From a virus: a stretch of 53,410 nt of DNA. A program made the translations under genes and the position numbers. The notes below the pieces were generated by a model. That model saw only the letters and a list, made by a program, of their open reading frames with translations, made no database searches and was not told where the DNA came from. Where the stretch lies: IMG/VR virus record IMGVR_UViG_3300025728_000003, positions 1 to 53,410 of that record. The stretch is one strand, 5' to 3'. This document shows positions 1 to 53,410 of this stretch, piece by piece (within the stretch, counting starts at the first letter, position 1; each line of letters begins with the position of its first letter).

Positions 1-127
1 AGAAATAAATACCGCAGACCCAAGAACTTCTTCGCCGGTCAACTGGACGCCATCGGAAAGACCGCTGTCATTGCCATGGAAAAGCTGCGCGGTATAGGTG
101 CCGTCAGTAATGGTGCCGGAGATGATG
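1..127. repeat. Terminal redundancy of the circular sequence (copy 1)
   Basis: Bases 1-127 are identical to 53284-53410. The repeat lies inside one protein-coding gene that reads through intact when the ends are joined, so the molecule is circular or circularly permuted with a unique length of 53,283 bp. A 127-bp overlap is typical of a de Bruijn graph assembler closing a circle and is probably not a biological terminal repeat. Known: many headful-packaging phages assemble this way. Confidence 0.95.
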
Positions 128-258
128 TAGAACTCCAGTGACTCAGAACCAGCGGTATCGATGATCGCGCCATCGGTGTTGGTGTTAGTTGCGATTGCGG
201 CAATGGTCAAACCAAGACGGCTGGTCGCTTCGTTGTGTAGATCAAATACCTGGAACAT
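1..258 (-). CDS. Small virion protein next to capsid gene, N-terminal part (gene crosses the circle junction)
   Basis: First 86 codons, from ATG at 258, of a 137-residue protein that continues at 53283 and stops at 53128. It lies 10 bases downstream of the major capsid gene in the same operon. It begins MFQVFDLHNE and is rich in Thr, Ser, Gly and beta-prone residues, with no membrane segment. The position directly after the capsid gene suggests a decoration or cement protein, but no family motif is recognised. The split is only an effect of where the circle was opened. Confidence 0.8.
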   Translation of the reverse strand, partial: MFQVFDLHNEATSRLGLTIAAIATNTNTDGAIIDTAGSESLEFYIISGTITDGTYTAQLFHGNDSGLSDGVQLTGEEVLGSAVFIS

Positions 259-268
259 GGCGACCCCC

Positions 269-1459
269 TTAAGGCTTGGTTTTCAGGATTTTGAACGCTT
301 CCGGCAGAACCACTTGACCGTGGTTGTAGCGGTGGAAGGTCAGCTCGATGATGTTGTTCTTCTTGCGAGTCACGTCATCGCGGATCACTTGCAGGCCGGT
401 CCGGTCGATGATGGTGTAACCGCGCTGGAAGTCGGCGTAGACCAGACTAAGCGAGTTAGCCGTAACCGATGGCATGTCCTGCATGATGATGTATGGCGCG
501 CCTGCCAGAGTGTTTGGCTGGGTTGGGCCAAGACCTACTTGCCACAGGTAGTGGTCGTTGGTCGAGCCTTTCAGGGTACGCAGAAGGGCCAAAGTCTGGC
601 GGTTCATCGCATACATTGGGTTGTAGCCAACCTTCAGATCGCCAGCCAGCAACAGCACGTCGTCGCCAGTGATCACGCCGCTGGTCGAAGAAGTGCGAGC
701 ATCAGCCACGACGGTAGCGTTTGCCAGGAAGCCTTCAGGCTGTTTGGCGCCAGTACCGAGCGTGAACTTGTTGCCTTCAGTGAATGCGAACGCCTCGGCC
801 ACATCATTCATGATCTCGGATTCCATATCGAATTCCGAGTCAATCAGCTGGTCGTAGGTGTAAGGTACGGTCACAGTCAGGCGGTACGCGGTCAGAGTTT
901 CCTGGCCGTAAGTCGAATTGCTTTCGCCGCCAGCAGCTGCTTCACCTTCATAGGTAGCAACCGGGATGGTCACGCGAGTCGGGATTGAGAGGGTCTTACT
1001 GCCGACAGTGCGAACACGAGCAACAGAGCGCACCGGAGAAATCTCGGTGATCTTCTTGATGATCATGTTGTCCATCTCAGGCATGACCAGATAGCCGCCC
1101 TGAGTTGCGATGTCGGTGCGCAGAGTCGCCTTCTGTTCAACGCTGAGAGCATCCAGGCCTTTCTGTGCGTACAACTGCATAGCCTTGTATTCAGGCTTGT
1201 CCTTGTAGTTCTCGCCGGTCGAGCCTTTACGGGACAATTCCAGTTCCAGACCGTCGATACGCTCTTTCAGCTCTTCAGCTGCTTTGCGCTCTTCAGCGAG
1301 CCTGGTAGTGAATTCCTGGCTGGCCTTTTCCTGCTTTTCAAGCGCGGTATTGGTGGCGTCCACCATCGACTTGAACTGCGCAGAATCAGCCCCGTATTTT
1401 TCAACGGTATCGCGCAGAGCTTTGACAGCCCCCAGCGCTTCTTGGTTGATATCAGTCAT
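269..1459 (-). CDS. Major capsid protein, HK97 fold
   Basis: 396-residue protein. Residues about 1-75 are charged and coiled-coil-like (many E, K, A), as expected of the HK97-type delta/scaffold domain that the prohead protease removes. The mature part begins near the TLRTDIATQGGYLVMPE stretch (about 112-128), a hallmark of the family, followed by the beta-rich E-loop/P-domain region with GEAAAGGESNSTYG and the segment PYTYDQLIDSEFDMESE. It sits directly after the protease in the standard order portal, MuF, protease, capsid. It forms the icosahedral shell. Length and context fit well. Confidence 0.93.
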   Translation of the reverse strand: MTDINQEALGAVKALRDTVEKYGADSAQFKSMVDATNTALEKQEKASQEFTTRLAEERKAAEELKERIDGLELELSRKGSTGENYKDKPEYKAMQLYAQKGLDALSVEQKATLRTDIATQGGYLVMPEMDNMIIKKITEISPVRSVARVRTVGSKTLSIPTRVTIPVATYEGEAAAGGESNSTYGQETLTAYRLTVTVPYTYDQLIDSEFDMESEIMNDVAEAFAFTEGNKFTLGTGAKQPEGFLANATVVADARTSSTSGVITGDDVLLLAGDLKVGYNPMYAMNRQTLALLRTLKGSTNDHYLWQVGLGPTQPNTLAGAPYIIMQDMPSVTANSLSLVYADFQRGYTIIDRTGLQVIRDDVTRKKNNIIELTFHRYNHGQVVLPEAFKILKTKP

Positions 1460-1460
1460 G

Positions 1461-2537
1461 TCATTTTCCTTCGAATTTAGTAGTCAGGGTTTTAGCAAGT
1501 TCCAACAAGCTTTTTAGCTCATCGACAACTTCTGCTCCGGTAGAATCTTCCCGATTCCCTGACTTCCCTTCGTCTCGAAGAAAAGTTTTAAGCGCGGATG
1601 CCAAGCGCTTGGATGTTTGATTGGTGAAGGATACGCCTGACTTGAAGAGTTTTTCAAGGTCTCTTTCGGTCAGCACGGTTAAGTCATCGACGCGCAGGCC
1701 GGACTTTTGAGTGAATGGCGATTCCATGTCCATCTTCTTGTAGTAGCGCTCGACGTTCGCAATGACGGCGGCACGGTCAGAGTCTGGGATGTTGACGCCA
1801 CCGCGAGCGCCACTCAATGCAGCGGCCGCCGCGAAGATGCCGCGAGGGACTGCAGTTAGCGTGCCGTCGATCACATCGGCAATCGGCAACTTATAGGCGC
1901 CGAATTCATCGGCATTCTCTTCATCGAACCACAGGAAGGCTTTGCGATATTGTTCGCTTGGCTCATCAGTGGAATCTAGGAATTCCTTCACGCGGCCAAG
2001 TGCGGCGTCGGAGTTCCAGGCCAGGTCGCGGGATGCAAGCGGGAGATCCTGGAATGGGACCGCCGACTTCATGTCGGTGATTACGGCCTCTGGGTTCATC
2101 GGCATCGTGACAAGTGAAATCTCGTAGAGCTTCAGCTTCTTCAGTAGGCGCTTACCAGACTCAATCGCATAGTCCACGACGCCATAGCCGATTGACATCG
2201 AGCTGATGCTTTCAGCCTTCATCTGAGGAACTACGCGACCACTGACGAAGGTATCAGCTTTCGGCAGCCGACCTTTAACGAATAGGCCGCGAGAGTCTTC
2301 TCGCAGGTCTGTGTAACTGCCAACCGGCTCATCGCAATCATGCTGCCACAAAGCCGGGAGTTTGCCGGTCTTCTTGCTGGCCATCAGTTCGGCGACGGTT
2401 TCAGTGAATGCGCCGGAAACTACGACATCATCGCCGAGGTCGACATTTCCGAAAGTGGACGCGTAACCTTCGAAGATGAAATAGTCCGCATCCTCGGTGA
2501 TTTGTTTAACCTCAAATGGAACAACCATCTTCTTCAT
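1461..2537 (-). CDS. Prohead maturation protease with C-terminal extension
   Basis: 358 residues. The first about 170 match the HK97-type prohead protease (peptidase U35/S78): N-terminal FEGYASTFGNVDLGDDVV, a probable catalytic His66 in the LWQHD motif and a probable catalytic Ser115 in MSIGY, followed by LYEISLVTMPMNPEA. Residues about 175-290 form an extra conserved-looking block (YKLPIADVIDG, VPRGIFAAAA, RGGVNIP) also seen in other phage protease or capsid-core proteins, and the tail is charged. It would cleave the capsid delta domain during head maturation. One base separates it from the capsid gene. Confidence 0.9.
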   Translation of the reverse strand: MKKMVVPFEVKQITEDADYFIFEGYASTFGNVDLGDDVVVSGAFTETVAELMASKKTGKLPALWQHDCDEPVGSYTDLREDSRGLFVKGRLPKADTFVSGRVVPQMKAESISSMSIGYGVVDYAIESGKRLLKKLKLYEISLVTMPMNPEAVITDMKSAVPFQDLPLASRDLAWNSDAALGRVKEFLDSTDEPSEQYRKAFLWFDEENADEFGAYKLPIADVIDGTLTAVPRGIFAAAAALSGARGGVNIPDSDRAAVIANVERYYKKMDMESPFTQKSGLRVDDLTVLTERDLEKLFKSGVSFTNQTSKRLASALKTFLRDEGKSGNREDSTGAEVVDELKSLLELAKTLTTKFEGK

Positions 2538-2547
2538 GCATACATCC

Positions 2548-3492
2548 TCAAAATAGATATTGGGCGCTGCAGCGGCAATGCGCGATCTCGCGAACCGGTG
2601 CGCCTAATGAAGTATCGCCTGGGTACATCATACGCGAACTCCCTACATTAAACGCCTCATTGATTGGCCGAGTCTGGCCGTGAGCATCATGATGCGTCGG
2701 GCGAACTCTTTTATCACGAAGCGTAATCCAACTTTTTTTTAAAGTAACAGGTGTTGGCGGTGGAGCGATAGTTGGTTCTGTCGGGGCAACTGGCTCGGCT
2801 GGTGTTGGCTGGCTAGGAATGCTCGGTGCAAACGGAGACGGTCTCGGCACAAATGATGGGAATGCATTTGGCGGAACCGGGATGCCAGGGATTCGGGTAT
2901 TGGTCACGACCGATGCTTCGACAGCCTTGGTAGTTTCGGCTGACATCTGCGTCTCGGTAACCGCTATCAGATCGACGCGGCCACGCAGGATACGCTTGAG
3001 GATCGCTGTGGCGGTCAATGCGAGTGAACGCTTATCAGCGGGCTTGCCTTCTGCCGATAACGCTTGGCGGGCCTGGTCAATAGCATCGCTCATGTCTTTA
3101 GCGGTTGTCTGCGCAATGAAGTCCGCTTGCTCTGGCGCATGTTGTTCGCGCCACAACAGGAAAATAGCAGCTATCAGTTCCTTTTCGTGCTGGTCTTCTT
3201 CGGTCGGCTTGGCTGCTTTGTTCCGCAGCTGAGCAAAGGTATCGACTTTGTTGTGCAGGAGGATCGCGCCACTGAATGCCTTCTGCACTCGACGGTAATG
3301 ATCCTCTAGCAGCGACTCGAAGGAAGTTCGATAACGACCGATCTCTTGTGGTTGACCGGTGCGCCCAACCGAAACACGGAAGTCATCGACCACTCTCGCG
3401 AATATCTTGCGAATTCCAGGCTTGACCAGCGCTTCGAGTCGCAGTTTCTCAGCGACTTCGCGGACTAGGATTTCTTTACGGCTGGCCATCAT
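2548..3492 (-). CDS. Minor head protein, MuF type
   Basis: 314 residues. The C-terminus carries the MuF signature: KSWITLRDKRVRPTHHDAHG, then a Phe/Gly stretch with MMYPGD, ending in the IAHCRCSAQY motif (known NCRC-like end). Residues about 205-258 form a proline-rich linker (PVPPNAFPSFVPRPSPFAP and TPAEPVAPTEPTIAPPPTP), which is unusual and may be a flexible tether. The N-terminal helical half would contact the portal. The start ATG-ATG at 3492/3489 overlaps the preceding gene by up to 17 bases. Family function: internal head protein near the portal that assists capsid assembly or DNA entry. Confidence 0.85.
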   Translation of the reverse strand: MMASRKEILVREVAEKLRLEALVKPGIRKIFARVVDDFRVSVGRTGQPQEIGRYRTSFESLLEDHYRRVQKAFSGAILLHNKVDTFAQLRNKAAKPTEEDQHEKELIAAIFLLWREQHAPEQADFIAQTTAKDMSDAIDQARQALSAEGKPADKRSLALTATAILKRILRGRVDLIAVTETQMSAETTKAVEASVVTNTRIPGIPVPPNAFPSFVPRPSPFAPSIPSQPTPAEPVAPTEPTIAPPPTPVTLKKSWITLRDKRVRPTHHDAHGQTRPINEAFNVGSSRMMYPGDTSLGAPVREIAHCRCSAQYLF

Positions 3493-3664
3493 CTAACTCG
3501 CGATGGATGGCTCGGGCCATAATTCGATTTTGGATGTCATGGATGTCGCGCATATGCTCAGCATTATCTTGGCCATGCGGTGCTGGTAATTCGATCAGTG
3601 CATTCCAAAGATCGGCCGTCATACCGAGAATATCTTTCTCTTGCTCAGTCAGCATTCGCCGCAT
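3476..3664 (-). CDS. Small protein between portal and MuF genes
   Basis: 62 residues, or 59 if translation begins at the second Met. It overlaps the end of the portal gene and the start of the MuF gene, which supports coupled translation. Acidic and helical (LTEQEKDILGMTADLWNALI), with several His residues. No family recognised; the position suggests a head-assembly accessory role, which is inference only. Confidence 0.65.
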   Translation of the reverse strand: MRRMLTEQEKDILGMTADLWNALIELPAPHGQDNAEHMRDIHDIQNRIMARAIHRELDDGQP

Positions 3665-4979
3665 CCTCAGCCATCAAACGCGCCGCAATCGTCGAATCAT
3701 CAACATTGTCATCAGTAAACAGATCAGTCCCGACCGGAACCAGAGTGGAAGCTTGATAAAGCGTATCGCCGCCTTCAAGCGGTTCACGGTTTGGCAGTTG
3801 AGCGCGCAATTCGTTGATCGTTTCAACGCCCAACTTCTGGCGGTCGAGCAGCATCTTGACTCGTCGGTCAACAAGGGCATCAATCGATTCCGGGTTGAAT
3901 GTCAGCGAGACCCGAGAAGGATCAAGCCCATAGCGAGGGAGGAGAAACCGACCAAGTCCGTCGAGAAGGACGTCGGCCAATGGAAGTACAGCGCGGTCAT
4001 ACAGATGATAAACAGCATGCTCCATATTGTTATCAGTCGAAGCATCTTGGCTCACCAATGGCAATGGGATCTTGTAACGCAGAAACAGCGCCTCGCGGGC
4101 TACCGAGTCAAGCTCGGCATAGTCCATGTCCTTGTTGGTCGTGCCAGCTTCGTGAATCACCATGTCGCTGGAGGATACCACCGCAATACGACCGGCATTG
4201 CCAGCACCAGCTAATGCCCGATTTACGCTGTCACGACGAGCAACATGCTCATCCTCGGTCATCGGATCTTTGAACTGCACGATCAAACTCAGGCGACCGC
4301 CGTTATCAAGCAGCGCCAGGTTATGCACGCGGCCCTGGATCTGTTGCTTGGCTTCAAGTGCGACAGCCTCAAGCGGACTATCCGCAAGAGTCTCATTCGT
4401 ACGCGAAGAGAATCCATGCACACGGAACAGCTCGCGCAGATTGCCGTCATAGTAATTGACCTTTCGGGCGCGCTCACTGCGAAGGTAGTCACCTCGTGCG
4501 CGACCATTAGTCACCAAGAAGGATTGCGGATACCGGTCAATCGCGTTCTCAATAGTTGATATCGTCTGCGGTTTGACGGCGAATAGCTCAAGAGGCGGTC
4601 GACTGATACCGCCGCCACCGTAGTAGTAGCATTCACGAGTCAGCAGGTAATGCCTGGCAGCGGCGCCGATGAACCCAGCCCAATTGTCGAAGCCGTTTGG
4701 CGACTTCAATAGGCGCAATAGTTCATGATCATTCACATATTTGCCGTCTTCCATCTGGATGACCGGCTGCAAGTGCTCGATCTCATCGGCAATCATGTCG
4801 ACTGCAATAGCGACACTCGAGCAAGTCCGATAGAACTCCATCGCAGCAGTAGGAGTCATCCGGCCGCCACCAAAGATCATGTCCATCAGCGATCCGCGCT
4901 GAATAGGAATCTCGGAGACGCGACCGCCTGATTTGATCTCGGGCTTTTGCCAAAACTTCAGGCGATCATAGAATGCCAT
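3645..4979 (-). CDS. Portal protein, HK97 family
   Basis: 444 residues, normal for HK97-type portals. Characteristic features include an N-terminal AVDMIADEI helix (about 60-68), the ARHYLLTRECYYYGG region, the VNYYDGNLRELFRVHGFSS segment, the SPLEAVALEAKQQ helix and an IPLPLVSQDASTDNNME stretch matching the family tunnel-loop region. It forms the dodecameric DNA-entry vertex. It is separated from the terminase genes by about 2.2 kb of smaller genes instead of being adjacent, and is followed by MuF, protease and capsid. Confidence 0.92.
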   Translation of the reverse strand: MAFYDRLKFWQKPEIKSGGRVSEIPIQRGSLMDMIFGGGRMTPTAAMEFYRTCSSVAIAVDMIADEIEHLQPVIQMEDGKYVNDHELLRLLKSPNGFDNWAGFIGAAARHYLLTRECYYYGGGGISRPPLELFAVKPQTISTIENAIDRYPQSFLVTNGRARGDYLRSERARKVNYYDGNLRELFRVHGFSSRTNETLADSPLEAVALEAKQQIQGRVHNLALLDNGGRLSLIVQFKDPMTEDEHVARRDSVNRALAGAGNAGRIAVVSSSDMVIHEAGTTNKDMDYAELDSVAREALFLRYKIPLPLVSQDASTDNNMEHAVYHLYDRAVLPLADVLLDGLGRFLLPRYGLDPSRVSLTFNPESIDALVDRRVKMLLDRQKLGVETINELRAQLPNREPLEGGDTLYQASTLVPVGTDLFTDDNVDDSTIAARLMAEDAANAD

Positions 4980-5036
4980 GGACGAATTCCGCTAAATAGT
5001 TCGCTGATGATACCTGACAGCGGCGGTCAAGTCATG

Positions 5037-5354
5037 TTAGTCGGCAACGACTAAAGTGATGTTTACGGTCTGGCCGGATACCGGAGTAGCGGCAGATGAA
5101 AGAACCTGAATGGATAGGACGGTTGTTACGGTGCGCGCCTCGACCATTACCGCGAATCCGGTTTCGCTGGATGCGGTCACTCTTACCGAATGCGTGTTAG
5201 GCGCACCTACCATTGACGGGATGACAGTTGGTGCTTTGCCGGCAGCAAATGGCGTCGGATAAACGACCGAGTACAGGCCGCTGGAGTTTGTGGTACCGGC
5301 ATAGCTGACGATCTTGTCAGTCTCCAATTGCGAGTAAGGGAGGATTGGCATCAC
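5037..5354 (-). CDS. Beta-rich small structural protein (putative)
   Basis: 105 residues from a GTG start at 5354, or 104 from the ATG at 5351. The start lies inside the last codons of the upstream gene (ATGTGATG overlap), indicating translational coupling. The sequence is Ser/Thr/Val-rich with alternating hydrophobic residues, suggesting an all-beta, Ig-like or decoration fold. It follows two paralogous beta-rich proteins and precedes the portal gene, so a virion role is likely. No family recognised. Confidence 0.65.
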   Translation of the reverse strand: MMPILPYSQLETDKIVSYAGTTNSSGLYSVVYPTPFAAGKAPTVIPSMVGAPNTHSVRVTASSETGFAVMVEARTVTTVLSIQVLSSAATPVSGQTVNITLVVAD

Positions 5355-5611
5355 ATCACCTCGACAGCTAGAGCGCCATTACCTTTGAACCAGACTTTAG
5401 CAGTGCCTGCCGGGACGCGCCACAACCCAAGCGGCTCAATGATAAATCCATCAAGATTAGTCCCTGATGGCTGCGAGCCAATATTTTGAACGTTAACAGG
5501 GCCCATCGATTTATTCTGCACGACTAACTGCGTACCGGAAACAATGCCGGTAGCTGCATAGACCTCGACGTAGGCAGTCGGAATAAGCTGAACATCGGCA
5601 ATTGTGGCCAT
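5351..5611 (-). CDS. Short paralogue of the downstream 359-aa protein's N-terminal domain
   Basis: 86 residues. It aligns by eye along its whole length with the first about 95 residues of the protein encoded just upstream (5615-6694): IP.....D/EVYAA.GI..GT...... near the start, and P.GLW......NG...V near the end. The two genes are therefore tandem paralogues, one single-domain and one extended. All-beta composition and late-operon position suggest virion surface or decoration proteins. Function unproven. Confidence 0.7.
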   Translation of the reverse strand: MATIADVQLIPTAYVEVYAATGIVSGTQLVVQNKSMGPVNVQNIGSQPSGTNLDGFIIEPLGLWRVPAGTAKVWFKGNGALAVEVM

Positions 5612-5614
5612 GGT

Positions 5615-6694
5615 CTAGACCTGCGTTAGAGTTGTGTTAGAAATCAGGACGCCGAGAAAGGCAGCCGTCAAAGCAGTATTGTTGGCATTCACGAAAGTGC
5701 ACCGGAGCGCGACATCGGTCTTTTCAGTCGAGATAATCCCAGGGATACCCTCGTGCCGGTATGGCACCGTATCGCTAATGCTGAATTCCAATGGAAGTCG
5801 ATAAGTACCAGTTGGAGATCGAAAGAATGTCGCAATAGTTGCGCTGGCACTGGCGCCACTCCTCACCATTGAACCAAGGATCGAATGTACGCTAAGTGTG
5901 AATCCAGCCGGAACGGTGTAAACAGCCTGCCTGGTGATGCCATAGCCAGCCGGGATGATCCCGCGAACAGTGCCAGCACCAGCATCACGAATGTTGATGT
6001 CGCCGACATTTGTTTGGGTTGAGCCAGACGTCATAACTAAGGCATTGTTGATGCGGAATAACTGAGTCGGAATTACTACCGGAGTCAGGCCATTGAGCGT
6101 AATTGTCTGCGCCACTTCTACATAATTGATATCAAGACCATTGATCAGGACTGTCCGAGCGCCAACACCAGCAGATGAATCGGTAGCGTCGGTCGATACG
6201 ATCTCAAGAGAGGTCGTAGCCGTCATCCACGGATAAAGACCGCCGCCAGTCCAAACGGTCTCCGGGAATGTCGCGGTATCAATGTCTGGGTTGTTGCCGA
6301 GTGCAGTCACGCGGCGCACGCCAGGCACCATACCGAGGCCTACAGCCGTATAGAAGTCCATACCCTTTGCATGCGCCTGCGTGATCCAAGCGGCGGCTGC
6401 AGAATGGCGCTGAGTGGCCTGCTCTTGCACAAGGAGTACGGCATTGCCATTAGGAGATAGCGCCCATAGCCCAGGCTCGCCAGGCGGGATCTCAAGCGGG
6501 TCACTAGGGTCGGTAGGGGATACGAGAGGAATGCCGCTAACCGTGGTCGGCATCGCAGCAGACGCCACGATCATTACGGCCAAGCTGGTGTTCTTGTAGA
6601 TCGCAACCTCGGTGCCGACCGCAATGCCAGAGGCGGCATATAGATCAGTCCATACGCCTTGAGGAATATTTATATTGACTCGCGTGACTGCCAT
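5615..6694 (-). CDS. Large beta-rich structural protein, probable decoration or accessory virion protein
   Basis: 359 residues. An N-terminal domain (about 1-95) is shared with the 86-residue neighbour. It is followed by a region with AAAWITQAHAKGMDFYTAVGLGMVPG and then a long Thr/Val/Ile-rich beta section to the C-terminus. Similar long proteins sit between terminase and portal in some phages and are virion-associated, but no family could be named. The ATG at 6694 is preceded by AGGAGG, which is partly enclosed in a perfect 8-bp hairpin. Confidence 0.7.
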   Translation of the reverse strand: MAVTRVNINIPQGVWTDLYAASGIAVGTEVAIYKNTSLAVMIVASAAMPTTVSGIPLVSPTDPSDPLEIPPGEPGLWALSPNGNAVLLVQEQATQRHSAAAAWITQAHAKGMDFYTAVGLGMVPGVRRVTALGNNPDIDTATFPETVWTGGGLYPWMTATTSLEIVSTDATDSSAGVGARTVLINGLDINYVEVAQTITLNGLTPVVIPTQLFRINNALVMTSGSTQTNVGDINIRDAGAGTVRGIIPAGYGITRQAVYTVPAGFTLSVHSILGSMVRSGASASATIATFFRSPTGTYRLPLEFSISDTVPYRHEGIPGIISTEKTDVALRCTFVNANNTALTAAFLGVLISNTTLTQV

Positions 6695-6695
6695 T

Positions 6696-6720
6696 ATCGC
6701 GCCTCCTGTGATGGCGCGAT
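6696..6720 (-). promoter_or_regulatory. Hairpin embedding the ribosome binding site of the 359-aa gene
   Basis: Perfect 8-bp inverted repeat ATCGCGCC (6696-6703) and GGCGCGAT (6713-6720) with a 9-base loop. On the minus-strand transcript the AGGAGG Shine-Dalgarno sequence spans the loop and the 3' arm, and the ATG at 6694 follows one base after the stem. Pairing would mask part of the ribosome binding site. There is no U-run, so it is not a terminator. Confidence 0.6.
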
Positions 6721-6748
6721 CGTATCATTTGGCGGATCCAATTGCGAA

Positions 6749-6979
6749 TTACTTGCGCAGTAACTCGGGAAATCTCTTGCCGAGATATTGCTTGCCATCT
6801 TTCGCCATATCCCAGACGCCCGACACTTCATGGTGATGGGTTGGCTCTGACTCAGGATCTGTAATAAGGCGATCTCGTTCAGCAGCCCTCATCCGTTTAT
6901 GCCACAGCCGCTTGTCAACGGATTCGCTTTCTGCGGTTGAGATTCCGCAGATTGGCGTTTTCCTGCGGCTGCGGCTCAT
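6749..6979 (-). CDS. Hypothetical small basic protein
   Basis: 76 residues, strongly basic at the N-terminus (MSRSRRKTP) with many Arg, Lys and His. Related small proteins starting with an S-R-R/K-K-TPICG-like motif recur near phage terminase or structural genes, but their function is unknown to me. Overlaps the upstream gene by 4 bases (ATGA). Confidence 0.7.
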   Translation of the reverse strand: MSRSRRKTPICGISTAESESVDKRLWHKRMRAAERDRLITDPESEPTHHHEVSGVWDMAKDGKQYLGKRFPELLRK

Positions 6980-7182
6980 AGCCCAATGAAGCCTGCAAGA
7001 ATCACAAAGATAACCGGAGCAATGATCAGCAGCAGGATGCCTTTGAGCGCATCACCCGGCTTATGCTTGCTCGGGATTGGCTCGTAGTGCCGCTTAACGA
7101 CTGACGGCGCCTGCTGAATCTTCATTTCTCGCCAGAATTCAGACCAGATCCATTTGATAACTTTCTTGGTGGTGATTGCCAT
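6976..7182 (-). CDS. Small single-pass membrane protein
   Basis: 68 residues with a basic, aromatic N-terminal half and one strong hydrophobic segment at about 47-68 (LKGILLLIIAPVIFVILAGF). First gene after the promoter-like sequence that follows the large terminase gene. No function assignable. Confidence 0.7.
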   Translation of the reverse strand: MAITTKKVIKWIWSEFWREMKIQQAPSVVKRHYEPIPSKHKPGDALKGILLLIIAPVIFVILAGFIGL

Positions 7183-7205
7183 GATGATTCCTCGGTGTTT
7201 AGATG

Positions 7206-7234
7206 ATATTGCACGGCTATAGACCTGCTGTCAA
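7206..7234 (-). promoter_or_regulatory. Sigma70-like late promoter after terminase
   Basis: Minus strand TTGACA (7234-7229), 17-bp spacer, CAATAT (7211-7206). The -35 hexamer overlaps the TGA stop of the large terminase. The spacer contains GGTCTATAGCC, matching the CTATAG core seen at other control sites in this genome. It would drive the genes from 7182 toward the portal. Confidence 0.5.
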
Positions 7235-8787
7235 CCAGCAAAGAACGGATTTTTCTTCGTCACGAAGACTTCAGCCAGCGCATCGATCATCACGTCAGTC
7301 TGGTCATCGTGCTTGTGGCTGTCGTCAGCGGTGAATGACGCGACCTCAGAGATCATCTCGTAGTTGTCCTTGTCGCCATACGGGAGAGCCACCTTCTTGG
7401 CAGCATGGAATCCTTGCACGTCCAGGCCGCGAGTCAGTTTGTCACGGTCGCGCTGAACAGGCGTTACTCTGAGCGGCAATCTGTTCTCCATTTCTTGGAT
7501 CAGACCGGTGCCGCTGGATTTATCCTCGACCAGAACCTTTCGCAGATTGCCAAACTCTGGCCCATTCTTTGCCCAGCTCGTTTTGACGAATGACTCGAAT
7601 TCAGTGCGCAACACCGTGGCATTCATCCTGGCGCGCCGGTACCCCATTCGATAGATCGGATCTTTCGGATTCTTCGAGACGCCCCATTCAGCAAAGACCG
7701 TCCAGTCGTTCCAAGTGTTGGTCTTCTGAGCGGTGTCGACGGTGATGAATCGATATTCGAACTGATCCGGCATGGCGATATCAGCACCTTCATCCCTGTC
7801 GCCATAAGTCAGGAAGTCATCAGCCGAGAAGATGCCGCCATCAAGGGTGTCAGGGTCTTGCATGTACTGGCTGCTGAAGGTGTACGGGTGAGCATCACGC
7901 AGCGCGATCAGGTCGCCAATGCTTTCCTTCTTCGGCCAGTACGACCAATAGCCGCTTACCTTTTCAGATGAGCAGATATCGCGAATGCATCGTTCGCGCA
8001 ATCCATCTGGCAGCGACTCGATGTATTCCTCATTGATCAGCGCCGGAATCTTGATATGCAGGTCGATCTTCAAGCCCATGCCGCCAGATAGCAGGAATGC
8101 TGTCGAGTCGTCGACGTGGCCGCGCTGCTGTATCGCAACGAATGGGGTTGCGCTATGAGCCTTACGACTGCGCAGCGTGTTCACCAGACGAACGTGGGAC
8201 TTCCTGCGCTTCGTCTCGCTGAACAGGTCATCCATTTTGTCCCAGTCATCAGCTTGGATGTGACCGGTGTAGCCGGTTTCCATGTAGCCGCCACGGACGC
8301 CAGTGATCTGGCCACCACTAGGCCGGCTGAACAATTGATGAACTCGCTTGCCGTCACGCTCCAGCGTCCAATCATCAACCTTGTCCTTTCCGATATCGAA
8401 CGGGTAGAACCTGGCAAACTCGGCCGACTTGACTAGGGCTCGGGAACGCTCGCTGTTCTCGTTGACCAGATCCTTCGAGTAGCTGGTGTTCAGGATGCGC
8501 ACGCGGCGATGCTTGATCATCGCATAGACCGGCAAATGGATCGACCAGAATTCGGTCTTTGTGCCGCCAGGCGGGATGTTGATGATGATGTTATGAGCCT
8601 CGCCCGCAAACAACTTGCGTGCTGCCCAGTCGTAGTAGTGGTGATGCCAGTTGGTGTGGAAGGTGTCGCCTTGAGTCAAGTTGAACCACAGACTTGAAAA
8701 AGCCAGCGGTCCAGACTCTCCAGCAGCAACTAATGCCAGTCGCTCAAGGTCAGAAAGGTTGTCCCATTCAATTGGCTTAATTGCCAT
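7231..8787 (-). CDS. terL: Terminase large subunit
   Basis: 518 residues, standard size. ATPase part: a deviant Walker A with PPGGTKT (72-78), preceded by NIIINI; a Walker B-like HIQADDW at about 175-180; and a coupling-motif region around TPFVAIQQRGH. The C-terminal RNase H-like nuclease part shows three acidic positions, in FITVDTA, in VLVEDKSSG and in DDQTDVMIDALAE. It translocates and cuts DNA during packaging. It follows the small subunit with a one-base gap. Replacement of the usual Walker A ending GKT/S by TKT is a visible variation. Confidence 0.93.
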   Translation of the reverse strand: MAIKPIEWDNLSDLERLALVAAGESGPLAFSSLWFNLTQGDTFHTNWHHHYYDWAARKLFAGEAHNIIINIPPGGTKTEFWSIHLPVYAMIKHRRVRILNTSYSKDLVNENSERSRALVKSAEFARFYPFDIGKDKVDDWTLERDGKRVHQLFSRPSGGQITGVRGGYMETGYTGHIQADDWDKMDDLFSETKRRKSHVRLVNTLRSRKAHSATPFVAIQQRGHVDDSTAFLLSGGMGLKIDLHIKIPALINEEYIESLPDGLRERCIRDICSSEKVSGYWSYWPKKESIGDLIALRDAHPYTFSSQYMQDPDTLDGGIFSADDFLTYGDRDEGADIAMPDQFEYRFITVDTAQKTNTWNDWTVFAEWGVSKNPKDPIYRMGYRRARMNATVLRTEFESFVKTSWAKNGPEFGNLRKVLVEDKSSGTGLIQEMENRLPLRVTPVQRDRDKLTRGLDVQGFHAAKKVALPYGDKDNYEMISEVASFTADDSHKHDDQTDVMIDALAEVFVTKKNPFFAG

Positions 8788-8788
8788 A

Positions 8789-9220
8789 TCAGTCGATCAA
8801 CTTGTCAACAAGTGCCTTGACTACTTCAGCGTCGACAGACTTAGGCGACATGGTGCCATCAGAACTAACGTGATCCTGAGTGATTTTGTCACCGTAGATC
8901 TTCGGCGCAATCTTAGACAAGTACCACTTGCGAACATCAGTACGATGTTTTGCCCAAACGTTATAACCAAGGTCTATTGAGCCATCTTCTTTTTTTCTTG
9001 GTTCTTCGTCGGCAATATCAAATAGCTCTTCGGCAAGCGCCGTACATCCATCTTGTTTTGCGCGCGCGTATTGGTCTCGCAGTTCAGGCTTATCATTGAG
9101 CCAACGAAATACAGAGCCTTTTGCTGGCATCCCATCACGCTTGCAAACAGTGCGCAATGATTCACCTGTAGCCAAATATGCACAGATCTCATCGAATAGT
9201 TCTTGGGTAAATTCAGCCAC
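8789..9220 (-). CDS. terS: Terminase small subunit
   Basis: 143 residues from a GTG start at 9220, chosen because GAGGGAG lies 7 bases upstream and the promoter lies just before. An N-terminal helix-turn-helix-like part (LATGESLRTVCKRDGMPAKG) is followed by the family-typical YARAKQDG, AEELFDIADEE, RTDVRKWYLSKIAPKIYGDK pattern. It recognises the packaging site and recruits the large subunit. An in-frame extension upstream to 9409 exists but crosses the promoter and hairpin and is rejected. Confidence 0.88.
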   Translation of the reverse strand: MAEFTQELFDEICAYLATGESLRTVCKRDGMPAKGSVFRWLNDKPELRDQYARAKQDGCTALAEELFDIADEEPRKKEDGSIDLGYNVWAKHRTDVRKWYLSKIAPKIYGDKITQDHVSSDGTMSPKSVDAEVVKALVDKLID

Positions 9221-9245
9221 GATCAACTCCCTCTCATTGCGAATA

Positions 9246-9274
9246 ACTATACCCCACAAAGACGAAAGCCCCAA
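9246..9274 (-). promoter_or_regulatory. Promoter for the terminase/late operon
   Basis: Minus strand TTGGGG (9274-9269), exactly 17 bases, TATAGT (9251-9246). It is followed 26 bases later by the GTG of the small terminase. It shares the TATAGT -10 with the early promoters. The -35 lies inside one arm of an 11-bp inverted repeat. Confidence 0.65.
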
Positions 9275-9298
9275 GCTGGTTAGAGTCTGGGGCTTTCG
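9263..9298. terminator. Inverted repeat, possible terminator or attenuator upstream of terminase
   Basis: Perfect 11-bp arms CGAAAGCCCCA (9263-9273) and TGGGGCTTTCG (9288-9298) with a 14-base loop. On the minus strand it is followed by TCTTTG, a weak U-rich tail, so it may terminate transcripts from the small gene at 9711. It overlaps the -35 of the late promoter, so a regulatory role is also possible. From 9299 to 9528 no gene is seen, only CCGGCAT repeats near 9379-9408. Confidence 0.5.
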
Positions 9299-9528
9299 GT
9301 GCTGGTTACCGATCCAGCGGCTGACTACAGGTCTGCCTGCAACTGCCAGATTGTGATACAGATGGCCGGTGCTTATCTCCGGCGTTACCGGCATACCTAC
9401 ATCCGGCATAAGTAACTACAGCGCATCAGCCTGCGCATTCATCTGCATCGGTCAAGCCATCAACTGCGTATTCGATCCGGTGATCCGACCTATCGCTGCC
9501 ACAATCGATGACTTGCCGATAAAGACGA

Positions 9529-9711
9529 CTACCCAACAACCTCAATCTCAACCGCCACCCCATTCTCCCTGATCGCCTCAACCTGGTAGCTGGCATGCTC
9601 AGCGTCGATAGCGTAGAAGTACGCCGAGAAGCTGCCGTCAGGTGATCTGAACTCTATGCTGAACAGTTTCCATTCGATGCCGCTGACAATTACGGATGGC
9701 TGTAGGTTCAT
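9529..9711 (-). CDS. Hypothetical small protein upstream of terminase
   Basis: 60 residues from ATG at 9711 (MNLQPSVIVSGIEWKLFSIE). A compact alpha/beta-looking sequence with a conserved-looking SAYFYAIDAEHASYQVEAI helix. Phage proteins of this length with a similar FYA.....A...V...R pattern are common, function unknown. An in-frame upstream extension to 9759 lacks support. Confidence 0.6.
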   Translation of the reverse strand: MNLQPSVIVSGIEWKLFSIEFRSPDGSFSAYFYAIDAEHASYQVEAIRENGVAVEIEVVG

Positions 9712-9759
9712 GGCGTGGTGACCCTTTGAATTCGTTAGACCGCCTGTGCGGGCACTCAT

Positions 9760-10521
9760 CTGCGGGAAACCATAAACCCGCCTACGGTTTACGCGAACAC
9801 CTCAGGCGCTTTGATCCGTCGTTCGCGCGATGATCTGGCGGATAGAGTGGTCCGCCGCTAAACCTGTTATGCATGCCGAGCCGTAACGGCCTGCCAATCA
9901 ACGATTTAGCTGCTGATTGGGTTCCGAGTCTTCGGGCACTTGTCGGTGGCGCTGGTTATTCGTTGCAGCGGATGGTGTCGATCTGCAGCTTTTTCGGCGG
10001 ATCTAGCATCGACCTGCTCATTCACTGCACCGCTATAGTCTCACCATGCGAGAAGGATTGCAACTGCCCGTGAAAAATAAATTCCTGACTTTTTGGTAAG
10101 GTTTACAGGCTGGTAACTGTTCCCTCTGTGTTACTTCAAAAGATAACAGCTGCAGCCCAGGTGGGGCGCGGCTTTCAGCAGATCTGTTCCCTTGTTCCCT
10201 CGTTTCCGGCTGCACGCAAATAACCCACACTGAATGCACGGTTGAAATAATTATTATTTTGAAAGAATCATTCTCATTTGAATAGGTGCGTAAAAAAAAA
10301 AAAAAATAGAGAGAACAAGGGAACACTTTGGCTAAAACCCTTACGTGGCATGGCTTGGCGCTGTTATTTTTTGAGGGAACAGAAAGGGAACAGTTACCAC
10401 TTTTGTGCTGTTTCATGCCATTTTCAGCGAAATAACAAAGGCCGCAAAGGATCACAAAGACACATAAGGGCGCGAAGATCGCAAAGGAATTTGCACCGAA
10501 AAATCTCTCAATCTGAGGGTG
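9760..10521. other. Long noncoding region with hairpins and a large palindrome; candidate replication origin
   Basis: About 760 bp without a convincing gene, at the divergence of late (minus) and early (plus) transcription. It holds hairpins GCGGG/CCCGC near 9766-9785 and GGCGGA/TCCGCC at 9837-9856, a TATAGT at 10035-10040 followed directly by a 17-codon reading frame without a ribosome binding site, the large palindrome at 10111-10399, a 15-base A-run (10292-10306), and CGCAAAGGA-type repeats at 10440-10490. Divergent position, AT-rich core, repeats and adjacency to the DUF3987 replication gene together suggest an origin (inference). Confidence 0.55.
10111..10399. repeat. Nested palindrome of GGGAACA/TGTTCCC repeats
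   Basis: The outer arms at 10111-10125 and 10385-10399 are 15-bp perfect inverted repeats containing TAACTGTTCCC. The inner arms at 10185-10197 (TGTTCCCTTGTTC) and 10313-10325 are 13-bp perfect inverted repeats. Both pairs centre on 10255, and between them CAAAA.ATAACAGC at 10137-10150 also matches its mirror at 10360-10373. The centre is AT-rich (ATAATTATTATTTTG). At least five GGGAACA/TGTTCCC copies are present. It looks like an iteron or cruciform element. Confidence 0.8.
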
Positions 10522-10550
10522 TTGAATTTAAATCGGGATGACGCTACAGT
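10522..10550 (+). promoter_or_regulatory. Early promoter before the first plus-strand gene
   Basis: TTGAAT (10522-10527), 17-base spacer, TACAGT (10545-10550), 30 bases before the ATG at 10581. Good match to sigma70 consensus spacing. It would drive the DUF3987 operon. Confidence 0.6.
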
Positions 10551-10580
10551 AAGGGCCGCAAACAACTGAGGATGCCAAAG

Positions 10581-10790
10581 ATGCAGGTAGAAAAATCCAT
10601 ACCGATCCCGACCAGGAAGCTCTACAAATTCGAGCGCATGGCCATCGGTGACAGCTTCTTTTTCGAAGAACTGGATGAGGTAGAGAACTGCTCAAGCTCT
10701 GCTTACTCGTATGCGAAAACCCACAAGAACGGATTCAAGATGACCCGCCGCAAGGTGGATGGCGGTTACAGGATTTGGAGGATCGCGTAG
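10581..10790 (+). CDS. Small conserved phage protein before DUF3987 gene
   Basis: 69 residues from ATG at 10581, preceded by GAGG at 9-base spacing; an upstream ATG at 10572 has no room for a ribosome binding site. Contains MQVEKSIPIP, GDSFFF, SAYSYAKTH and a C-terminal DGGYRIWRI. Similar small proteins with an A-x-x-YA motif and a basic RIWR end occur in other phage replication regions. Function unknown; the basic C-terminus hints at nucleic-acid contact. Confidence 0.7.
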   Translation: MQVEKSIPIPTRKLYKFERMAIGDSFFFEELDEVENCSSSAYSYAKTHKNGFKMTRRKVDGGYRIWRIA

Positions 10791-12352
10791 TGGATATCGA
10801 TATCAGTAACCCGCCTACTTTCGAGGCGTCGCCAGTCGATATCTACGTTGACGTTTTGCCTGATGAGGATGACTTTCATCTGGAGGCTTATGACATCGGC
10901 GTCATTGAGCAGCCTCTGGTTTCCGAGGTTCCGATCCCTGCGCCTGTCAGAAAGCAGTACAAGCCGAGAGTAAAGGCTGAGCCATTGAGTGATGCCGAAT
11001 TCATCCCGGCCATGATGGAAATTCCAGAGCGACTGTCCAATACAGTGATCGGCCGCCTAGCCAATATCGCCCATAAGAGAATTGAATTCCCGGAAGTGAG
11101 TTCATTGTTTTCATTGCTGGCAACGGCGAGCTGTTCGGTATCCATGTCCTATTCGGTTGAATATGCCACTGGCGATCCGATCTCTCTTGGTCTATATGTA
11201 ATCGTCGAGCACCCGCCTGCAACCAATAAAAGTTATCTGCTCGGGATAGGCCTTAATCCTTATCGTCTCGCCATTGAAAAGCATAATAAGCAGATCGATG
11301 GAAAGAATATTGAGATAAAAGAACGCGGCGGAAATGAGGGCGTGCAAAATCTTAAAAGAACATTTTGCCTTACGTCTGACGGCACTTCAGCATCTATCGA
11401 TGGAGCATTAACTACTTGCGCCGAAGGTAGGTTTGTAATGTCCAGCTCAGAGCAAAGCGGACTTATGTCCCTTTTCCCGGAGAGTGGGACATTTTCAAGT
11501 AACAACGATTTGCTTTTGAACGGATATTCAGGCGAATACATCGCCGGCCAGCGGGCGACACGCAAAGCATTTTCTGGAGTTGTCTTCGGCTCTATGGCTG
11601 TAATCGCGCAGCCTGGCAGCAGCAAGCGAGTGTTGACAGCATCCGGCGGCTCAGGATTGGCAGAGCGCTTCATTTATCTATCCGAGCCGGACACTATCGG
11701 GTTTCGCAAAAATGAAGGGATATACCCATCCAATGCGGAGAAGGCTCCTTTCCAAGAGGCTTGCATGAAATGTGTCGAGATATATTCCGCCAAGGTCTTG
11801 TCTGGCGCCCATCGTGAAGAGGCTGAGCGCGTCGTTATGGAGCCATCGAACCTGATACGGCTCAAGGCTTCAGCGGAGGGATACAAGATCCTGCAGGCGG
11901 CAAAGAACGCAACCGAAAGCTACCTGTATGAACTTAAATCGGCCGGCGAAATGGTCATGATGGGCTGGCTTGGCAAGATCATCACGCACGTCCTGAAGAT
12001 CGCCGGAAATTTTCATGTGATCGAATGCCACGCAAACAACTGCAAGGTTCCTGAAATCATCCCAACCTGGATTATCGAAGAGTCGATTGAGCTAGTCATG
12101 ACACTCTCCGAGCACATCAAGGAGATCATGAACGCTGCAGGCGAGTCCGGCTCCCAGGCCGAAGAGGAAACGATAATTGATATCTTGACCGACAAGTCAA
12201 TGACATTAAGGGCTCTGGCGCAGAGAGCTAAAAGTCGCAGGCCATTCCGAGCGATGCCGGCCGGTTATGCAATCGCCAGCTCTAGGATTGCGGCGATGCT
12301 GAAATCAGGAAAGCTCATCGTAAGTTCATCCGGGAAAATTGAGGTCGTATGA
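10790..12352 (+). CDS. DUF3987-type replication protein (helicase/primase-associated)
   Basis: 520 residues from GTG at 10790, chosen because GGAGG lies 8 bases upstream; it overlaps the previous stop. An acidic N-terminal about 80 residues is followed by a DUF3987-like core: IPERLSNTVIGRLANIAHKR, SLFSLLATASCSVS, LGLYVIVEHPPATNKSYLL, MSSSEQSGLMSLFP, LLLNGYSGEYIAGQRATRKA, SGLAERFIYLSEPD. Family members are replicative ATPase/helicase-like proteins of phages and prophages. The P-loop is degenerate: PPATNKS stands where GxxxxGKS is expected. The C-terminal LAQRAKSRRP..AMPAGYAIASSRIAAML region looks like a winged helix. Confidence 0.75.
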   Translation: MDIDISNPPTFEASPVDIYVDVLPDEDDFHLEAYDIGVIEQPLVSEVPIPAPVRKQYKPRVKAEPLSDAEFIPAMMEIPERLSNTVIGRLANIAHKRIEFPEVSSLFSLLATASCSVSMSYSVEYATGDPISLGLYVIVEHPPATNKSYLLGIGLNPYRLAIEKHNKQIDGKNIEIKERGGNEGVQNLKRTFCLTSDGTSASIDGALTTCAEGRFVMSSSEQSGLMSLFPESGTFSSNNDLLLNGYSGEYIAGQRATRKAFSGVVFGSMAVIAQPGSSKRVLTASGGSGLAERFIYLSEPDTIGFRKNEGIYPSNAEKAPFQEACMKCVEIYSAKVLSGAHREEAERVVMEPSNLIRLKASAEGYKILQAAKNATESYLYELKSAGEMVMMGWLGKIITHVLKIAGNFHVIECHANNCKVPEIIPTWIIEESIELVMTLSEHIKEIMNAAGESGSQAEEETIIDILTDKSMTLRALAQRAKSRRPFRAMPAGYAIASSRIAAMLKSGKLIVSSSGKIEVV

Positions 12353-12693
12353 CCATCGAAGAAGCCATTCGTAGCCAATATGGCGTGAAGATCACTGTCA
12401 TGCCCCCAGATCTTAAATTGAGGAAGTTCAAGATCGATCAATTGCGCAATGGTTTTCTGATGAAAGATACGAATTCTGGTGTTTTTGGTTCATTTATTGA
12501 CGGTGAAGCGTTCATTTTCAATGAATTCGGCATCACTTCTCATAAGTTAGAGCACCAAGACCACAAAGAAATATGTGCAGAATGGCTGATCTGGGAGATT
12601 GCCAGGTCGATGCTTGAGCGCGGTGAAAAGTTGAGCATTATCGATGGCGAGCGATTGGCGCTCGCGGTGCAGAGATTGGAGGATTGGCTATGA
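12349..12693 (+). CDS. Small protein with a primase-N-terminus-like motif
   Basis: 114 residues, overlapping the DUF3987 gene by 4 bases. PPDLKLRKFKIDQLRNGFLM and VFGSFIDG resemble the N-terminal substrate motif of phage and plasmid primases (typically P-DG..-hRF....-NGWY and AGVFGCWKTG), here as a free-standing small protein. The helical C-terminus (AEWLIWEIARSMLERG) is less conserved. Possibly a split-off primase domain that works with the DUF3987 protein; moderate certainty. Confidence 0.55.
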   Translation: MTIEEAIRSQYGVKITVMPPDLKLRKFKIDQLRNGFLMKDTNSGVFGSFIDGEAFIFNEFGITSHKLEHQDHKEICAEWLIWEIARSMLERGEKLSIIDGERLALAVQRLEDWL

Positions 12694-12929
12694 AAAAGAT
12701 TAATCAGATGGAAATTGGATTGACTAACAAGCTAAGTCATGTCGGCAAATCCATGAGATGCACCACTCTCGAGGAAGGTCGTGGCGTACTTGCTTATAGC
12801 CGAACCAAACACGGAATTCGAATGGAGGTCATTAGTGGCGATGGGCTCGACACCTATTATTTCGATGTTCCGGAGCACGCTATCGCGGTCATGGGTCTGA
12901 TGGTTGCCGACCAGGATGAGAAGCTATGA
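12690..12929 (+). CDS. Hypothetical small protein
   Basis: 79 residues from ATG at 12690 with GGAGG 7 bases upstream; overlaps the previous stop by 4 bases. Mixed alpha/beta, with GIRMEVISGDGLDTYYFDVP and a C-terminal helix AIAVMGLMVADQDEKL. No family recognised. Confidence 0.65.
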   Translation: MKKINQMEIGLTNKLSHVGKSMRCTTLEEGRGVLAYSRTKHGIRMEVISGDGLDTYYFDVPEHAIAVMGLMVADQDEKL

Positions 12930-13168
12930 CCGACAAAAGCAGAGAGGCGTTTGAAGCCTGGTACCAGGCGGATATCCCGAACTGGACGCTGCGGTTCAAC
13001 CGGGAGAATAACAGCAAGGGAACGTATTCATTCGCTGGCACTGAGAAAGCGTGGCAGGCATGGAAAGCGAGTCGAGCCGCATTAGATGCAGAGATCAAGG
13101 AATGGGTAGCCAATGGCAAGCCCGGACTTGAAAAGAATGCTGGATCAACCACAAATGATGCGCTATAG
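12926..13168 (+). CDS. Small phage protein of the FEAWY...AWQAW type
   Basis: 80 residues, ATGA-coupled to the previous gene. The pattern SREAFEAWY near the start and KAWQAWKASRAALDA at about 46-60 is shared by many small phage-encoded proteins of unknown role. Its 3' end carries the promoter for the next gene (TATAGT at 13164-13169). Confidence 0.7.
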   Translation: MTDKSREAFEAWYQADIPNWTLRFNRENNSKGTYSFAGTEKAWQAWKASRAALDAEIKEWVANGKPGLEKNAGSTTNDAL

Positions 13169-13169
13169 T
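13164..13169 (+). promoter_or_regulatory. TATAGT promoter element before the Ead/Ea22-like gene
   Basis: CGCTATAGT at 13161-13169, 33 bases before ATG 13202 with an AGAGG-containing leader, as at the other CTATAGT sites. The -35 is poor (TGGATC at 17-base spacing), so it may need an activator or be mainly an operator half-site. Confidence 0.45.
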
Positions 13170-13201
13170 CCAACCAACACAAAACAGCGGAGAGGCTGGA
13201 G

Positions 13202-13690
13202 ATGAGTGATTACGAAGAGTTGAAGAAGCGTGCAATGTTGGCGACGCCAGGACCATGGGTTGAAGTAGATGATGAGGATAGTGCTGGCGGTGCAGTCTTT
13301 ATCATTCCCGATACAGACCTATGGACTCCGCCTATTTGCAGAATAACAATAGAGGCTGATGCGGCATTCATTGCTGCTGCGAACCCTCATGCAGTGCTGG
13401 GATTGATCGCCGACCTCGAATCCTACCAACAAGGCGCCAAAGCAGAGGCTGATGCTGGTGATGAAGTGCGGGCTGAGGTTGTCAGGCTCAAATCCGAAGT
13501 AGCCCGCTCAACCGAGCGCGAGATCCTGCAACTGGCTGAGATTGAATCGCTGCGCAAGGTGGCTAACGAACTTCGTCGATTCTCAGTCTGCGAGCATATG
13601 CATCACGACAGGCCGGATCAGCATGAGGCTGATGAGCCTTGCAAGGTACTAACCAGAATCGACGCCATCATTGCTATGGAATCCCTCTAA
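13202..13690 (+). CDS. Ead/Ea22-like protein
   Basis: 162 residues. The N-terminal ATPGPWVEV and the later DAAFIAAANPHAVLGLIADLE are the conserved signature of the lambda Ea22/Ead family, followed by a coiled-coil segment (VRAEVVRLKSEVARSTEREI) and a Cys/His-containing tail (CEHMHHD, EPCKVL). Found in early regions of many phages; role unknown. Ribosome binding site GGCTGGAG just upstream. Confidence 0.8.
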   Translation: MSDYEELKKRAMLATPGPWVEVDDEDSAGGAVFIIPDTDLWTPPICRITIEADAAFIAAANPHAVLGLIADLESYQQGAKAEADAGDEVRAEVVRLKSEVARSTEREILQLAEIESLRKVANELRRFSVCEHMHHDRPDQHEADEPCKVLTRIDAIIAMESL

Positions 13691-13911
13691 TGTCCAGAAT
13701 CGAAGAACTCCAAGGCCGCCGCTGGGCGAAAGAAATCTGCATGTCGTTCTACGCTGAGCTGACTGTGTTGGGCGGCTATGAACGGCTGATTGAGAAGCTC
13801 CAGTGGGGATTAGTCGAGAAGCCGGAAGGGTACAAGATTGGCGTCCGGGAAATTATCAGTGTTGTTGAGGATGTCGGGCGGTTTAGTGGTGTTGGGAGGG
13901 ATGGGGAATGA
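13690..13911 (+). CDS. Hypothetical small protein
   Basis: 73 residues from ATG at 13690, overlapping the TAA of the Ea22-like gene. Begins MSRIEELQGRRWAKEICMSF; mainly helical with a Gly-rich C-terminus. No recognised family. Confidence 0.6.
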   Translation: MSRIEELQGRRWAKEICMSFYAELTVLGGYERLIEKLQWGLVEKPEGYKIGVREIISVVEDVGRFSGVGRDGE

Positions 13912-14096
13912 AGGCGACGATGGATGTGCATGGTGTAATCACGCTGAAGCCAGAGAGCAGTATTGAGGCTTTTGCATTGCGCAATTGGATTGATGATGCA
14001 TGGATAAGCCAAGAAGATCTTATGCGGATGGAGAGTGGCCATTGGCGCTCATCAAATCTGATGGTTTGCACGGATTTTGAAGAGGCTGAATCATGA
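13908..14096 (+). CDS. Hypothetical small protein
   Basis: 62 residues, ATGA-coupled on both sides. Contains GVITLKPESSIEAFALRNWI, resembling short phage proteins with a T/S-x-E-AFAL-x-W pattern, and an acidic C-terminus. Function unknown. Confidence 0.6.
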   Translation: MKATMDVHGVITLKPESSIEAFALRNWIDDAWISQEDLMRMESGHWRSSNLMVCTDFEEAES

Positions 14097-14230
14097 CCCC
14101 ATTCGAACAAGGCTACAAAGCATTCCTGGATGGCAAGCCGAAAGACGGCAATCCGTTTGACGATAAATCGCCATGGTCTGCGAATAAGTGGATTGATGGT
14201 TGGACTCGGGCTAGGAGGGATCGGAAGTGA
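14093..14230 (+). CDS. RMF/CrpP-like small protein
   Basis: 45 residues. The layout FEQGYKAFLDGKP..NPF.....SANKWIDGWTRARR matches the ribosome modulation factor and CrpP group of small proteins (conserved QG..A...G, NPY/F, W..GW..A.). In hosts RMF dimerises ribosomes; CrpP-like proteins are common on mobile elements. The role in this phage is not shown. Overlaps both neighbours by 4 bases. Confidence 0.65.
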   Translation: MTPFEQGYKAFLDGKPKDGNPFDDKSPWSANKWIDGWTRARRDRK

Positions 14231-14694
14231 CATTCATAATCAAACATCAAACCCAGCCAACTAGCAATACATGCTTTTCTACCTGCATGGCAATGATCAA
14301 GGGTGATCCGGTCGGATATGTCGTCTCGCAGATTCATGAATGGTATTTCGATTCGGAAGAATTGGTCAGTACTCGGCAGGCGCTGAATTACCTGAAGATC
14401 CCATTTGAATCATTCGACACGGTCGACCTGCCTCATTTCCAGAAAGATGGCGTGTACCTAGTCGCCGCACCGTCTCTCGGCATGCCCGGGTGGATGCATC
14501 AGATTCTTTGTGAAGTATACGATGGGGAATATGTAGTACTTGATCCGCTAAACGGCTATTCGAATGACCAGAAGTCTTATGCGGCCATTGTCTCTGACGA
14601 ATCAAGACAGGTGAAACTGCATGGGTACGTGATTGACGCCTTCATTCCTCGCAGCTATTTGATCGAACGATATCAAGGAGTTGCCAAATCATGA
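14227..14694 (+). CDS. Papain-like (C39-type) cysteine peptidase-like protein
   Basis: 155 residues, GTG start at 14227 inside the previous stop. QTQPTSNTCFSTCMAM near residues 7-22 resembles the catalytic Gln/Cys segment of peptidase C39-like folds. GWMHQILCEVYDG..VVLDPLNGY at about 90-115 supplies the expected His and Asp-Pro. The region between is alpha/beta. Such stand-alone C39-like proteins in phages have no settled function; protease activity is an inference from motif order. Confidence 0.55.
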   Translation: MTFIIKHQTQPTSNTCFSTCMAMIKGDPVGYVVSQIHEWYFDSEELVSTRQALNYLKIPFESFDTVDLPHFQKDGVYLVAAPSLGMPGWMHQILCEVYDGEYVVLDPLNGYSNDQKSYAAIVSDESRQVKLHGYVIDAFIPRSYLIERYQGVAKS

Positions 14695-14843
14695 CCCTCC
14701 TAGTAATGGCCAGCACCGGACGCAACAATTCCAGCTGGACGAAAGTTCAGGCGATTCGCATAGGGCTATGGCGGCCGCAGATTTGTGATGATGCCACTTC
14801 TGAAGGTCCGCATTGCAAGGTTCAATTTCGAGGTGGGAAATGA
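14691..14843 (+). CDS. Hypothetical small basic protein
   Basis: 50 residues, ATGA overlaps at both ends. Begins MTLLVMASTGRNNSSWTKVQ, with a basic centre and one Cys pair (ICDDATSEGPHC). No family recognised. Its reality rests on precise start/stop coupling within a dense operon. Confidence 0.6.
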   Translation: MTLLVMASTGRNNSSWTKVQAIRIGLWRPQICDDATSEGPHCKVQFRGGK

Positions 14844-15010
14844 CTACTCAAGTAATAAGCTATCGAGTACCACCAGAACAAATTGAAGCTATCGACAAAT
14901 TGTGTTCCTCGACTGATCGCAGCAGGGCATATCACATGCGACGCGCACTTGTTGCTTATCTTGAGGCAAATTCTTGGCAGATTATTACTCCGAAAGAGTT
15001 GGTGAAATGA
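14840..15010 (+). CDS. Ribbon-helix-helix DNA-binding protein
   Basis: 56 residues from ATG at 14840. TQVISYRVPPEQIEAIDKLC, then SRAYHMRRALVAYLE, gives the beta-strand/helix/helix order of CopG/Arc-type repressors. Probably a dimeric transcription regulator of phage or host genes. ATGA-coupled to the previous gene; Shine-Dalgarno AGGTGGG upstream. Confidence 0.75.
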   Translation: MTTQVISYRVPPEQIEAIDKLCSSTDRSRAYHMRRALVAYLEANSWQIITPKELVK

Positions 15011-15204
15011 GCAATTGGATTAAATGCAGCGATAAATTGCCGCCAATCGGCGAGCATGTTCTTTTGACTGTTGAGTTCATGCGCAATGACTGGCGCACCA
15101 AGGTTGGCGCGATTGATCCAGAAACCGGCATGTGGTGGACTCCTGGAGCATCGTGGACACCTTCTCATTGGCAACCATTACCAGAGCATCCAGTTGATGA
15201 CTAA
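15007..15204 (+). CDS. DUF551-type small protein (copy 1)
   Basis: 65 residues: MSNWIKCSDKLPPIGEHVLL at the start and SHWQPLPEHP at the end, the standard DUF551 frame (W....-LP.-g..Vl ... t-HW-PLP.-P). One of three DUF551-like genes here (also at 21098 and 29320). Function unknown; common in phages of enterobacteria and pseudomonads. Confidence 0.8.
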   Translation: MSNWIKCSDKLPPIGEHVLLTVEFMRNDWRTKVGAIDPETGMWWTPGASWTPSHWQPLPEHPVDD

Positions 15205-15346
15205 CTCAGCCGGAAAACCATGCCCACTATGCGGCGCACCCATGTCAAACCTGACATCTCAGTTCGTCAGGATATGCACCAATGGCAAGTGCGGGCATGT
15301 GGTTGAATGGAAGTTGAGTGTTGGGCAGAAGCCGCTTTTTGCTTAG
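15197..15346 (+). CDS. Small zinc-ribbon protein
   Basis: 49 residues from ATG at 15197, overlapping the DUF551 gene by 8 bases. PCPLCGAPM and later CTNGKCGHVVEW supply two CxxC-like knuckles, typical of a single zinc ribbon. Likely a nucleic-acid or protein-binding accessory. Confidence 0.7.
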   Translation: MTNSAGKPCPLCGAPMSNLTSQFVRICTNGKCGHVVEWKLSVGQKPLFA

Positions 15347-15355
15347 GAGGTTGGA

Positions 15356-15574
15356 ATGAGTTACCACTACAAAGATACCAATTGCATTGACCACACCAAT
15401 CGTTTGGGATTTGTAAAGATGCCAGAAGGATATGCACTGCTTCAGCTGGACAGTGGCCATTTCATGTGGCGTCACGAGGCAAGCGATGATGAATCGTGTA
15501 TTCATTGGAATAAATGGTGGGTCTATCGTGGCGCAAAGCTTAATGAGAAGCTAACGAGGCTTGCTGCTAAATGA
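15356..15574 (+). CDS. Hypothetical small aromatic-rich protein
   Basis: 72 residues, with AGGAGG 5 bases before the ATG. MSYHYKDTNCIDHTNRLGFV and CIHWNKWWVYRGAKL show unusual enrichment in His, Trp and Tyr. No family recognised. Confidence 0.65.
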   Translation: MSYHYKDTNCIDHTNRLGFVKMPEGYALLQLDSGHFMWRHEASDDESCIHWNKWWVYRGAKLNEKLTRLAAK

Positions 15575-15702
15575 AACGCAACTGGCTAATCCACATACCA
15601 GGCTACGCACCATTCGCCATGCTGTCGCTGGACGGCGAACTTGATTGCGAGCAGGCGCTGGCTGAGGCTCGGGCGATTTGGCCGACTTGTGAGGTTAGTT
15701 GA
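15571..15702 (+). CDS. Hypothetical small protein
   Basis: 43 residues: MKRNWLIHIPGYAPFAMLSL, then DCEQALAEARAIWPTCEV. Starts in the TGA of the previous gene (ATGA). Short proteins with a P-G-x-PF-x-M...A...A..IWP pattern are widespread in phage early operons, function unknown. Confidence 0.65.
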   Translation: MKRNWLIHIPGYAPFAMLSLDGELDCEQALAEARAIWPTCEVS

Positions 15703-16028
15703 TGGAAAATTACAACGAAGACATTCAGAAGTGGATAAAGCGCAGCAACCGCAAGGCAGCGAAACTGATCCGCACAAACGACGGCAAGCACCATATCGTT
15801 TATTTCGACAAAGGTAAGGCGCGAGTTGGCGTTGTGCATGATGGCATGTACTGCCGCTATGGGATCTCCTGCCGTGGTGCAATGTACTCGACAGATCCTA
15901 TGTCGCTTTGGCAGTCAGGCCCTGGCTCGTGTACTGCGGAAGACGTTAAAGTCATGCAGGACTATCTGCATGGATCAAGCAACTATCCTGATTTCGATTT
16001 CGGATCTATCAAGGGGATGAAATGGTGA
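15702..16028 (+). CDS. Hypothetical protein
   Basis: 108 residues from ATG at 15702, coupled to the previous stop. Basic N-terminus (KWIKRSNRKAAKLI), then a likely beta section (HHIVYFDKGKARVGVV) with Cys at CRYGISCRG. No recognised family. Confidence 0.6.
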   Translation: MENYNEDIQKWIKRSNRKAAKLIRTNDGKHHIVYFDKGKARVGVVHDGMYCRYGISCRGAMYSTDPMSLWQSGPGSCTAEDVKVMQDYLHGSSNYPDFDFGSIKGMKW

Positions 16029-16174
16029 GCATGCGAAATACAACCTGCCTAATCGGCGCCCTGATAGCCGGCCTTGGCTATGGCGCCTACCTAACCGGGC
16101 ATGAAGCAGCTGGTATTGCGGCGCTGATCGTTTCGGTTGTGGTCTATGGGATCGTCGTGAGGATTTGGCCATGA
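16025..16174 (+). CDS. Small membrane protein
   Basis: 49 residues from GTG at 16025, preceded by AAGGGG; 47 if the ATG at 16031 is used. Two hydrophobic segments, about residues 8-24 (CLIGALIAGLGYGAYL) and 30-46 (AALIVSVVVYGIVV), predict a two-pass inner-membrane protein. Coupled at both ends. Confidence 0.6.
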   Translation: MSMRNTTCLIGALIAGLGYGAYLTGHEAAGIAALIVSVVVYGIVVRIWP

Positions 16175-16485
16175 GCCTGTTTCAATGTGAGAAATGTGGC
16201 TGCTGTGAGAACACAGCGCTGGCCGCCCAAGGATTCCACTGGATGGCCGATCTATTCGATTGGACCTACGCCCCGGAACTTGAAGGGAAACGCCTGTGCA
16301 GCGCATGCGGCCCTACGCTTTATCGTGACGGCAAGCCTACAAAGTTCGGAAAATGGCACGACGTGTTTGAGCGCACCTTCCTGCCACTAGGGATGTTCCG
16401 CACCAACGAACGCGGCAATCTTTCCCATATCGAGACGGGTAGCGAGGACTATCGCGCGTTCGTCATCCATCCGGTGGTGCCATGA
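16171..16485 (+). CDS. Zinc-finger-like protein
   Basis: 104 residues from ATG at 16171. Cysteines at CEKCGCCEN near the start and RLCSACGP at about 44-51 make a likely treble-clef or rubredoxin-like zinc site, followed by WHDVFERTFLP. Similar small zinc proteins occur in many phage early regions. Biochemical role unknown. Confidence 0.7.
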   Translation: MSLFQCEKCGCCENTALAAQGFHWMADLFDWTYAPELEGKRLCSACGPTLYRDGKPTKFGKWHDVFERTFLPLGMFRTNERGNLSHIETGSEDYRAFVIHPVVP

Positions 16486-16571
16486 TCACCATCGCCGCCC
16501 TAGCAATCGGATTCTTCCTTGGCGCCGCATGCGTTCTTGGCTGGATCCTCTATCTGATCAGGCGCGGGTAA
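16482..16571 (+). CDS. Mini membrane peptide
   Basis: 29 residues, a single hydrophobic helix (AALAIGFFLGAACVLGWILY) ending in a basic RRG. Start and stop overlap both neighbours (ATGA, TAATG), supporting real translation. Confidence 0.55.
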   Translation: MITIAALAIGFFLGAACVLGWILYLIRRG

Positions 16572-16747
16572 TGGCCTGGCAATCAATCGGCCTAGACACT
16601 GTGCGTCAAGGCCGCTTCACCCTCTACAAATCCCGCCTACCCGCCGAAGTCTACTGGCTCAGCATCGACGGCCAGCCTCCAATCCGATGCGCCTCCAAAG
16701 AAGAAGTTCAGGCCGTGATTCGCCGGACGAACGGCAGCAAAGAATAA
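16571..16747 (+). CDS. Hypothetical small protein
   Basis: 58 residues from ATG at 16571. Compact alpha/beta sequence with SIGLDTVRQGRFTLYKS and a C-terminal helix KEEVQAVIRR. The stop is immediately followed by a strong promoter. Confidence 0.6.
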   Translation: MAWQSIGLDTVRQGRFTLYKSRLPAEVYWLSIDGQPPIRCASKEEVQAVIRRTNGSKE

Positions 16748-16776
16748 TTGCTATCCTGAATTTGTCGGGCTATAGT
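16748..16776 (+). promoter_or_regulatory. Sigma70-like promoter TTGCTA-N17-TATAGT
   Basis: TTGCTA at 16748-16753, a 17-base spacer and TATAGT at 16771-16776 in the GGGCTATAGT context shared with other sites. It starts the segment beginning with the 24-codon gene at 16811. Confidence 0.65.
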
Positions 16777-16810
16777 TCATTTCAACAGAGACGAACACGG
16801 AGCAGCAGCC

Positions 16811-16885
16811 ATGGAATATCTCCCCGCAATCATAGCTCTAGGTTTTTTCACCGCAGTCATCGCCTACGTCCTTTGGAGTAACTGA
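16811..16885 (+). CDS. 24-residue membrane peptide
   Basis: MEYLPAIIALGFFTAVIAYV plus four residues: one transmembrane helix and nothing else. First frame after the TATAGT promoter; weak ribosome binding site GGAGCAG. Similar to other one-helix peptides in this operon. Confidence 0.5.
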   Translation: MEYLPAIIALGFFTAVIAYVLWSN

Positions 16886-16886
16886 A

Positions 16887-17021
16887 ATGTTCGCACTAGC
16901 TATCTTTTGTCTGTTCATGAGCCGCGACGCCAAGACCGCCAGATCCAAACCTGTCTATGTCCGCACCTGGCCCGATGAAGTACCTGGCTATCCGGCTTCT
17001 GACTTCGTTAGGAATCTGTAA
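16887..17021 (+). CDS. Hypothetical small protein with hydrophobic start
   Basis: 44 residues. The short hydrophobic MFALAIFCLFM leader is followed by a basic region and YVRTWPDEVPGYPA. It begins one base after the preceding stop. Could be a signal-anchored peptide; no family. Confidence 0.5.
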   Translation: MFALAIFCLFMSRDAKTARSKPVYVRTWPDEVPGYPASDFVRNL

Positions 17022-17041
17022 CTAATCCATGAGGTGAGGTC

Positions 17042-17209
17042 ATGAAAAACAATAAAGCAATAGACGCCAATCAACCCTGGATTCCAGGCTGCTGGGTGGT
17101 TGATGGCAAGCCGGTCAGCATCAAGTTCTTCGAAGACGACAGCCGCCGCAAATACGCAGTCGTCAAAGTTCGCGCAGCAATCATGAAGGCGTGCCGCCAT
17201 GACAACTAA
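17042..17209 (+). CDS. Hypothetical small protein
   Basis: 55 residues from ATG at 17042 with GAGGTGAGG upstream. Contains WIPGCWVVDGKPVSIKFFED and a basic C-terminus. It overlaps the next gene by 11 bases. Confidence 0.6.
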   Translation: MKNNKAIDANQPWIPGCWVVDGKPVSIKFFEDDSRRKYAVVKVRAAIMKACRHDN

Positions 17210-17468
17210 AACGCTTGATCAGTTTATTACTCGGTCTGAACCAGCTGCTAAAACTGACCGTCGCCAAAACACAACTTCGGCAATCACTCCACAACTGACC
17301 ATCGCCCAATCGATCCGCCGCTCAAGTGATCCATACCAGGCTGCAGTAGCATCTTTCACGCGCCGCGAAGTTCCGCACGGCCAGAGCAAGCATACCTATT
17401 ACTTCGAAGACCGTTCATTCCTGACCTTCGAAGTCACCTACACTGCCGTCGAGGATGGCGCGTCATAA
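17199..17468 (+). CDS. Hypothetical protein
   Basis: 89 residues; Thr/Gln-rich disordered N-terminus, then HTYYFEDRSFLTFEVTYTAV at the C-terminal end, probably beta. No family recognised. Confidence 0.6.
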   Translation: MTTKTLDQFITRSEPAAKTDRRQNTTSAITPQLTIAQSIRRSSDPYQAAVASFTRREVPHGQSKHTYYFEDRSFLTFEVTYTAVEDGAS

Positions 17469-17483
17469 CGGAGAGGATCGATC

Positions 17484-18134
17484 ATGACATTCATTCTCGA
17501 AGAAGACGGCGACGATACGATTTTTGCCGACGCTTGGTCCGATGCAGTTGCATGTCCGCGCGAACGTATACGCCAGGAATTGGCAGCCAAGATTGCCGAG
17601 TTCCAGAAAAACGACGGCAAGATCACAGTTGTTCCGACTGGCTTGATGACTGGCACTACGGAATTCTGCGCGAGGCTGGTGACTAACAACGCCGGCAAAT
17701 TCACGCCAGCCGAAGTGAAAGCCTATGTGCAGCGCAAGACTGACGGCCTGCACTACAAGATCCGCAACGGTGACGCAGAAGCCGTTGAGATGATGAAAAC
17801 TATGCTGGATACGGCGCAAAACACCACGGTACTGGCTAAACAGTTGCAATGCAGTACGAGCCGAGTCCAGCGCCTGATCGATGAGTATTTCCCAGCTGAT
17901 GCGCGCGCTGATAAGTTCCGCCATAGCGACCGCGACATGAAGAAGCGGGCCAATGAACTGGAGCTTGTCGCCAAAATTCGCCAATGCTTGGCAGATGGCA
18001 TGGTTGGAACCTGGCCGATCTGCAAAGCCTGTCATTCATCTTTTGCTGCGGTTACAGCAGCCAATAAGAAGTACAGGCTGGGGATTCCTCGTGGGAAGAC
18101 TGGTCGCCAGCCAAAAGAAAAGGAGGCCGTATGA
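17484..18134 (+). CDS. Probable DNA-binding protein with helix-turn-helix
   Basis: 216 residues. An acidic start (ILEEDGDDTIFADAWSD), a segment TEFCARLVTNNAGKFTPAEV, and a helix-turn-helix-like stretch at about 108-126 (TVLAKQLQCSTSRVQRLIDE). The basic C-terminus (KKYRLGIPRGKTGRQPKEKE) resembles a DNA-contacting tail. Good Shine-Dalgarno GGAGAGG. Likely a phage regulator or replication accessory; the family is not recognised. Confidence 0.6.
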   Translation: MTFILEEDGDDTIFADAWSDAVACPRERIRQELAAKIAEFQKNDGKITVVPTGLMTGTTEFCARLVTNNAGKFTPAEVKAYVQRKTDGLHYKIRNGDAEAVEMMKTMLDTAQNTTVLAKQLQCSTSRVQRLIDEYFPADARADKFRHSDRDMKKRANELELVAKIRQCLADGMVGTWPICKACHSSFAAVTAANKKYRLGIPRGKTGRQPKEKEAV

Positions 18135-18238
18135 CGCCGCATGATCGCTGGCTTGAGCCGGACGAACCCGAAACCGAAGACATCGAAACCGAGACTGATT
18201 TCGATGATGTTGAGATTAATGATTATCCGGAGGATTGA
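18131..18238 (+). CDS. Very acidic small protein
   Basis: 35 residues, about half Asp or Glu (PDEPETEDIETETDFDDVEI). ATGA-coupled to the previous gene. Such acidic peptides can act as DNA mimics or protein inhibitors, but nothing specific is shown here. Confidence 0.5.
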   Translation: MTPHDRWLEPDEPETEDIETETDFDDVEINDYPED

Positions 18239-18322
18239 ATGATGGGCGCACACCTAATCGCCCTGCTGGCGATCCTACTAAACACGGGCCTGCCCAACAT
18301 GATTTTGGAGATTTGCAGATGA
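18239..18322 (+). CDS. 27-residue hydrophobic peptide
   Basis: Starts at 18239 (or the adjacent ATG at 18242) directly after the TGA of the acidic protein, with CCGGAGG upstream. Hydrophobic core HLIALLAILLNTGLPNMIL. Coupled to the next gene by ATGA. Confidence 0.4.
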   Translation: MMGAHLIALLAILLNTGLPNMILEICR

Positions 18323-18621
18323 GTGAAGTGAAGCGCTATACAGCGCCATATGCATCGGTGAATGAGGATGAATTTGGGCTTTATGTTCGAATTGATGACT
18401 ACACACAGGTTCAATCCGAACTGGCTGCGCTGCGGGAAGAGCTGGCCGATCGTGAGGCGGATGTTAGAGCACATGCAGGTCGCCGAATAGCCGCCGAGCA
18501 GCGGAATGCGGCATTAGAAGCACTGGCCCTACTGGCATTCAACTCTGGCGAGATGACTGGATGGTGGTGTGATCGTTATGCAGCACTCATCAAACCCACC
18601 GAATCGGGAGCAAGCGAATGA
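18319..18621 (+). CDS. Coiled-coil early protein
   Basis: 100 residues from ATG at 18319. A RYTAPYASVNEDEFGLYVRI front is followed by an Ala/Glu-rich coiled coil (QSELAALREELADREADVRA) and a C-terminal MTGWWCDRYAALI. Front ends of this type, followed by coiled coils, are common in modular phage early proteins. Function unknown. Confidence 0.65.
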   Translation: MSEVKRYTAPYASVNEDEFGLYVRIDDYTQVQSELAALREELADREADVRAHAGRRIAAEQRNAALEALALLAFNSGEMTGWWCDRYAALIKPTESGASE

Positions 18622-19364
18622 GCAGTAAAATTGAAGTTCCGCGTGAGCTTGCGGAGTACGCGGCTGCGTTACTGGAACAGCATTGTCAAGGTAATGTGTC
18701 GAACGAGCTACGCACCCTACTCGCCGCCCCTGTCGTCGAGCGCCAGCCGGTAGCGCGTGAATTCATTGAATCTGTTCGAGTGACGCCGAGTAAGCCACTC
18801 AAACACCCAATGCTGGCGAATGCTTGGGGCGATGGCGTCGATGACACTGTTACGGCCCTGATTTCCATGTTGGCCGCCGCCCCGCCCGAACTCGCCGAAC
18901 TGCAAGCCACCATTGCACGGCTGACGGCGGAGAACGAACGGTTGCGCCATGGCATGAAAGGCGACTACGACCTTGACGCATGGCTCGACTGGGCGAAAGA
19001 GGCTGAAACACTCCGCGCCGAAATCAAGCGGCTGAAGGGTGGGCAGGGTGAGCCGGTGGCGTGGGGTACGATGCAGCCTGAGTTCCATGACGACGAACGA
19101 ACCCTTATAACTGACAAGGCTTATGCCGAAGTCTACGACCGTCAGTGCTACACGCTCACCCCGCTGTTCGCCTCTCAGCCCGCGCCGGTATCGGTGCCTG
19201 ATGGCTGGAAGCTAGTGCCAAAGGTGGCGACTCTAGAGATGAAGAACGCCGGCTGGCAAGAATGCGAGCGCCAAGGCATTGATCCGGAATCAGTCGAAAT
19301 GCAAACAATCTGGACGGCCATGCATTTGAATGCACCGACCGCATCGACAAGGTCAAGGAGCTGA
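18618..19364 (+). CDS. Modular coiled-coil phage protein
   Basis: 248 residues, ATGA-coupled. N-terminal IEVPRELAEYAAALLEQH helix, a central coiled coil (ELQATIARLTAENERLR), then EPVAWGTMQPE and the VPDGWKLVPK module near residue 200. That module is shared by many mosaic phage and prophage early proteins. It appears to be a patchwork of recombining modules; no enzymatic motif. Confidence 0.7.
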   Translation: MSSKIEVPRELAEYAAALLEQHCQGNVSNELRTLLAAPVVERQPVAREFIESVRVTPSKPLKHPMLANAWGDGVDDTVTALISMLAAAPPELAELQATIARLTAENERLRHGMKGDYDLDAWLDWAKEAETLRAEIKRLKGGQGEPVAWGTMQPEFHDDERTLITDKAYAEVYDRQCYTLTPLFASQPAPVSVPDGWKLVPKVATLEMKNAGWQECERQGIDPESVEMQTIWTAMHLNAPTASTRSRS

Positions 19365-19368
19365 ACCA

Positions 19369-19551
19369 ATGAGCCACCCATCTGCGTACTACGAAGGAAA
19401 GGATCAACGAAAGCTTGGACTTGCTTCATCAGGCAACCCGTATAGAGCAATTACTAACCACTGGTCCTGGTGGCAGGCAGGATACAACGACATGGACATA
19501 CAACTTTCAAAAGGTGAAGCCTATGTTCCAGCTAACACAAGAGCATATTGA
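19369..19551 (+). CDS. Hypothetical small protein
   Basis: 60 residues from ATG at 19369 with AAGGAG upstream. HPSAYYEGKDQRKLGLASSG and NHWSWWQAGYNDMD resemble CrpP/RMF-like layouts (W..GY..A) but more loosely. Overlaps the next gene by 29 bases. Confidence 0.55.
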   Translation: MSHPSAYYEGKDQRKLGLASSGNPYRAITNHWSWWQAGYNDMDIQLSKGEAYVPANTRAY

Positions 19552-19801
19552 CATGTGGAATCGCGGATGGTCATGCCGAAACATTGCTCAAGTCGCAGGA
19601 GTTTCGCGGACGACAGTCTGTCGAGCGATGCGTCGAATGGGGTTCGATCTTTGTGATAGGCCGCAGCCAATTATTGCGAAAGCCATTGATGAATCACTGA
19701 GTCTTCGCGAGGAGGGAGTGTCGATGCGCAAGATTTCTGAGGATGTTGGCTATTCAGTCAGGCAAATTCAGCGATGGCTCAATCCAGGGGTTGCTGGCTA
19801 G
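19523..19801 (+). CDS. Double helix-turn-helix DNA-binding protein
   Basis: 92 residues from ATG at 19523, with AAGGTGA upstream. Two helix-turn-helix units are visible: NIAQVAGVSRTTVCRAMRRM (about 20-39) and MRKISEDVGYSVRQIQRWL (about 69-87). The layout resembles Hin/transposase-like or phage activator paired HTH domains without a catalytic part. Likely a transcription regulator. The gene ends exactly at the next promoter, TTGCTG of which overlaps its last codons. Confidence 0.7.
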   Translation: MFQLTQEHIDMWNRGWSCRNIAQVAGVSRTTVCRAMRRMGFDLCDRPQPIIAKAIDESLSLREEGVSMRKISEDVGYSVRQIQRWLNPGVAG

Positions 19802-19819
19802 GCCATGCTGGTCTATAGT
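19791..19819 (+). promoter_or_regulatory. Sigma70-like promoter TTGCTG-N17-TATAGT
   Basis: TTGCTG at 19791-19796, 17-base spacer, TATAGT at 19814-19819, followed by an AGAGAGGGA leader and ATG at 19854. Same cassette as at 16748, 28947 and 31689. Confidence 0.65.
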
Positions 19820-19853
19820 TGCTATTCGAATGGTCTAGAGAGAGGGACGGGAA

Positions 19854-20483
19854 ATGAAAATAAATTGGAGCATCGCCCCATGGTGGGCTGATTGCGTTAT
19901 TCGTTCGGCCGACGATGAACTGAAGACCCTTTACTGGGCAGAGCCATGGGGAACTAAAGACGGCAAGCGCTGCGAATTAGGCGCGGAAGTTCGCCGGAAT
20001 GATTGGATTAATATTGCCGACACGGCCAGTAAAGATCACCGATGGCTCCTTGTTGCTATGCGGCCTCCGCAGGTATCGGATCTGATTGCCAAGGGCTGGC
20101 TTGAATCGCCGTCGCTGTACGCTCAGCAGATCGGTCGGGTTGAGCGGAAGTTGTCTGAGTGGTCTGGCGATGGATCACCTCCAGTCGGGATGGTATGCGA
20201 AGCCCGTAAGCGTACTCCAAACAACTCAGGAGAGTGGATTTCTGGCGACGTTCGGTATTTGAGTGATTACACAATCGTTATAGGCGGTGATGATTGCGAA
20301 TACGTCCATCATCCACGAACGCTTGAATTCCGCCAAGTCCGCACTCCAGAACAAATCGCCGCAACAGAACGCGAATCAGCCATCAAAGCATTCATGAGAA
20401 TCGGCGACATCTACTATTGCGATGCCGAGAAACTTTATGATGCTGGCGCTCGGTTGCCTCAAACATCGAAAGGAAAGAAATAA
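19854..20483 (+). CDS. Hypothetical protein
   Basis: 209 residues, first gene after the promoter at 19791. WSIAPWWADCVIRSADDELK and WAEPWGTKDGKR start the protein; a central VGMVCEARKRTPNNSGEWI and later VVIGGDDCEY-type strands suggest a beta-rich core. The C-terminus has a helix ATERESAIKAFMRI. No recognised family. Confidence 0.6.
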   Translation: MKINWSIAPWWADCVIRSADDELKTLYWAEPWGTKDGKRCELGAEVRRNDWINIADTASKDHRWLLVAMRPPQVSDLIAKGWLESPSLYAQQIGRVERKLSEWSGDGSPPVGMVCEARKRTPNNSGEWISGDVRYLSDYTIVIGGDDCEYVHHPRTLEFRQVRTPEQIAATERESAIKAFMRIGDIYYCDAEKLYDAGARLPQTSKGKK

Positions 20484-20638
20484 TGGGCTGGCAAATATCG
20501 ATTACCGGATTTGTGATATTCGCGTGCGTAGTAATATTTGATCATGGGCCTGACTGGTTTCAGCACTGGCTTAAAATTATCGGTGGGATTGCTTTCTGGT
20601 TAATCCCAATTGGATTGATCGTCTGGATTTGGCAATGA
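20483..20638 (+). CDS. Two-pass membrane protein
   Basis: 51 residues with hydrophobic helices at about 4-20 (ISITGFVIFACVVIF) and 31-51 (LKIIGGIAFWLIPIGLIVWI). TAATG-coupled at its start and ATGA-coupled at its end. Confidence 0.55.
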   Translation: MGWQISITGFVIFACVVIFDHGPDWFQHWLKIIGGIAFWLIPIGLIVWIWQ

Positions 20639-20907
20639 ATATCTACCTCCTAGCCGAACTCCACCGCGCCCAGCACCATGGCGCAAAGACCCTGGAAGTT
20701 TCAACGTCGGAACTGTCCGAAGTTCTGTCACGCCTGGAATCCTTGGAAAAACGAGCCGCCATCGAATTCGGCGGCAAGCACTTAGGCTATGCAACCGGCC
20801 ACAAGTTGAAAGCTATGCTTGCGGGCGGCAGAAAATACATCACCGTCAGCGCTTACAAGTCTGACAATTTTGATGCTGAGGTTACTTATTTGGAGTTGCC
20901 GAGATGA
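20635..20907 (+). CDS. Hypothetical protein
   Basis: 90 residues from ATG at 20635. N-terminal helix LLAELHRAQHHGAKTLEVST, a coiled segment ELSEVLSRLESLEKRAAIEF, and a C-terminal strand region YITVSAYKSDNFDAEVTYLE. No family recognised. Confidence 0.6.
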   Translation: MNIYLLAELHRAQHHGAKTLEVSTSELSEVLSRLESLEKRAAIEFGGKHLGYATGHKLKAMLAGGRKYITVSAYKSDNFDAEVTYLELPR

Positions 20908-21089
20908 ATGCAATAACTGCAATAGGTTGGTTTATCGCTCTGATAGTTTCAATCATGTGCATATTCAGTATGGTCGGAATGCATGGAATGGTTAGCTTCT
21001 TCCCCGAAGGTAGACGGTGGTGGCAATTTCCAGTACAGCTAGCATCGCTGGCATTGTTCGCGGTAGTCGTTATCAACCATCCGTTTTGA
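20904..21089 (+). CDS. Two-pass membrane protein
   Basis: 61 residues. Hydrophobic segments at about 3-23 (AITAIGWFIALIVSIMCIFS) and 44-58 (VQLASLALFAVVVI), with a charged FFPEGRRWW loop between. ATGA-coupled to the previous gene. Confidence 0.6.
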   Translation: MNAITAIGWFIALIVSIMCIFSMVGMHGMVSFFPEGRRWWQFPVQLASLALFAVVVINHPF

Positions 21090-21097
21090 GGTGTGCC

Positions 21098-21283
21098 ATG
21101 ACCGAATGGAACGATGCCAAAACAAGCCAGCCAGATGACGGAGTAGTTGTATGGGTTAGTGATTGCAAGTCAGTTGGCCTGAGCGAATACAGTCACGACT
21201 TAGGCGACTGGCTTTACTGTGACTCGGTGGTTGACCCTGTTCTTTTGTGGCAGCCGATTGAATATCCGGAGGTGCCAGAGTAA
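21098..21283 (+). CDS. DUF551-like small protein (copy 2)
   Basis: 61 residues from ATG at 21098. MTEWNDAKTSQPDDGVVVWV at the start and VLLWQPIEYPEVPE at the end follow the DUF551 pattern, more divergent than the other two copies. Last gene of the plus-strand block before the convergent terminators. Confidence 0.65.
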   Translation: MTEWNDAKTSQPDDGVVVWVSDCKSVGLSEYSHDLGDWLYCDSVVDPVLLWQPIEYPEVPE

Positions 21284-21407
21284 AATAGCAGTGTGACTGT
21301 ATCTAGTGGTATCGGAACGACTAGCCGGATGAGATTTGAACGTTCCCCAGCGGCTTAGCCGTAATCGCGCAAGGCGGTTCGAAAGTGGTGTCCGGATCTG
21401 CAATACC

Positions 21408-21436
21408 AAGCCAGCCCCTCAAGCTGGCTTTTTTAT
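21408..21436 (+). terminator. Rho-independent terminator of the plus-strand block
   Basis: 8-bp stem AAGCCAGC (21408-21415) and GCTGGCTT (21423-21430), 7-base loop, followed by TTTT-ATT. Ends transcription arriving from 21283. Confidence 0.85.
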
Positions 21437-21470
21437 TGCCCGCAATTGATGCCCCCACTTTCTCGCACAC

Positions 21471-21497
21471 AAAAAAATCCCCATCCGAAGACAGGGA
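21471..21497 (-). terminator. Rho-independent terminator of the primase-like operon, UUCG loop
   Basis: On the minus strand: 8-bp stem TCCCTGTC/GATGGGGA (two G-U pairs) closed by a TTCG tetraloop and followed by seven Ts (21477-21471). Lies 34 bases past the stop at 21531. Confidence 0.8.
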
Positions 21498-21530
21498 AAA
21501 CAAGACGCGGAGAGGGGGAGTTACACGTCT

Positions 21531-22403
21531 TCAGGCCACTTTAACTGAATACGCAGCGGGTATCAAAAATACCTCGTGGCCGTAGTCTAGGAATTCTTCG
21601 GCTAGTTCTGCTGAGCAGCCTATGTGAGAAAATCTATCTCTCTGCTTGTCTGCCATCCATTTGCAGTTCTCGAAGCTGAGCGAACAGATTATCCGGGCGC
21701 AACCCTTCCGCATCCACCACAGTCTCCATGCCTCGGCATAGTCCATGGTCAGGATTACGGTTCCATCATGCGCGCCAACCGGCTCAATGGTTGCGACGGC
21801 ACCATAGCTGATGCCGCCAGCCGAATACTTGATTGAGCCATCAGTCTGGATCGCCGCCAGGTTGACCAGTTCGCCGGCCTGATTATAGAGATCGACGATC
21901 AGCGATCCCTTCAGGGTTTTAATGGTGTCGTGTGGAGCGGTGTTGTTTCTAAGCAGGTGCATGTGAGTTTCAGATTCCGTGCATTTGGCGAGCAGCATTT
22001 TGGCTTGTTCGGGGTTTTCGGTGTGGTCGGATGGGTATACCAGTTTGGCGGCAACCTTTGTGGCGGCCACCACACGGTACTGGTCTAGCTGTTCTTTTGG
22101 TGTGACATTGAGGAAGTCGGCAACTGCATTGACCATCTGCGGGAAAGTCCAATGATTGACCTCCATCAGCAGGTGTTCTGGGCTCGATACGCAATTGCCG
22201 TCACCAGAGTTTCCGCAACCATGTCGGCAGTAATTCATGATGCGGCCGGCACGCTCGAAGAAATGGGCGCGATCATTGCCGCCGCAAAGCACGCATGGGC
22301 CGTTGCGATTGATCTTGCGTAGCTCTACGCCCATTGCCGGCAAGATGGCATCCCAAAGCCCGTTCGCGGCTTGAGAGACGTCTTTGTAGTCGATGCAGGC
22401 CAT
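21531..22403 (-). CDS. Primase-like zinc protein with degenerate TOPRIM-like domain
   Basis: 290 residues. The zinc motif CVLCGGNDRAHFF with CRHGCGNSGDGNC (residues 37-71) matches the zinc-binding domain of phage and P4-type primases. The C-terminal part (about 205-285) is laid out like a TOPRIM domain (VILTMDYAEAWRLW, then EVFLIPAAYS). However, the usual catalytic EG is replaced by DY and no DxD motif is visible, so polymerase activity is doubtful. It may prime replication with the DUF3987 protein or act as a binding remnant. Last gene of a three-gene minus operon. Confidence 0.65.
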   Translation of the reverse strand: MACIDYKDVSQAANGLWDAILPAMGVELRKINRNGPCVLCGGNDRAHFFERAGRIMNYCRHGCGNSGDGNCVSSPEHLLMEVNHWTFPQMVNAVADFLNVTPKEQLDQYRVVAATKVAAKLVYPSDHTENPEQAKMLLAKCTESETHMHLLRNNTAPHDTIKTLKGSLIVDLYNQAGELVNLAAIQTDGSIKYSAGGISYGAVATIEPVGAHDGTVILTMDYAEAWRLWWMRKGCARIICSLSFENCKWMADKQRDRFSHIGCSAELAEEFLDYGHEVFLIPAAYSVKVA

Positions 22404-22669
22404 CAGGATTTATCCTTCAGGCCTTTGATGTTGCCCAGCTCATCTTGTGCGCGCTGAAGAGATCTGCGGGCCGACTCAAGAGCCCTTTCTGCACGAGCAA
22501 GCAAATACTCTTTGGCTTCTGGCCACGACTCGTGGAATTTGTAATAGCTTGAAACCTTATTCATTCTTGAGCCATTGACCCAGATGCATTTGTCGGTTTC
22601 TCGCTCGATCTCTACGGCCTCAATGAGCTTGCCGCCCCAACTACCAGTTCTGTATTTAATCACGGGCAT
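22403..22669 (-). CDS. Hypothetical small protein of the primase-like operon
   Basis: 88 residues. Begins MPVIKYRTGSWGGKLIEAVE with a TDKCIWVNGSRMNKVSSYYK strand region, then a long charged helix (AERALESARRSLQRAQDELG). Similar small phage proteins pair a short beta front with a coiled coil. Overlaps the upstream gene by 10 bases and abuts the primase-like gene. Confidence 0.65.
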   Translation of the reverse strand: MPVIKYRTGSWGGKLIEAVEIERETDKCIWVNGSRMNKVSSYYKFHESWPEAKEYLLARAERALESARRSLQRAQDELGNIKGLKDKS

Positions 22670-23160
22670 ATCCCCTCAAACTTATCCGGCCGCACACTGG
22701 CCACATCCATCCCCATCTTGTCCGCAATCTCTGCCGCCCGAGAGATCGGCGCTGCGCCACGCTGAACCCAGCAGTCAACGATATTCGGTGCTACACCCAT
22801 GATTGCCGCGAATCCCGACCTGCCGCCAGCCTTCTGGATAATTGCTATCAGTGCGCGACCCTGAGAAGTTTTGCGCATGTCGTCGACCCAGTTGCGCTTG
22901 GGTTTTAGGGCGGCTTCCCAATCGATGATGTCTGGACGCATGAACTCCTTGGTGAATCTGCCGCCGATCTTTTCGCCGATGAGAGCTGCGCCTTCTGGGC
23001 TGCATTGTTTCCAGATGTGGACCCAGTTGTTCAGGATGTAGGATTCAACGCCAAGCCTTTCGGTGATGCGATGGATTCCTGGCATCGCTTCGATCAGCTC
23101 ATAAAGCGCTCGCCCCTGATCGGTCTCAAGCAACGCCTGATATGGTTTGTTATTTTTCAC
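22660..23160 (-). CDS. Tandem YdaS-like helix-turn-helix regulator
   Basis: 166 residues from GTG at 23160, supported by AAGGGG 5 bases upstream. Two related YdaS/Cro-like units are visible: ALYELIEAMPGIHRITERLG then ILNNWVHIW (about 18-50), and ALIAIIQKAGGRSGFAAIMG then IVDCWVQRGAAPISRAAEIA (about 103-150). The family consists of prophage Cro/antitoxin-like DNA-binding proteins that usually have one copy. It is divergent from the Nmad5-like operon, so it probably controls the shared region at 23160-23239 and perhaps the CTATAG sites elsewhere. Confidence 0.7.
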   Translation of the reverse strand: MKNNKPYQALLETDQGRALYELIEAMPGIHRITERLGVESYILNNWVHIWKQCSPEGAALIGEKIGGRFTKEFMRPDIIDWEAALKPKRNWVDDMRKTSQGRALIAIIQKAGGRSGFAAIMGVAPNIVDCWVQRGAAPISRAAEIADKMGMDVASVRPDKFEGICP

Positions 23161-23208
23161 TATAGCCCCTTGTGATTCGTGATTTCTTGGGTATAGTATG
23201 GGCTATAG
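23160..23208. promoter_or_regulatory. Operator region with CTATAGCCC/GGGCTATAG inverted repeat
   Basis: 9-bp perfect inverted repeat CTATAGCCC (23160-23168) and GGGCTATAG (23200-23208), 31 bases apart, flanking both -10 elements. It matches the CTATAG core of other control sites and is the best candidate target for the tandem YdaS-like protein. Confidence 0.6.
23170..23197 (+). promoter_or_regulatory. Promoter for the Nmad5/ParB operon
   Basis: TTGTGA (23170-23175), 16-base spacer, TATAGT (23192-23197), 42 bases before ATG 23240. Confidence 0.65.
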
Positions 23209-23217
23209 CGCAATCAA
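23190..23217 (-). promoter_or_regulatory. Divergent promoter for the YdaS-like/primase-like operon
   Basis: Minus strand TTGATT (23217-23212), 16-base spacer, TATACC (23195-23190). Its -10 overlaps the -10 of the opposite promoter, so the two should exclude one another. Confidence 0.5.
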
Positions 23218-23239
23218 GCGCAATCGTGAGGGGAATGAA

Positions 23240-23824
23240 ATGACTCGGCTGACCAAGAATATTCGCGAACAAATCCTGGCTAATGCGCAGACCAAATCGG
23301 GCAATCGCGCAGCTCGTGAAACAACTCTGCAAAAGCGTAAGGCATGGGATGAGGCGGTCCGTCTCGACTCCCTTGAGGCTCATGCGGAACTGCTCACCTC
23401 GCTGGACGCCAAGGTTGAAAAGATTCGCGCTCAAGTGCCCGAAGAATTCCAGAGTTATGGCAGCCCAATCCAGCGGCGAGGCCAGATTCGCGTCAACTGT
23501 GCTGGCTTGGTGGTGTATGCCAATGGATGGGAAGGCGAGAAGGTTGCACCATCAAATCACATCATCAAGGCGGATAATCCGCTGGCTCAACAGTTTCACG
23601 ACATCTGTGCAGAAGAGAAAGCCAACACAGAGCGGTGGGAGCAGCTTAAGGCGAGCGTAAATGCCGCAACCGGCGCAGTAACAACTATCAAAGCTCTGCT
23701 CAAGGCGTGGCCGGAATCGAAAGAGCTTCTGCCGGAAAACCTTGAGGAGGCCAAGTCTCAGCTTCCTGCGATTCAAGTTGCCGATTTGAATGCTCTCGTC
23801 GGCCTACCTTCTGGCGAAGATTGA
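23240..23824 (+). CDS. Nmad5-like protein (nucleotide-modification-associated)
   Basis: 194 residues from ATG at 23240, with GAGGGG upstream. MTRLTKNIREQILANAQTKS and the KRKAWDEAVRLDSLEAHAEL helix, followed by a central beta region and ANTERWEQLKASVNAATGAV with a helical C-terminus, match my recollection of the phage Nmad5 family. These proteins have been linked by gene context to modified DNA or nucleotides; the activity is unproven. First gene of the operon leading to ParB and the helicase. Confidence 0.6.
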   Translation: MTRLTKNIREQILANAQTKSGNRAARETTLQKRKAWDEAVRLDSLEAHAELLTSLDAKVEKIRAQVPEEFQSYGSPIQRRGQIRVNCAGLVVYANGWEGEKVAPSNHIIKADNPLAQQFHDICAEEKANTERWEQLKASVNAATGAVTTIKALLKAWPESKELLPENLEEAKSQLPAIQVADLNALVGLPSGED

Positions 23825-24069
23825 TGAAATTCCACACCCGCTGCAGCCACTGCGGCCATCGCCGAAAACTGGCGAAGCATCCGGACGAATACCAGATCCA
23901 GCCGAAGTGCCAGTGCGGCGCCAGATCGTGGCGAGTTGATCTGTATCGGCAATCAGGATTGGATAAGCGACCGGTATGCCGATCAGATTGCGCGCACTAC
24001 TTCCATCGTATGGGCTGCGGCCTGTGCAAATTTAATGCTGATGGTAGTTATAAGGAGTTCTCGGAATGA
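23824..24069 (+). CDS. Cysteine-rich zinc protein
   Basis: 81 residues from ATG at 23824, overlapping the previous stop. Cys pairs at RCSHCGHRR, KCQCGARSW, CRSDCAHYFHRMGCGLC and several His suggest two zinc sites. Similar short zinc proteins accompany phage DNA-metabolism genes. Function unknown. Confidence 0.7.
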   Translation: MKFHTRCSHCGHRRKLAKHPDEYQIQPKCQCGARSWRVDLYRQSGLDKRPVCRSDCAHYFHRMGCGLCKFNADGSYKEFSE

Positions 24070-24236
24070 CGGCCAAGGTATCCAATGTCGATGCGCTCAA
24101 GCTTCTGCACAATGCGCTGAATAGCCCATTCAAGGGTGGCCGAGTGTGGGCCGCCTATGAAAAGAAATGCGTGATCGCAATGCTCGACACGCTCAAGCAA
24201 GTAATCGACCAGATTGAAAAGGATTCTTCCAAATGA
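24066..24236 (+). CDS. Hypothetical small helical protein
   Basis: 56 residues between the zinc protein and ParB, ATGA-coupled on both sides. VSNVDALKLLHNALNSPFKG and a second helix CVIAMLDTLKQVIDQIEKD. No family recognised. Confidence 0.6.
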   Translation: MTAKVSNVDALKLLHNALNSPFKGGRVWAAYEKKCVIAMLDTLKQVIDQIEKDSSK

Positions 24237-25171
24237 CCGCCCCACAACAACTCTTCACCATGAACAAACTAGTCGCCGAAAAAGTAGTAGGTCGCGGCGA
24301 CCTGTTCAAAGTCCGCATTGACTCATTGGTCATCGTCGAGGACTTCAATGAGTCGCGCAAATACAACGATCCCCAAGAACTGCGCGCTCACATCGACGGT
24401 ATGAAGTCCTTCGTTCGTGCTGGCGGTACGTTGCCGGCAATAGAGGTGTTCGTTAATCCGGAGACTGGCGCGACCGAGGTTGTTGAGGGTCATTGCCGGA
24501 CTTCATGTTTCCGTGAGCTACTGGCCGAAGATTTCACTATAGACGGAAAGCCCTTCACGCACATTCCTGCGATTCCGTTCAAGGGTTCGATGGCGCAGCG
24601 TCGGGCCAGGATCGTGACCAGCAACAGTCAGTTGCCGCTTGCCAAGTTGGGCGAGGCGATGGTCTACCTGGCGATGCGTGATATTGACGGGCTGAGTCCT
24701 GCTGAGATCGCCACTGAAACCCGCAAATCTCGCGGCCACATTGATCAGATGCTGTTGCTGGCGACTGCCGATGACGATGTGCGCAAGGCTATTATCGACG
24801 GTGTAATCACGCCAACCGAAAGCGTGCACATCATTCGCAAGCATGGTGACGGTGCTGCTCAGGAGATTGAGCGCCTGAAGGAAGTGGCTGCTGAGTCAGG
24901 CAAAGACAAGATTACTGGAGCCGTTCGCAAGAAGGCTGCGGTCAGTAAGCGGGAATGGCCGGTTAGCTTGGTGTCGGCCGCTAGATCCATCAAGAAAGAC
25001 TTCGGCGACCTAACAGTTCAAGGGATAATTCTCGGTCAGGCTCCAGAGAAAATCGAAGTCAGCACATGGGCTATCGCTGAATTGCTTATGGCGATCTCGA
25101 ATATTCCGGAAGACGAAGAGCCTATCCAGGTTGATGATCGTCAGATTGATATGCTGGAGGGTGAGGAATGA
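24233..25171 (+). CDS. ParB-like nuclease/partition domain protein
   Basis: 312 residues. N-terminal ParB/Srx-type domain with FNESRKYNDPQELRAHID and the ParB box variant EGHCRTSCFREL (85-96, normally GHRR). It is followed by a helix-turn-helix LSPAEIATETRKSRGHIDQM (about 155-174) and an alpha-helical centre to the C-terminus. Phage ParB-like proteins bind or nick DNA and may hydrolyse CTP. No ParA-type partner gene is seen, so a plasmid-partition role is not implied. Sits in the replication operon just before the helicase. Confidence 0.85.
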   Translation: MTAPQQLFTMNKLVAEKVVGRGDLFKVRIDSLVIVEDFNESRKYNDPQELRAHIDGMKSFVRAGGTLPAIEVFVNPETGATEVVEGHCRTSCFRELLAEDFTIDGKPFTHIPAIPFKGSMAQRRARIVTSNSQLPLAKLGEAMVYLAMRDIDGLSPAEIATETRKSRGHIDQMLLLATADDDVRKAIIDGVITPTESVHIIRKHGDGAAQEIERLKEVAAESGKDKITGAVRKKAAVSKREWPVSLVSAARSIKKDFGDLTVQGIILGQAPEKIEVSTWAIAELLMAISNIPEDEEPIQVDDRQIDMLEGEE

Positions 25172-25335
25172 AATTCTTTTTCGCGAACGAATTCAGTTTT
25201 GCTGACACCTTATTTTTAGGCGTGGCGGGCCATGGCTTTGCACAAGGCGACATCCTGGCTCCGATAGTTATTACCATGATAGGTTTGGTCATCCACCTGG
25301 CCGCCGGCCGCAAATACAATGCGCCTTCTGCTTAA
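25168..25335 (+). CDS. Small membrane protein
   Basis: 55 residues. One clear hydrophobic stretch at about 29-45 (ILAPIVITMIGLVIHLAAG) and an aromatic N-terminus. Overlaps the ParB stop by 4 bases and the next small gene by 17. Confidence 0.5.
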   Translation: MKFFFANEFSFADTLFLGVAGHGFAQGDILAPIVITMIGLVIHLAAGRKYNAPSA

Positions 25336-25423
25336 TTCCATCCGCTACTCACTAATAATGCACGCGGCCAGCCTGGTCGCGATGCTCATAATCTTCGAGG
25401 GGATTCGATTGTGGCATTACTAG
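25319..25423 (+). CDS. 34-residue membrane peptide
   Basis: Frame MRLLLNSIRYSLIMHAASLV continuing MLIIFEGIRLWHY. One probable helix. It overlaps the preceding gene by 17 bases and the helicase GTG start by 13, in a different frame from each. Contains the helicase ribosome binding site GAGGGG within its own coding sequence. Confidence 0.4.
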   Translation: MRLLLNSIRYSLIMHAASLVAMLIIFEGIRLWHY

Positions 25424-28206
25424 GATTTCAGAGGCCGGTAGTTGCCGCATGCATGAAGCATGTTCGCACTAAGCAATCAATTGAATTTGAGGGGCTCAGC
25501 ATTCACCCACCTTTATGCGTGACCGCTTCTGTATCTTCCGGGAAAAGTCTCATGATTTCCCACCTGGCAGAAGCTGTTCATTCAGCGGGAGTCAGCAAGG
25601 GCAATCGTGTCAGAGTTATGGTGATGGCTAGGGCTGGAATTCTTGTTGAGCAGGATAGCGAGGCTGCATGGTCGATTGATTTGAAGAATTCCGTTTATTC
25701 GGCTTCAGCTTTCGGCGGCCGAAAATCTCTGTATTACGACGTCGTGTTCTGCTCTGAGGGCACAATAGCAAGGGCCCTAGATGTTCGTTTTGCAGCCGAT
25801 AAGCCATGGATCCCTGACATGGTCATCATTGATGAATGCTTCCGTGCGGGGACGCTAATCGATGGCCTGGCGATTGAGAATATCAGCACAGGCGACATGG
25901 TGTGGTCATTCAATCATGCCAATGGTAAAATGGAGAGGCGCCGAGTTGTTCAGACCTTTAAGTCTAGACCTTCTCAGCTTTGCACGGTAAAGCTTGAGTC
26001 TGGCGAGTCAATCGTCTGCACTCAAGGTCATCCATTTTACGTTCCGGGAGAGGGATATGTTGCAGCCGCATCACTCAAGAAAGGCGCCAATGTCGCACAA
26101 ATGCACAATGTGCGAGAACGAAGTATTTCTAGAGAAACCCCATCAAAGGCAGGCATTCAATCAGACCGGGAGATGCTATTGCTCAAGGGTATGCTCGGGA
26201 AAGTACAAGGCAATAATTTGCGGCCAAATCGTTTCGGAGACCAACAAAAAATATGCATCGGCACGAATGAAACTGAAGAACCCGATGCACAAGGAAGAGA
26301 ACAGAACAAAGGTTTCGGAGACGTTGAAGTCGATGGGTCATCGCCCTCCAGTGAGAGGTGGAAATGGAAAATCTCACCCTGTTCTACAGATAGTGATTTT
26401 CGATCTTCTGGAGGCGTCGGGGCATTCGCCACAAATGGAGTTTGTGGTTCCTACCAAGATGGGAAAATTCAGCGGATGGCCGCTCCATTACAAGCTGGAT
26501 GTATCCATTCCGCCACTGAAACTCTGCCTGGAGTTGGACGGAAAGAGCCACGGAACTCTGAAGCGGAAGGCGCAGGATGCGAGGAAAGACCAATTCTTGA
26601 TTTCTCAAGGGTGGACAGTGTTGAGATTCACCAACGAACGGATGATGGGGAGTTCGGAGGAATGCTTCCAGGAGGTTTTGTCTACAATTTCGAGGTTGAA
26701 GGAAACCACAACTATTTCGCGGATGGAGTCCTAGTTCACAACTGCCACCAAGTGCCATGGGATGAGCCTGAAAGCCAGGCCATGAAGACGTTGCTGCACT
26801 TCTATCGTCTTCGCCCGCATCTTCGTGTAATCGGCATGACAGGCTCGCCTTTTAGGGGCATTGATTCAATCATTGGACCGTTCTGGCAGAAGTTCGCCTC
26901 CATTGAACCTGATGATCCCTTCTATCCGGAAGGTGGCGTAGGCAATGGCGTGATCAGCACGGAAGCCATGCTTGACGGCGGCTGGATCGTAGGGCCGCAA
27001 TTTGGCGTACCCATCGCACATGGGTACGATTTTAGTTCTGTCGATTGGAATGTCGATGACGAAAGAGAGTTGAACAGACTCACGGAATCAGAGCAGTTGC
27101 TTGCCGAGATTCTTCGCGAAGTGATCGCTATTTCCAGTAAGCGCAAAGGCGTCCTGATCTTCGCTTCGACCAAGCGTCATGCGAGAAATATCGCGAAAAT
27201 GCTGGTTATGCTTGGAGTGCCAGAAGAGTGGGTTGGCCTAGTGGTCGATTCGACTCCGGAGAAAGACAAGACGCGCATCCTGAAAGCAGCTCAGACTGGC
27301 GAGATAAAGTTCACAGTAAATGTCGGTGTCCTGACCACGGGAATCAACGTGCCATGGTGGGACACCCTTTGTTTCCTAAGGCCGATTGGGACATTGACAC
27401 TGCTAACCCAGGCTATCGGTCGCGTACTGCGCCTCCTGATTGGCCCCGATGAAATACCCATGATCGAGCGCGATGCACTGACCGCCGAAGAGCGCAAAGA
27501 CCTGATCGCCGCGAGTGATAAACCAGACGCCCTGATCTTGGACTTTGCCGGCGTAATGGATCGCCTCGGCAAACTCTACGAAAACCCAGTACTAGAACAA
27601 GCCGAACTCGAGCGCGCCAAAAAGCAACACGAAACAATCCTGTGCCCAGAATGCGGCGAAGAGAACTCAATGCATGCCAGGCGGTGCATTGCTACGGATC
27701 GAAATACGAAGAAGCGCTGCGAGCATTTCTGGTCGTTTCGGTTGTGTCCGAATTGCGGCGAGAAAAACGATGTGGTTGCGCGCCAATGCCGCAATCAGGA
27801 GTGCGCTGCCGAGTTGATAGATCCCAATGAAAAACTGAGCAAGACCCACTTCAAGGATGCTGAGGCGATACCAGTTGTCAGCATGGATCTGAGCTGCGGT
27901 CCGGGCGGTGCACTGTACGTCAAATGGGAGTTGTCAGATGGCCGCAAGCCAATCGAGATCTACTACCCGAACGCCTCCAAGAATCCGCTGGTGACAACGC
28001 GAGCATGGTTCAATTCATTCTGCAAAGAGCATGTCGAAAGCGAGAAGGGGCAATTCATGGCGAGACGCATGAAGAACACCCAGGCAGTGGCTATGAAGAC
28101 GATATTCAGGGTGCCGACGCATATTATTGCCAGGCAGAACGACAAGGGGAAATGGACCGTGGGTAAGCGGTATTTTGCGGTTGAGCGGGTGGAGGAGATG
28201 GTATGA
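25411..28206 (+). CDS. SF2 DECH-box helicase precursor interrupted by an intein
   Basis: 931-codon precursor from GTG at 25411 (GAGGGG 8 bases upstream). Motif I is ASVSSGKS (39-46) and motif II begins VIIDE at 138-142. Residues 143-444 are an intein, and the sequence resumes CHQVPWDEP at 445, so splicing restores DECHQ. Motif III-like GMTGSP and motif VI QAIGRVLRL follow. A C-terminal zinc part starts near residue 743 (CPECGEEN, CPNCGEKN, CRNQEC). The mature protein would be 629 residues. A replication or recombination DNA helicase, as in T5 D10 or T4 UvsW-like enzymes (known DECH helicases). Confidence 0.9.
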   Translation: MALLGFQRPVVAACMKHVRTKQSIEFEGLSIHPPLCVTASVSSGKSLMISHLAEAVHSAGVSKGNRVRVMVMARAGILVEQDSEAAWSIDLKNSVYSASAFGGRKSLYYDVVFCSEGTIARALDVRFAADKPWIPDMVIIDECFRAGTLIDGLAIENISTGDMVWSFNHANGKMERRRVVQTFKSRPSQLCTVKLESGESIVCTQGHPFYVPGEGYVAAASLKKGANVAQMHNVRERSISRETPSKAGIQSDREMLLLKGMLGKVQGNNLRPNRFGDQQKICIGTNETEEPDAQGREQNKGFGDVEVDGSSPSSERWKWKISPCSTDSDFRSSGGVGAFATNGVCGSYQDGKIQRMAAPLQAGCIHSATETLPGVGRKEPRNSEAEGAGCEERPILDFSRVDSVEIHQRTDDGEFGGMLPGGFVYNFEVEGNHNYFADGVLVHNCHQVPWDEPESQAMKTLLHFYRLRPHLRVIGMTGSPFRGIDSIIGPFWQKFASIEPDDPFYPEGGVGNGVISTEAMLDGGWIVGPQFGVPIAHGYDFSSVDWNVDDERELNRLTESEQLLAEILREVIAISSKRKGVLIFASTKRHARNIAKMLVMLGVPEEWVGLVVDSTPEKDKTRILKAAQTGEIKFTVNVGVLTTGINVPWWDTLCFLRPIGTLTLLTQAIGRVLRLLIGPDEIPMIERDALTAEERKDLIAASDKPDALILDFAGVMDRLGKLYENPVLEQAELERAKKQHETILCPECGEENSMHARRCIATDRNTKKRCEHFWSFRLCPNCGEKNDVVARQCRNQECAAELIDPNEKLSKTHFKDAEAIPVVSMDLSCGPGGALYVKWELSDGRKPIEIYYPNASKNPLVTTRAWFNSFCKEHVESEKGQFMARRMKNTQAVAMKTIFRVPTHIIARQNDKGKWTVGKRYFAVERVEEMV
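25837..26742 (+). mobile_element. Intein inside helicase motif II, carrying a nested endonuclease gene in another frame
   Basis: 302 residues. Splicing block A starts with the Cys1 nucleophile: CFRAGTLIDGLAIENISTGD. Block B is CTQGHPFYV with the conserved Thr..His. The C-terminal blocks NFEVEGNHNYFADGVLVHN end in the His-Asn pair followed by Cys+1 (codon 26743). All residues needed for class 1 splicing are present. Between about residues 227 and 420 the intein frame has no LAGLIDADG or HNH motif and a Ser/Gly/Glu/Arg-rich composition. That stretch is occupied in the +1 frame by the endonuclease gene at 26090-26734. Confidence 0.93.
26090..26734 (+). CDS. Homing endonuclease, Vsr/EDxHD type, nested out of frame in the intein
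   Basis: 214 residues, +1 frame relative to the helicase. ATG at 26090 with AGAAAGG 5 bases upstream; stop TAG at 26732-26734, 8 bases before the intein ends. Residues 5-35 form a zinc finger (CTMC ... RCYCSRVC). Residues 54-84 (RMKLKNPMHKEENRTKVSET) resemble a NUMOD3-like DNA-binding repeat. Residues 133-181 are a Vsr/DUF559-like nuclease core: HYKLDVSI, CLELDGKSH (E148, D150, H154), DARKDQFLISQGWTVLRFTN. Codons in this frame look like normal phage codons while the overlapping intein frame is rich in AGA, AGG, CGA and GGA, so this is the constrained frame. Probably cuts intein-less helicase alleles to spread the intein (inference). Confidence 0.85.
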   Translation: MSHKCTMCENEVFLEKPHQRQAFNQTGRCYCSRVCSGKYKAIICGQIVSETNKKYASARMKLKNPMHKEENRTKVSETLKSMGHRPPVRGGNGKSHPVLQIVIFDLLEASGHSPQMEFVVPTKMGKFSGWPLHYKLDVSIPPLKLCLELDGKSHGTLKRKAQDARKDQFLISQGWTVLRFTNERMMGSSEECFQEVLSTISRLKETTTISRMES

Positions 28207-28598
28207 AGCTGACAAAAAAGCAGCGCGAAGACCTAAAAATGAAGTTTGGCGGAAACTGCTCATATTGCGGATGCGTGCTAGGCAAAACTTGGCATGCTGA
28301 TCATTTTGTTGCATGTCGCCGAGAACTTGAGTCATTCCGTACGGAGTCTGGGTATCGGTTGCGCTCAGTAGGCGACGGAAGCCCAGAGGCCAATGTGATC
28401 GAAAATTTCATGCCTTCTTGCGCTCCATGCAATATCAGTAAATCGGTATATCCCCTAGAGAGCTGGCGCCAATATCTGCAAAAGCAGATTGAATACCTGA
28501 ATGACTACAACAAGAAATACAGAATGGCGAAGGCATATGGCTTGATTCAGGAAACCGGTGCCGAGGTGGTTTTCTACTTTGAGAAGGTCGACCAATGA
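28203..28598 (+). CDS. HNH endonuclease
   Basis: 131 residues, ATGA-coupled to the helicase stop. CSYCGC at 21-26, WHADHFVAC with the HNH His-Asp-His core at about 34-42, and NFMPSCAPCNISKS (about 64-77) form a classic zinc-bound HNH nuclease. A helical C-terminus follows. It could be a free-standing homing enzyme or a recombination/packaging nuclease; its position between helicase and VRR-NUC favours DNA metabolism. Confidence 0.88.
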   Translation: MKLTKKQREDLKMKFGGNCSYCGCVLGKTWHADHFVACRRELESFRTESGYRLRSVGDGSPEANVIENFMPSCAPCNISKSVYPLESWRQYLQKQIEYLNDYNKKYRMAKAYGLIQETGAEVVFYFEKVDQ

Positions 28599-28996
28599 TC
28601 CGCATCTACGACAGCGGCTACCGAGGCGAGTGCAAGTCGGAGATCGCCGAGCAGATCGATTGTATGGGCTGGCTGGAGAAGCACCACCCTGATCGCTGGC
28701 CTCTGATCTGGCACACACCGAATGAAGCAAAGGCTAAGCCCCAGTACATGGCTATCCGCAGAAAGATGGGCGTCAAGCCCGGAATCCCAGACATCGTGGA
28801 TTTTGGCGAGATCCGAGGGCTTTTCGAACTTAAGCGGCGCGACAAGACCAAGTCAAAAGTCAGCAGTGATCAGCTCGCGGTCCTGAATGCGGCCGACGCC
28901 ACCGGTGCATTCGTCGCCATCGTTTACGGCTACGAACAGTTTTTGCTTGCCTATAGTGATTATCTTGCTATAGTGAGTTCCACCAGCGCACGTTGA
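28595..28996 (+). CDS. VRR-NUC domain nuclease (Holliday junction resolvase-like)
   Basis: 133 residues. The VRR-NUC pattern is clear: RRKMGVKPGIPDIVDF (D66), GLFELKRRDK (E78, K80) and VSSDQLAVLNAADATGAFVA (Q93). Enzymes of this fold cut branched or flapped DNA. It completes a cluster with helicase, HNH, RecE-like and RecA-like genes. Its last codons contain two direct CTATAGT copies that form the next promoter. Confidence 0.88.
   Translation: MIRIYDSGYRGECKSEIAEQIDCMGWLEKHHPDRWPLIWHTPNEAKAKPQYMAIRRKMGVKPGIPDIVDFGEIRGLFELKRRDKTKSKVSSDQLAVLNAADATGAFVAIVYGYEQFLLAYSDYLAIVSSTSAR
28947..28974 (+). promoter_or_regulatory. Promoter with two direct CTATAGT copies
   Basis: TTGCCT (28947-28952), 16-base spacer, TATAGT (28969-28974). 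A second TATAGT lies at 28952-28957, 17 bases upstream, so CTTGC(C)TATAGTGA is directly repeated. Embedded in the end of the VRR-NUC gene; an AGAGGGGAATG leader and gene at 29021 follow. Confidence 0.6.
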
Positions 28997-29020
28997 GGCG
29001 CGAGAACTGAAGAGAGGGGA

Positions 29021-29323
29021 ATGAAAATGGCAACAATCGAAGAGATGAGTCTGGCAAGACAGGTTCTTCAGCTCGGGATGAGCATTACTGCTCAAGGCAA
29101 GATAACCGTCCAAGTTGAATATGCTGGCCACGTCGACTCCCTATCCGTTTGGGTCGACTCGACTTATTCGGGCTGGGGTCCGTGCGATCATACGATTTAC
29201 CTAGGATCGTTCCATGACGATTGCTTTGGCAAAAAAACCAAAAAGGGTTGCGATCAGCTTAAAAAGCTTCTGAAGGACATGGATTCACTTCTGGTCCGCG
29301 ACACTGACGGGGTTCCGGTATGA
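29021..29323 (+). CDS. Hypothetical protein
   Basis: 100 residues from ATG at 29021 (GAGAGGGG upstream). MATIEEMSLARQVLQLGMSI helix, then GKITVQVEYAGHVDSLSVWV strands and a C-terminal Lys-rich helix GKKTKKGCDQLKKLLKD. Related short proteins occur in phage early regions; no function known to me. Confidence 0.6.
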   Translation: MKMATIEEMSLARQVLQLGMSITAQGKITVQVEYAGHVDSLSVWVDSTYSGWGPCDHTIYLGSFHDDCFGKKTKKGCDQLKKLLKDMDSLLVRDTDGVPV

Positions 29324-29565
29324 GCCAGTGGATCAGCATCAAAGACCGCCTGCCTGATCTGCATCAGATCGTGGCGCTCGCCAACAATGACCGCTGGATG
29401 AACACGGGCGGCGCGAAAGAGTTCGAAGAAGAAGGCTGCAACTGGTATGGCGCCGGATATCTTTGCGAATTCGGAACGAAATACTGGAGTGTCTTCGGCG
29501 AAACTCGCGCCCAATGCCTAGACGCCGTTACTCACTGGATGCCGCTGGAGGTAGTACCGCAATGA
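29320..29565 (+). CDS. DUF551-like small protein (copy 3)
   Basis: 81 residues: MSQWISIKDRLPDLHQIVAL at the start and DAVTHWMPLEVVP at the end, the DUF551 pattern, with a longer aromatic middle (NWYGAGYLCEFGTKYWSVF). ATGA-coupled on both sides. Confidence 0.8.
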   Translation: MSQWISIKDRLPDLHQIVALANNDRWMNTGGAKEFEEEGCNWYGAGYLCEFGTKYWSVFGETRAQCLDAVTHWMPLEVVPQ

Positions 29566-29732
29566 AAGCCATAATCCAATTCATCATATTCGCCTGCTTC
29601 CCTGCCGCCTGGCTGACCCACGTCATCGTCTGCCTGCTTGAAGCCAAGTACCTGCTGCTGATTGCCGGCGCGATCATCTTCCCGGTTGGAATCATTCACG
29701 GCTTCGGCCTCTGGTTGGGGGTTAACTGGTAA
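29562..29732 (+). CDS. Two-pass membrane protein
   Basis: 56 residues from ATG at 29562. Hydrophobic helices IIQFIIFACFPAAWLTHVIV and YLLLIAGAIIFPVGIIHGFG. Abuts the RecE-like gene (TAATG). Confidence 0.6.
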   Translation: MKAIIQFIIFACFPAAWLTHVIVCLLEAKYLLLIAGAIIFPVGIIHGFGLWLGVNW

Positions 29733-30634
29733 TGGCGATCAAAATCTACCAACCATCCGAGCTATCAAACCCTGAATACCAGGCGCTGCCACAATGCAGC
29801 GGCTCATTCCTACACACTCTGTTCGCCGAGAACCCAGCACAAGCACGCTTCGGCGAACACGAAGCATCCAAGGCGCTGGACTTCGGCATCTGGGGTCACG
29901 CCATGATTCTGGAGCCCGAGCGTTTCGACTCGGAATACTGCCGCGACTTCGATCCTTCGGTTTACGAATCGATCCTTGATACTGGCGCGCAGATGTCGGC
30001 ATGGCTCAAGGAGCGCGGCATCAAGTCGTCAGGCGTAAAGGCTGAATTGATCGAGCGCATCCTCGCCGCAGATCCAAATGCGCATATTGCTGAAGTCGAA
30101 ATGCAGCGTTACCGCAGCGAGCGCGAAGGCTTGGAGTTCGTGCCACCAGCAGCATTCGATAAAATCCAGCAGATGCGGTCGGTGATCATGGCTGATCCTG
30201 AGTGCGCCAAGATGCTCGCCAATGGCCATGCCGAACTGAGCCTTGTAAGCGATGAATTCAAGGTGCGCCCGGACATCATCACGTCCGGTGCTTACCTGAT
30301 CAACTACAAGACCACAGCCAGCGCGCACCCAGAAGAATGCGGCCGAAAGTTCTATGACTACGGCTATGTCATGAAGGCAGCCTTTGAGTGCGAGATGTTC
30401 CGACAGGCTTACGGTGAAATGCCGCGCGGGTACATCATCCTGGCTCAGCAGAAGAAGGCACCGTATATCCACGTCCCGTTTCGCTTGAGCAAAGAGACGC
30501 TTGAGATCGGCAAAAAGGATCTGAATTGCGCCATCAGAGTTTATCGCGCCTGTCGGGATGCTGATACTTGGCCCGCATTCGGCGGACTTCAAGATCTGAC
30601 GCTGCCTGAATACATCACTAAAAAATATCAGTAA
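29732..30634 (+). CDS. RecE-like PD-(D/E)XK protein with SAP insertion
   Basis: 300 residues of the DUF3799/exonuclease VIII-like family. N-terminal CSGSFLHTLFAENPAQARF and LDFGIWGHAMILEPERF, an inserted SAP motif at about 89-117 (WLKERGIKSSGVKAELIERI), then the nuclease core AELSLVS (E168), KVRPDIIT (D181) and YLINYKTTAS (K193), followed by DYGYVMKAAFECEMFRQAYG. The acidic residue normally two before the catalytic Lys is Asn191, so activity may be altered. Partner of the RecA-like ATPase in phage recombination. Confidence 0.82.
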   Translation: MAIKIYQPSELSNPEYQALPQCSGSFLHTLFAENPAQARFGEHEASKALDFGIWGHAMILEPERFDSEYCRDFDPSVYESILDTGAQMSAWLKERGIKSSGVKAELIERILAADPNAHIAEVEMQRYRSEREGLEFVPPAAFDKIQQMRSVIMADPECAKMLANGHAELSLVSDEFKVRPDIITSGAYLINYKTTASAHPEECGRKFYDYGYVMKAAFECEMFRQAYGEMPRGYIILAQQKKAPYIHVPFRLSKETLEIGKKDLNCAIRVYRACRDADTWPAFGGLQDLTLPEYITKKYQ

Positions 30635-30646
30635 GAGGGGAATCAG

Positions 30647-31681
30647 ATGTCAGTAATCAATATCCGCCCAGCCGTTCGAGAGGGTGCGCGACTGGTCATA
30701 GGTGTTGCCGGTCCATCTGGATCGGGTAAAACCTATAGTGCGCTGCAGATCGCCTATGGCATGGCTAACGGTGACGCCATGAAAGTCGGCCTGTTGGACA
30801 CCGAGAATAAGCGTGGCAGCCTGTATGCAGACGCCATTAAGAACAAGGATGGTGTTGTTCAGCCGTTCCTGATTGGCGACCTGTATGCACCATTCAGCCC
30901 GAAGCGTTACGCCGAAGCTATCAAGGAATTTCAAGCGGCTGGCGTTGAGGTGCTAGTGGTCGACTCAGCGTCGCATGAGTGGGAAGGCACTGGCGGCTGC
31001 GAAGAAATCGCTACCGAAACCGAGGCCAAGATAGCCGACTGGAAAAAGGCCAAGCGCGAACACAAGCGCTTCATGAACACGCTGCTGACCTGTGATATGC
31101 ATATCATCGTCTGCATTCGGGCGCGTGAGAAAACCAGCTTCACTGATCCGAAGAAGCCGGTCAGCCTGGGTCTTCAGCCGATCCAAGAAAAGAACTTCAT
31201 GTTCGAGATGACGGCCAGTCTAATGATGTATGACCAAGGACGCTCTCAGGACGTGCTGAAGTGCCCCACCGACTTGCAAGCTATCCTTGGTCGCGGCAAT
31301 GACTATCTGACGCCACGCGACGGCCTGATGCTGCGCAAGTGGGTTGATGGCGCAAAGCAGGCAGACCCGGCCGTCGAGCGCGCCAAGAACTCTATCCTAA
31401 GCCAGTGCGACGAAGGGCTGGCAGCCGTCAATAAGGCATGGGAATCGGTATCGGCCAAGATCAAGAAGGAGCTTGGCGAATCTTTCATTGAAATGTGTCG
31501 TGATTCGGCTCGTGCTTTCGACGATCAGCTGGAGCAGGCACTGGGCATCGATCCAATCTCTCTGGATTCCGGGTTCAATCCTGCCGTGCCGGTTGAGCGC
31601 GAGACGATCAATTCAGTCCCTATTCATGATCCGTTGCCAGATCACGACGGCGACCCCTTCAGCATGAACGATCCAGAATAA
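30647..31681 (+). CDS. RecA-like AAA ATPase (possible Sak4-type recombinase)
   Basis: 344 residues. Walker A GPSGSGKT (22-29), Walker B VEVLVVDSAS (D106), and sensor-like HIIVCIRAREKTSF. The fold corresponds to the AAA_24/phage nucleotide-binding family found beside RecE-like nucleases; Sak4 single-strand annealing proteins belong to this group. The C-terminal about 100 residues are an added helical and acidic extension ending SMNDPE. Probably loads on single-stranded DNA for recombination-dependent replication. Confidence 0.8.
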   Translation: MSVINIRPAVREGARLVIGVAGPSGSGKTYSALQIAYGMANGDAMKVGLLDTENKRGSLYADAIKNKDGVVQPFLIGDLYAPFSPKRYAEAIKEFQAAGVEVLVVDSASHEWEGTGGCEEIATETEAKIADWKKAKREHKRFMNTLLTCDMHIIVCIRAREKTSFTDPKKPVSLGLQPIQEKNFMFEMTASLMMYDQGRSQDVLKCPTDLQAILGRGNDYLTPRDGLMLRKWVDGAKQADPAVERAKNSILSQCDEGLAAVNKAWESVSAKIKKELGESFIEMCRDSARAFDDQLEQALGIDPISLDSGFNPAVPVERETINSVPIHDPLPDHDGDPFSMNDPE

Positions 31682-31688
31682 TCACTAT

Positions 31689-31717
31689 TTGACAGACTAT
31701 AGTTGCTAGGCTATAGT
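31689..31717 (+). promoter_or_regulatory. Strong promoter TTGACA-N17-TATAGT
   Basis: Consensus TTGACA (31689-31694), 17-base spacer, TATAGT (31712-31717). The best sigma70-like promoter in the window. It is covered by the perfect inverted repeat at 31692-31721, so it is probably repressed by a phage protein. Confidence 0.8.
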
Positions 31718-31721
31718 CTGT
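31692..31721. promoter_or_regulatory. Operator: 11-bp perfect inverted repeat
   Basis: ACAGACTATAG (31692-31702), 8-base spacer, CTATAGTCTGT (31711-31721). It overlaps the 3' half of the -35 and the whole -10. The arms contain the CTATAG core found at 23160 and elsewhere. Confidence 0.75.
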
Positions 31722-31745
31722 TTACTTTAGAGAGGAGTGGGCGTA

Positions 31746-31985
31746 ATGAGCGGGAAAGATAACGGCGGTTCGGCGTACCCATTCGAGGGCGGCGAGAATA
31801 ATAACCTTCAGCCGTGTTATGGAATGACTCTTCGCGATTACTTCGCGGCCATGGCATTACCCTCGCTGTTGCAGCCAGCTTATAGCGATATTGGAACCAA
31901 TTTTTTCACCGAGTCTGATGCTGCTGACAGGGCAGAGCTTGCATACGCAATGGCCGACGCCATGATTGCGGAGCGTGCCAAATGA
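31746..31985 (+). CDS. Small conserved phage protein (GMTLRDYFAA motif)
   Basis: 79 residues from ATG at 31746, with GAGGAG upstream. NGGSAYPFEGG, then YGMTLRDYFAAMALPSLLQ and DAADRAELAYAMADAMIAER; the GMTLRDYFAA motif is very widespread in small phage and prophage proteins of unknown function. First gene behind the strongest promoter. Confidence 0.8.
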   Translation: MSGKDNGGSAYPFEGGENNNLQPCYGMTLRDYFAAMALPSLLQPAYSDIGTNFFTESDAADRAELAYAMADAMIAERAK

Positions 31986-32332
31986 AAACAATCCGCGAGC
32001 AGTTTGAAGAGATTTGGCCGGCGCCTGAGGGCATTGAGTGGTCCATGAATATTGGGCGCTATGTCTGCAATGACGATATCCTCATAACTCAGGAGTGCGT
32101 AAACAAGGCAATCGAATGGGATACCCGCCTAGACACCTTCACCCGCTTCCAGAAATCGCAGGCAATCGTCACTTCGCTGAATGATGAGCTTCTGGAGGCG
32201 TGCGAGCTTCATATCAATACCATTCGATCTCAATTGCGAGATGGCGTGATGACAAGGGAATATGTCGATGCGATTTACGAAGCGCAAAATAAAATGATCG
32301 CAGCCATCGCCAAAGCCCGAGGTCAATTATGA
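31982..32332 (+). CDS. Hypothetical protein
   Basis: 116 residues, ATGA-coupled. FEEIWPAPEGIEWSMNIGRY in the N-terminal half, two long helices afterwards (QAIVTSLNDELLEACELHIN, and a C-terminal one with YEAQNKMIAAIAKAR). No family recognised. Confidence 0.6.
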   Translation: MKTIREQFEEIWPAPEGIEWSMNIGRYVCNDDILITQECVNKAIEWDTRLDTFTRFQKSQAIVTSLNDELLEACELHINTIRSQLRDGVMTREYVDAIYEAQNKMIAAIAKARGQL

Positions 32333-32658
32333 CCAATGATCGCGAATTACTGGAGTTGGCGGCGAGGTCTGTAGGTATGCCACCACCAGTTGATGTGAAT
32401 GGTGTTTGGTCTGCCTGGGTTGGTACGCCCGAGAATGGCCATTGGTGGGATCCATTGGCCGACGACGGAGACGCCCTACGCCTAGCCACAAAACTCCGCC
32501 TAGACATCATGTTCTTCAACGGATTTGAGGAGGTGATCTGTTCGGGCCCAAATGAAACAGACGAAAACGTTATCGAACCATATGGCGACGACATTGATGC
32601 AGCAGTTCGGCGTGCGATTGTTCGGGCTGCGGCTGAGATTGGGAGATCGATTAAATGA
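32329..32658 (+). CDS. Phage ABA-sandwich-like protein
   Basis: 109 residues. ELLELAARSVGMP, then NGHWWDPLADDGDALRLATK and a C-terminal AVRRAIVRAAAEIGR match the phage ABA sandwich pattern (W.P..d..dAl.La...-AI..aaa.ig). Function unknown in the family. Confidence 0.65.
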   Translation: MTNDRELLELAARSVGMPPPVDVNGVWSAWVGTPENGHWWDPLADDGDALRLATKLRLDIMFFNGFEEVICSGPNETDENVIEPYGDDIDAAVRRAIVRAAAEIGRSIK

Positions 32659-32861
32659 AATATCCATGGGATGATGATAAACAGATCGATTGGTCGAAAT
32701 CATGGCAAGAGATAACCGTCGATTATCAGGATAAATATTTCAAGGCAAACAAGAGCCTGATCGACTACTACTTCACTTCAAAGCTGTGGAAGATGGGCTG
32801 CATTGCCGGCTGGGTCATCGCGCTGACTTTTGCTTATTGCTTATTTGTGGTGACGCCATGA
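32655..32861 (+). CDS. Single-pass membrane protein
   Basis: 68 residues. Soluble acidic/aromatic N-terminus (YPWDDDKQIDWSKSWQEITV) and one hydrophobic helix at about 46-66 (MGCIAGWVIALTFAYCLFVV). Confidence 0.6.
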   Translation: MKYPWDDDKQIDWSKSWQEITVDYQDKYFKANKSLIDYYFTSKLWKMGCIAGWVIALTFAYCLFVVTP

Positions 32862-33094
32862 AAACAAAATCCTGCGCCACCAAATGCACCCAGCGCGAAC
32901 TAGCCATGCTCGCCTACTGGCAATCCAGGGGAATCCAGATCCGTCGCGATCAGAAGATTCCGCTTTCGACTGAGACGCCGCCATCGTTTGCAACTGATCA
33001 TCCTGTTTTGGATGCGATGCTGGGACTGGGGATTATCATATGCATCTTCAGTGGTGTGGCTTTCTGGGTTGCTACTGCGGCGGGGTTGTTATGA
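32858..33094 (+). CDS. Single-pass membrane protein
   Basis: 78 residues from ATG at 32858. N-terminal CTQRELAMLAYWQSRGIQIR region, a linker, and a C-terminal hydrophobic helix (LGLGIIICIFSGVAFWVATA). Coupled at both ends. Confidence 0.6.
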   Translation: MKTKSCATKCTQRELAMLAYWQSRGIQIRRDQKIPLSTETPPSFATDHPVLDAMLGLGIIICIFSGVAFWVATAAGLL

Positions 33095-33315
33095 ACTGCG
33101 GAGGACTTGAAACCGAAAGTCACGACTGGTCGCAAGCGCCATCAGATGCAACCCACTACGGACCAGACTCAAAGAGCTATTCGGCCTGTTACTACAAAAA
33201 GGTCGATGACATCTGGTACTTCAACAAGGCTTGGTGCGCTGGCAAATACTGGCATCCGATGAGCAAGCCGCCGAGCAAGTTCAGATTTGGAAAAATGGAG
33301 AAGAGAACGATATAA
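33091..33315 (+). CDS. Hypothetical small protein, last gene of the early block
   Basis: 74 residues from ATG at 33091. DWSQAPSDATHYGPDSKSYS and CYYKKVDDIWYFNKAWCAGK; such aromatic proteins (W..AP..A-h......) are common in phage early operons. Ends at the bidirectional terminator. Confidence 0.6.
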   Translation: MNCGGLETESHDWSQAPSDATHYGPDSKSYSACYYKKVDDIWYFNKAWCAGKYWHPMSKPPSKFRFGKMEKRTI

Positions 33316-33316
33316 A

Positions 33317-33346
33317 AAAGGCGCCAACTAAGGCGCCTTTGTTTTA
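33317..33346. terminator. Bidirectional terminator between early and late blocks
   Basis: 9-bp stem AAAGGCGCC (33317-33325) and GGCGCCTTT (33332-33340), 6-base loop, with TTTGTTTT on the plus side and a six-base A run (six Ts on the minus strand) on the other. Serves both the early operon and the tailspike gene. Confidence 0.88.
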
Positions 33347-35329
33347 TGCCTGCATAATTCCATCTTTTAGTGCCTCATTGAGCGTGGCCAAAAAGTCAGC
33401 CAAGTTCGCAAGAGTCGCGGATGCTGTTGCAGGCAATGTCGTTAAAGTCGCATGAGTACCAGTATTCATACGAACCGCCCCGGAAATACCGAACTTGGTA
33501 CTGGCATTGTTGATCAGCACTGTGCCGCTGACCTGATTGGACTTGTTGCTGTTCTGATAGCAGACCGATACATCGTTGTTGACCACGTAACCATTAGACG
33601 TAAACCCATTACCGGTTACATCCAGAAAATTATTGCGCAATATTAATGTCGTGATCGCACCGAAGTTCATGCCTGTGCCACCAGTTGTTCCGCGCACATC
33701 GTTAGGGTTGAAGGATTTGCAGTTCGCCAACTCCACTGTCCGAACGTTGGCGATGTTGACATCTCGGGCGCCATTGCTGTCGAATTCAATTCCTGTAGCA
33801 GTAAAGGATCCTTGCCCATTCAAGTATGCAGAATTCGATACGCTTAATGCGGTCAGGTTCTGGCCGCCGATCAATGTTCGGCCATTCCTGAATATCTTTG
33901 TACCAGGCAGTACGCCGCCGCGATAGATACTCTGGATCGCGATTCCGCAGCCAGCATTATCACTGTATTCGCCTCCACAGCTCCAAGTCGGCTGCAATCC
34001 TGAGGCACCCAAAAAGGAAACTCCATGGCGCGCATTGAATCGGTGCGAGCCGAGAACCGTCACCTGATCAGCCGCCACTACGGTCACGCCGTTCATTTGG
34101 AGCCCGCTGACGTCGGCGGCGAGCCCGAGTACTCCATTGCCAAAAGTCCCGCTATCCTCATCAACGAACACGCCTGGAGTGTTGATATAAATCCCATTTA
34201 TGCCGTTGTTATTAGCATGGCAGTTTTCGAATCGACCATCCGCATATTTGATCGATACCGATCCGGCTGGAGATTCATAACTAAACCCACTCCCAGATCC
34301 TCCAGAGCCATTGTTAAACCCATTGTTGTGCGCGATGCATCCCCTGAATGTTCCGCCACTACAATGATAATAGGTCATACCCATTGATGAGTTATTATAA
34401 GCAATACAGTCCTCTACGACGCCATGGCTATACGTACGGTAGTCACCACGCACATAAGTGGCCCAATTGGTCGTGATGTTCAGGCCGTTTGCAAGGTACT
34501 GCGTAGCATCACGGAAGATGCATTTATTGATCTTGTGATCGCGGCACTGTCTCAAGTTCAAGCTATCGTAAACGCCATTTGCAAAATCCATCTCGTGGAT
34601 CTTGAGGTTGTCGATATAGTTGAGCATCGGCGCCGGGAATGTTGGCGGCAGCACGCCAGGCCCAAGCCCCATGCCTGCCAGAATGGCAGCACCGTTCCCG
34701 TCCAACTTATGACCGTTACCGATGATCGTCACATTGAACAATGCGGCCAGCGGTTGGGCATTGAGGTCGTGCGCAAACACCAACGGGGTGACATATGTCG
34801 AGCGGGTGTTGACTATATCGGCATGGAACTCGTAAACGATCTGACTACAGTTAAACAGTACCTGATTCGCTACGGTGTATTGACCGCCAGCAATCGCAGA
34901 AAATATCACGCGCGCAATGGCGCCATTACTGGCTACTACTGCGGCAGCCACCGCATTGAAGGCAGCGGCGCAATCAATCCCAGCTTTTGCGCCGGCCTGC
35001 TTAACATCAATCGTCCCGTTATGGGTAAGCTGCCAATAGCCACGATCATCATCCGATCTTACGGTAATGAAGGTATCGGCGGGTGGCGTCGCATCCTCAA
35101 CGAATAGATATTTTGAATTTCCGCCATCACCAGCAGAATAGAACCCGAGCGTCTCAGCATGCTGGACTACAACAGTATTGAGGGCGCGTAACGCTGCGAC
35201 ATTATTGACCTGACTATCCGGCCCTGGAACGCCATGATCACCCTTAATAAAAGCCGCAACCTCAGCCGTAACAGTCTTCGGCTGGCTCTCCATCAAAACA
35301 ATAACTGGGCTTTGATCTTCAATGCTCAT
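33344..35329 (-). CDS. Tailspike-like protein, right-handed beta-helix
   Basis: 661 residues from ATG at 35329, which overlaps the previous TGA (ATGA). N-terminal segment PVIVLMESQPKTVTAEVAAF with GDHGVPGPD resembles fibre attachment regions; NVAALRALNTVVVQHAETLG and GYWQLTHNGTIDV follow. From about residue 120 there are repeated short beta-strand turns with Asn/Gly (IIGNGHKLDGNGA, CRDHKINKCIFRD, CIAYNNSSMGMTYYHCSGGT), typical of pectate-lyase-type depolymerases. Likely binds and cleaves a host surface polysaccharide. The enzyme class cannot be told from sequence. Confidence 0.78.
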   Translation of the reverse strand: MSIEDQSPVIVLMESQPKTVTAEVAAFIKGDHGVPGPDSQVNNVAALRALNTVVVQHAETLGFYSAGDGGNSKYLFVEDATPPADTFITVRSDDDRGYWQLTHNGTIDVKQAGAKAGIDCAAAFNAVAAAVVASNGAIARVIFSAIAGGQYTVANQVLFNCSQIVYEFHADIVNTRSTYVTPLVFAHDLNAQPLAALFNVTIIGNGHKLDGNGAAILAGMGLGPGVLPPTFPAPMLNYIDNLKIHEMDFANGVYDSLNLRQCRDHKINKCIFRDATQYLANGLNITTNWATYVRGDYRTYSHGVVEDCIAYNNSSMGMTYYHCSGGTFRGCIAHNNGFNNGSGGSGSGFSYESPAGSVSIKYADGRFENCHANNNGINGIYINTPGVFVDEDSGTFGNGVLGLAADVSGLQMNGVTVVAADQVTVLGSHRFNARHGVSFLGASGLQPTWSCGGEYSDNAGCGIAIQSIYRGGVLPGTKIFRNGRTLIGGQNLTALSVSNSAYLNGQGSFTATGIEFDSNGARDVNIANVRTVELANCKSFNPNDVRGTTGGTGMNFGAITTLILRNNFLDVTGNGFTSNGYVVNNDVSVCYQNSNKSNQVSGTVLINNASTKFGISGAVRMNTGTHATLTTLPATASATLANLADFLATLNEALKDGIMQA

Positions 35330-35634
35330 GGCCTGGTCACATCCGCGACGATATGCAATATTTTTGACCAAGTACTATCGGTCGCGCCGTCTGATACGCG
35401 TCGAAACTGGATATCCCAAACGGCTTGGGTTATTGGCCATGTATCGGTATCGGCGACATTGAGGCTAACAGTAGTGGCCGCTAGAGGATCGACCCATGCA
35501 GTGACGACATCAGCAATCAGGTTATCCTGCATGTCGCGGATCTGGCATGTCGGAACGAAGTCGATAAAATCGCCCCAAACAGATTCTGGCAGCAGCACCA
35601 AATAGCTGAACGTATCACCGCGCTTATGCTTCAC
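35326..35634 (-). CDS. Small protein preceding the tailspike
   Basis: 102 residues. KRGDTFSYLVLLPESVWGDF, then CQIRDMQDNLIADVVTAW; beta-rich. Proteins with the pattern RGDTF......P......D......-R.......-I near tail fibre genes are common and often annotated as hypothetical tail proteins. Coupled at both ends. Confidence 0.65.
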   Translation of the reverse strand: MKHKRGDTFSYLVLLPESVWGDFIDFVPTCQIRDMQDNLIADVVTAWVDPLAATTVSLNVADTDTWPITQAVWDIQFRRVSDGATDSTWSKILHIVADVTRP

Positions 35635-36158
35635 TTTCCAGCCCTCGATTTCAATCCGTCAAAACTTGCCTCGCAAGCCAGTGCCGCTACTCGGCCTCGG
35701 TCAAACGCTTGAGAGAGTTCGTTGAGTCGAGTCTGACAGCTTCCGTACAGGTCGGATAGCACCATTGCGGCACGGGTTGCTGACGCGCTGCTGATGGCAG
35801 TTCCGGCACCGTTGCCGGTTCCACCGAGGCGGGCTTGCAACTTGGCGAGTTCATCGCGCAGCCGGCCAGTAGCAGCATTAGCGCTATCGGCATCGCCGCG
35901 TAGCTTTTCAATTGCCTGAGTTGCATCTCGTTGTACTCCTGCCATTGCTTCGGCGCGTCGTTGTTCTTCGGTTCTTGCGGATCGCTCGGCTTCGGCTTGC
36001 GCTCTTGCGTCGGCCGTATCGCGATCCGACCATTTGATCTGCCAGACTGCACGCTCGACTGATTTGCCGTGATTATATATCCCATACGCGGCTGCGCCGA
36101 GCAGGCCAGCTATCACTAGATGCAGCCAGTATTTGCGCAGCAGTGCTAGGACGATCAC
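35631..36158 (-). CDS. Rz: i-spanin Rz
   Basis: 175 residues. One N-terminal transmembrane helix (YWLHLVIAGLLGAAAYGIY) then a long periplasmic coiled coil rich in Ala, Glu and Arg (ARAQAEAERSARTEEQRRAE). It overlaps the endolysin gene by 4 bases and contains the Rz1 gene in another frame. Rz pairs with Rz1 to fuse inner and outer membranes at the last step of lysis. Confidence 0.88.
   Translation of the reverse strand: MIVLALLRKYWLHLVIAGLLGAAAYGIYNHGKSVERAVWQIKWSDRDTADARAQAEAERSARTEEQRRAEAMAGVQRDATQAIEKLRGDADSANAATGRLRDELAKLQARLGGTGNGAGTAISSASATRAAMVLSDLYGSCQTRLNELSQAFDRGRVAALACEASFDGLKSRAGK
35687..35926 (-). CDS. Rz1: o-spanin Rz1, nested in Rz
   Basis: 79 residues from ATG at 35926, entirely inside Rz in a different frame. 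Lipoprotein signal MQLRQLKSYAAMPIALMLLL followed by the lipobox AGC (Cys23), then a proline-containing periplasmic part (ASVEPATVPELPSAARQQPV). Outer-membrane lipoprotein partner of Rz; indicates a Gram-negative host. Confidence 0.9.
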   Translation of the reverse strand: MQLRQLKSYAAMPIALMLLLAGCAMNSPSCKPASVEPATVPELPSAARQQPVPQWCYPTCTEAVRLDSTNSLKRLTEAE

Positions 36159-36685
36159 TTCAGCACACTCAACGCATACTTGTAGCGTGCCTTGCGATCT
36201 TCAAGACCATTCGTTCCGCCATTGATTGCCTTGGTAATATCAGTAAAGCGATCGGCATCGGCCAGCGCATTCAGATTGCGCGTCGTCCAGTACCATACTG
36301 CCGACTTAGCCGCCCAATCAGGCTGCTCAAGCAGATCGGGATTGGCCAGCAATCGATCATCGCCAAACAGCGCGTGACTGGCTTTCTCATAGTTGGCGCG
36401 TCCAGTCACTTGGATCAGCCCGCGACCGGCGAACTTCGGGCCATCACCTTTCTGCGTATTGCCAAGATCCTTGCGGCCTTCATACTTGGCAAAATAGCTG
36501 GGGCCCCCAAGTTCTTTGGAATAGACCAGTGAGCCGCTCTCATGGCCGATCTGCGCTAGGAACGCAGCGATACGCAGCCGAGTATTGATCTGGCCGCCAG
36601 CCATAGCAGCAGTAAGCGCTGGCGCCCATTTCTCGGCGCGCACCAGCGGGATATTCATTACGGCCGCAAGAGTTGAGGCTTCCAT
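36155..36685 (-). CDS. Endolysin, glycoside hydrolase family 19 type
   Basis: 176 residues. Catalytic Glu49 in AQIGHESG, the family segment FAGRGLIQVTGRANYEKAS (85-103), and DWAAKSAVWYWTTRNLNALAD toward the end, as in phage chitinase-like muramidases. No signal peptide, so export depends on the holin. Followed by Rz/Rz1. Confidence 0.92.
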   Translation of the reverse strand: MEASTLAAVMNIPLVRAEKWAPALTAAMAGGQINTRLRIAAFLAQIGHESGSLVYSKELGGPSYFAKYEGRKDLGNTQKGDGPKFAGRGLIQVTGRANYEKASHALFGDDRLLANPDLLEQPDWAAKSAVWYWTTRNLNALADADRFTDITKAINGGTNGLEDRKARYKYALSVLK

Positions 36686-36707
36686 TAGAATTCCCCTTTG
36701 ATACCGG

Positions 36708-36917
36708 TCATGAGCCTGACACTGACTTTTGCTTGACCTGCAAAGCCAAGAACGTCACCACCGAAAGCCCGAGCATGATCAGCTTATAGTCATGCGGATC
36801 TATATACTCTTGAACGGTCGGCATGAATGTCATCAGCGCGCTCAATGAGCCGGCGATGGCAAGTAGCCAAGTAGACCAACGCTTATGCCAGGAACGCCAA
36901 TTAGGTATTAGCTGCAT
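36708..36917 (-). CDS. Small membrane protein, probable holin component
   Basis: 69 residues. MQLIPNWRSWHKRWSTWLLA front, two hydrophobic segments (about 14-32 and 45-60) and a basic tail. This MxLIPNWR-type protein is common immediately upstream of phage endolysins and is often called a holin. Overlaps the previous gene by 17 bases. Confidence 0.65.
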   Translation of the reverse strand: MQLIPNWRSWHKRWSTWLLAIAGSLSALMTFMPTVQEYIDPHDYKLIMLGLSVVTFLALQVKQKSVSGS

Positions 36918-37209
36918 CAGTAGACCCTCGCTTTCTGGAGGCTACACGTTGCTTGCAGCCGGTATGGAATTTTGGGATTGAGCCGATCACGACGGCGATA
37001 ACCACTATCATGACGCCCTGAAGTAGTTCTGTTGGCGTGCTACCCCATCCGAATATGACAGCCTTGCAGAAGGCCCATGCGCCACAGCCGCCGATTAGTA
37101 CTACGATCACCCTAGTCAGGTGATTCGTCTCTGGCGTCATGCGCTCACACACGCACAGACTGACCATGATCAAGTATGCAGAACACAGGACGACAGGAAT
37201 CAGGATCAT
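36901..37209 (-). CDS. Membrane protein in the lysis cassette
   Basis: 102 residues from ATG at 37209, which overlaps the upstream TGA. Three hydrophobic stretches: ILIPVVLCSAYLIMVSLCVC, VIVVLIGGCGAWAFCKAVIF and LLQGVMIVVIAVVIGSI, then a basic tail with RKRG. Could be a holin or antiholin; the several membrane genes here prevent a firm choice. Confidence 0.6.
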   Translation of the reverse strand: MILIPVVLCSAYLIMVSLCVCERMTPETNHLTRVIVVLIGGCGAWAFCKAVIFGWGSTPTELLQGVMIVVIAVVIGSIPKFHTGCKQRVASRKRGSTDAANT

Positions 37210-37544
37210 TGTTCGCTCCACGGTAGCTTGGCTTTTGGCGCTCGCTTCAGCACCTCTACAGAGGATTTGACTAGCTGCGACGACAAGAGTGCTATCCAGA
37301 AGAATAGCGCCAGACCAATGGCGAAACTAGCCTCGATCGGGAGCGATGGGTAGAAGAGGTAGATGCCGTACATGACGGCCGGACTAGTGCAGCAGGAAAT
37401 GCAAACAGCTACAGCTACTTTGATGACTGCCTTTGTCCGGCTTGAAGGCGGCCAGAACGACAGTGCAATGATCGAGCCCACAAAAGCTACGGCGAGAAAT
37501 TCCGACCTGATAAAGTCGATGCTTTCCTTAATAGGCTCGCCCAC
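37206..37544 (-). CDS. Membrane protein in the lysis cassette
   Basis: 112 residues with three hydrophobic segments (about 16-32, 38-65, 72-92) and a basic C-terminus. Overlaps both neighbours. Holin-like by position and topology, not by recognised family. Confidence 0.55.
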   Translation of the reverse strand: MGEPIKESIDFIRSEFLAVAFVGSIIALSFWPPSSRTKAVIKVAVAVCISCCTSPAVMYGIYLFYPSLPIEASFAIGLALFFWIALLSSQLVKSSVEVLKRAPKAKLPWSEQ

Positions 37545-38238
37545 TATGCTTTCTCCAGATGCGACCTAACACAGTCAGGCAGTTTTTATTGAGCGACCAA
37601 CGCATGCCGATAAGGCTATCAAGTCGCTCGATGATGTCGGGATCCAACCTGTCCCCTCGCGTTACATGATAGCTAATTGCTGTCAAGCTTGAAACCTTTC
37701 GTCGCACCAGTTGTCCGGCTGAGAACTTGTAAAGATATCCGTTTGCGTACAGGGAATAACCGCCGTCCGGGCCATATAGACCGGATAGAGAGATCAGGAA
37801 GTCTTGGGTGTTCGACGGGATATGTCTTACGCTATACAGGTAGCCATGATCGAGGACATCAGATGGCTGATCGTATGAGCGGCGCCAGTAATAGACTGCC
37901 GCCGCAATGAATCCAACACCTTGAATGACCAGAGCTGGAATCGGAGCGGGAAAATGCCAAGCATACCAAGTCGCGCAGACGATTGCGTCGGAAATGTAAT
38001 AGCCACACAAGGCGGCTATCAGGCATTTGAGGCGGAGCATTCGCCACGGGGTTAGAGTGGCGCACAGAGCTAAAGCTGCGCATAATCCGATTGCGCGCAG
38101 CACATCGCTTATATACCAGACAATTCTAGCTTCCAGATCCGGCAGGGCGGCTAGAAGGTGTCGACTGACCAAGACCGCCATTACGACTGATAGCAGGAGT
38201 TTTACCGCTCTGCTTTGGTTTTGCAGTGGGTTTCGCAC
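37528..38238 (-). CDS. Membrane protein of unknown function
   Basis: 236 residues if started at GTG 38238; the ATG at 38181 is an alternative. Four or so transmembrane segments in the first about 115 residues (VKLLLSVVMAVLVSRHLLAA, VLRAIGLCAALALCATLTPW, LVIQGVGFIAAAVYYW), then a soluble C-terminal half with YLYSVRHIPSNTQDFLISLS. Sits between tail fibre assembly and lysis genes; may be a lysis or superinfection-related membrane protein. Its 5' end overlaps a small gene in another frame. Confidence 0.55.
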   Translation of the reverse strand: MRNPLQNQSRAVKLLLSVVMAVLVSRHLLAALPDLEARIVWYISDVLRAIGLCAALALCATLTPWRMLRLKCLIAALCGYYISDAIVCATWYAWHFPAPIPALVIQGVGFIAAAVYYWRRSYDQPSDVLDHGYLYSVRHIPSNTQDFLISLSGLYGPDGGYSLYANGYLYKFSAGQLVRRKVSSLTAISYHVTRGDRLDPDIIERLDSLIGMRWSLNKNCLTVLGRIWRKHSGRAY

Positions 38239-38269
38239 TTGGCTTGCTCACAGGTTTTTTGCTTGGCAT
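38126..38269 (-). CDS. Small Lys/Pro/Ser-rich protein overlapping the membrane protein gene
   Basis: 47 residues from ATG at 38269. The Pro/Lys repeat front (PSKKPVSKPSAKPTAKPKQS) ends in TPAISRNGGLGQS. Short P-K-repeat proteins of this kind follow tail fibre assembly genes in other phages. It lies largely inside the reading frame at 37528-38238 in a different frame, so one of the two may start later than annotated. Confidence 0.5.
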   Translation of the reverse strand: MPSKKPVSKPSAKPTAKPKQSGKTPAISRNGGLGQSTPSSRPAGSGS

Positions 38270-38292
38270 AACTATACATCCTTTCGTTGATG

Positions 38293-38742
38293 TCAGAGAG
38301 TCGGCGCGACCGGCCAGATAATTGTTGTCGGGAATCCTGCCTGCTCAGCAATACCTTGAAGCGCTACCGCATATGCATCAACTTCCGCGAGTTTGCCTTG
38401 GGCGTAGGTAGTTTCTTCTGGAGTGGTAGCTAGACGTAATGCACGCAAGGCCATCATGGTTCCAGGATCAGAAACGGTTCTGAACAGATTGTCCCGCTGC
38501 AATCTTGCCTCAGCAGCAAGCTGGATAGGATCTGGACCAGCAACGACTGGCGCGGCGAATACGGAACCATTATATGTCCACTGCTGTTGAGGCTGCGGGT
38601 CTAGATCGGTGATATCGACCATTTGGGCAACCATATTGGGCGTATATCTTTCTTCAATAGGAACATCTACGCCATCTGGATTTACATATGGAGGAATGAT
38701 CTCGGAAACCTTTCCGTCTTCAATTAGTGCGTAAGTTCTCAT
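38293..38742 (-). CDS. Tail fibre assembly-like protein
   Basis: 149 residues. MRTYALIEDGKVSEIIPPYV front, then PQPQQQWTYNGSVFAAP and a helical C-terminal part (LAAEARLQRDNLFRTVSDPG, then TTPEETTYAQGKLAEVDAYA). This fits phage tail-fibre-assembly/chaperone proteins, which commonly end in P......W....P. It directly follows the fibre gene. Confidence 0.72.
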   Translation of the reverse strand: MRTYALIEDGKVSEIIPPYVNPDGVDVPIEERYTPNMVAQMVDITDLDPQPQQQWTYNGSVFAAPVVAGPDPIQLAAEARLQRDNLFRTVSDPGTMMALRALRLATTPEETTYAQGKLAEVDAYAVALQGIAEQAGFPTTIIWPVAPTL

Positions 38743-39888
38743 TTATGCATACTCCCAAATGATTACGACACCAGGTGCGCCTGCGCCACCCGTGAGAGCG
38801 GACGAGCTTGGAATATTGCCCGTAGCCCCACCACCAGCACCAAAAGATGTAGATGCTGTGCCATTCGATCCGGAGCTAAGGTACTGACCGCCCGGACCAA
38901 ATATTGTACTGCCCGCATTACCTGCCACAATAGTTATCGAGGTGAGTGAGATTATTCTAGTGCTACCACTGCCTACGTTGGATGATATATTGCCGCCTGT
39001 TGGGGCTGAGCTATTTAGCGTTCCAATCTCAAATGCTGCTCCAGAGCCTGCAGTTGTAACCGCTCCTCCTCGACCACCAGGACAACTAATGACTGCGCCA
39101 AATGATGACGTGCCTCCGTTGTTACCTGCTGCGCCAGATGCACCCGCGCCGCCAAGGCCAACCACAACAGACGCGCCTGAAAAGCCTGATGTCAGAAGGC
39201 TCTTTGCGTACGAGCCGGCGCCACCAGGCGCGCCAAGCGAACTCTGACCAGCACCTGTTGCTACTGCGCCGCCACCCGCGCCACCTGGCGCCTGAACCTC
39301 AACGATTACCTTCTTCGTACCTGCTGTTTCCGTATACGTGAAAGTCCCCGGAGTACTGAAAATCTGCGCGCCAAGCAATCGACCAGATCCAGACCATGGC
39401 AGCAGCTCCCATGCTCCGGCGCCAGCATTGAATGCTGGGTTATAGATGACTTGGATGGACTGGCCGGCAACAATTGATCCAGCCGGGATGGCGACGTCAG
39501 CCTGTGTGCGAATAGCTTTAGCGCCGAGTAGCGTGCCAGTTGTCTGGCCTATGTTCAGTGTGGAAGCCGCACTGTTGCTGGCGGCTGCCTTGAAGGAAAT
39601 TACGGCTCCACCCATGTTTGCATAATCTGGCGGCAGCAGAACTCCGTTAGTACCAGAAATAGGAGTTGCGACATAAGCATTCGCTGCGCCGCTATCCTGA
39701 AACGATTCTGACTTTACGCCATGTAGGAATAATGACTGTGCCAGCTGCGTTGCTGACGCGCCACTTAGCGTCTGACCGGAATGCAGAACAGCATTCTCCG
39801 CCTCGGTAGCCAAGTTGTTAAATTCGGCGGCTGACAGCTGGCCGCCCGGTGGTGGAGAGTTGTCTGCCTTTGTTCCGAAATCTTGCAT
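38743..39888 (-). CDS. Glycine-rich tail fibre protein
   Basis: 381 residues. N-terminal MQDFGTKADNSPPPGGQLSA and EAENAVLHSGQTL regions form the attachment part. A central domain holds ASTLNIGQTTGTLLGAKAIR. The C-terminal half from about residue 190 (FTYTETAGTKKVIVEVQAPG) is a Gly-rich domain with GGAGGG-like repeats, probably forming polyglycine-type sheets for receptor contact. It lies after the Mu gp48 homologue, the position of Mu gene S. Confidence 0.8.
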   Translation of the reverse strand: MQDFGTKADNSPPPGGQLSAAEFNNLATEAENAVLHSGQTLSGASATQLAQSLFLHGVKSESFQDSGAANAYVATPISGTNGVLLPPDYANMGGAVISFKAAASNSAASTLNIGQTTGTLLGAKAIRTQADVAIPAGSIVAGQSIQVIYNPAFNAGAGAWELLPWSGSGRLLGAQIFSTPGTFTYTETAGTKKVIVEVQAPGGAGGGAVATGAGQSSLGAPGGAGSYAKSLLTSGFSGASVVVGLGGAGASGAAGNNGGTSSFGAVISCPGGRGGAVTTAGSGAAFEIGTLNSSAPTGGNISSNVGSGSTRIISLTSITIVAGNAGSTIFGPGGQYLSSGSNGTASTSFGAGGGATGNIPSSSALTGGAGAPGVVIIWEYA

Positions 39889-39896
39889 TTACGGCC

Positions 39897-40487
39897 TCAC
39901 TGGAAAATGATTAAAACGTTGGCTGGAGCGATCTGTTCGAAGACACATCGAATTATGTTGTCGCCAGTCGATATAAAATTGAATGGGAACAAATAGGGGA
40001 ATCCACCAATCGCATCGTTGAATGTGACATACAGCTTAAAGTAAGAGTTGCCGCTGGCAAAGTGAATAGGGAAATCCAGCGGGAACAGTTCGATTTCTGC
40101 GCCCGGAGTAACTGTAACGCTCATCCCGGTTAGATCGAAGGCCAATTGCTCGTAGTCGGCCTTTGTCACGAATGGAATCTTGCGCAAACGTAGGATTACA
40201 GCCTTTCGTCGATCAGCAAGTGATGCCATTTGCCCCATGCATTCTTCTGGCAGACCTACAGATGTTTCCCAATCTGGAAGCAGTTGATCTGTCAGGTTGA
40301 CGTCGAACTCTCTGGCCAGCGTTTCAATCTGGATTTGAATCTGCCGAAACTCTGCGGCGCATGCGCTGACCAATGCGTGCATATTGGTGCCAGCAGCATT
40401 CTTCGCATACCATGCCCTGCCATCGGGAAGCGTTGAAGAAAGCTGCCGAGTCGCCTCTTCCTGAGATGGCGCCGAAAACTTGATCAT
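39897..40487 (-). CDS. Mu gp48-like tail protein (DUF2313)
   Basis: 196 residues. ATRQLSSTLPDGRAWYAKNA near the start, DWETSVGLPEEC and LADRRKAVILRLRKIPFVTK in the middle match the DUF2313/YmfQ family. A baseplate-periphery protein linking fibres to gp47. Order gp47, gp48, fibre as in Mu. Overlaps gp47 by 4 bases. Confidence 0.85.
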   Translation of the reverse strand: MIKFSAPSQEEATRQLSSTLPDGRAWYAKNAAGTNMHALVSACAAEFRQIQIQIETLAREFDVNLTDQLLPDWETSVGLPEECMGQMASLADRRKAVILRLRKIPFVTKADYEQLAFDLTGMSVTVTPGAEIELFPLDFPIHFASGNSYFKLYVTFNDAIGGFPYLFPFNFISTGDNIIRCVFEQIAPANVLIIFQ

Positions 40488-41833
40488 GGGAATGTCACCG
40501 TGCCGAGCACTGGAATATTCCCGTCAGCCACCACGATAGATCCCGGTGGTGCAGACAAGGTAAACGACACCAGCCTGTCACCTGTCACCGTGTCGCGAGT
40601 GTTCTGGATGGCGCCATTGTAACTGGCTGATGGAATGTCTTCCTCAAACGTAACGGTATCCTGAAAGAATGCGATCAACTGGTTTCGGATGGACGTCTTC
40701 ATGGTCTGTGTGTTCGGGCTGATCGCAGAGAATGTGAAGTCTACGACCTGAGCCACTGGAGCCAACACAAAGACATCATCGGCGCGAGTGTGTGCCGGCA
40801 ATTTGCCTAGCGTGATGATCGCATCCTTGGTCTGATCAAGAACGCTTTGCGTAGGAATGATGTTGGTGTCATTGTCTCTGACAACGATAACTACTACTTG
40901 GCCGGCAGCTGGGCTGTATGAAGGCAAGCCTTGAGTTCCGCTGCCGAGCGCGGTAACTGGGCGCTTCACAAATACACGGGTGTTGCCCGGAATCGTGCGA
41001 GCCGCGATCTTGATTTGATCTTCGGTGAAGACTCCGCTGATATTCGACCGGCTCTCAATGATGCGGTCGCGATAATCGTTATCGCCTTCCAAATCAGCGC
41101 CGCCGCCCAGCGCACCAAATTGCACGTAGGCCAGCGATGCAAGGTTTGCCAGATTTACGTTGAGCGTTGCGCCAGCCAGCATATTGGTTGCTGGGCCGGT
41201 CGTAATTGCCTGCACATTGAGAGATGCAAAATTGCTTGTTTCAGTAATGGTGCCGGTTGCTGGAGTCGATGGAGCGCCAGCAACTTGATAGATAAAACTG
41301 TTCTCGCCGGTCACAGTCACGGTAACAAGACCGTTGTAGGCGGTCTGTACAGCGCCGGATATTGTCGTCTGCATGCCGGTAGCCAGCATGTGCGGCGTAG
41401 TGGTGATGGCAGTTGCGGTAGTACCTGAGCGAGTCAATGAAGTCACCAGCAGCGCCACAACCTCCACGGCCGCCGGAGATATGATGCTGTACACGACGTC
41501 ATTCGACCCCGTGAATTGCTCGCCGGCATTGATTAGCGTGGCGACCGTACCATTTAGGCTGATAAAGCCAGACGCGCCAGTAGCTGGGTTGCGCGGGAGA
41601 TTCTCATAGCCGCCCCATCGATCAAGGAATTCATCGGTAGCGGTCTGCGGAAACAACTCCTGCTCAAGATCGCGGACAACGAACCCCAGGGCGTGAGCCA
41701 TGGCGCCGCAGCCATCAATAAAGCCGCGAGCCCATGAGCCGTAGACGGTTGGATCGATATCGGGAAGCTGCCTGCGAAACTCAGCGCGAGCCGTCTCAAT
41801 CAGGTTCTCAAGTGTTGGGTATGACAGAGGCAT
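40484..41833 (-). CDS. Baseplate protein, gpJ/Mu gp47-like
   Basis: 449 residues. YPTLENLIETARAEFRRQLP, GCGAMAHALGFVVRDLEQEL, ATDEFLDRWG and the later EGDNDYRDRIIESRSNISGV are family hallmarks of baseplate J-like wedge proteins. A Thr-rich Ig-like insertion (TGTITETSNFASLNVQ region) is present. Mid-size for the family. Overlaps the gp46-like gene by 26 bases. Confidence 0.9.
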   Translation of the reverse strand: MPLSYPTLENLIETARAEFRRQLPDIDPTVYGSWARGFIDGCGAMAHALGFVVRDLEQELFPQTATDEFLDRWGGYENLPRNPATGASGFISLNGTVATLINAGEQFTGSNDVVYSIISPAAVEVVALLVTSLTRSGTTATAITTTPHMLATGMQTTISGAVQTAYNGLVTVTVTGENSFIYQVAGAPSTPATGTITETSNFASLNVQAITTGPATNMLAGATLNVNLANLASLAYVQFGALGGGADLEGDNDYRDRIIESRSNISGVFTEDQIKIAARTIPGNTRVFVKRPVTALGSGTQGLPSYSPAAGQVVVIVVRDNDTNIIPTQSVLDQTKDAIITLGKLPAHTRADDVFVLAPVAQVVDFTFSAISPNTQTMKTSIRNQLIAFFQDTVTFEEDIPSASYNGAIQNTRDTVTGDRLVSFTLSAPPGSIVVADGNIPVLGTVTFP

Positions 41834-42269
41834 CCGTCGCTCTCCAAAGGGTCTGATAGCGGCTCACGACATTGGATGTGTCTGTGATCTGAATGTGTAT
41901 GATGATGCCGGATTGCGACGTGCGGACGACATCGACAACAACGGCAAGAGCTACGCCATCGTCAAGCATCCACTGGAATGCATCTTGCGCAGCAAGCCTG
42001 GCGATGTTCAGTGTTTCTTGGGTGAGGCGAGTCTGATCCAGCACCCATAGTATCGAGCCAAGTTGGCGCATGGTTTGGGCGGTCAGCAAATTGCCGATCC
42101 AGCCACGACGGTTCTGAGGTTCTGCTACCAGCGCCGCTGGAGCGCGCGCATCAGTGAACAGCGAAACAGGAATAGCCGTTTCAAATCCGCCGGCAGATGC
42201 GAATAGATTGCCGTCTACGACCAAGTCATAGAGTCCATCGCGGTTTGCACGGATCAGCACGTCCTGCAT
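41808..42269 (-). CDS. Mu gp46-like baseplate wedge protein
   Basis: 153 residues. GLYDLVVDGNLFASAGGFET, NRRGWIGNLLTAQTMRQLGS and an AAQDAFQWMLDDGVALAV helix match the gp46/gp25-like wedge family. Located between gp45-like and gp47-like genes as in Mu. Confidence 0.85.
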   Translation of the reverse strand: MQDVLIRANRDGLYDLVVDGNLFASAGGFETAIPVSLFTDARAPAALVAEPQNRRGWIGNLLTAQTMRQLGSILWVLDQTRLTQETLNIARLAAQDAFQWMLDDGVALAVVVDVVRTSQSGIIIHIQITDTSNVVSRYQTLWRATDASVIPNT

Positions 42270-42281
42270 CTATTGCCTCGA

Positions 42282-42791
42282 TTAAGTCGTAATAAAGTCA
42301 TCGGCAGTTACTATGCCGGAAGTCGTGATGTTTCCGGCTGCGTCTATGATAACGCCATTCAGACTAATTTGCGCTGCTGTTGCCGTGATGTTGCCGGTGA
42401 CTGCGGCATTCACATTGCCGGTGACTGTTGCGGTTACATCGCCGACGATATTTGCAACCAAGTTCCCGGCAGTCGTAACAACTTCGATGTCGCCATTCTG
42501 CTTGAATAAAACATAGGAGCCGGTCAGATAATTGACTATCGCCACTTCGCCAGACAGCAATCCCTTCTTTCTACCGGATGGCAGATCGGGCAACCCAATT
42601 GAGTTGGATTCCTGTCCATTCTGCGGCAGCAGCAGCACCTGGCAGCCGGCAGGCGGGTTATGCACGAGCCCGTAAAGGCTGGCCAGTTGGATCGGCTGGC
42701 TTTCGCGCCCAAGCCAAGATGCGGTGCCACTACGCAAACCGCTGGAATCATCGGTAGATTCCAGATATCCATACTTAAGATTTGCAGCCAT
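42282..42791 (-). CDS. Baseplate spike, Mu gp45/gpV-like
   Basis: 169 residues. Oligonucleotide-binding-fold N-terminal part (LASLYGLVHNPPAGCQVLLL) followed by a short triple-stranded beta-helix (NLVANIVGDVTATVTGNVNA and TGNITATAAQ repeats) that forms the membrane-piercing tip. Shorter than T4 gp5, typical for Mu-type. The start overlaps the gpP-like stop. Confidence 0.88.
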   Translation of the reverse strand: MAANLKYGYLESTDDSSGLRSGTASWLGRESQPIQLASLYGLVHNPPAGCQVLLLPQNGQESNSIGLPDLPSGRKKGLLSGEVAIVNYLTGSYVLFKQNGDIEVVTTAGNLVANIVGDVTATVTGNVNAAVTGNITATAAQISLNGVIIDAAGNITTSGIVTADDFITT

Positions 42792-43888
42792 TACAGGAAC
42801 CCCGCGAATGGATCTTCTTTGCTCTTGCGCCGAGTCTTGCGACTTGGCTTGGCGAGAGCCCGATATGCGTCAGCAGGACTGCAGCCAATCGTCGTTTCAG
42901 AGCCGCCAGACAGATTGATCTGGGTAGAGATGGCGAACATCAGTAGCTCGCCTCTGGCGCCATTGTAGTCATCGAAGACGTCGGCAAGGAATCCTATATC
43001 CCAAGGCGAGCCATCATCCTGAGAATCGCCGTGCAGGACGGCCGTATATTGCAGCCCCTTGGCGCGGCGAAGATTGGATTCTTCCTTGGCGCGCTCAGTA
43101 CCTTCTGATGCCGTCATGGCCTGCTCGCCTTGGATCTCAAGGTAGCGCGATGACCTGATCTCAGGGTCAAGTGCAGTTCCAGTCACCGAAGACGAATGCT
43201 TATCGACCCCAGAAAACGGATCGGCAGCCACATTCTTCTGAGAGCGCACCACGTACTTCGCATAGCGCGCACTGACGTCCAGATCAAGGCTGGCAGTTTT
43301 CACGTTGTTGGTGGCGCCATTTTGACGATGCAGCAACTGAGTCCGAACTTTTTGGCCGCGCGGCTTGAAGATCACCAAATCGCCGTTACCGTTGGTGATC
43401 AGGTAGACCTGACGCTTCCTGGCAAACGACACCAGAAAGTCCATGCATTTCTGGCCGCTCTCGGCGGCCTGCAGGTCTTCGGCGCCAAATGATTCTATAC
43501 CGCCAGTGTCGTCGATCACCTTGATGCCAGCACCTAGCGCCGCAATGATGCGCTCAGCCATCGCCTTCAGCGTGATAGGGCCTTTCATGGACTTGACGGA
43601 ATCAGGCACGGAACTATCGATCAAATCGGAAACCTTGTCGCGGCCGGCAATGTTCAGGCGATGTCCGTCCATGTCGCCGCTCGCCGTGATTTTGTCAATG
43701 AACCCATTGATAACCGATATTCCGTTGATGACAATCTGCACGCGGTCGCCAATCCGCAGCGGGTAAGACTGATCGAATGGGTTGCTGCTGGTGATCGAGA
43801 ACTGTCCGCAGTTGCTGTCGAGCGACCGGTTAAAAGTGGCTGACTCCCACAGCGTGTACGGGATTCCGTTGTGTCTGATTTCAAGCAT
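42791..43888 (-). CDS. Tail hub protein, Mu gpP-like (late control D family)
   Basis: 365 residues. IPYTLWESATFNRSLDSNCG, DRVQIVINGISVINGFIDKI and HRLNIAGRDKVSDLIDSSVP are typical of the gpP/gpD/gp27-like hub fold, and AESGQKCMDFLVSFARKRQV follows. Ends with a basic KPSRKTRRKSKED tail. Forms the trimeric hub holding the spike. Overlaps the gpN-like gene by 8 bases. Confidence 0.88.
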   Translation of the reverse strand: MLEIRHNGIPYTLWESATFNRSLDSNCGQFSITSSNPFDQSYPLRIGDRVQIVINGISVINGFIDKITASGDMDGHRLNIAGRDKVSDLIDSSVPDSVKSMKGPITLKAMAERIIAALGAGIKVIDDTGGIESFGAEDLQAAESGQKCMDFLVSFARKRQVYLITNGNGDLVIFKPRGQKVRTQLLHRQNGATNNVKTASLDLDVSARYAKYVVRSQKNVAADPFSGVDKHSSSVTGTALDPEIRSSRYLEIQGEQAMTASEGTERAKEESNLRRAKGLQYTAVLHGDSQDDGSPWDIGFLADVFDDYNGARGELLMFAISTQINLSGGSETTIGCSPADAYRALAKPSRKTRRKSKEDPFAGFL

Positions 43889-45200
43889 TGCGACCTCGCA
43901 GCACAGTCAGTTCGCCAGACATCGCGACAGCCGAAACCTGCTGATTAAGTTGGCGAACCTGCAGTGTGCGCGAATCCAGATCATCAGTAATCGATTCAGC
44001 GTAAAGCAGATAGGTCAGCGATGGTGCGGTCAGTGGGCCTGTGCGGATGATCTGTGAGGTCAGCCATGCCGACTGAGCCTTCTGATCCAGTACAGCCAGC
44101 GCACGAATGCGCAGATCGTCCATGGCGGCGCGCACTTCGCGATTAGCCGGAACCGATCCGACGTCCTGCGCATCAACCCGCATGATCTCAGCAAACGAAT
44201 CCTCAAGGTCGGTACGGATCGTCTGCACCTGATCAATAGTCTGGTAGTCACCGTTCGCAGCCTGCTCGTATGCGCACACAAGCGCGGCCAGGCGATTGGA
44301 TTCAACAATGGCTGTGCGGCCGTCATTGCGATCTATGCGGTCTTCTGTGGTTGCAGCCCATAGCGAAATATCCGATACAGGCGAAACAGTGGCGCCACCA
44401 TCAAGGTCCGATTGAATCAAGGCCAGATTGTTGCCGAAGTTGTTGGCGAAATTCAGCAGAGCACCGACCGAGTCGAGAATATCCAGGCCTTCGCTGATGA
44501 TCTGCCAGAGTCCTGGCGCGTCATCGTCAATGCCGAAGAACTCCAGCGCCAGATTGATTGGGTCGCCAAGTAGCCCGCCAGCATTGCCGACAAGGTCGCG
44601 AAGTGCTGAGGTCATCTCGCCAAGGCTGTCTGCCGTGATGAGATTTGCTACTGCTGAAAACGCTTGATTAGCCGCTGACGTCACATCAGACAGCATCGCG
44701 CCGAAGCCTAGCGAATCACCGGGAGCCTTGAATATACTGCCGAATGCGCCACCAATGGCTCCGCGCGCCGTATCGCCAGCAGTGAACACCATTTCAGGCG
44801 CTGGCACTGATTCGAATATGCCGGCAACCGCACGACTGGTGGCGAACTCAAGGCTGAATTCGATCTCGCCTACAGACGTCTGTGAGGCGGTCTTGCTGTA
44901 GGGGAGAGCCCAAACAGTGAACGCGCCGAAGGTTGGCATGACCAATCTGCCGGGACCAGCTTCGCGCAATGCATTTTCTAACGCCTGCGCCCGCTCAAGC
45001 CAATCTAGGCCATGTACAAATGCCTTGATTGTAAACTGCGGAGGAATCTCGCCAAGATCCTCAACAAATCTTTCAATGCTGTTAGGGAACTCATGAAGCG
45101 CAGTTTTGCGGCCGCCAGATGGCAGGTCTTCGGATCTAACCGAAAACACGACGCCACGCCATGATGCCTGCGCAAGTCGCTGCGTGTAGACGTCGGTCAT
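43881..45200 (-). CDS. Mu gpN-like DNA circularisation/tail protein
   Basis: 439 residues. The front half contains SWRGVVFSVRSEDLPSGGRK, HEFPNSIERFVEDLGEIP and LENALREAGPGRLVMPTFG, the PF07157-type N-terminal domain. The rest is helical. In Mu this is a tail component named from the P22-like family. Immediately follows the tape measure gene (TAATG). Confidence 0.88.
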   Translation of the reverse strand: MTDVYTQRLAQASWRGVVFSVRSEDLPSGGRKTALHEFPNSIERFVEDLGEIPPQFTIKAFVHGLDWLERAQALENALREAGPGRLVMPTFGAFTVWALPYSKTASQTSVGEIEFSLEFATSRAVAGIFESVPAPEMVFTAGDTARGAIGGAFGSIFKAPGDSLGFGAMLSDVTSAANQAFSAVANLITADSLGEMTSALRDLVGNAGGLLGDPINLALEFFGIDDDAPGLWQIISEGLDILDSVGALLNFANNFGNNLALIQSDLDGGATVSPVSDISLWAATTEDRIDRNDGRTAIVESNRLAALVCAYEQAANGDYQTIDQVQTIRTDLEDSFAEIMRVDAQDVGSVPANREVRAAMDDLRIRALAVLDQKAQSAWLTSQIIRTGPLTAPSLTYLLYAESITDDLDSRTLQVRQLNQQVSAVAMSGELTVLRGRNA

Positions 45201-47158
45201 TACTTCACCATCAGCAGATTGCTGCCAGTCGGCAAATTAGGTTGCTGAACCTTGGCTTTGGTGCCTGGCTCAGCCTTAACCGTAATTGTACCACCGACAG
45301 TCGCCGCCCCATTGTTTCTGCCTAATGCATTATCCAGACTTCCGGCTGCCTTGATGTTCGGAGGAAGAAGCTTGCCAATGGATGATTCCGTATCGGTCAG
45401 CATACCTATCGGCTGGATTTTGTCTTGATACCCCATCAGCTTCTCAAGGCCGGCAAGCAATAGATCGAGCATCTTAAGAGGCAATGCAAGAAATTCTGTA
45501 AGCCAATCGAATGCCTTGGCTAGAAATTTAATTGATTTACTTGAGCCGTCGCTGGCCGTATCAAGTTCTTTGAATCTATCTATGATATGGCCAACCCGAC
45601 GAGCGATAGAATTAATAAGCACTACCACTGGATGGCCAGCCTGCTCCATTTCACTCCATCGCAGTGCAATACCGACAGCCGCCACGGCAATCAATGCGAG
45701 CGGCGAAAGAAGAAGTCCTGCCGATGCAACAATAAACGAGAATGCAGCCCCGAGCGCCCATGCAACTGGCACTGCCAATGTGATCGCAGCAACCGCCAAT
45801 GTTATGCCGGCAGCAAATTTAACGATCTCTGGATGCTGGCGCACGAACTCTCGAATCTGAGGCGTGATCTCGCGTAGATATTCGCCAAATCGCTTGATGT
45901 CTGGGGCCAGTCCTTCGCCGATAGCTACCATCACGTTGGTGACGGCGTTCTTCATGTTCTTCCATAGCATGGTAAGCGATTTCAGTTTAGAGCCCATTTC
46001 TCGCTCCATGCTGCCAATCGTGCCAGATGAGGCTGCCTTTGCCATGGTATCTTCAAACACTTCCATATTTCCTGCGAGTTTCACGGCGAACCGACCGGCC
46101 TCATTACCGAACATCTTGGTCGCCACAAGGATTCTCTCAGCCTCTGGAAGTTTTGCCAGCTTGCCGAAAACCTTCCGCATGGTGTCAACTGGAGCATTAA
46201 ACATCTTCTTAGCAAGAGTTTTAGATTGCATCATCTTCGTGATGACCATGTTCATCCCTGATGCAGCAAGTTCTGGAGACCTTTCAAGTTGATCGGCGAT
46301 GCCGGTAAAGCCTGCGACCACGCTTGGTGAAAGCTTGAGTGTTTTGAATGTGCCAGATAGACGCTCGAGAATGTTGATCATGTTTTCGCCATCGGCCGAT
46401 GTTTTATCGGCGACGACGTTCATACGATCCATCAACTCTTGAAGCCCATCAATGGATAAGCCCATCTTTGTCTTAATAGAGCCGAGCGATCTGCCGGCTT
46501 CTTCTTCAAGAACCTCAAATGCTACGGCCGCATTGGCTGTAATCTTGACGAATCTATCGAGTTCATCGTTTGGCAGGCCAAGCTTTGACCCCTCGAATGC
46601 CATGATGCCGAGTTTATCGGTGCTGATCCCGATTTTCTCAGATAGCGTCATGAAGCGCTCTTCAAATGCTTTCAATTCGGCTGATGGTAAATTTGTAGCG
46701 CGCCCCATATCAATCATCGCGTTTTCGACGGCTGCGGTTTGCTTGAGGACGCTGGAAATTCCCATGCCGGCACCGATACCGGTTAGGCCTGATGCGGCGG
46801 CGCCGAATCGAGACATGCGACCACCAACACCTTTACCGCCACCAATCTCGGCATGAGCGCCGCCAGAGCTTGGCAGGCCAGGAAGTTTAGCGCGCCCCAT
46901 CTTGTCGACTTGCGCATTCAGTTCTTTCGCCTGATTGGTCAGATGCTTGAGCGCATTATTCCCCTCCAGCGCCTTCAATGAACCGTTCAGGCGCTCAGAC
47001 CGATTCGCCATCTTGGTCAGCGTCGCGTTGCTGGCCTTAATGGCGTCTTGGTTTTCTTTGAGGATTCGAGTATGCGCGCGAGTAGCGGCGATGATCTTTT
47101 GAATCGGGGCCGTGTACTTATCAATGAGCTGATAGGTATATGCAATGTTGAACGCCAT
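45200..47158 (-). CDS. Tail tape measure protein
   Basis: 652 residues. Helical N-terminus, then a TP901-type core (AAVENAMIDMGRATNLPSAE, FMTLSEKIGISTDKLGIMAF), KLKSLTMLWKNMKNAVTNVM at about 391-410, and a long hydrophobic region at 447-499. The length sets the tail; at about 1.5 angstrom per residue it predicts a roughly 95-nm tail (rule-of-thumb inference). Starts in the stop of the frameshifted chaperone. Confidence 0.9.
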   Translation of the reverse strand: MAFNIAYTYQLIDKYTAPIQKIIAATRAHTRILKENQDAIKASNATLTKMANRSERLNGSLKALEGNNALKHLTNQAKELNAQVDKMGRAKLPGLPSSGGAHAEIGGGKGVGGRMSRFGAAASGLTGIGAGMGISSVLKQTAAVENAMIDMGRATNLPSAELKAFEERFMTLSEKIGISTDKLGIMAFEGSKLGLPNDELDRFVKITANAAVAFEVLEEEAGRSLGSIKTKMGLSIDGLQELMDRMNVVADKTSADGENMINILERLSGTFKTLKLSPSVVAGFTGIADQLERSPELAASGMNMVITKMMQSKTLAKKMFNAPVDTMRKVFGKLAKLPEAERILVATKMFGNEAGRFAVKLAGNMEVFEDTMAKAASSGTIGSMEREMGSKLKSLTMLWKNMKNAVTNVMVAIGEGLAPDIKRFGEYLREITPQIREFVRQHPEIVKFAAGITLAVAAITLAVPVAWALGAAFSFIVASAGLLLSPLALIAVAAVGIALRWSEMEQAGHPVVVLINSIARRVGHIIDRFKELDTASDGSSKSIKFLAKAFDWLTEFLALPLKMLDLLLAGLEKLMGYQDKIQPIGMLTDTESSIGKLLPPNIKAAGSLDNALGRNNGAATVGGTITVKAEPGTKAKVQQPNLPTGSNLLMVK

Positions 47159-47777
47159 CAGCGGCCCCTATTTTTGGAGAGAAATTTACAGACTTGCTGG
47201 ACCTCCCAGAGCGGCATGTCCTTCGCGACTTCGTAGCTTATACCACCTTCGCTTGCCCTAACGATGCTGACGGCTTGCTCGACAAAATCTTCTGGCCGCC
47301 TGCTGAGGGCATAGCGAAAAAAGCTGCCCACCGAATGGCCATCTTGTAGCCGTCATCTGGATGCATGCTCGACCAGATAGCATCGGTCATGGACTGCTCG
47401 CCATCCAACATTACGATAGGCTTGCTGGCGCGCATGCAGGCCATTGCGCGGAAGGTATTGAGGAAGTCCGACACCTTGACCTTGTTAGAGGTCAGCAGCA
47501 ACATCTGCAGCGTCTCGGCGAACTCTTCGCTATTCTGCTCGTGATCATCCTCGATAGCCCTCACTTCTTCGCCGGAGACATCCTCTTGGCCAGTCTTGTG
47601 CTTTTCGCCGACTTCAATGAAGACCTGCATGAACATTTGCTTGATGCGCATATAGTGATCGCAGTGATCCATGCCAGGTTCGCGCAGTACAAAGGCATTC
47701 GTTTCCTTTTGAACCCCCTTACAGCTATACGAGACATCGTGATCGGAGAAGAACTCAATGGTGCCGTTGTGAATCAT
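47158..47777 (-). CDS. Tail assembly chaperone, minus-1 frameshift product
   Basis: Joined frame 47777-47316 then 47316-47158, 206 residues. After the slip at T TTT TTC the new frame adds 52 residues (FVEQAVSIVRASEGGISYEV, then DMPLWEVQQVCKFLSKNRGR) and stops at 47160-47158, overlapping the tape measure ATG. This G/GT-like arrangement is general for long-tailed phages: the longer form binds the tape measure protein and recruits tube subunits. Confidence 0.85.
47238..47777 (-). CDS. Tail assembly chaperone, unshifted form
   Basis: 179 residues. Acidic N-terminal half and a helical C-terminal half with TFRAMACMRASKPIVMLDGE, lying between tube and tape measure genes where Mu has gp41. The frame ends 80 bases before the tape measure start. 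The last 25 residues (PSAGGQKILSSKPSASLGQA) look like low-complexity read-out past the frameshift point. Confidence 0.82.
   Translation of the reverse strand: MIHNGTIEFFSDHDVSYSCKGVQKETNAFVLREPGMDHCDHYMRIKQMFMQVFIEVGEKHKTGQEDVSGEEVRAIEDDHEQNSEEFAETLQMLLLTSNKVKVSDFLNTFRAMACMRASKPIVMLDGEQSMTDAIWSSMHPDDGYKMAIRWAAFFAMPSAGGQKILSSKPSASLGQAKVV
47316..47322 (-). other. Programmed minus-1 frameshift heptamer
   Basis: Minus strand T TTT TTC in the zero frame (codons GCT TTT TTC), the canonical X XXY YYZ slippery sequence, 85 bases before the end of the unshifted frame. The minus-1 frame is open upstream of it for some distance and downstream to the tape measure start. Confidence 0.85.
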
Positions 47778-47835
47778 GTGTTGCCCCTCAGCTATTTCGA
47801 ATATTGGTTATCGAGCCAAACATCGACCCTGATTA

Positions 47836-48237
47836 TTAGACGCCAGCCATCGGATCGCCTTTGAACTCCAGTGAGACTACGCCATCCGAAGAGGCGTTAC
47901 GCTCAATAGCATTGATCAGTGACATACGGCTCATTGAGCGCGTGAAGTTGCCGCCACCACTGAGGCGCTGAACAAACTGGATATTGTTCTGGCCGACCTG
48001 ATTCTTCCAGGTGCGAATCTTGGAGTCCAAATCAGGAGTCAGGAACAATTCGAATTTGCAGCTACCAATCTTACCTTCGGCGTTGACCGAGTGGACCGAT
48101 TCGATGGTGTTGCCGCCACCTGATGCGGCGCGGACGTTGATTTCGCCCTCGCCACCGTCATAGCTGAAGCTGTTTGGCACAATCGCAATCGTCTCGTTGT
48201 TGACGATGACCGACGGGACCGAAAGAGTAATAGACAT
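47836..48237 (-). CDS. Tail tube protein, Mu gpM-like
   Basis: 133 residues. NNETIAIVPNSFSYDGGEGE, IESVHSVNAEGKIGSCKFEL and DGVVSLEFKGDPM match the Mu-type tube family. Strong ribosome binding site AAGGAGG before the ATG at 48237, fitting a very abundant product. Follows the sheath gene by 9 bases. Confidence 0.9.
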   Translation of the reverse strand: MSITLSVPSVIVNNETIAIVPNSFSYDGGEGEINVRAASGGGNTIESVHSVNAEGKIGSCKFELFLTPDLDSKIRTWKNQVGQNNIQFVQRLSGGGNFTRSMSRMSLINAIERNASSDGVVSLEFKGDPMAGV

Positions 48238-48246
48238 GACGCCTCC

Positions 48247-49824
48247 TTAAAAGGTCACAGTTGTGCCGGTCGAGCCGACGCTGAAGCTGAATTGGAGCGC
48301 GTAGTCGAGCTGGCGCAGTTGGGTGACGATTGGCAGTGGACCGGTAATGGTTGCAGTGCCGGTAGCCAGCGAGACAGTCACAACAGTGTTGTCACTGAAA
48401 TACTTCTCGGCATCGTCGCCAGCCTGGGTAAGTGCCTCTCCGGCCAGTACGCGATAGATCCGCAATAGTTCGGCCTTGATGCTTTCAGCGTTCGCCATGG
48501 AGCGGCCGGGAATCAGGTCACCCTCGGTCAGACGAGACTGGGCGAAAGTCGTGCGCAGTGTCCGCCAGAAGATCTCGCGGCAAGCCGAACCGGTGTCGAC
48601 GTAGTTGAGGTAATGGAACGAGACGTTCTCGTTGCCGCTGGCATCAGTTACCCAGTTAGTAGTCACTGGCCCCATGATCATTGCTGACGACGCGATGTTG
48701 ACGCCGAAAGTCGTGAAGCCTTTATGCTCCAAATCAACTTGCTCGGCAGCGCTATACAGCAGATTCGGCGATGCCAAGGACGTGCGAGCCAACGGAGTGT
48801 TGAAGTACGGCAGCGACGCCAGTGCAGGACCGCCGAATGCATCCAGCAGGCCGGAGGTGGTGACAATGAAGTCAGCAATCGGGGCATCTGGAGTCAGGCG
48901 ACGAGCGCGGACGCCCATGAAGTACGCCATAGTCCAGTCAGCCGGCTGAAGGATCGCAGGCCCGATATGCGTCAGCGTGGTGATCTTGTTGTTGCCGCCC
49001 ATCACGACGACCTGGCTGTTCTCGGTAGATACCGCAGTCAGTGCGTTGGCGTAGGTCAGGCTACGACCATGGAAAACGGTGCCATCGATAATCTCGTTGG
49101 CGGCATTGAAGCGAGCTTCAAGCAAGGTCTTCGGGAGAGACAGGTTCGCCGACCAGTATTCAGGCCAGCTGATACCAGTGTAGCGGATGCCGGTGATTAC
49201 GTCGAAGATGCCGGTCAGAGTCGGATCAGTTGCACCGCCAGCCCAGCCGGTCAGCACTTGAGTGACACCTTCCACATTCATGGAGATCTTGATACCCCAG
49301 AAGTTGCCGCTGGTGCCTTTCTCGTCTGCCGTTAGAGTGACGGTGCCAGTTACGGCATTAGAGGTGAAAGGCGCGTCAACCAAGGCATCCAGCGCAGTAT
49401 CAAGCGCGGCACCGATCACGGTAGCAGTAGCACCAACAGCAACCTGAATGGTAGTAGTGAACAGGAATTCATCCACCACCGAAACAGTAATGGTGCCAGC
49501 AGCAGTCGCGGTGCCAGTGAAGGCAACGACAGCGGTCGCGGCAGTGCCACCGCCAGTTTCGTCGATGCCAATTACATCCAGGGGACTGTTGCCGGCATTA
49601 GCTTGCAGCCATTTTTCGATACGGCCGAACAACTCACCAGTACCGAATTGGGTGCGACGCTGCGCCAAAGTCAGAGAGTTAACGTTCTGCACCAGCGCAC
49701 CAGATGTCGCAGTGGCGGCAGTAGGCAGCACGCCGCAGATCAGATCGCGGCGATCCGCGAAGGCGTCAACGATGGCAGCCGGTAGCAGCTGGATATTAAT
49801 GCGCGGATTGCTTGTGGCAGCCAT
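48247..49824 (-). CDS. Contractile tail sheath, Mu gpL-like
   Basis: 525 residues. NPRINIQLLPAAIVDAFADR front; a variable beta-rich middle with repeated TGTAT/VTL strands (about 100-180); and the conserved end with DLIPGRSMANAESIKAELLR, LRQLDYALQFSFSVG. Shows that the virion is a myovirus. Larger than the minimal sheath core because of the inserted middle domain. Confidence 0.9.
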   Translation of the reverse strand: MAATSNPRINIQLLPAAIVDAFADRRDLICGVLPTAATATSGALVQNVNSLTLAQRRTQFGTGELFGRIEKWLQANAGNSPLDVIGIDETGGGTAATAVVAFTGTATAAGTITVSVVDEFLFTTTIQVAVGATATVIGAALDTALDALVDAPFTSNAVTGTVTLTADEKGTSGNFWGIKISMNVEGVTQVLTGWAGGATDPTLTGIFDVITGIRYTGISWPEYWSANLSLPKTLLEARFNAANEIIDGTVFHGRSLTYANALTAVSTENSQVVVMGGNNKITTLTHIGPAILQPADWTMAYFMGVRARRLTPDAPIADFIVTTSGLLDAFGGPALASLPYFNTPLARTSLASPNLLYSAAEQVDLEHKGFTTFGVNIASSAMIMGPVTTNWVTDASGNENVSFHYLNYVDTGSACREIFWRTLRTTFAQSRLTEGDLIPGRSMANAESIKAELLRIYRVLAGEALTQAGDDAEKYFSDNTVVTVSLATGTATITGPLPIVTQLRQLDYALQFSFSVGSTGTTVTF

Positions 49825-50054
49825 TACTCGGCCTCCTTCTTGGTCGACTTGGCGGATTTGTTCTCGATGGCGACTTCGCCAGGAGTTTCAATGACCGCAA
49901 TGCAGCCATCGTGAATACTGTCTTTCAAGCGGCGGCGCCAATGTTGCTCTAATGGCGTGCCGTCGCGGTCTACTTCGATGACGGCCTGCTTACCAGGCTT
50001 TAAGCCGTGCAAGACCACCATTGATTTGTTTTCGATGGTAACAGACTTGATCAC
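49824..50054 (-). CDS. Mu gp38/DUF2635-like small protein
   Basis: 76 residues. A V.L.G pattern at the start, then EQHWRRRLKDSIHDGCIAVI, resembling the DUF2635 core (YWRRRL.DGDV) of the small protein encoded before the sheath gene in Mu-type phages. Lys/Glu-rich tail. Overlaps the sheath start by one base and the upstream gene by 4. Confidence 0.7.
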   Translation of the reverse strand: MIKSVTIENKSMVVLHGLKPGKQAVIEVDRDGTPLEQHWRRRLKDSIHDGCIAVIETPGEVAIENKSAKSTKKEAE

Positions 50055-51157
50055 GGCAAAGGTTCCTCATCTAAGTCTAGCGCCATGGACATTATGGCCT
50101 TGTCGCTGTTATTTACATAGAGGGATTGGTTGATATCCCTGAATGCAACGTCGGTAATGAACGGAGATTGTCCGTCAAATCCAGATTCAAATGTTACCAC
50201 GTTCGGTACTTGCCAGTCATATACATGCAGGTAGTACGCCGAATTGTAGAGCCCCGGACCGTGGCCGGCTGACACCGTTACATACTGGATGGCCGATTCA
50301 TCACTGAACCCGAAGCCATAGAAGATCTTGGTCAGCGCCTCATAGATCTCGCCGTAGGCCATGTGTTGCGCATTATCGCCGCCAATGTCATCAGCGGTCG
50401 GAATGAATACGGCAATCGCGAAGTTCTGAAGCAGTCGTAGCAGGCGCATGTCCTGCTTGGTGAAAGTTGCCAGGCCATCGTTCGGTGTATGACGATCTTT
50501 TGAGACTGACACGTCGGTCATGATGACGAAGATGAACGGCTTGGCGGCTTGCTGTTTTGTATAGATCGCGGCGGCGCGTGTGATGTCTGCAGCTGCTCGG
50601 GCACGAATGACAGTCAACACGGTTATGGTGTCGACGATGCTGTCATAGTGGAAGATGCCTTCTGCCGGATCGATGGTCACTATAGTGCCGACAACAGAAG
50701 TCACGGTGCCGATGCCGAGGACGCCAGTAGGCTGCTCGATCAGATATCCTGGCACAGTTGGTACGGTTGCGCCCACCGGGATGTTGATCTCAAAGTTGCG
50801 GCGATTCGGCACACCAATGATGTCGTGGCTGCCGTTCCAAATAGATGGCATGATTCCACCGAGCGTCAGTTGTTTGGTATCTAAGCGCTGGTGCGGCTCG
50901 GTCTGGTCGTGATCGTTGGCAGTCGTGAAGCGTGCCGTGCCGTCGCCATTATCGACGTAGGCGGTGATCGGGTTGCGAACCTTAATGCCGGACAGCAGCA
51001 AATTTTGGCCGAGAACTGGAGTGCCCGTCGTAATTGTGCCGGTGATGATGCCGCCTGTTACCGTGACATTGGTGATCGTCAGTTGCTCGTTGAACAGGTT
51101 CGTCACTGATGGTAGATAGCGCCATAGGTGCGCCATTACATCGCGAGGCGTAATCAT
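50051..51157 (-). CDS. Probable tail terminator/completion protein with inserted beta domains
   Basis: 368 residues from ATG at 51157; a frame extension to 51199 overlaps the previous gene and is less likely. N-terminal MITPRDVMAHLWRYLPSVTN, a Thr/Gly/Val beta region to about 190, and a C-terminal part with PFIFVIMTDVSVSKDRHTPN and IAVFIPTADDIGGDNAQHMA. In Mu-type phages this slot before DUF2635 and sheath (Mu gp37) holds a tail terminator-like protein with a FVI....S........-D..........-V.IP pattern. The inserted beta domain is unusually large. Confidence 0.65.
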   Translation of the reverse strand: MITPRDVMAHLWRYLPSVTNLFNEQLTITNVTVTGGIITGTITTGTPVLGQNLLLSGIKVRNPITAYVDNGDGTARFTTANDHDQTEPHQRLDTKQLTLGGIMPSIWNGSHDIIGVPNRRNFEINIPVGATVPTVPGYLIEQPTGVLGIGTVTSVVGTIVTIDPAEGIFHYDSIVDTITVLTVIRARAAADITRAAAIYTKQQAAKPFIFVIMTDVSVSKDRHTPNDGLATFTKQDMRLLRLLQNFAIAVFIPTADDIGGDNAQHMAYGEIYEALTKIFYGFGFSDESAIQYVTVSAGHGPGLYNSAYYLHVYDWQVPNVVTFESGFDGQSPFITDVAFRDINQSLYVNNSDKAIMSMALDLDEEPLP

Positions 51158-51173
51158 GGAAGGAATCTCGCAA

Positions 51174-51425
51174 TCAGCATGTGATCTGCACCTGATCAAA
51201 CGGCCAGTTTACTTTGCCAAAATCAGGCATTTTTACTGGATGCGGATGGTAGACCGGAGTCGGAACATAAGTCCGATCCGATGCTGGCATCTGAACGGCC
51301 GGCGTAACTTTGACGAACACCGTAGCCAGATGCTCTTTCATCGACTGCCATTGCTCGGCGGTTGGCGGCTCAGCATTCAGTTCGGCAAAACCCTGCATCC
51401 AGTACGCAAATTGTTCGGAAGTCAT
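51174..51425 (-). CDS. Small head-tail region protein
   Basis: 83 residues. FAYWMQGFAELNAEPPTAEQ front is widespread among small phage proteins placed near head-tail connectors; a Pro/His/Val C-terminus follows. Function unknown. ATGA-coupled to the upstream gene. Confidence 0.7.
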   Translation of the reverse strand: MTSEQFAYWMQGFAELNAEPPTAEQWQSMKEHLATVFVKVTPAVQMPASDRTYVPTPVYHPHPVKMPDFGKVNWPFDQVQITC

Positions 51426-51853
51426 TTATAAGCCTCATCGATGAATTTGATTAGGGTCTGCATGGTCACGGTTTGCATTTCGTTCACAGCAACGCTTAGG
51501 TGTGGTCGTGGCGCCATGTTGCGGGTGCCGCGCTCAAGGAAGCTGGCATATTCAGCCTCTTCACCAAAGACTAGCGTGTGATGCCCGGTTGCTTCATAGC
51601 CAACACTCTTTGCAAGCTTGCCCGTGCGGTTTGCCGGCACCTCACCTGGCGCTGACGCTTGATGCTTGCGGCCGCGAAACGTATAGACGCGACCAGTGCG
51701 CGGGCCGTTGCGAATCATATATCGGAGCTTGTTAGTCAGCAGTGTGCCGACCTCTTTCCATGCTGCTGTCAATGCAACATTAGTGGCGCGCTCAGCAATC
51801 AGGATCTTCAGCAGAAACTTATCGTTGGTGTCCGCGCCAGTAATGCTGATCAT
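51422..51853 (-). CDS. HK97 gp10-like tail completion protein
   Basis: 143 residues. GRVYTFRGRKHQASAPGEVP, TGKLAKSVGYE and EYASFLERGTRNMAPRPHLS are the typical core of gp10-type head-tail joining/tail terminator proteins (Y...LE.GT..M.-ARP..). Located after the connector genes as expected. Confidence 0.88.
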   Translation of the reverse strand: MISITGADTNDKFLLKILIAERATNVALTAAWKEVGTLLTNKLRYMIRNGPRTGRVYTFRGRKHQASAPGEVPANRTGKLAKSVGYEATGHHTLVFGEEAEYASFLERGTRNMAPRPHLSVAVNEMQTVTMQTLIKFIDEAYK

Positions 51854-52257
51854 GCCTCGCCCGCCTCGGTCTCACCACGCTCGGTAGCCTGGATGATATC
51901 GATTATATCGTCTTCATCCTGATTATCGACCCGTAATACGCGGAACCGACGATCACCCATTAAAACGAATACATTGCCAGCCTCAATGGCACGCCAATCG
52001 GCACGGTGCCGGATGTAAAACAGGTGCGTGGTATGCGGGTCGATGGAGGTATTGTTGAACCTGGCAACGCCGGCAAATACACCGGCCGTGGTACTTATGG
52101 CGCACCAGACCGTCGCAAATGGAGTGAAAGTGATTGCCGAGTTATCCCAGTCGCCCGGAGTCATGCCGTTTGCTACACGATTGGCCAACTGAATCTTCTT
52201 GGTCAGATCGCCAATGCACATCTTGACCTTGGGGAATCGCTTTATTTTGCAGCTCAT
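51850..52257 (-). CDS. Head-tail joining (stopper) protein
   Basis: 135 residues. DLTKKIQLANRVANG, FATVWCAISTTAG, THLFYIRHRADWRAIEAGNV and RRFRVLRVDNQDEDDIIDII follow the SPP1 gp16/HK97-type stopper family. An N-terminal basic leader (CKIKRFPKVKMCIG) is slightly longer than usual. Confidence 0.82.
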   Translation of the reverse strand: MSCKIKRFPKVKMCIGDLTKKIQLANRVANGMTPGDWDNSAITFTPFATVWCAISTTAGVFAGVARFNNTSIDPHTTHLFYIRHRADWRAIEAGNVFVLMGDRRFRVLRVDNQDEDDIIDIIQATERGETEAGEA

Positions 52258-52880
52258 GCAAACACCCGCAGAATCCTGAAGAGTGCTAGCTTGGCATTAA
52301 TAGCCTGCGGAATACCAAGCGCATTACAGCCACCAGCCACTTCGCCACAGCCGCCGCAGTCACCACGGTTGGCATCAAGGAATGCAATCAGTTCCAGCAG
52401 CCCCTGTTTCAGCGCAGGAGGAATTGCATTCTCGTCGGCGTAGCCGGCAGTGAATGTAACGCGAAGAGGATATGGCTCGAATGGGTCTGGAGCACCAATG
52501 CCGCGAATCAGATAGAGTCGCGCCTGATCGTCGAATGGCTTCAGTCGATAATCAGCAGAGATAATCGTCTCGGCACCAGATACGCCCATCAGTTGAACCA
52601 GCGTGACGGCACCATCATTGATCGGCGCCCGACGCAGCCAGAGATAATCATATGGCATCGTGCAATCGCCGCGACCAATGGAATCGAACTTGCCTACCAC
52701 TGTGCGCGGTGACAGATATCGATTCGTGTAGCGCTCAACCATGTCAGTTGCATCGGCAATGAGCAATGCCAATTCATCGTCACGTGTGATATCACCAACA
52801 TCGATTTTCAGGAACAGCTTGACCGTATCCAGAGACACAGCCAGAACGGTTGGTGCTGATGCCTCGTAGCGGTCGGTCAT
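52254..52880 (-). CDS. Head-tail adaptor, gp6-like
   Basis: 208 residues. VSLDTVKLFLKIDVGDITRD, LLIADATDMVERYTNRYL and RVTFTAGYADENAIPPALKQ are the classic gp6/gp15-like connector pattern. A Cys/Gly-rich loop GDCGGCGEVAGGCNALG near the end is unusual and might bind metal. Stop overlaps the next start. Confidence 0.88.
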   Translation of the reverse strand: MTDRYEASAPTVLAVSLDTVKLFLKIDVGDITRDDELALLIADATDMVERYTNRYLSPRTVVGKFDSIGRGDCTMPYDYLWLRRAPINDGAVTLVQLMGVSGAETIISADYRLKPFDDQARLYLIRGIGAPDPFEPYPLRVTFTAGYADENAIPPALKQGLLELIAFLDANRGDCGGCGEVAGGCNALGIPQAINAKLALFRILRVFA

Positions 52881-53074
52881 TACTTGCCTCGTTTGCGAGG
52901 TGCTTCTTCAACTACAACTTCAGCCGGTGCTTCAGGTTGAGCCCACTCGGCCCAGCCAGCCTCGACCATCTTGAATTCTTCGGCTGCGCTGAAATGCAGC
53001 ACTTCGTCTTCAGTTACTTCGACAACATGCACGCCTTCGAGTGCCCAGTTGCCGGATTTTAAAAGCTTGATCAT
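52880..53074 (-). CDS. Small acidic protein before the connector genes
   Basis: 64 residues. IKLLKSGNWALEGVHVVEVT, an AAEEFKMVEAGWAEWAQP segment and a charged tail EEAPRKRGK. Such small proteins between capsid and connector genes occur in many phages, role unknown. It follows the UUCG terminator. Confidence 0.7.
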   Translation of the reverse strand: MIKLLKSGNWALEGVHVVEVTEDEVLHFSAAEEFKMVEAGWAEWAQPEAPAEVVVEEAPRKRGK

Positions 53075-53086
53075 CTTTCACCTCTT

Positions 53087-53112
53087 AAAAGAAAGGGCAC
53101 CGAAGCGCCCTT
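53087..53112 (-). terminator. Terminator downstream of the capsid segment, UUCG loop
   Basis: Minus strand GGGCGC-TTCG-GTGCCC (53110-53095), extended by two A-T pairs, then TTTCTTTT (53094-53087). A strong intrinsic terminator between the capsid-associated gene and the connector/tail genes. It would make capsid transcripts more abundant than tail transcripts. Confidence 0.82.
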
Positions 53113-53127
53113 ATCTTAGCTTATTGC

Positions 53128-53410
53128 TTAGGCCGATGCAGCTGCCGGGCCATGCTGAGGAGTACCGAGGACCGCAACCGCGCCCAGAGTACCGCCAGTG
53201 GTAACGCCAGTGGAGACGATACGCAGACGCACGTAACGTTTCTTGCCGACATAGCCGATGCGCTTGGTAACGTTGTCGCTGGTAGAAATAAATACCGCAG
53301 ACCCAAGAACTTCTTCGCCGGTCAACTGGACGCCATCGGAAAGACCGCTGTCATTGCCATGGAAAAGCTGCGCGGTATAGGTGCCGTCAGTAATGGTGCC
53401 GGAGATGATG
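53128..53410 (-). CDS. Small virion protein next to capsid gene, C-terminal part (gene crosses the circle junction)
   Basis: C-terminal continuation of the gene starting at 258; bases 53284-53410 repeat 1-127. The unique part (53283-53128) encodes STSDNVTKRIGYVGKKRYVR through VTTGGTLGAVAVLGTPQHGP and stops at 53128. The complete protein is 137 residues; the KRYVRLRIV...G...GAVAVLG.P end resembles small phage head proteins near capsid genes. Confidence 0.8.
   Translation of the reverse strand, partial: IISGTITDGTYTAQLFHGNDSGLSDGVQLTGEEVLGSAVFISTSDNVTKRIGYVGKKRYVRLRIVSTGVTTGGTLGAVAVLGTPQHGPAAASA
53284..53410. repeat. Terminal redundancy of the circular sequence (copy 2)
   Basis: Exact copy of bases 1-127; see the first copy. 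Should be removed once to obtain the 53,283-bp circle. Confidence 0.95.

Follow-up and report, generated by a model that had tools for sequence, protein, structure and literature searches.

The DNA analysed here, a phage contig of 53,410 nucleotides (the window), carries a mirror-symmetric array of iterons at 10111–10399. On the evidence of its sequence and of its conservation among relatives, this array is probably (roughly three chances in four) the bidirectional replication origin of the phage, served by a helicase that would load itself. The genes of the window include terminase, tail and lysis genes. The two ends of the contig (1–127 and 53284–53410) are identical over 127 bp, which makes it probable that the assembly is complete and closes into a circle. 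No match to the window at the DNA level was found in the phage collection.

The array is an ungapped inverted repeat whose arms of 91 nt (10111–10201 and 10309–10399) are 74% complementary about a centre at 10255. Its net symmetric score is 43, compared to 13–16 for the best palindrome in each of 15 Markov-shuffled genomes and 14 for the runner-up anywhere else in the window. An earlier note on this DNA had described perfect inverted repeats of 15 bp and 13 bp with a shared centre at 10255, an AT-rich middle, and a position at the divergence of early and late transcription. Both repeats were confirmed on that centre (15 bp, 10111–10125 and 10385–10399; 13 bp, 10185–10197 and 10313–10325), the array scoring far beyond the shuffles; the GC content within 40 bp of the centre is 32%, compared to 53% for the window; and the array lies between leftward terminase genes on one side and rightward early genes on the other. 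The note had characterised the array as GGGAACA repeats. Exact copies of this word are present, with six of the eight occurrences of GGGAACA/TGTTCCC in the 53 kb found inside the 290-bp array, but the label omits the degenerate mirrored copies that complete the pattern.

Five sites are recognisable in each arm of the window, some of them degenerate, and the window has three mirror pairs, more than expected of randomly placed sites (0.001). In the left arm, exact copies of TGTTCCC are found on the + strand at 10118–10124 (outer, offset −134), 10185–10191 (inner, −67) and 10193–10199 (inner, −59). A degenerate outer copy, TGTTACT (10129–10135, + strand, −123), was identified by symmetry alignment as the mirror of the exact copy at 10375–10381, and a reversed degenerate copy, GATAACA (10142–10148, − strand, −110), was identified by alignment as the mirror of 10362–10368; relatives carry GAGCACA or similar at the place of this reversed site. 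The right arm has exact copies of GGGAACA on the − strand at 10319–10325 (inner, +67), 10375–10381 (outer, +123) and 10386–10392 (outer, +134), along with an inner GAGAACA (10311–10317, − strand, +59) and a reversed degenerate TGTTATT (10362–10368, + strand, +110) placed by symmetry alignment. Between the arms lies an AT-rich core (10215–10306), a candidate DNA unwinding element whose right end contains a long A tract.

An operon shared with the relatives follows the array on the + strand. A sigma70-like early-operon promoter lies at 10523–10551 (TTGAAT-N17-TACAGT, an 8/12 match), and many relatives have a better sigma70-like match, mostly 9–10/12, at the same place. The first gene (10572–10790) encodes a 72-aa protein with a predicted beta-alpha-beta-beta fold, and is found upstream of the DUF3987 gene in nearly all array-bearing loci searched. 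Its matches are to other uncharacterised phage proteins only, and comparison with solved structures gave nothing above noise (best Z ~5). The second gene (10775–12352) encodes the DUF3987 protein, identified by Pfam and a structure model and proposed here to be an iteron-binding initiator helicase, and the third (12349–12693) encodes a 114-aa protein and stands directly after the DUF3987 gene in the relatives searched. Features of iteron-type origins are thus found together at this locus: clustered copies of a short word, an AT-rich element beside them, and an adjacent gene for a putative initiator, the DUF3987 gene, which always follows the array. The detrended cumulative GC skew, a check suggested in the earlier note, does reach its minimum inside the array, at 10239, but this point coincides with the switch in gene direction, a confounding effect that precludes use of the skew as proof of an origin.

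Conservation of the layout also supports the origin. Viral contigs and the cultured Pseudomonas phage Amjad_SA encode proteins that share 39–63% identity with the DUF3987 product, and about 20 related phage loci have a mirror-symmetric array of 7-bp iterons approximately 450–550 bp before the DUF3987 gene. The earlier note had suggested an iteron-type origin and had proposed conservation beside homologous DUF3987 genes as a means of checking it; the array proved to be present in these relatives, which argues for its suggestion. The full plan can be written as >>>< ... >> (AT-rich core) << ... ><<<, with positions constant to within a few bp. The left arm contains three forward sites and one reversed site at offsets of about −134, −124, −114 and −100, followed by two forward sites at −57 and −48, and the right arm mirrors it. 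The symmetry of L015 is base-exact (±48, 56, 100, 114, 124 and 134), its 12 sites forming six mirror pairs, a number reached in none of 20,000 random placements. Several relatives have 7–11 recognisable sites, the maximum being 12, with six per arm in the best-kept relatives. The core is AT-richer than the locus average in every relative examined. Mirrored iterons are present even in L024, although its palindrome score falls below its own shuffle maximum. A search of the distant DUF3987 loci L041, L044, L045 and L047–L050 found no comparable inverted repeat; the inverted-repeat score of L044 was 21, compared to a shuffle maximum of 20.

The positions of the iterons are constant and their words are rewritten by lineage. 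The word is TGTTCCC in the window, TGTGCYC in its nearest relatives and in L019, L039 and L014, TGAGTGC in L015, TGAGTCT in L016, L017 and L020, and TGAGGGG in L024 and L025. The copies in one genome agree and all change together between lineages, with a mean mismatch of 0.62 bases within a locus compared to 2.5 between loci. In two of the whole contigs (G001 and G002) all exact iteron 8-mers are inside the array, and in four others nearly all are at the array. This agreement within genomes, rewriting between lineages and confinement of the words largely to the array imply that the sites are read by one trans-acting DNA-binding protein. Among these relatives, a single fixed architecture carries six or more iteron specificities. 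Two sets of arrays combine different words. In L026 (~2325–2600) and L028 (~2315–2600), TGAGGGG and TGTGCTA are mixed over the 12 positions, perhaps as an intermediate in iteron replacement or perhaps due to two binding proteins. In L027, L029 and L030 (~2430–2700), the words are split by orientation, all forward sites being TGCGGGC and the reversed sites GCACGTA, which reads TACGTGC on the other strand, except for two degenerate outer ones.

The model of the DUF3987 protein, of moderate confidence (mean pLDDT 64.7), has the core of an MCM-type AAA+ helicase. Every top Foldseek match was an MCM protein, and residues 89–453 aligned with the MCM structure 6mii_A (VIA Z 14.9, rmsd 3.9, 260 residues); a search of the PDB at the sequence level found no match. 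The invariant columns K152, E226, R298 and F299 would suit Walker A, Walker B and arginine-finger motifs. Beyond the AAA+ core (~89–454), the C-terminus (~460–525, pLDDT ~40–75) is modelled with three helices and two strands in winged-helix order, and we infer that this winged-helix-like domain may bind the iterons. In a 2018 survey of the primases of mobile elements, DUF3987 was predicted to act as a helicase in the replication of such elements, and C-terminal WH domains were suggested to recognise origins (PMC5862659).

We compared the divergence of the iterons with that of the proteins by means of Mantel tests, whose p-values ignore phylogeny; the correlation was 0.6 for DUF3987 and 0.41 for the 72-aa protein. 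The partial correlation was 0.49 for DUF3987 compared to 0.05 for the 72-aa protein (given the winged helix). The earlier note had named either DUF3987 or the adjacent small proteins as the binder, and of these it is DUF3987 that iteron divergence tracks better, which is not proof that it binds. Iteron divergence correlates equally strongly with the ATPase region and with the winged helix of DUF3987, so a coevolution specific to the winged helix is inseparable from that of the ATPase region in these tests.

The same comparison bears upon the most serious alternative, which is that the array is a compound operator through which a phage regulator controls the divergent or early promoters, perhaps as autoregulation by the 72-aa or DUF3987 protein, with replication starting elsewhere. 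The array does lie left of the early-operon promoter at a divergence of transcription, and the gene for the small 72-aa protein is nearly always present. However, the iterons diverge in step with DUF3987 rather than with the small protein, the array does not extend to the early promoter (~120 bp past its edge in the window), in whole contigs the iterons seldom occur elsewhere, and mirrored arrays around an AT core with long fixed spacing would be an unusual plan for an operator. We consider this reading to have a minor but real chance of being correct.

It is improbable that the array is a centromere, serving partition in a plasmid-like prophage state. Arrays of short repeats are typical of such sites and a ParB-like protein is encoded at 24233–25171, but this gene is 14 kb distant, the array has the helicase as its constant neighbour, centromeres do not usually take the form of a dyad about an AT core, and no prophage relatives were found in the contigs of GTDB genomes. 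Still less can be said for the array as a pac site, to which the small terminase would bind for packaging, and we have rejected this reading. The leftward neighbours of the array are indeed the small- and large-terminase genes, the former ~700 bp away, but terminase types swap among relatives while the array layout stays constant, and the array is not co-inherited with a cognate small terminase. A TerS match is absent from the fetched flank of L008, L010, L015–L017 and L027, where the array layout is unchanged, and the TerS proteins of L019 and L028 are 50% identical to that of the window although the iterons differ; furthermore, exact dyad symmetry is ill-suited to one-way packaging.

Equally improbable is the proposal, made in the earlier note as a cruciform, that structure matters rather than a protein-read sequence, the array working as a cruciform or a long RNA hairpin: the window array folds far better than shuffles (z −8.3), but an Rfam search of it gave no match, and L027 retains the sites although the different words of its two orientations leave it with no folding advantage over shuffles (z −0.45). 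Since L027, L029 and L030 keep the geometry of the iterons and have lost the palindromic pairing, base pairing between the arms is not the conserved constraint, and we have discarded the cruciform.

Replication from an origin at the array would begin with binding of the iterons by the winged-helix-like C-terminus of the MCM-like DUF3987 helicase. One helicase ring would assemble on each arm, in mirror orientation, the AT core would melt, and the two rings would leave in opposite directions. The forks would be completed by the primase-like phage protein encoded at 21531–22403 together with a polymerase, probably that of the host; a host polymerase is assumed because the scan, which covered part of the ORFs of the window, detected no DNA polymerase. 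A more speculative extension, which we regard as possible though doubtful, is that the DNA itself serves as a loader-free template for an MCM-like double hexamer, the six iterons per arm seating six subunits and the mirror arrangement setting the two rings head-to-head, with lineages rewriting all twelve iterons along with the helicase. The correspondence of one iteron to one subunit is weaker in the window, with its five recognisable sites per arm. Under this template reading, the mixed-word genomes (L026 and L028) and the orientation-split genomes (L027, L029 and L030) would be intermediates, and the relatives would constitute a natural series of initiator-origin specificity switching. The array family brings two questions within reach: which residues determine origin specificity, and whether loaders can be dispensed with when an MCM-type helicase assembles as a double ring on a DNA dyad.

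Our literature search turned up no description of an origin in DUF3987 phages, and we compared the array with origins of other elements. In the origin of SaPI (staphylococcal pathogenicity islands), as reportedly described by Ubeda et al. in 2007, iterons specific to each element lie in opposite orientations on either side of an AT-rich region; the window too has such opposed sets about its AT-rich core. The C-terminal domain of the SaPI Rep protein recognises the iterons, apparently as two hexamers, and the SaPI/PICI origin is next to the helicase gene (PMC7581432). The origin is downstream of a DUF927 or D5-like helicase gene in SaPI/PICI, whereas in the window it is upstream of a helicase gene of the DUF3987 family. 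Of a self-loading helicase with a C-terminal DNA-binding domain, the window shows a supported MCM-like core and a C-terminal winged helix that is seen in the model only (pLDDT as given above). The SCCmec Cch protein is MCM-like, and the C-terminal domain of Cch2 binds repeats at a putative origin (PMC7581432). The operons of SCCmec Cch (of the DUF927 family) and Cch2 resemble that of the window in pairing a small-protein gene with the gene of an MCM-like or D5-like initiator helicase, but the Cch2 site has only three direct 5-nt iterons and is without a long dyad. We know of no established relationship between the SCCmec small proteins and the 72-aa protein. Because the element is a tailed phage of 53 kb rather than a satellite or phage-inducible chromosomal island, with its candidate origin upstream of a different helicase family, we propose that the array may work like SaPI Rep-ori and SCCmec Cch/Cch2 while standing outside that island class.

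The lambda-type O-protein origin is likewise a phage origin built of iterons (PMC11447400). Its iterons are direct repeats inside the replication gene, whereas those of the window are intergenic, inverted and mirror-symmetric, so that the lambda type fits poorly. An initiator-site dyad around an AT-rich core is found in herpes simplex oriL and in the SV40 ori. In SV40 the origin is recognised by the T antigen, itself a helicase (PMC7581432). The initiators are unrelated and the viruses very different, so that these two serve as an analogy only. T1-like phages (Drexlerviridae) encode a DUF3987 helicase distant from that of the window; no comparable inverted repeat was found upstream of it, and no origin repeats were recognised in the T1-like phage TLS, a distant relative (PMC11447400).

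Several minor elements were observed at or near the arrays. The spacers of ~36–43 bp between iteron groups often hold a small dyad resembling GGCCACG-N4/5-CGTGGCC (for example at ~2455–2480 and 2625–2650 in L013), which is largely degenerate in the window and is possibly the site of a second protein. A Fur-box-like sequence is present at the core of some near relatives (L004, at ~2531 with a 16/19 match, L012 and L013); the match is at background level in most genomes, and we do not consider it a general feature of the core. In the stretch that separates array and early promoter in the window (10434–10490), CACAAAG/CTCAAA words recur every 9–10 bp, possibly as phased A-tracts; such tracts right of the array are significant only in L015 and L016 and marginally so in the window, and were rejected as a general feature. 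The helicase ORF at 25411–28206 of the window contains intein-like domains (Intein_splicing, PT-HINT). No tRNA gene was found in the window; in some relatives, genes for tRNA-Asp and tRNA-Thr lie just left of the array (L016, 2079–2155; L004, 2041–2118).

What the first reader, a model, noticed from the sequence alone, without database searches (positions are those of the whole stretch)
26090..26734. Complete homing endonuclease gene overprinted out of frame inside an intein
Seen: in the +1 frame of the helicase gene, fully inside the intein, a 214-codon gene has its own ATG, an AGAAAGG sequence 5 bases upstream and a TAG 8 bases before the intein ends. It encodes a zinc finger, a NUMOD3-like stretch and a Vsr-like core (E148, D150, H154 in CLELDGKSH; GWTVLRF). 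The same 645 bp stay open in the intein frame. With uniform codon odds, about 190 codons open by chance is of order 1 in 10,000. Known: intein endonucleases are normally fused in frame (LAGLIDADG or HNH), and EDxHD enzymes are free-standing or intron-linked. Inference: a mini-intein was colonised by an out-of-frame endonuclease, with the intein frame kept open as a linker, so splicing and mobility come from two overlapping genes. I know of no well-established precedent, but a literature check is needed.
Basis: partly seen in the sequence, partly recalled or inferred. Interest (0 to 1): 0.96.

Follow-up and report, generated by a model that had tools for sequence, protein, structure and literature searches.

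The report
Nuclease gene hidden inside intein
In this phage and many relatives, a self-splicing insert in a helicase gene also carries, in a shifted reading frame of the same DNA, a complete DNA-cutting enzyme that probably spreads the insert, so one stretch of DNA serves as two genes.

Summary
Confirmed, and much more than a curiosity of one genome. The helicase (25411-28206) carries a class-1 intein (25837-26742). A 214-225-codon EDxHD/Vsr-like endonuclease lies wholly inside it in the +1 frame. The same arrangement was found in 94 of 104 related loci (79 distinct at <80% identity): always inside an intein, always in the +1 phase, with no stop in the intein frame where about 610-810 are expected. 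The endonuclease frame is under purifying selection (dN/dS-like ratio 0.07-0.24 in three close Vibrio phage comparisons). The intein frame over the same bases is only kept open and is predicted disordered, while both intein ends keep the splicing residues and the Hint fold. phi673 and phi674 differ by exactly this 906-bp element in otherwise ~99% identical flanks. Relatives include mini-inteins, free-standing copies beside intein-less helicases, and 'fractured' loci in which the linker has filled with stops and the intein is split. Best reading: a mobile intein whose splicing and homing functions are two overlapping genes. Splicing, cleavage and expression are untested. Precedents: ShiLan out-of-frame HNH (not an intein) and Dassa's split inteins with EDxHD endonucleases. 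One relevant preprint could not be read.

The parts
25411..28206 (+). Phage RadD-like/SF2 DExH helicase gene (host gene; exteins plus intein)
   Evidence: phrog_16 DNA helicase E=3.5e-53, NCBIfam RadD E=1.9e-65 (below its curated cut-off), Pfam Helicase_C E=3.6e-9
25837..26742 (+). Class-1 intein, 302 aa, inserted in motif II (DE|C...HN|CH)
   Evidence: Pfam Intein_splicing and PT-HINT E~2e-10; exact empty site DECHQVP in Pseudomonas phage Amjad_SA
25837..26106 (+). Intein N-terminal splicing part (Cys1; block B T62xxH65)
   Evidence: AF2 pLDDT 96-98; C1, T62 and H65 invariant in 48 homologues
26107..26586 (+). Linker in the intein frame (residues 91-250), kept open but unstructured
   Evidence: AF2 pLDDT about 44-58; no stops
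26587..26742 (+). Intein C-terminal splicing part (VYN...HN), all but its last 8 bases double-coded with the endonuclease C-terminus
   Evidence: AF2 pLDDT 91-98; V282, H301 and N302 invariant, Y283 and N284 >=90%; TIGR01443 hit
26090..26734 (+). EDxHD/Vsr-like (DUF559) homing endonuclease gene, 214 aa, +1 frame
   Evidence: Pfam DUF559 E=1.2e-11; profile match to PDB 3hrl (8e-13) and I-Bth0305I 3r3p (0.002); AF2 pLDDT 94; Foldseek top hits 3hrl and 3r3p
26057..26734 (+). Alternative longer endonuclease ORF (225 aa) from ATG 26057
   Evidence: SD GGGAGAGGG 26046-26054, duplex -7.4 kcal/mol
26078..26084 (+). AGAAAGG, weak Shine-Dalgarno-like site for ATG 26090
   Evidence: sequence; duplex -3.2 kcal/mol
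26102..26194 (+). Zinc-finger-like CxxC...YCSxxC of the endonuclease (C5, C8, C31, C35)
   Evidence: invariant in the 7-member alignment
26498..26551 (+). Putative active-site segment: D137, E148, D150, H154
   Evidence: D137 and H154 invariant, E148 and D150 >=90% in 85 homologues
26609..26629 (+). GWTVLRF of the endonuclease; the same bases encode the RVDSVEI strand of the intein
   Evidence: G174, W175, R179 invariant; intein frame RVDSVE

Best explanation
This is a mobile class-1 intein whose two functions are encoded by two overlapping genes. In the helicase frame, the N- and C-terminal Hint segments fold together around a disordered linker of about 160 residues and splice out, leaving an intact DECH helicase motif (splicing inferred). 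In the +1 frame, an internal ATG starts a free EDxHD/Vsr-like endonuclease (internal initiation inferred) that cuts the intein-less helicase site, so that the whole element is copied in by repair (cleavage inferred; natural mobility supported by phi673/phi674). The +1 phase is the only one of the two shifted phases in which the host frame can always be kept open without changing the endonuclease protein: a host-frame stop arises only from NNT followed by AA/AG/GA, and NNT-to-NNC is always synonymous.
For: Nested arrangement in 94 of 104 loci, always +1 phase, all with intein motifs around the endonuclease. 79 distinct endonucleases: 0 host-frame stops against 608-809 expected, while 8 non-nested relatives have 9-29. 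In the overlap core, endonuclease-synonymous/intein-changing substitutions 299 against 150 expected, the reverse 91 against 165; dN/dS-like ratio 0.07, 0.07 and 0.24 for the endonuclease in three related Vibrio comparisons. Shine-Dalgarno strength at the predicted start -6.0 against -2.5 kcal/mol at internal ATGs, p=3e-12. Endonuclease model pLDDT 94 with I-Bth0305I among the top fold hits; intein ends pLDDT >90, linker about 50. Empty sites; phi673/phi674 presence/absence with a cluster of substitutions in the first 78 bp beside the site. Phase argument: 87 of 87 proteins allow zero stops in the used phase, 2 of 87 in the other.
Against: No biochemical evidence here for splicing, translation of the endonuclease or cleavage. 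The window's 26090 start has a weak Shine-Dalgarno and the true start is unsettled. The window has no close relative (best endonuclease identity 48%), so selection was measured on relatives, not on this copy. The substitution test is a simple count, not a full overlapping-gene model.
Confidence: 0.9

Rival explanations
1. The endonuclease is expressed by a +1 ribosomal frameshift from the helicase/intein frame, giving a Hint-N/endonuclease fusion rather than a free protein.
For: The endonuclease frame in the window is open 99 bases upstream of ATG 26090, and such open overlap is common among relatives.
Against: In several loci (for example L013, L017, L027, L030, L036, L096) the endonuclease frame begins at its ATG right after a stop, leaving almost no room to shift. 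Start sites carry Shine-Dalgarno enrichment.
Confidence: 0.06
2. The insert is removed as RNA (group I/II intron) and the open intein frame is incidental.
For: EDxHD enzymes occur in introns (PMC3943268; PMC12350094).
Against: No Rfam match even at E<=1. Introns need no open frame, yet 79 distinct loci have none of about 600-800 expected stops. Splicing residues are conserved exactly at the insert ends.
Confidence: 0.01
3. The endonuclease frame is a decaying passenger that is no longer functional.
For: HEN-less mini-inteins and remnants exist (L142, L146, L157; L131, L143, L168), as expected from a homing cycle.
Against: Low dN/dS-like ratios, conserved active-site residues across 85 homologues, no nonsense change in the closest pairs, and recent presence/absence in phi673/phi674. 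In the window itself all active-site residues are intact.
Confidence: 0.05
4. Assembly or sequencing indels placed an ordinary in-frame endonuclease out of frame.
For: The window is a single metagenomic contig.
Against: The same phase is seen in more than 90 contigs and isolate genomes, including finished phages CP-T1, MR14 and phi673.
Confidence: 0.005

Closest known systems
ShiLan domain: out-of-frame HNH endonuclease inside a phage DNA methylase (Arsenault, Gosselin and Gogarten 2025, PMC11855218)
   Same: A homing nuclease overprinted out of frame in a host gene whose own frame stays open; stop codon near the end of the insert.
   Different: ShiLan is HNH, has no detectable splicing domain, lies in the third frame and is thought to stay in the protein. 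Here the nuclease is EDxHD/Vsr-like, the phase is +1 and the insert is an intein.
Fractured genes: split inteins with the EDxHD homing endonuclease family (Dassa et al. 2009, NAR 37:2560; not readable here, known by title, citation and memory)
   Same: Same nuclease kind, intein-associated, encoded separately from the splicing parts.
   Different: There the intein is split into two genes; here one contiguous intein frame runs through the endonuclease gene. Close relatives found here (L058, L061, L065, L217-L225) are of the fractured type.
I-Bth0305I (PDB 3r3p), group I intron EDxHD endonuclease
   Same: Nuclease fold and motif.
   Different: Intron-encoded, not overlapping an intein.
Canonical mobile inteins with LAGLIDADG or HNH domains fused in frame
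   Same: Hint splicing fold; endonuclease lies between block B and the C-terminal blocks; homing into an empty site.
   Different: Endonuclease is a separate protein read in another frame, and its C-terminus double-codes the C-terminal splicing blocks.
Gosselin et al. [quoted passage not shown]
   Same: Title, and a citation in PMC11855218 about overlapping frames in actinobacteriophages, suggest possibly related architectures.
   Different: Not held in the library, so content unknown; must be read before a priority claim.

Membership tests
Class-1 intein | Cys/Ser1, block B TxxH, C-terminal His-Asn and C+1 nucleophile | tested here: met
   C1, T62, H65, H301, N302 invariant in 48 homologues; C+1 in window
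Class-1 intein | Hint fold | tested here: met
   AF2 model; Foldseek hits to mini-inteins and BIL domains, E 1e-7 to 1e-3
Class-1 intein | Insertion in a conserved motif with an intein-less allele | tested here: met
   DECHQVP in Amjad_SA; phi674 DEVHH
Class-1 intein | Protein splicing activity | not testable with these tools
   needs expression of the precursor
EDxHD/Vsr-like homing endonuclease | Acidic and His catalytic residues (E, D, H, D) in a Vsr/PD-(D/E)xK-type fold | tested here: met
   D137, E148, D150, H154 conserved; 3hrl and 3r3p are best matches by sequence and fold; Foldseek E only 0.003-0.006
EDxHD/Vsr-like homing endonuclease | Additional DNA-binding module(s) | tested here: inconclusive
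   zinc-finger-like Cys motif and conserved helical NPM region; no NUMOD called by Pfam
EDxHD/Vsr-like homing endonuclease | Site-specific cleavage of the empty allele | not testable with these tools
   mobility only inferred from phi673/phi674
Fractured gene / split intein | Host gene and intein broken into two separate ORFs | tested here: not met
   window frame is continuous; met in relatives L058, L061, L065, L217-L225
ShiLan-type out-of-frame insertion | Homing nuclease gene out of frame in an open host frame | tested here: met
ShiLan-type out-of-frame insertion | HNH nuclease and no splicing domain | tested here: not met
   EDxHD/DUF559 and Hint domain present
Group I/II intron | Intron RNA structure | tested here: not met
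   no Rfam match at E<=1

The most novel reading that the evidence does not exclude
The out-of-frame nested endonuclease is the missing evolutionary step that produces natural split inteins. Once the separately translated nuclease sits in the +1 frame of a contiguous intein, losing the open linker (stops accumulating) and gaining a start codon before the C-terminal part yields a fractured gene. The fractured relatives still have both halves in one frame, with the endonuclease in +1 overlapping the halves by about 103-106 and 133-139 bases.
Probability: 0.5. Interest if true: 0.92.

Novelty: new variant of a known kind. Interest (0 to 1): 0.87.

Why it matters
Inteins are taught as one polypeptide with splicing and homing domains fused in frame. 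Here a large family in phages and bacterial contigs has uncoupled them into two overlapping genes, so the nuclease can be made, regulated, lost or replaced without altering the spliced precursor. It gives an unusually clean natural overlapping-gene pair (one frame selected for protein, the other mainly for openness), suggests why one phase is used, and offers a concrete, testable route to natural split inteins. Annotation hides these nucleases: in the nested phage records read here only the helicase is annotated over the nuclease gene.

Tried and rejected
Single-sequence pattern searches with the window's endonuclease found nothing in viral contigs or genome contigs; an alignment was needed. 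Intron hypothesis rejected. In-frame fusion: not seen in this clade, only in distant L087/L088. 'Unique to this genome' rejected. The tree could not polarise nested versus free-standing or fractured forms: most deep branches are poorly supported, so direction of evolution is left open. PDB fold search gave no hit below E=0.001 for the endonuclease (top 0.003), so family placement rests mainly on sequence profiles with fold agreement. Key papers (Dassa 2009, Gorbalenya 1998, Gosselin 2025 preprint) were not readable.

Full report
WHAT IS THERE. The window is a 53,410-base IMG/VR virus record with a terminase, tail sheath and tape-measure gene, so a contractile-tailed phage. Its RadD-like DExH helicase (25411-28206) is interrupted in motif II by a 302-residue intein...IIDE|CFRAGT...VHN|CHQVP.... 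Pseudomonas phage Amjad_SA has the uninterrupted DECHQVP, which exactly matches the predicted spliced product. Read in the +1 frame, 26090-26734 encodes a 214-residue protein with Pfam DUF559 at E=1.2e-11, while the helicase frame over the same region gives Intein_splicing and PT-HINT at about 2e-10. One correction: ATG 26057 has a stronger Shine-Dalgarno site than ATG 26090 (-7.4 against -3.2 kcal/mol), so the protein may be 225 residues.

NOT CHANCE, NOT AN ARTEFACT. A tblastn search of phage genomes found 77 records with a match, 40 covering at least 80% of the protein; the full-length matches listed lie under helicase-type genes. Six were read in detail (MR14, phi673, 159E43-1b, 104E43.1, CP-T1, 1.088.O) and all have the nuclease in the +1 frame of the helicase. 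Profile searches then brought in 80 viral contigs and 40 bacterial-genome contigs. Of the 104 loci examined, 94 have the nuclease frame completely inside a longer open frame of the same phase; the other frame has stops. All 94 show intein splicing motifs in that longer frame (L021 ends before the C-terminal motif). After removing near-copies (80% identity), 79 nested nucleases remain. They have 0 stops in the host frame; recoding each protein with its own synonymous codons predicts 608, with host-gene codon usage 809. The eight non-nested relatives carry 9-29 stops each, about as predicted, and no homologue has an intermediate number. To avoid ascertainment by the nuclease, inteins were sought by their N-terminal domain alone: 75 of 80 contain the nuclease (a few only as a remnant) in the +1 phase, four are mini-inteins without it, one is broken or incomplete. 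The two samples share some contigs.

SELECTION. In eight pairs of loci, changes silent for the nuclease but altering the intein frame occur 299 times (150 expected); the reverse occurs 91 times (165 expected). Among three Vibrio phage relatives the dN/dS-like ratio is 0.07, 0.07 and 0.24 for the nuclease and 1.8-2.7 for the overlapped intein frame. So the linker's amino acids are not preserved; only its openness is. These are counts, not a full overlapping-gene model. In the last ~150 bases both frames matter: the bases of GWTVLRF (nuclease) also encode RVDSVEI (intein), both conserved, and the substitution rate there is lower than in the core (13% against 20% of sites, from the counts).

STRUCTURE. 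The nuclease model (82-sequence alignment) has mean pLDDT 94; nearest solved structures are 3hrl and the I-Bth0305I catalytic domain 3r3p, by profile (8e-13, 0.002) and by fold (top two, E 0.003-0.006). The intein model is confident only at residues 1-90 and about 250-302, forming a Hint fold; residues 91-250 have pLDDT about 44-58.

EXPRESSION AND PHASE. In 77 distinct nested loci with a candidate start, the start has stronger anti-Shine-Dalgarno pairing than internal ATGs (median -6.0 against -2.5 kcal/mol, p=3e-12). It lies a median 87 codons after Cys1, just after the N-terminal splicing segment, and the stop is inside the intein in 92 of 93 loci, most often 8, 11, 23, 44 or 50 bases from its end. 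In this phase a host stop can arise only from NNT followed by AA, AG or GA, and NNT-to-NNC is always synonymous: all 87 proteins can reach zero host stops, against 2 of 87 in the other shifted phase. That explains how the phase can be kept open; a single ancestral insertion would also explain its uniformity.

MOBILITY. Corynebacterium phages phi673 and phi674 have ~99% identical helicase flanks but only phi673 has the 906-bp element; seven substitutions cluster in the 78 bp just right of the site, as after co-conversion, and the flanking codon differs (GTG in DEVHH of phi674, TGT in phi673). Vibrio relatives show the full element (1.088.O, K391, 1.194.O), a 150-residue mini-intein (K389) and an empty site (1.285.O, DEAHH). 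Host genes outside the DExH family include a terminase large subunit (L067), clamp-loader/DnaX-like proteins (L069, L071) and SNF2 helicases (L070, L073, L074, L076, L078, L104).

RELATED ARRANGEMENTS. Free-standing copies lie immediately upstream of intein-less helicases (L043, L050, L090). In one clade (ten contigs with both halves: L058, L061, L065, L066 and L217, L218, L221, L223-L225) the helicase and intein are split into two ORFs that remain in the same frame, with the nuclease in +1 overlapping them by about 103-106 and 133-139 bases and 15-35 stops between. This is the fractured-gene pattern. Pectobacterium phage Amona has a split intein at the corresponding helicase motif with a LAGLIDADG nuclease in the other phase and 13 linker stops, as the phase argument would predict, but it is one case. 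The tree does not settle direction.

KNOWN AND NOT KNOWN. The full-text library held one close precedent, the ShiLan out-of-frame HNH insertion, which lacks a splicing domain (PMC11855218). EDxHD enzymes in split inteins trace to Dassa et al. 2009, not readable here (cited in PMC12350094). A 2025 preprint on non-canonical actinobacteriophage inteins was not available, so a prior report cannot be excluded. Shown here: anatomy, conservation, selection, empty sites and presence/absence. Inferred: splicing, internal initiation, cleavage and homing.

Noticed in passing
L008:1905-5015 (Pectobacterium phage Amona): A split intein at the corresponding helicase motif-II position (IDE|C...HN|C) with a LAGLIDADG endonuclease ORF between, in the +2 phase and overlapping both halves; 13 stops in the linker frame.
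   Followed up: partly
L076:161-4189: One SNF2 helicase gene with LAGLIDADG_3 and Hom_end_hint domains in its own frame (apparently an in-frame homing intein) as well as an out-of-frame Vsr-like intein further on.
   Followed up: no
L087 and L088:2447-4645: A distant Vsr-like endonuclease fused in frame within an intein of what looks like a phage head-morphogenesis gene.
   Followed up: no
L043, L050, L090: Free-standing members of the endonuclease family directly upstream of intein-less DExH helicases.
   Followed up: partly
L131, L143, L168, L206, L207: Short inteins (145-184 aa) with out-of-frame remnants of the endonuclease, apparent deletion derivatives.
   Followed up: partly
window 28203-28598: HNH endonuclease gene (phrog_2118, E=3e-44) overlapping the helicase stop, next to a gene of phrog_824.
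   Followed up: no
L215 (Rhodovastum atsumiense plasmid): A weak endonuclease match inside an SNF2-related gene, possibly another nested case.
   Followed up: no
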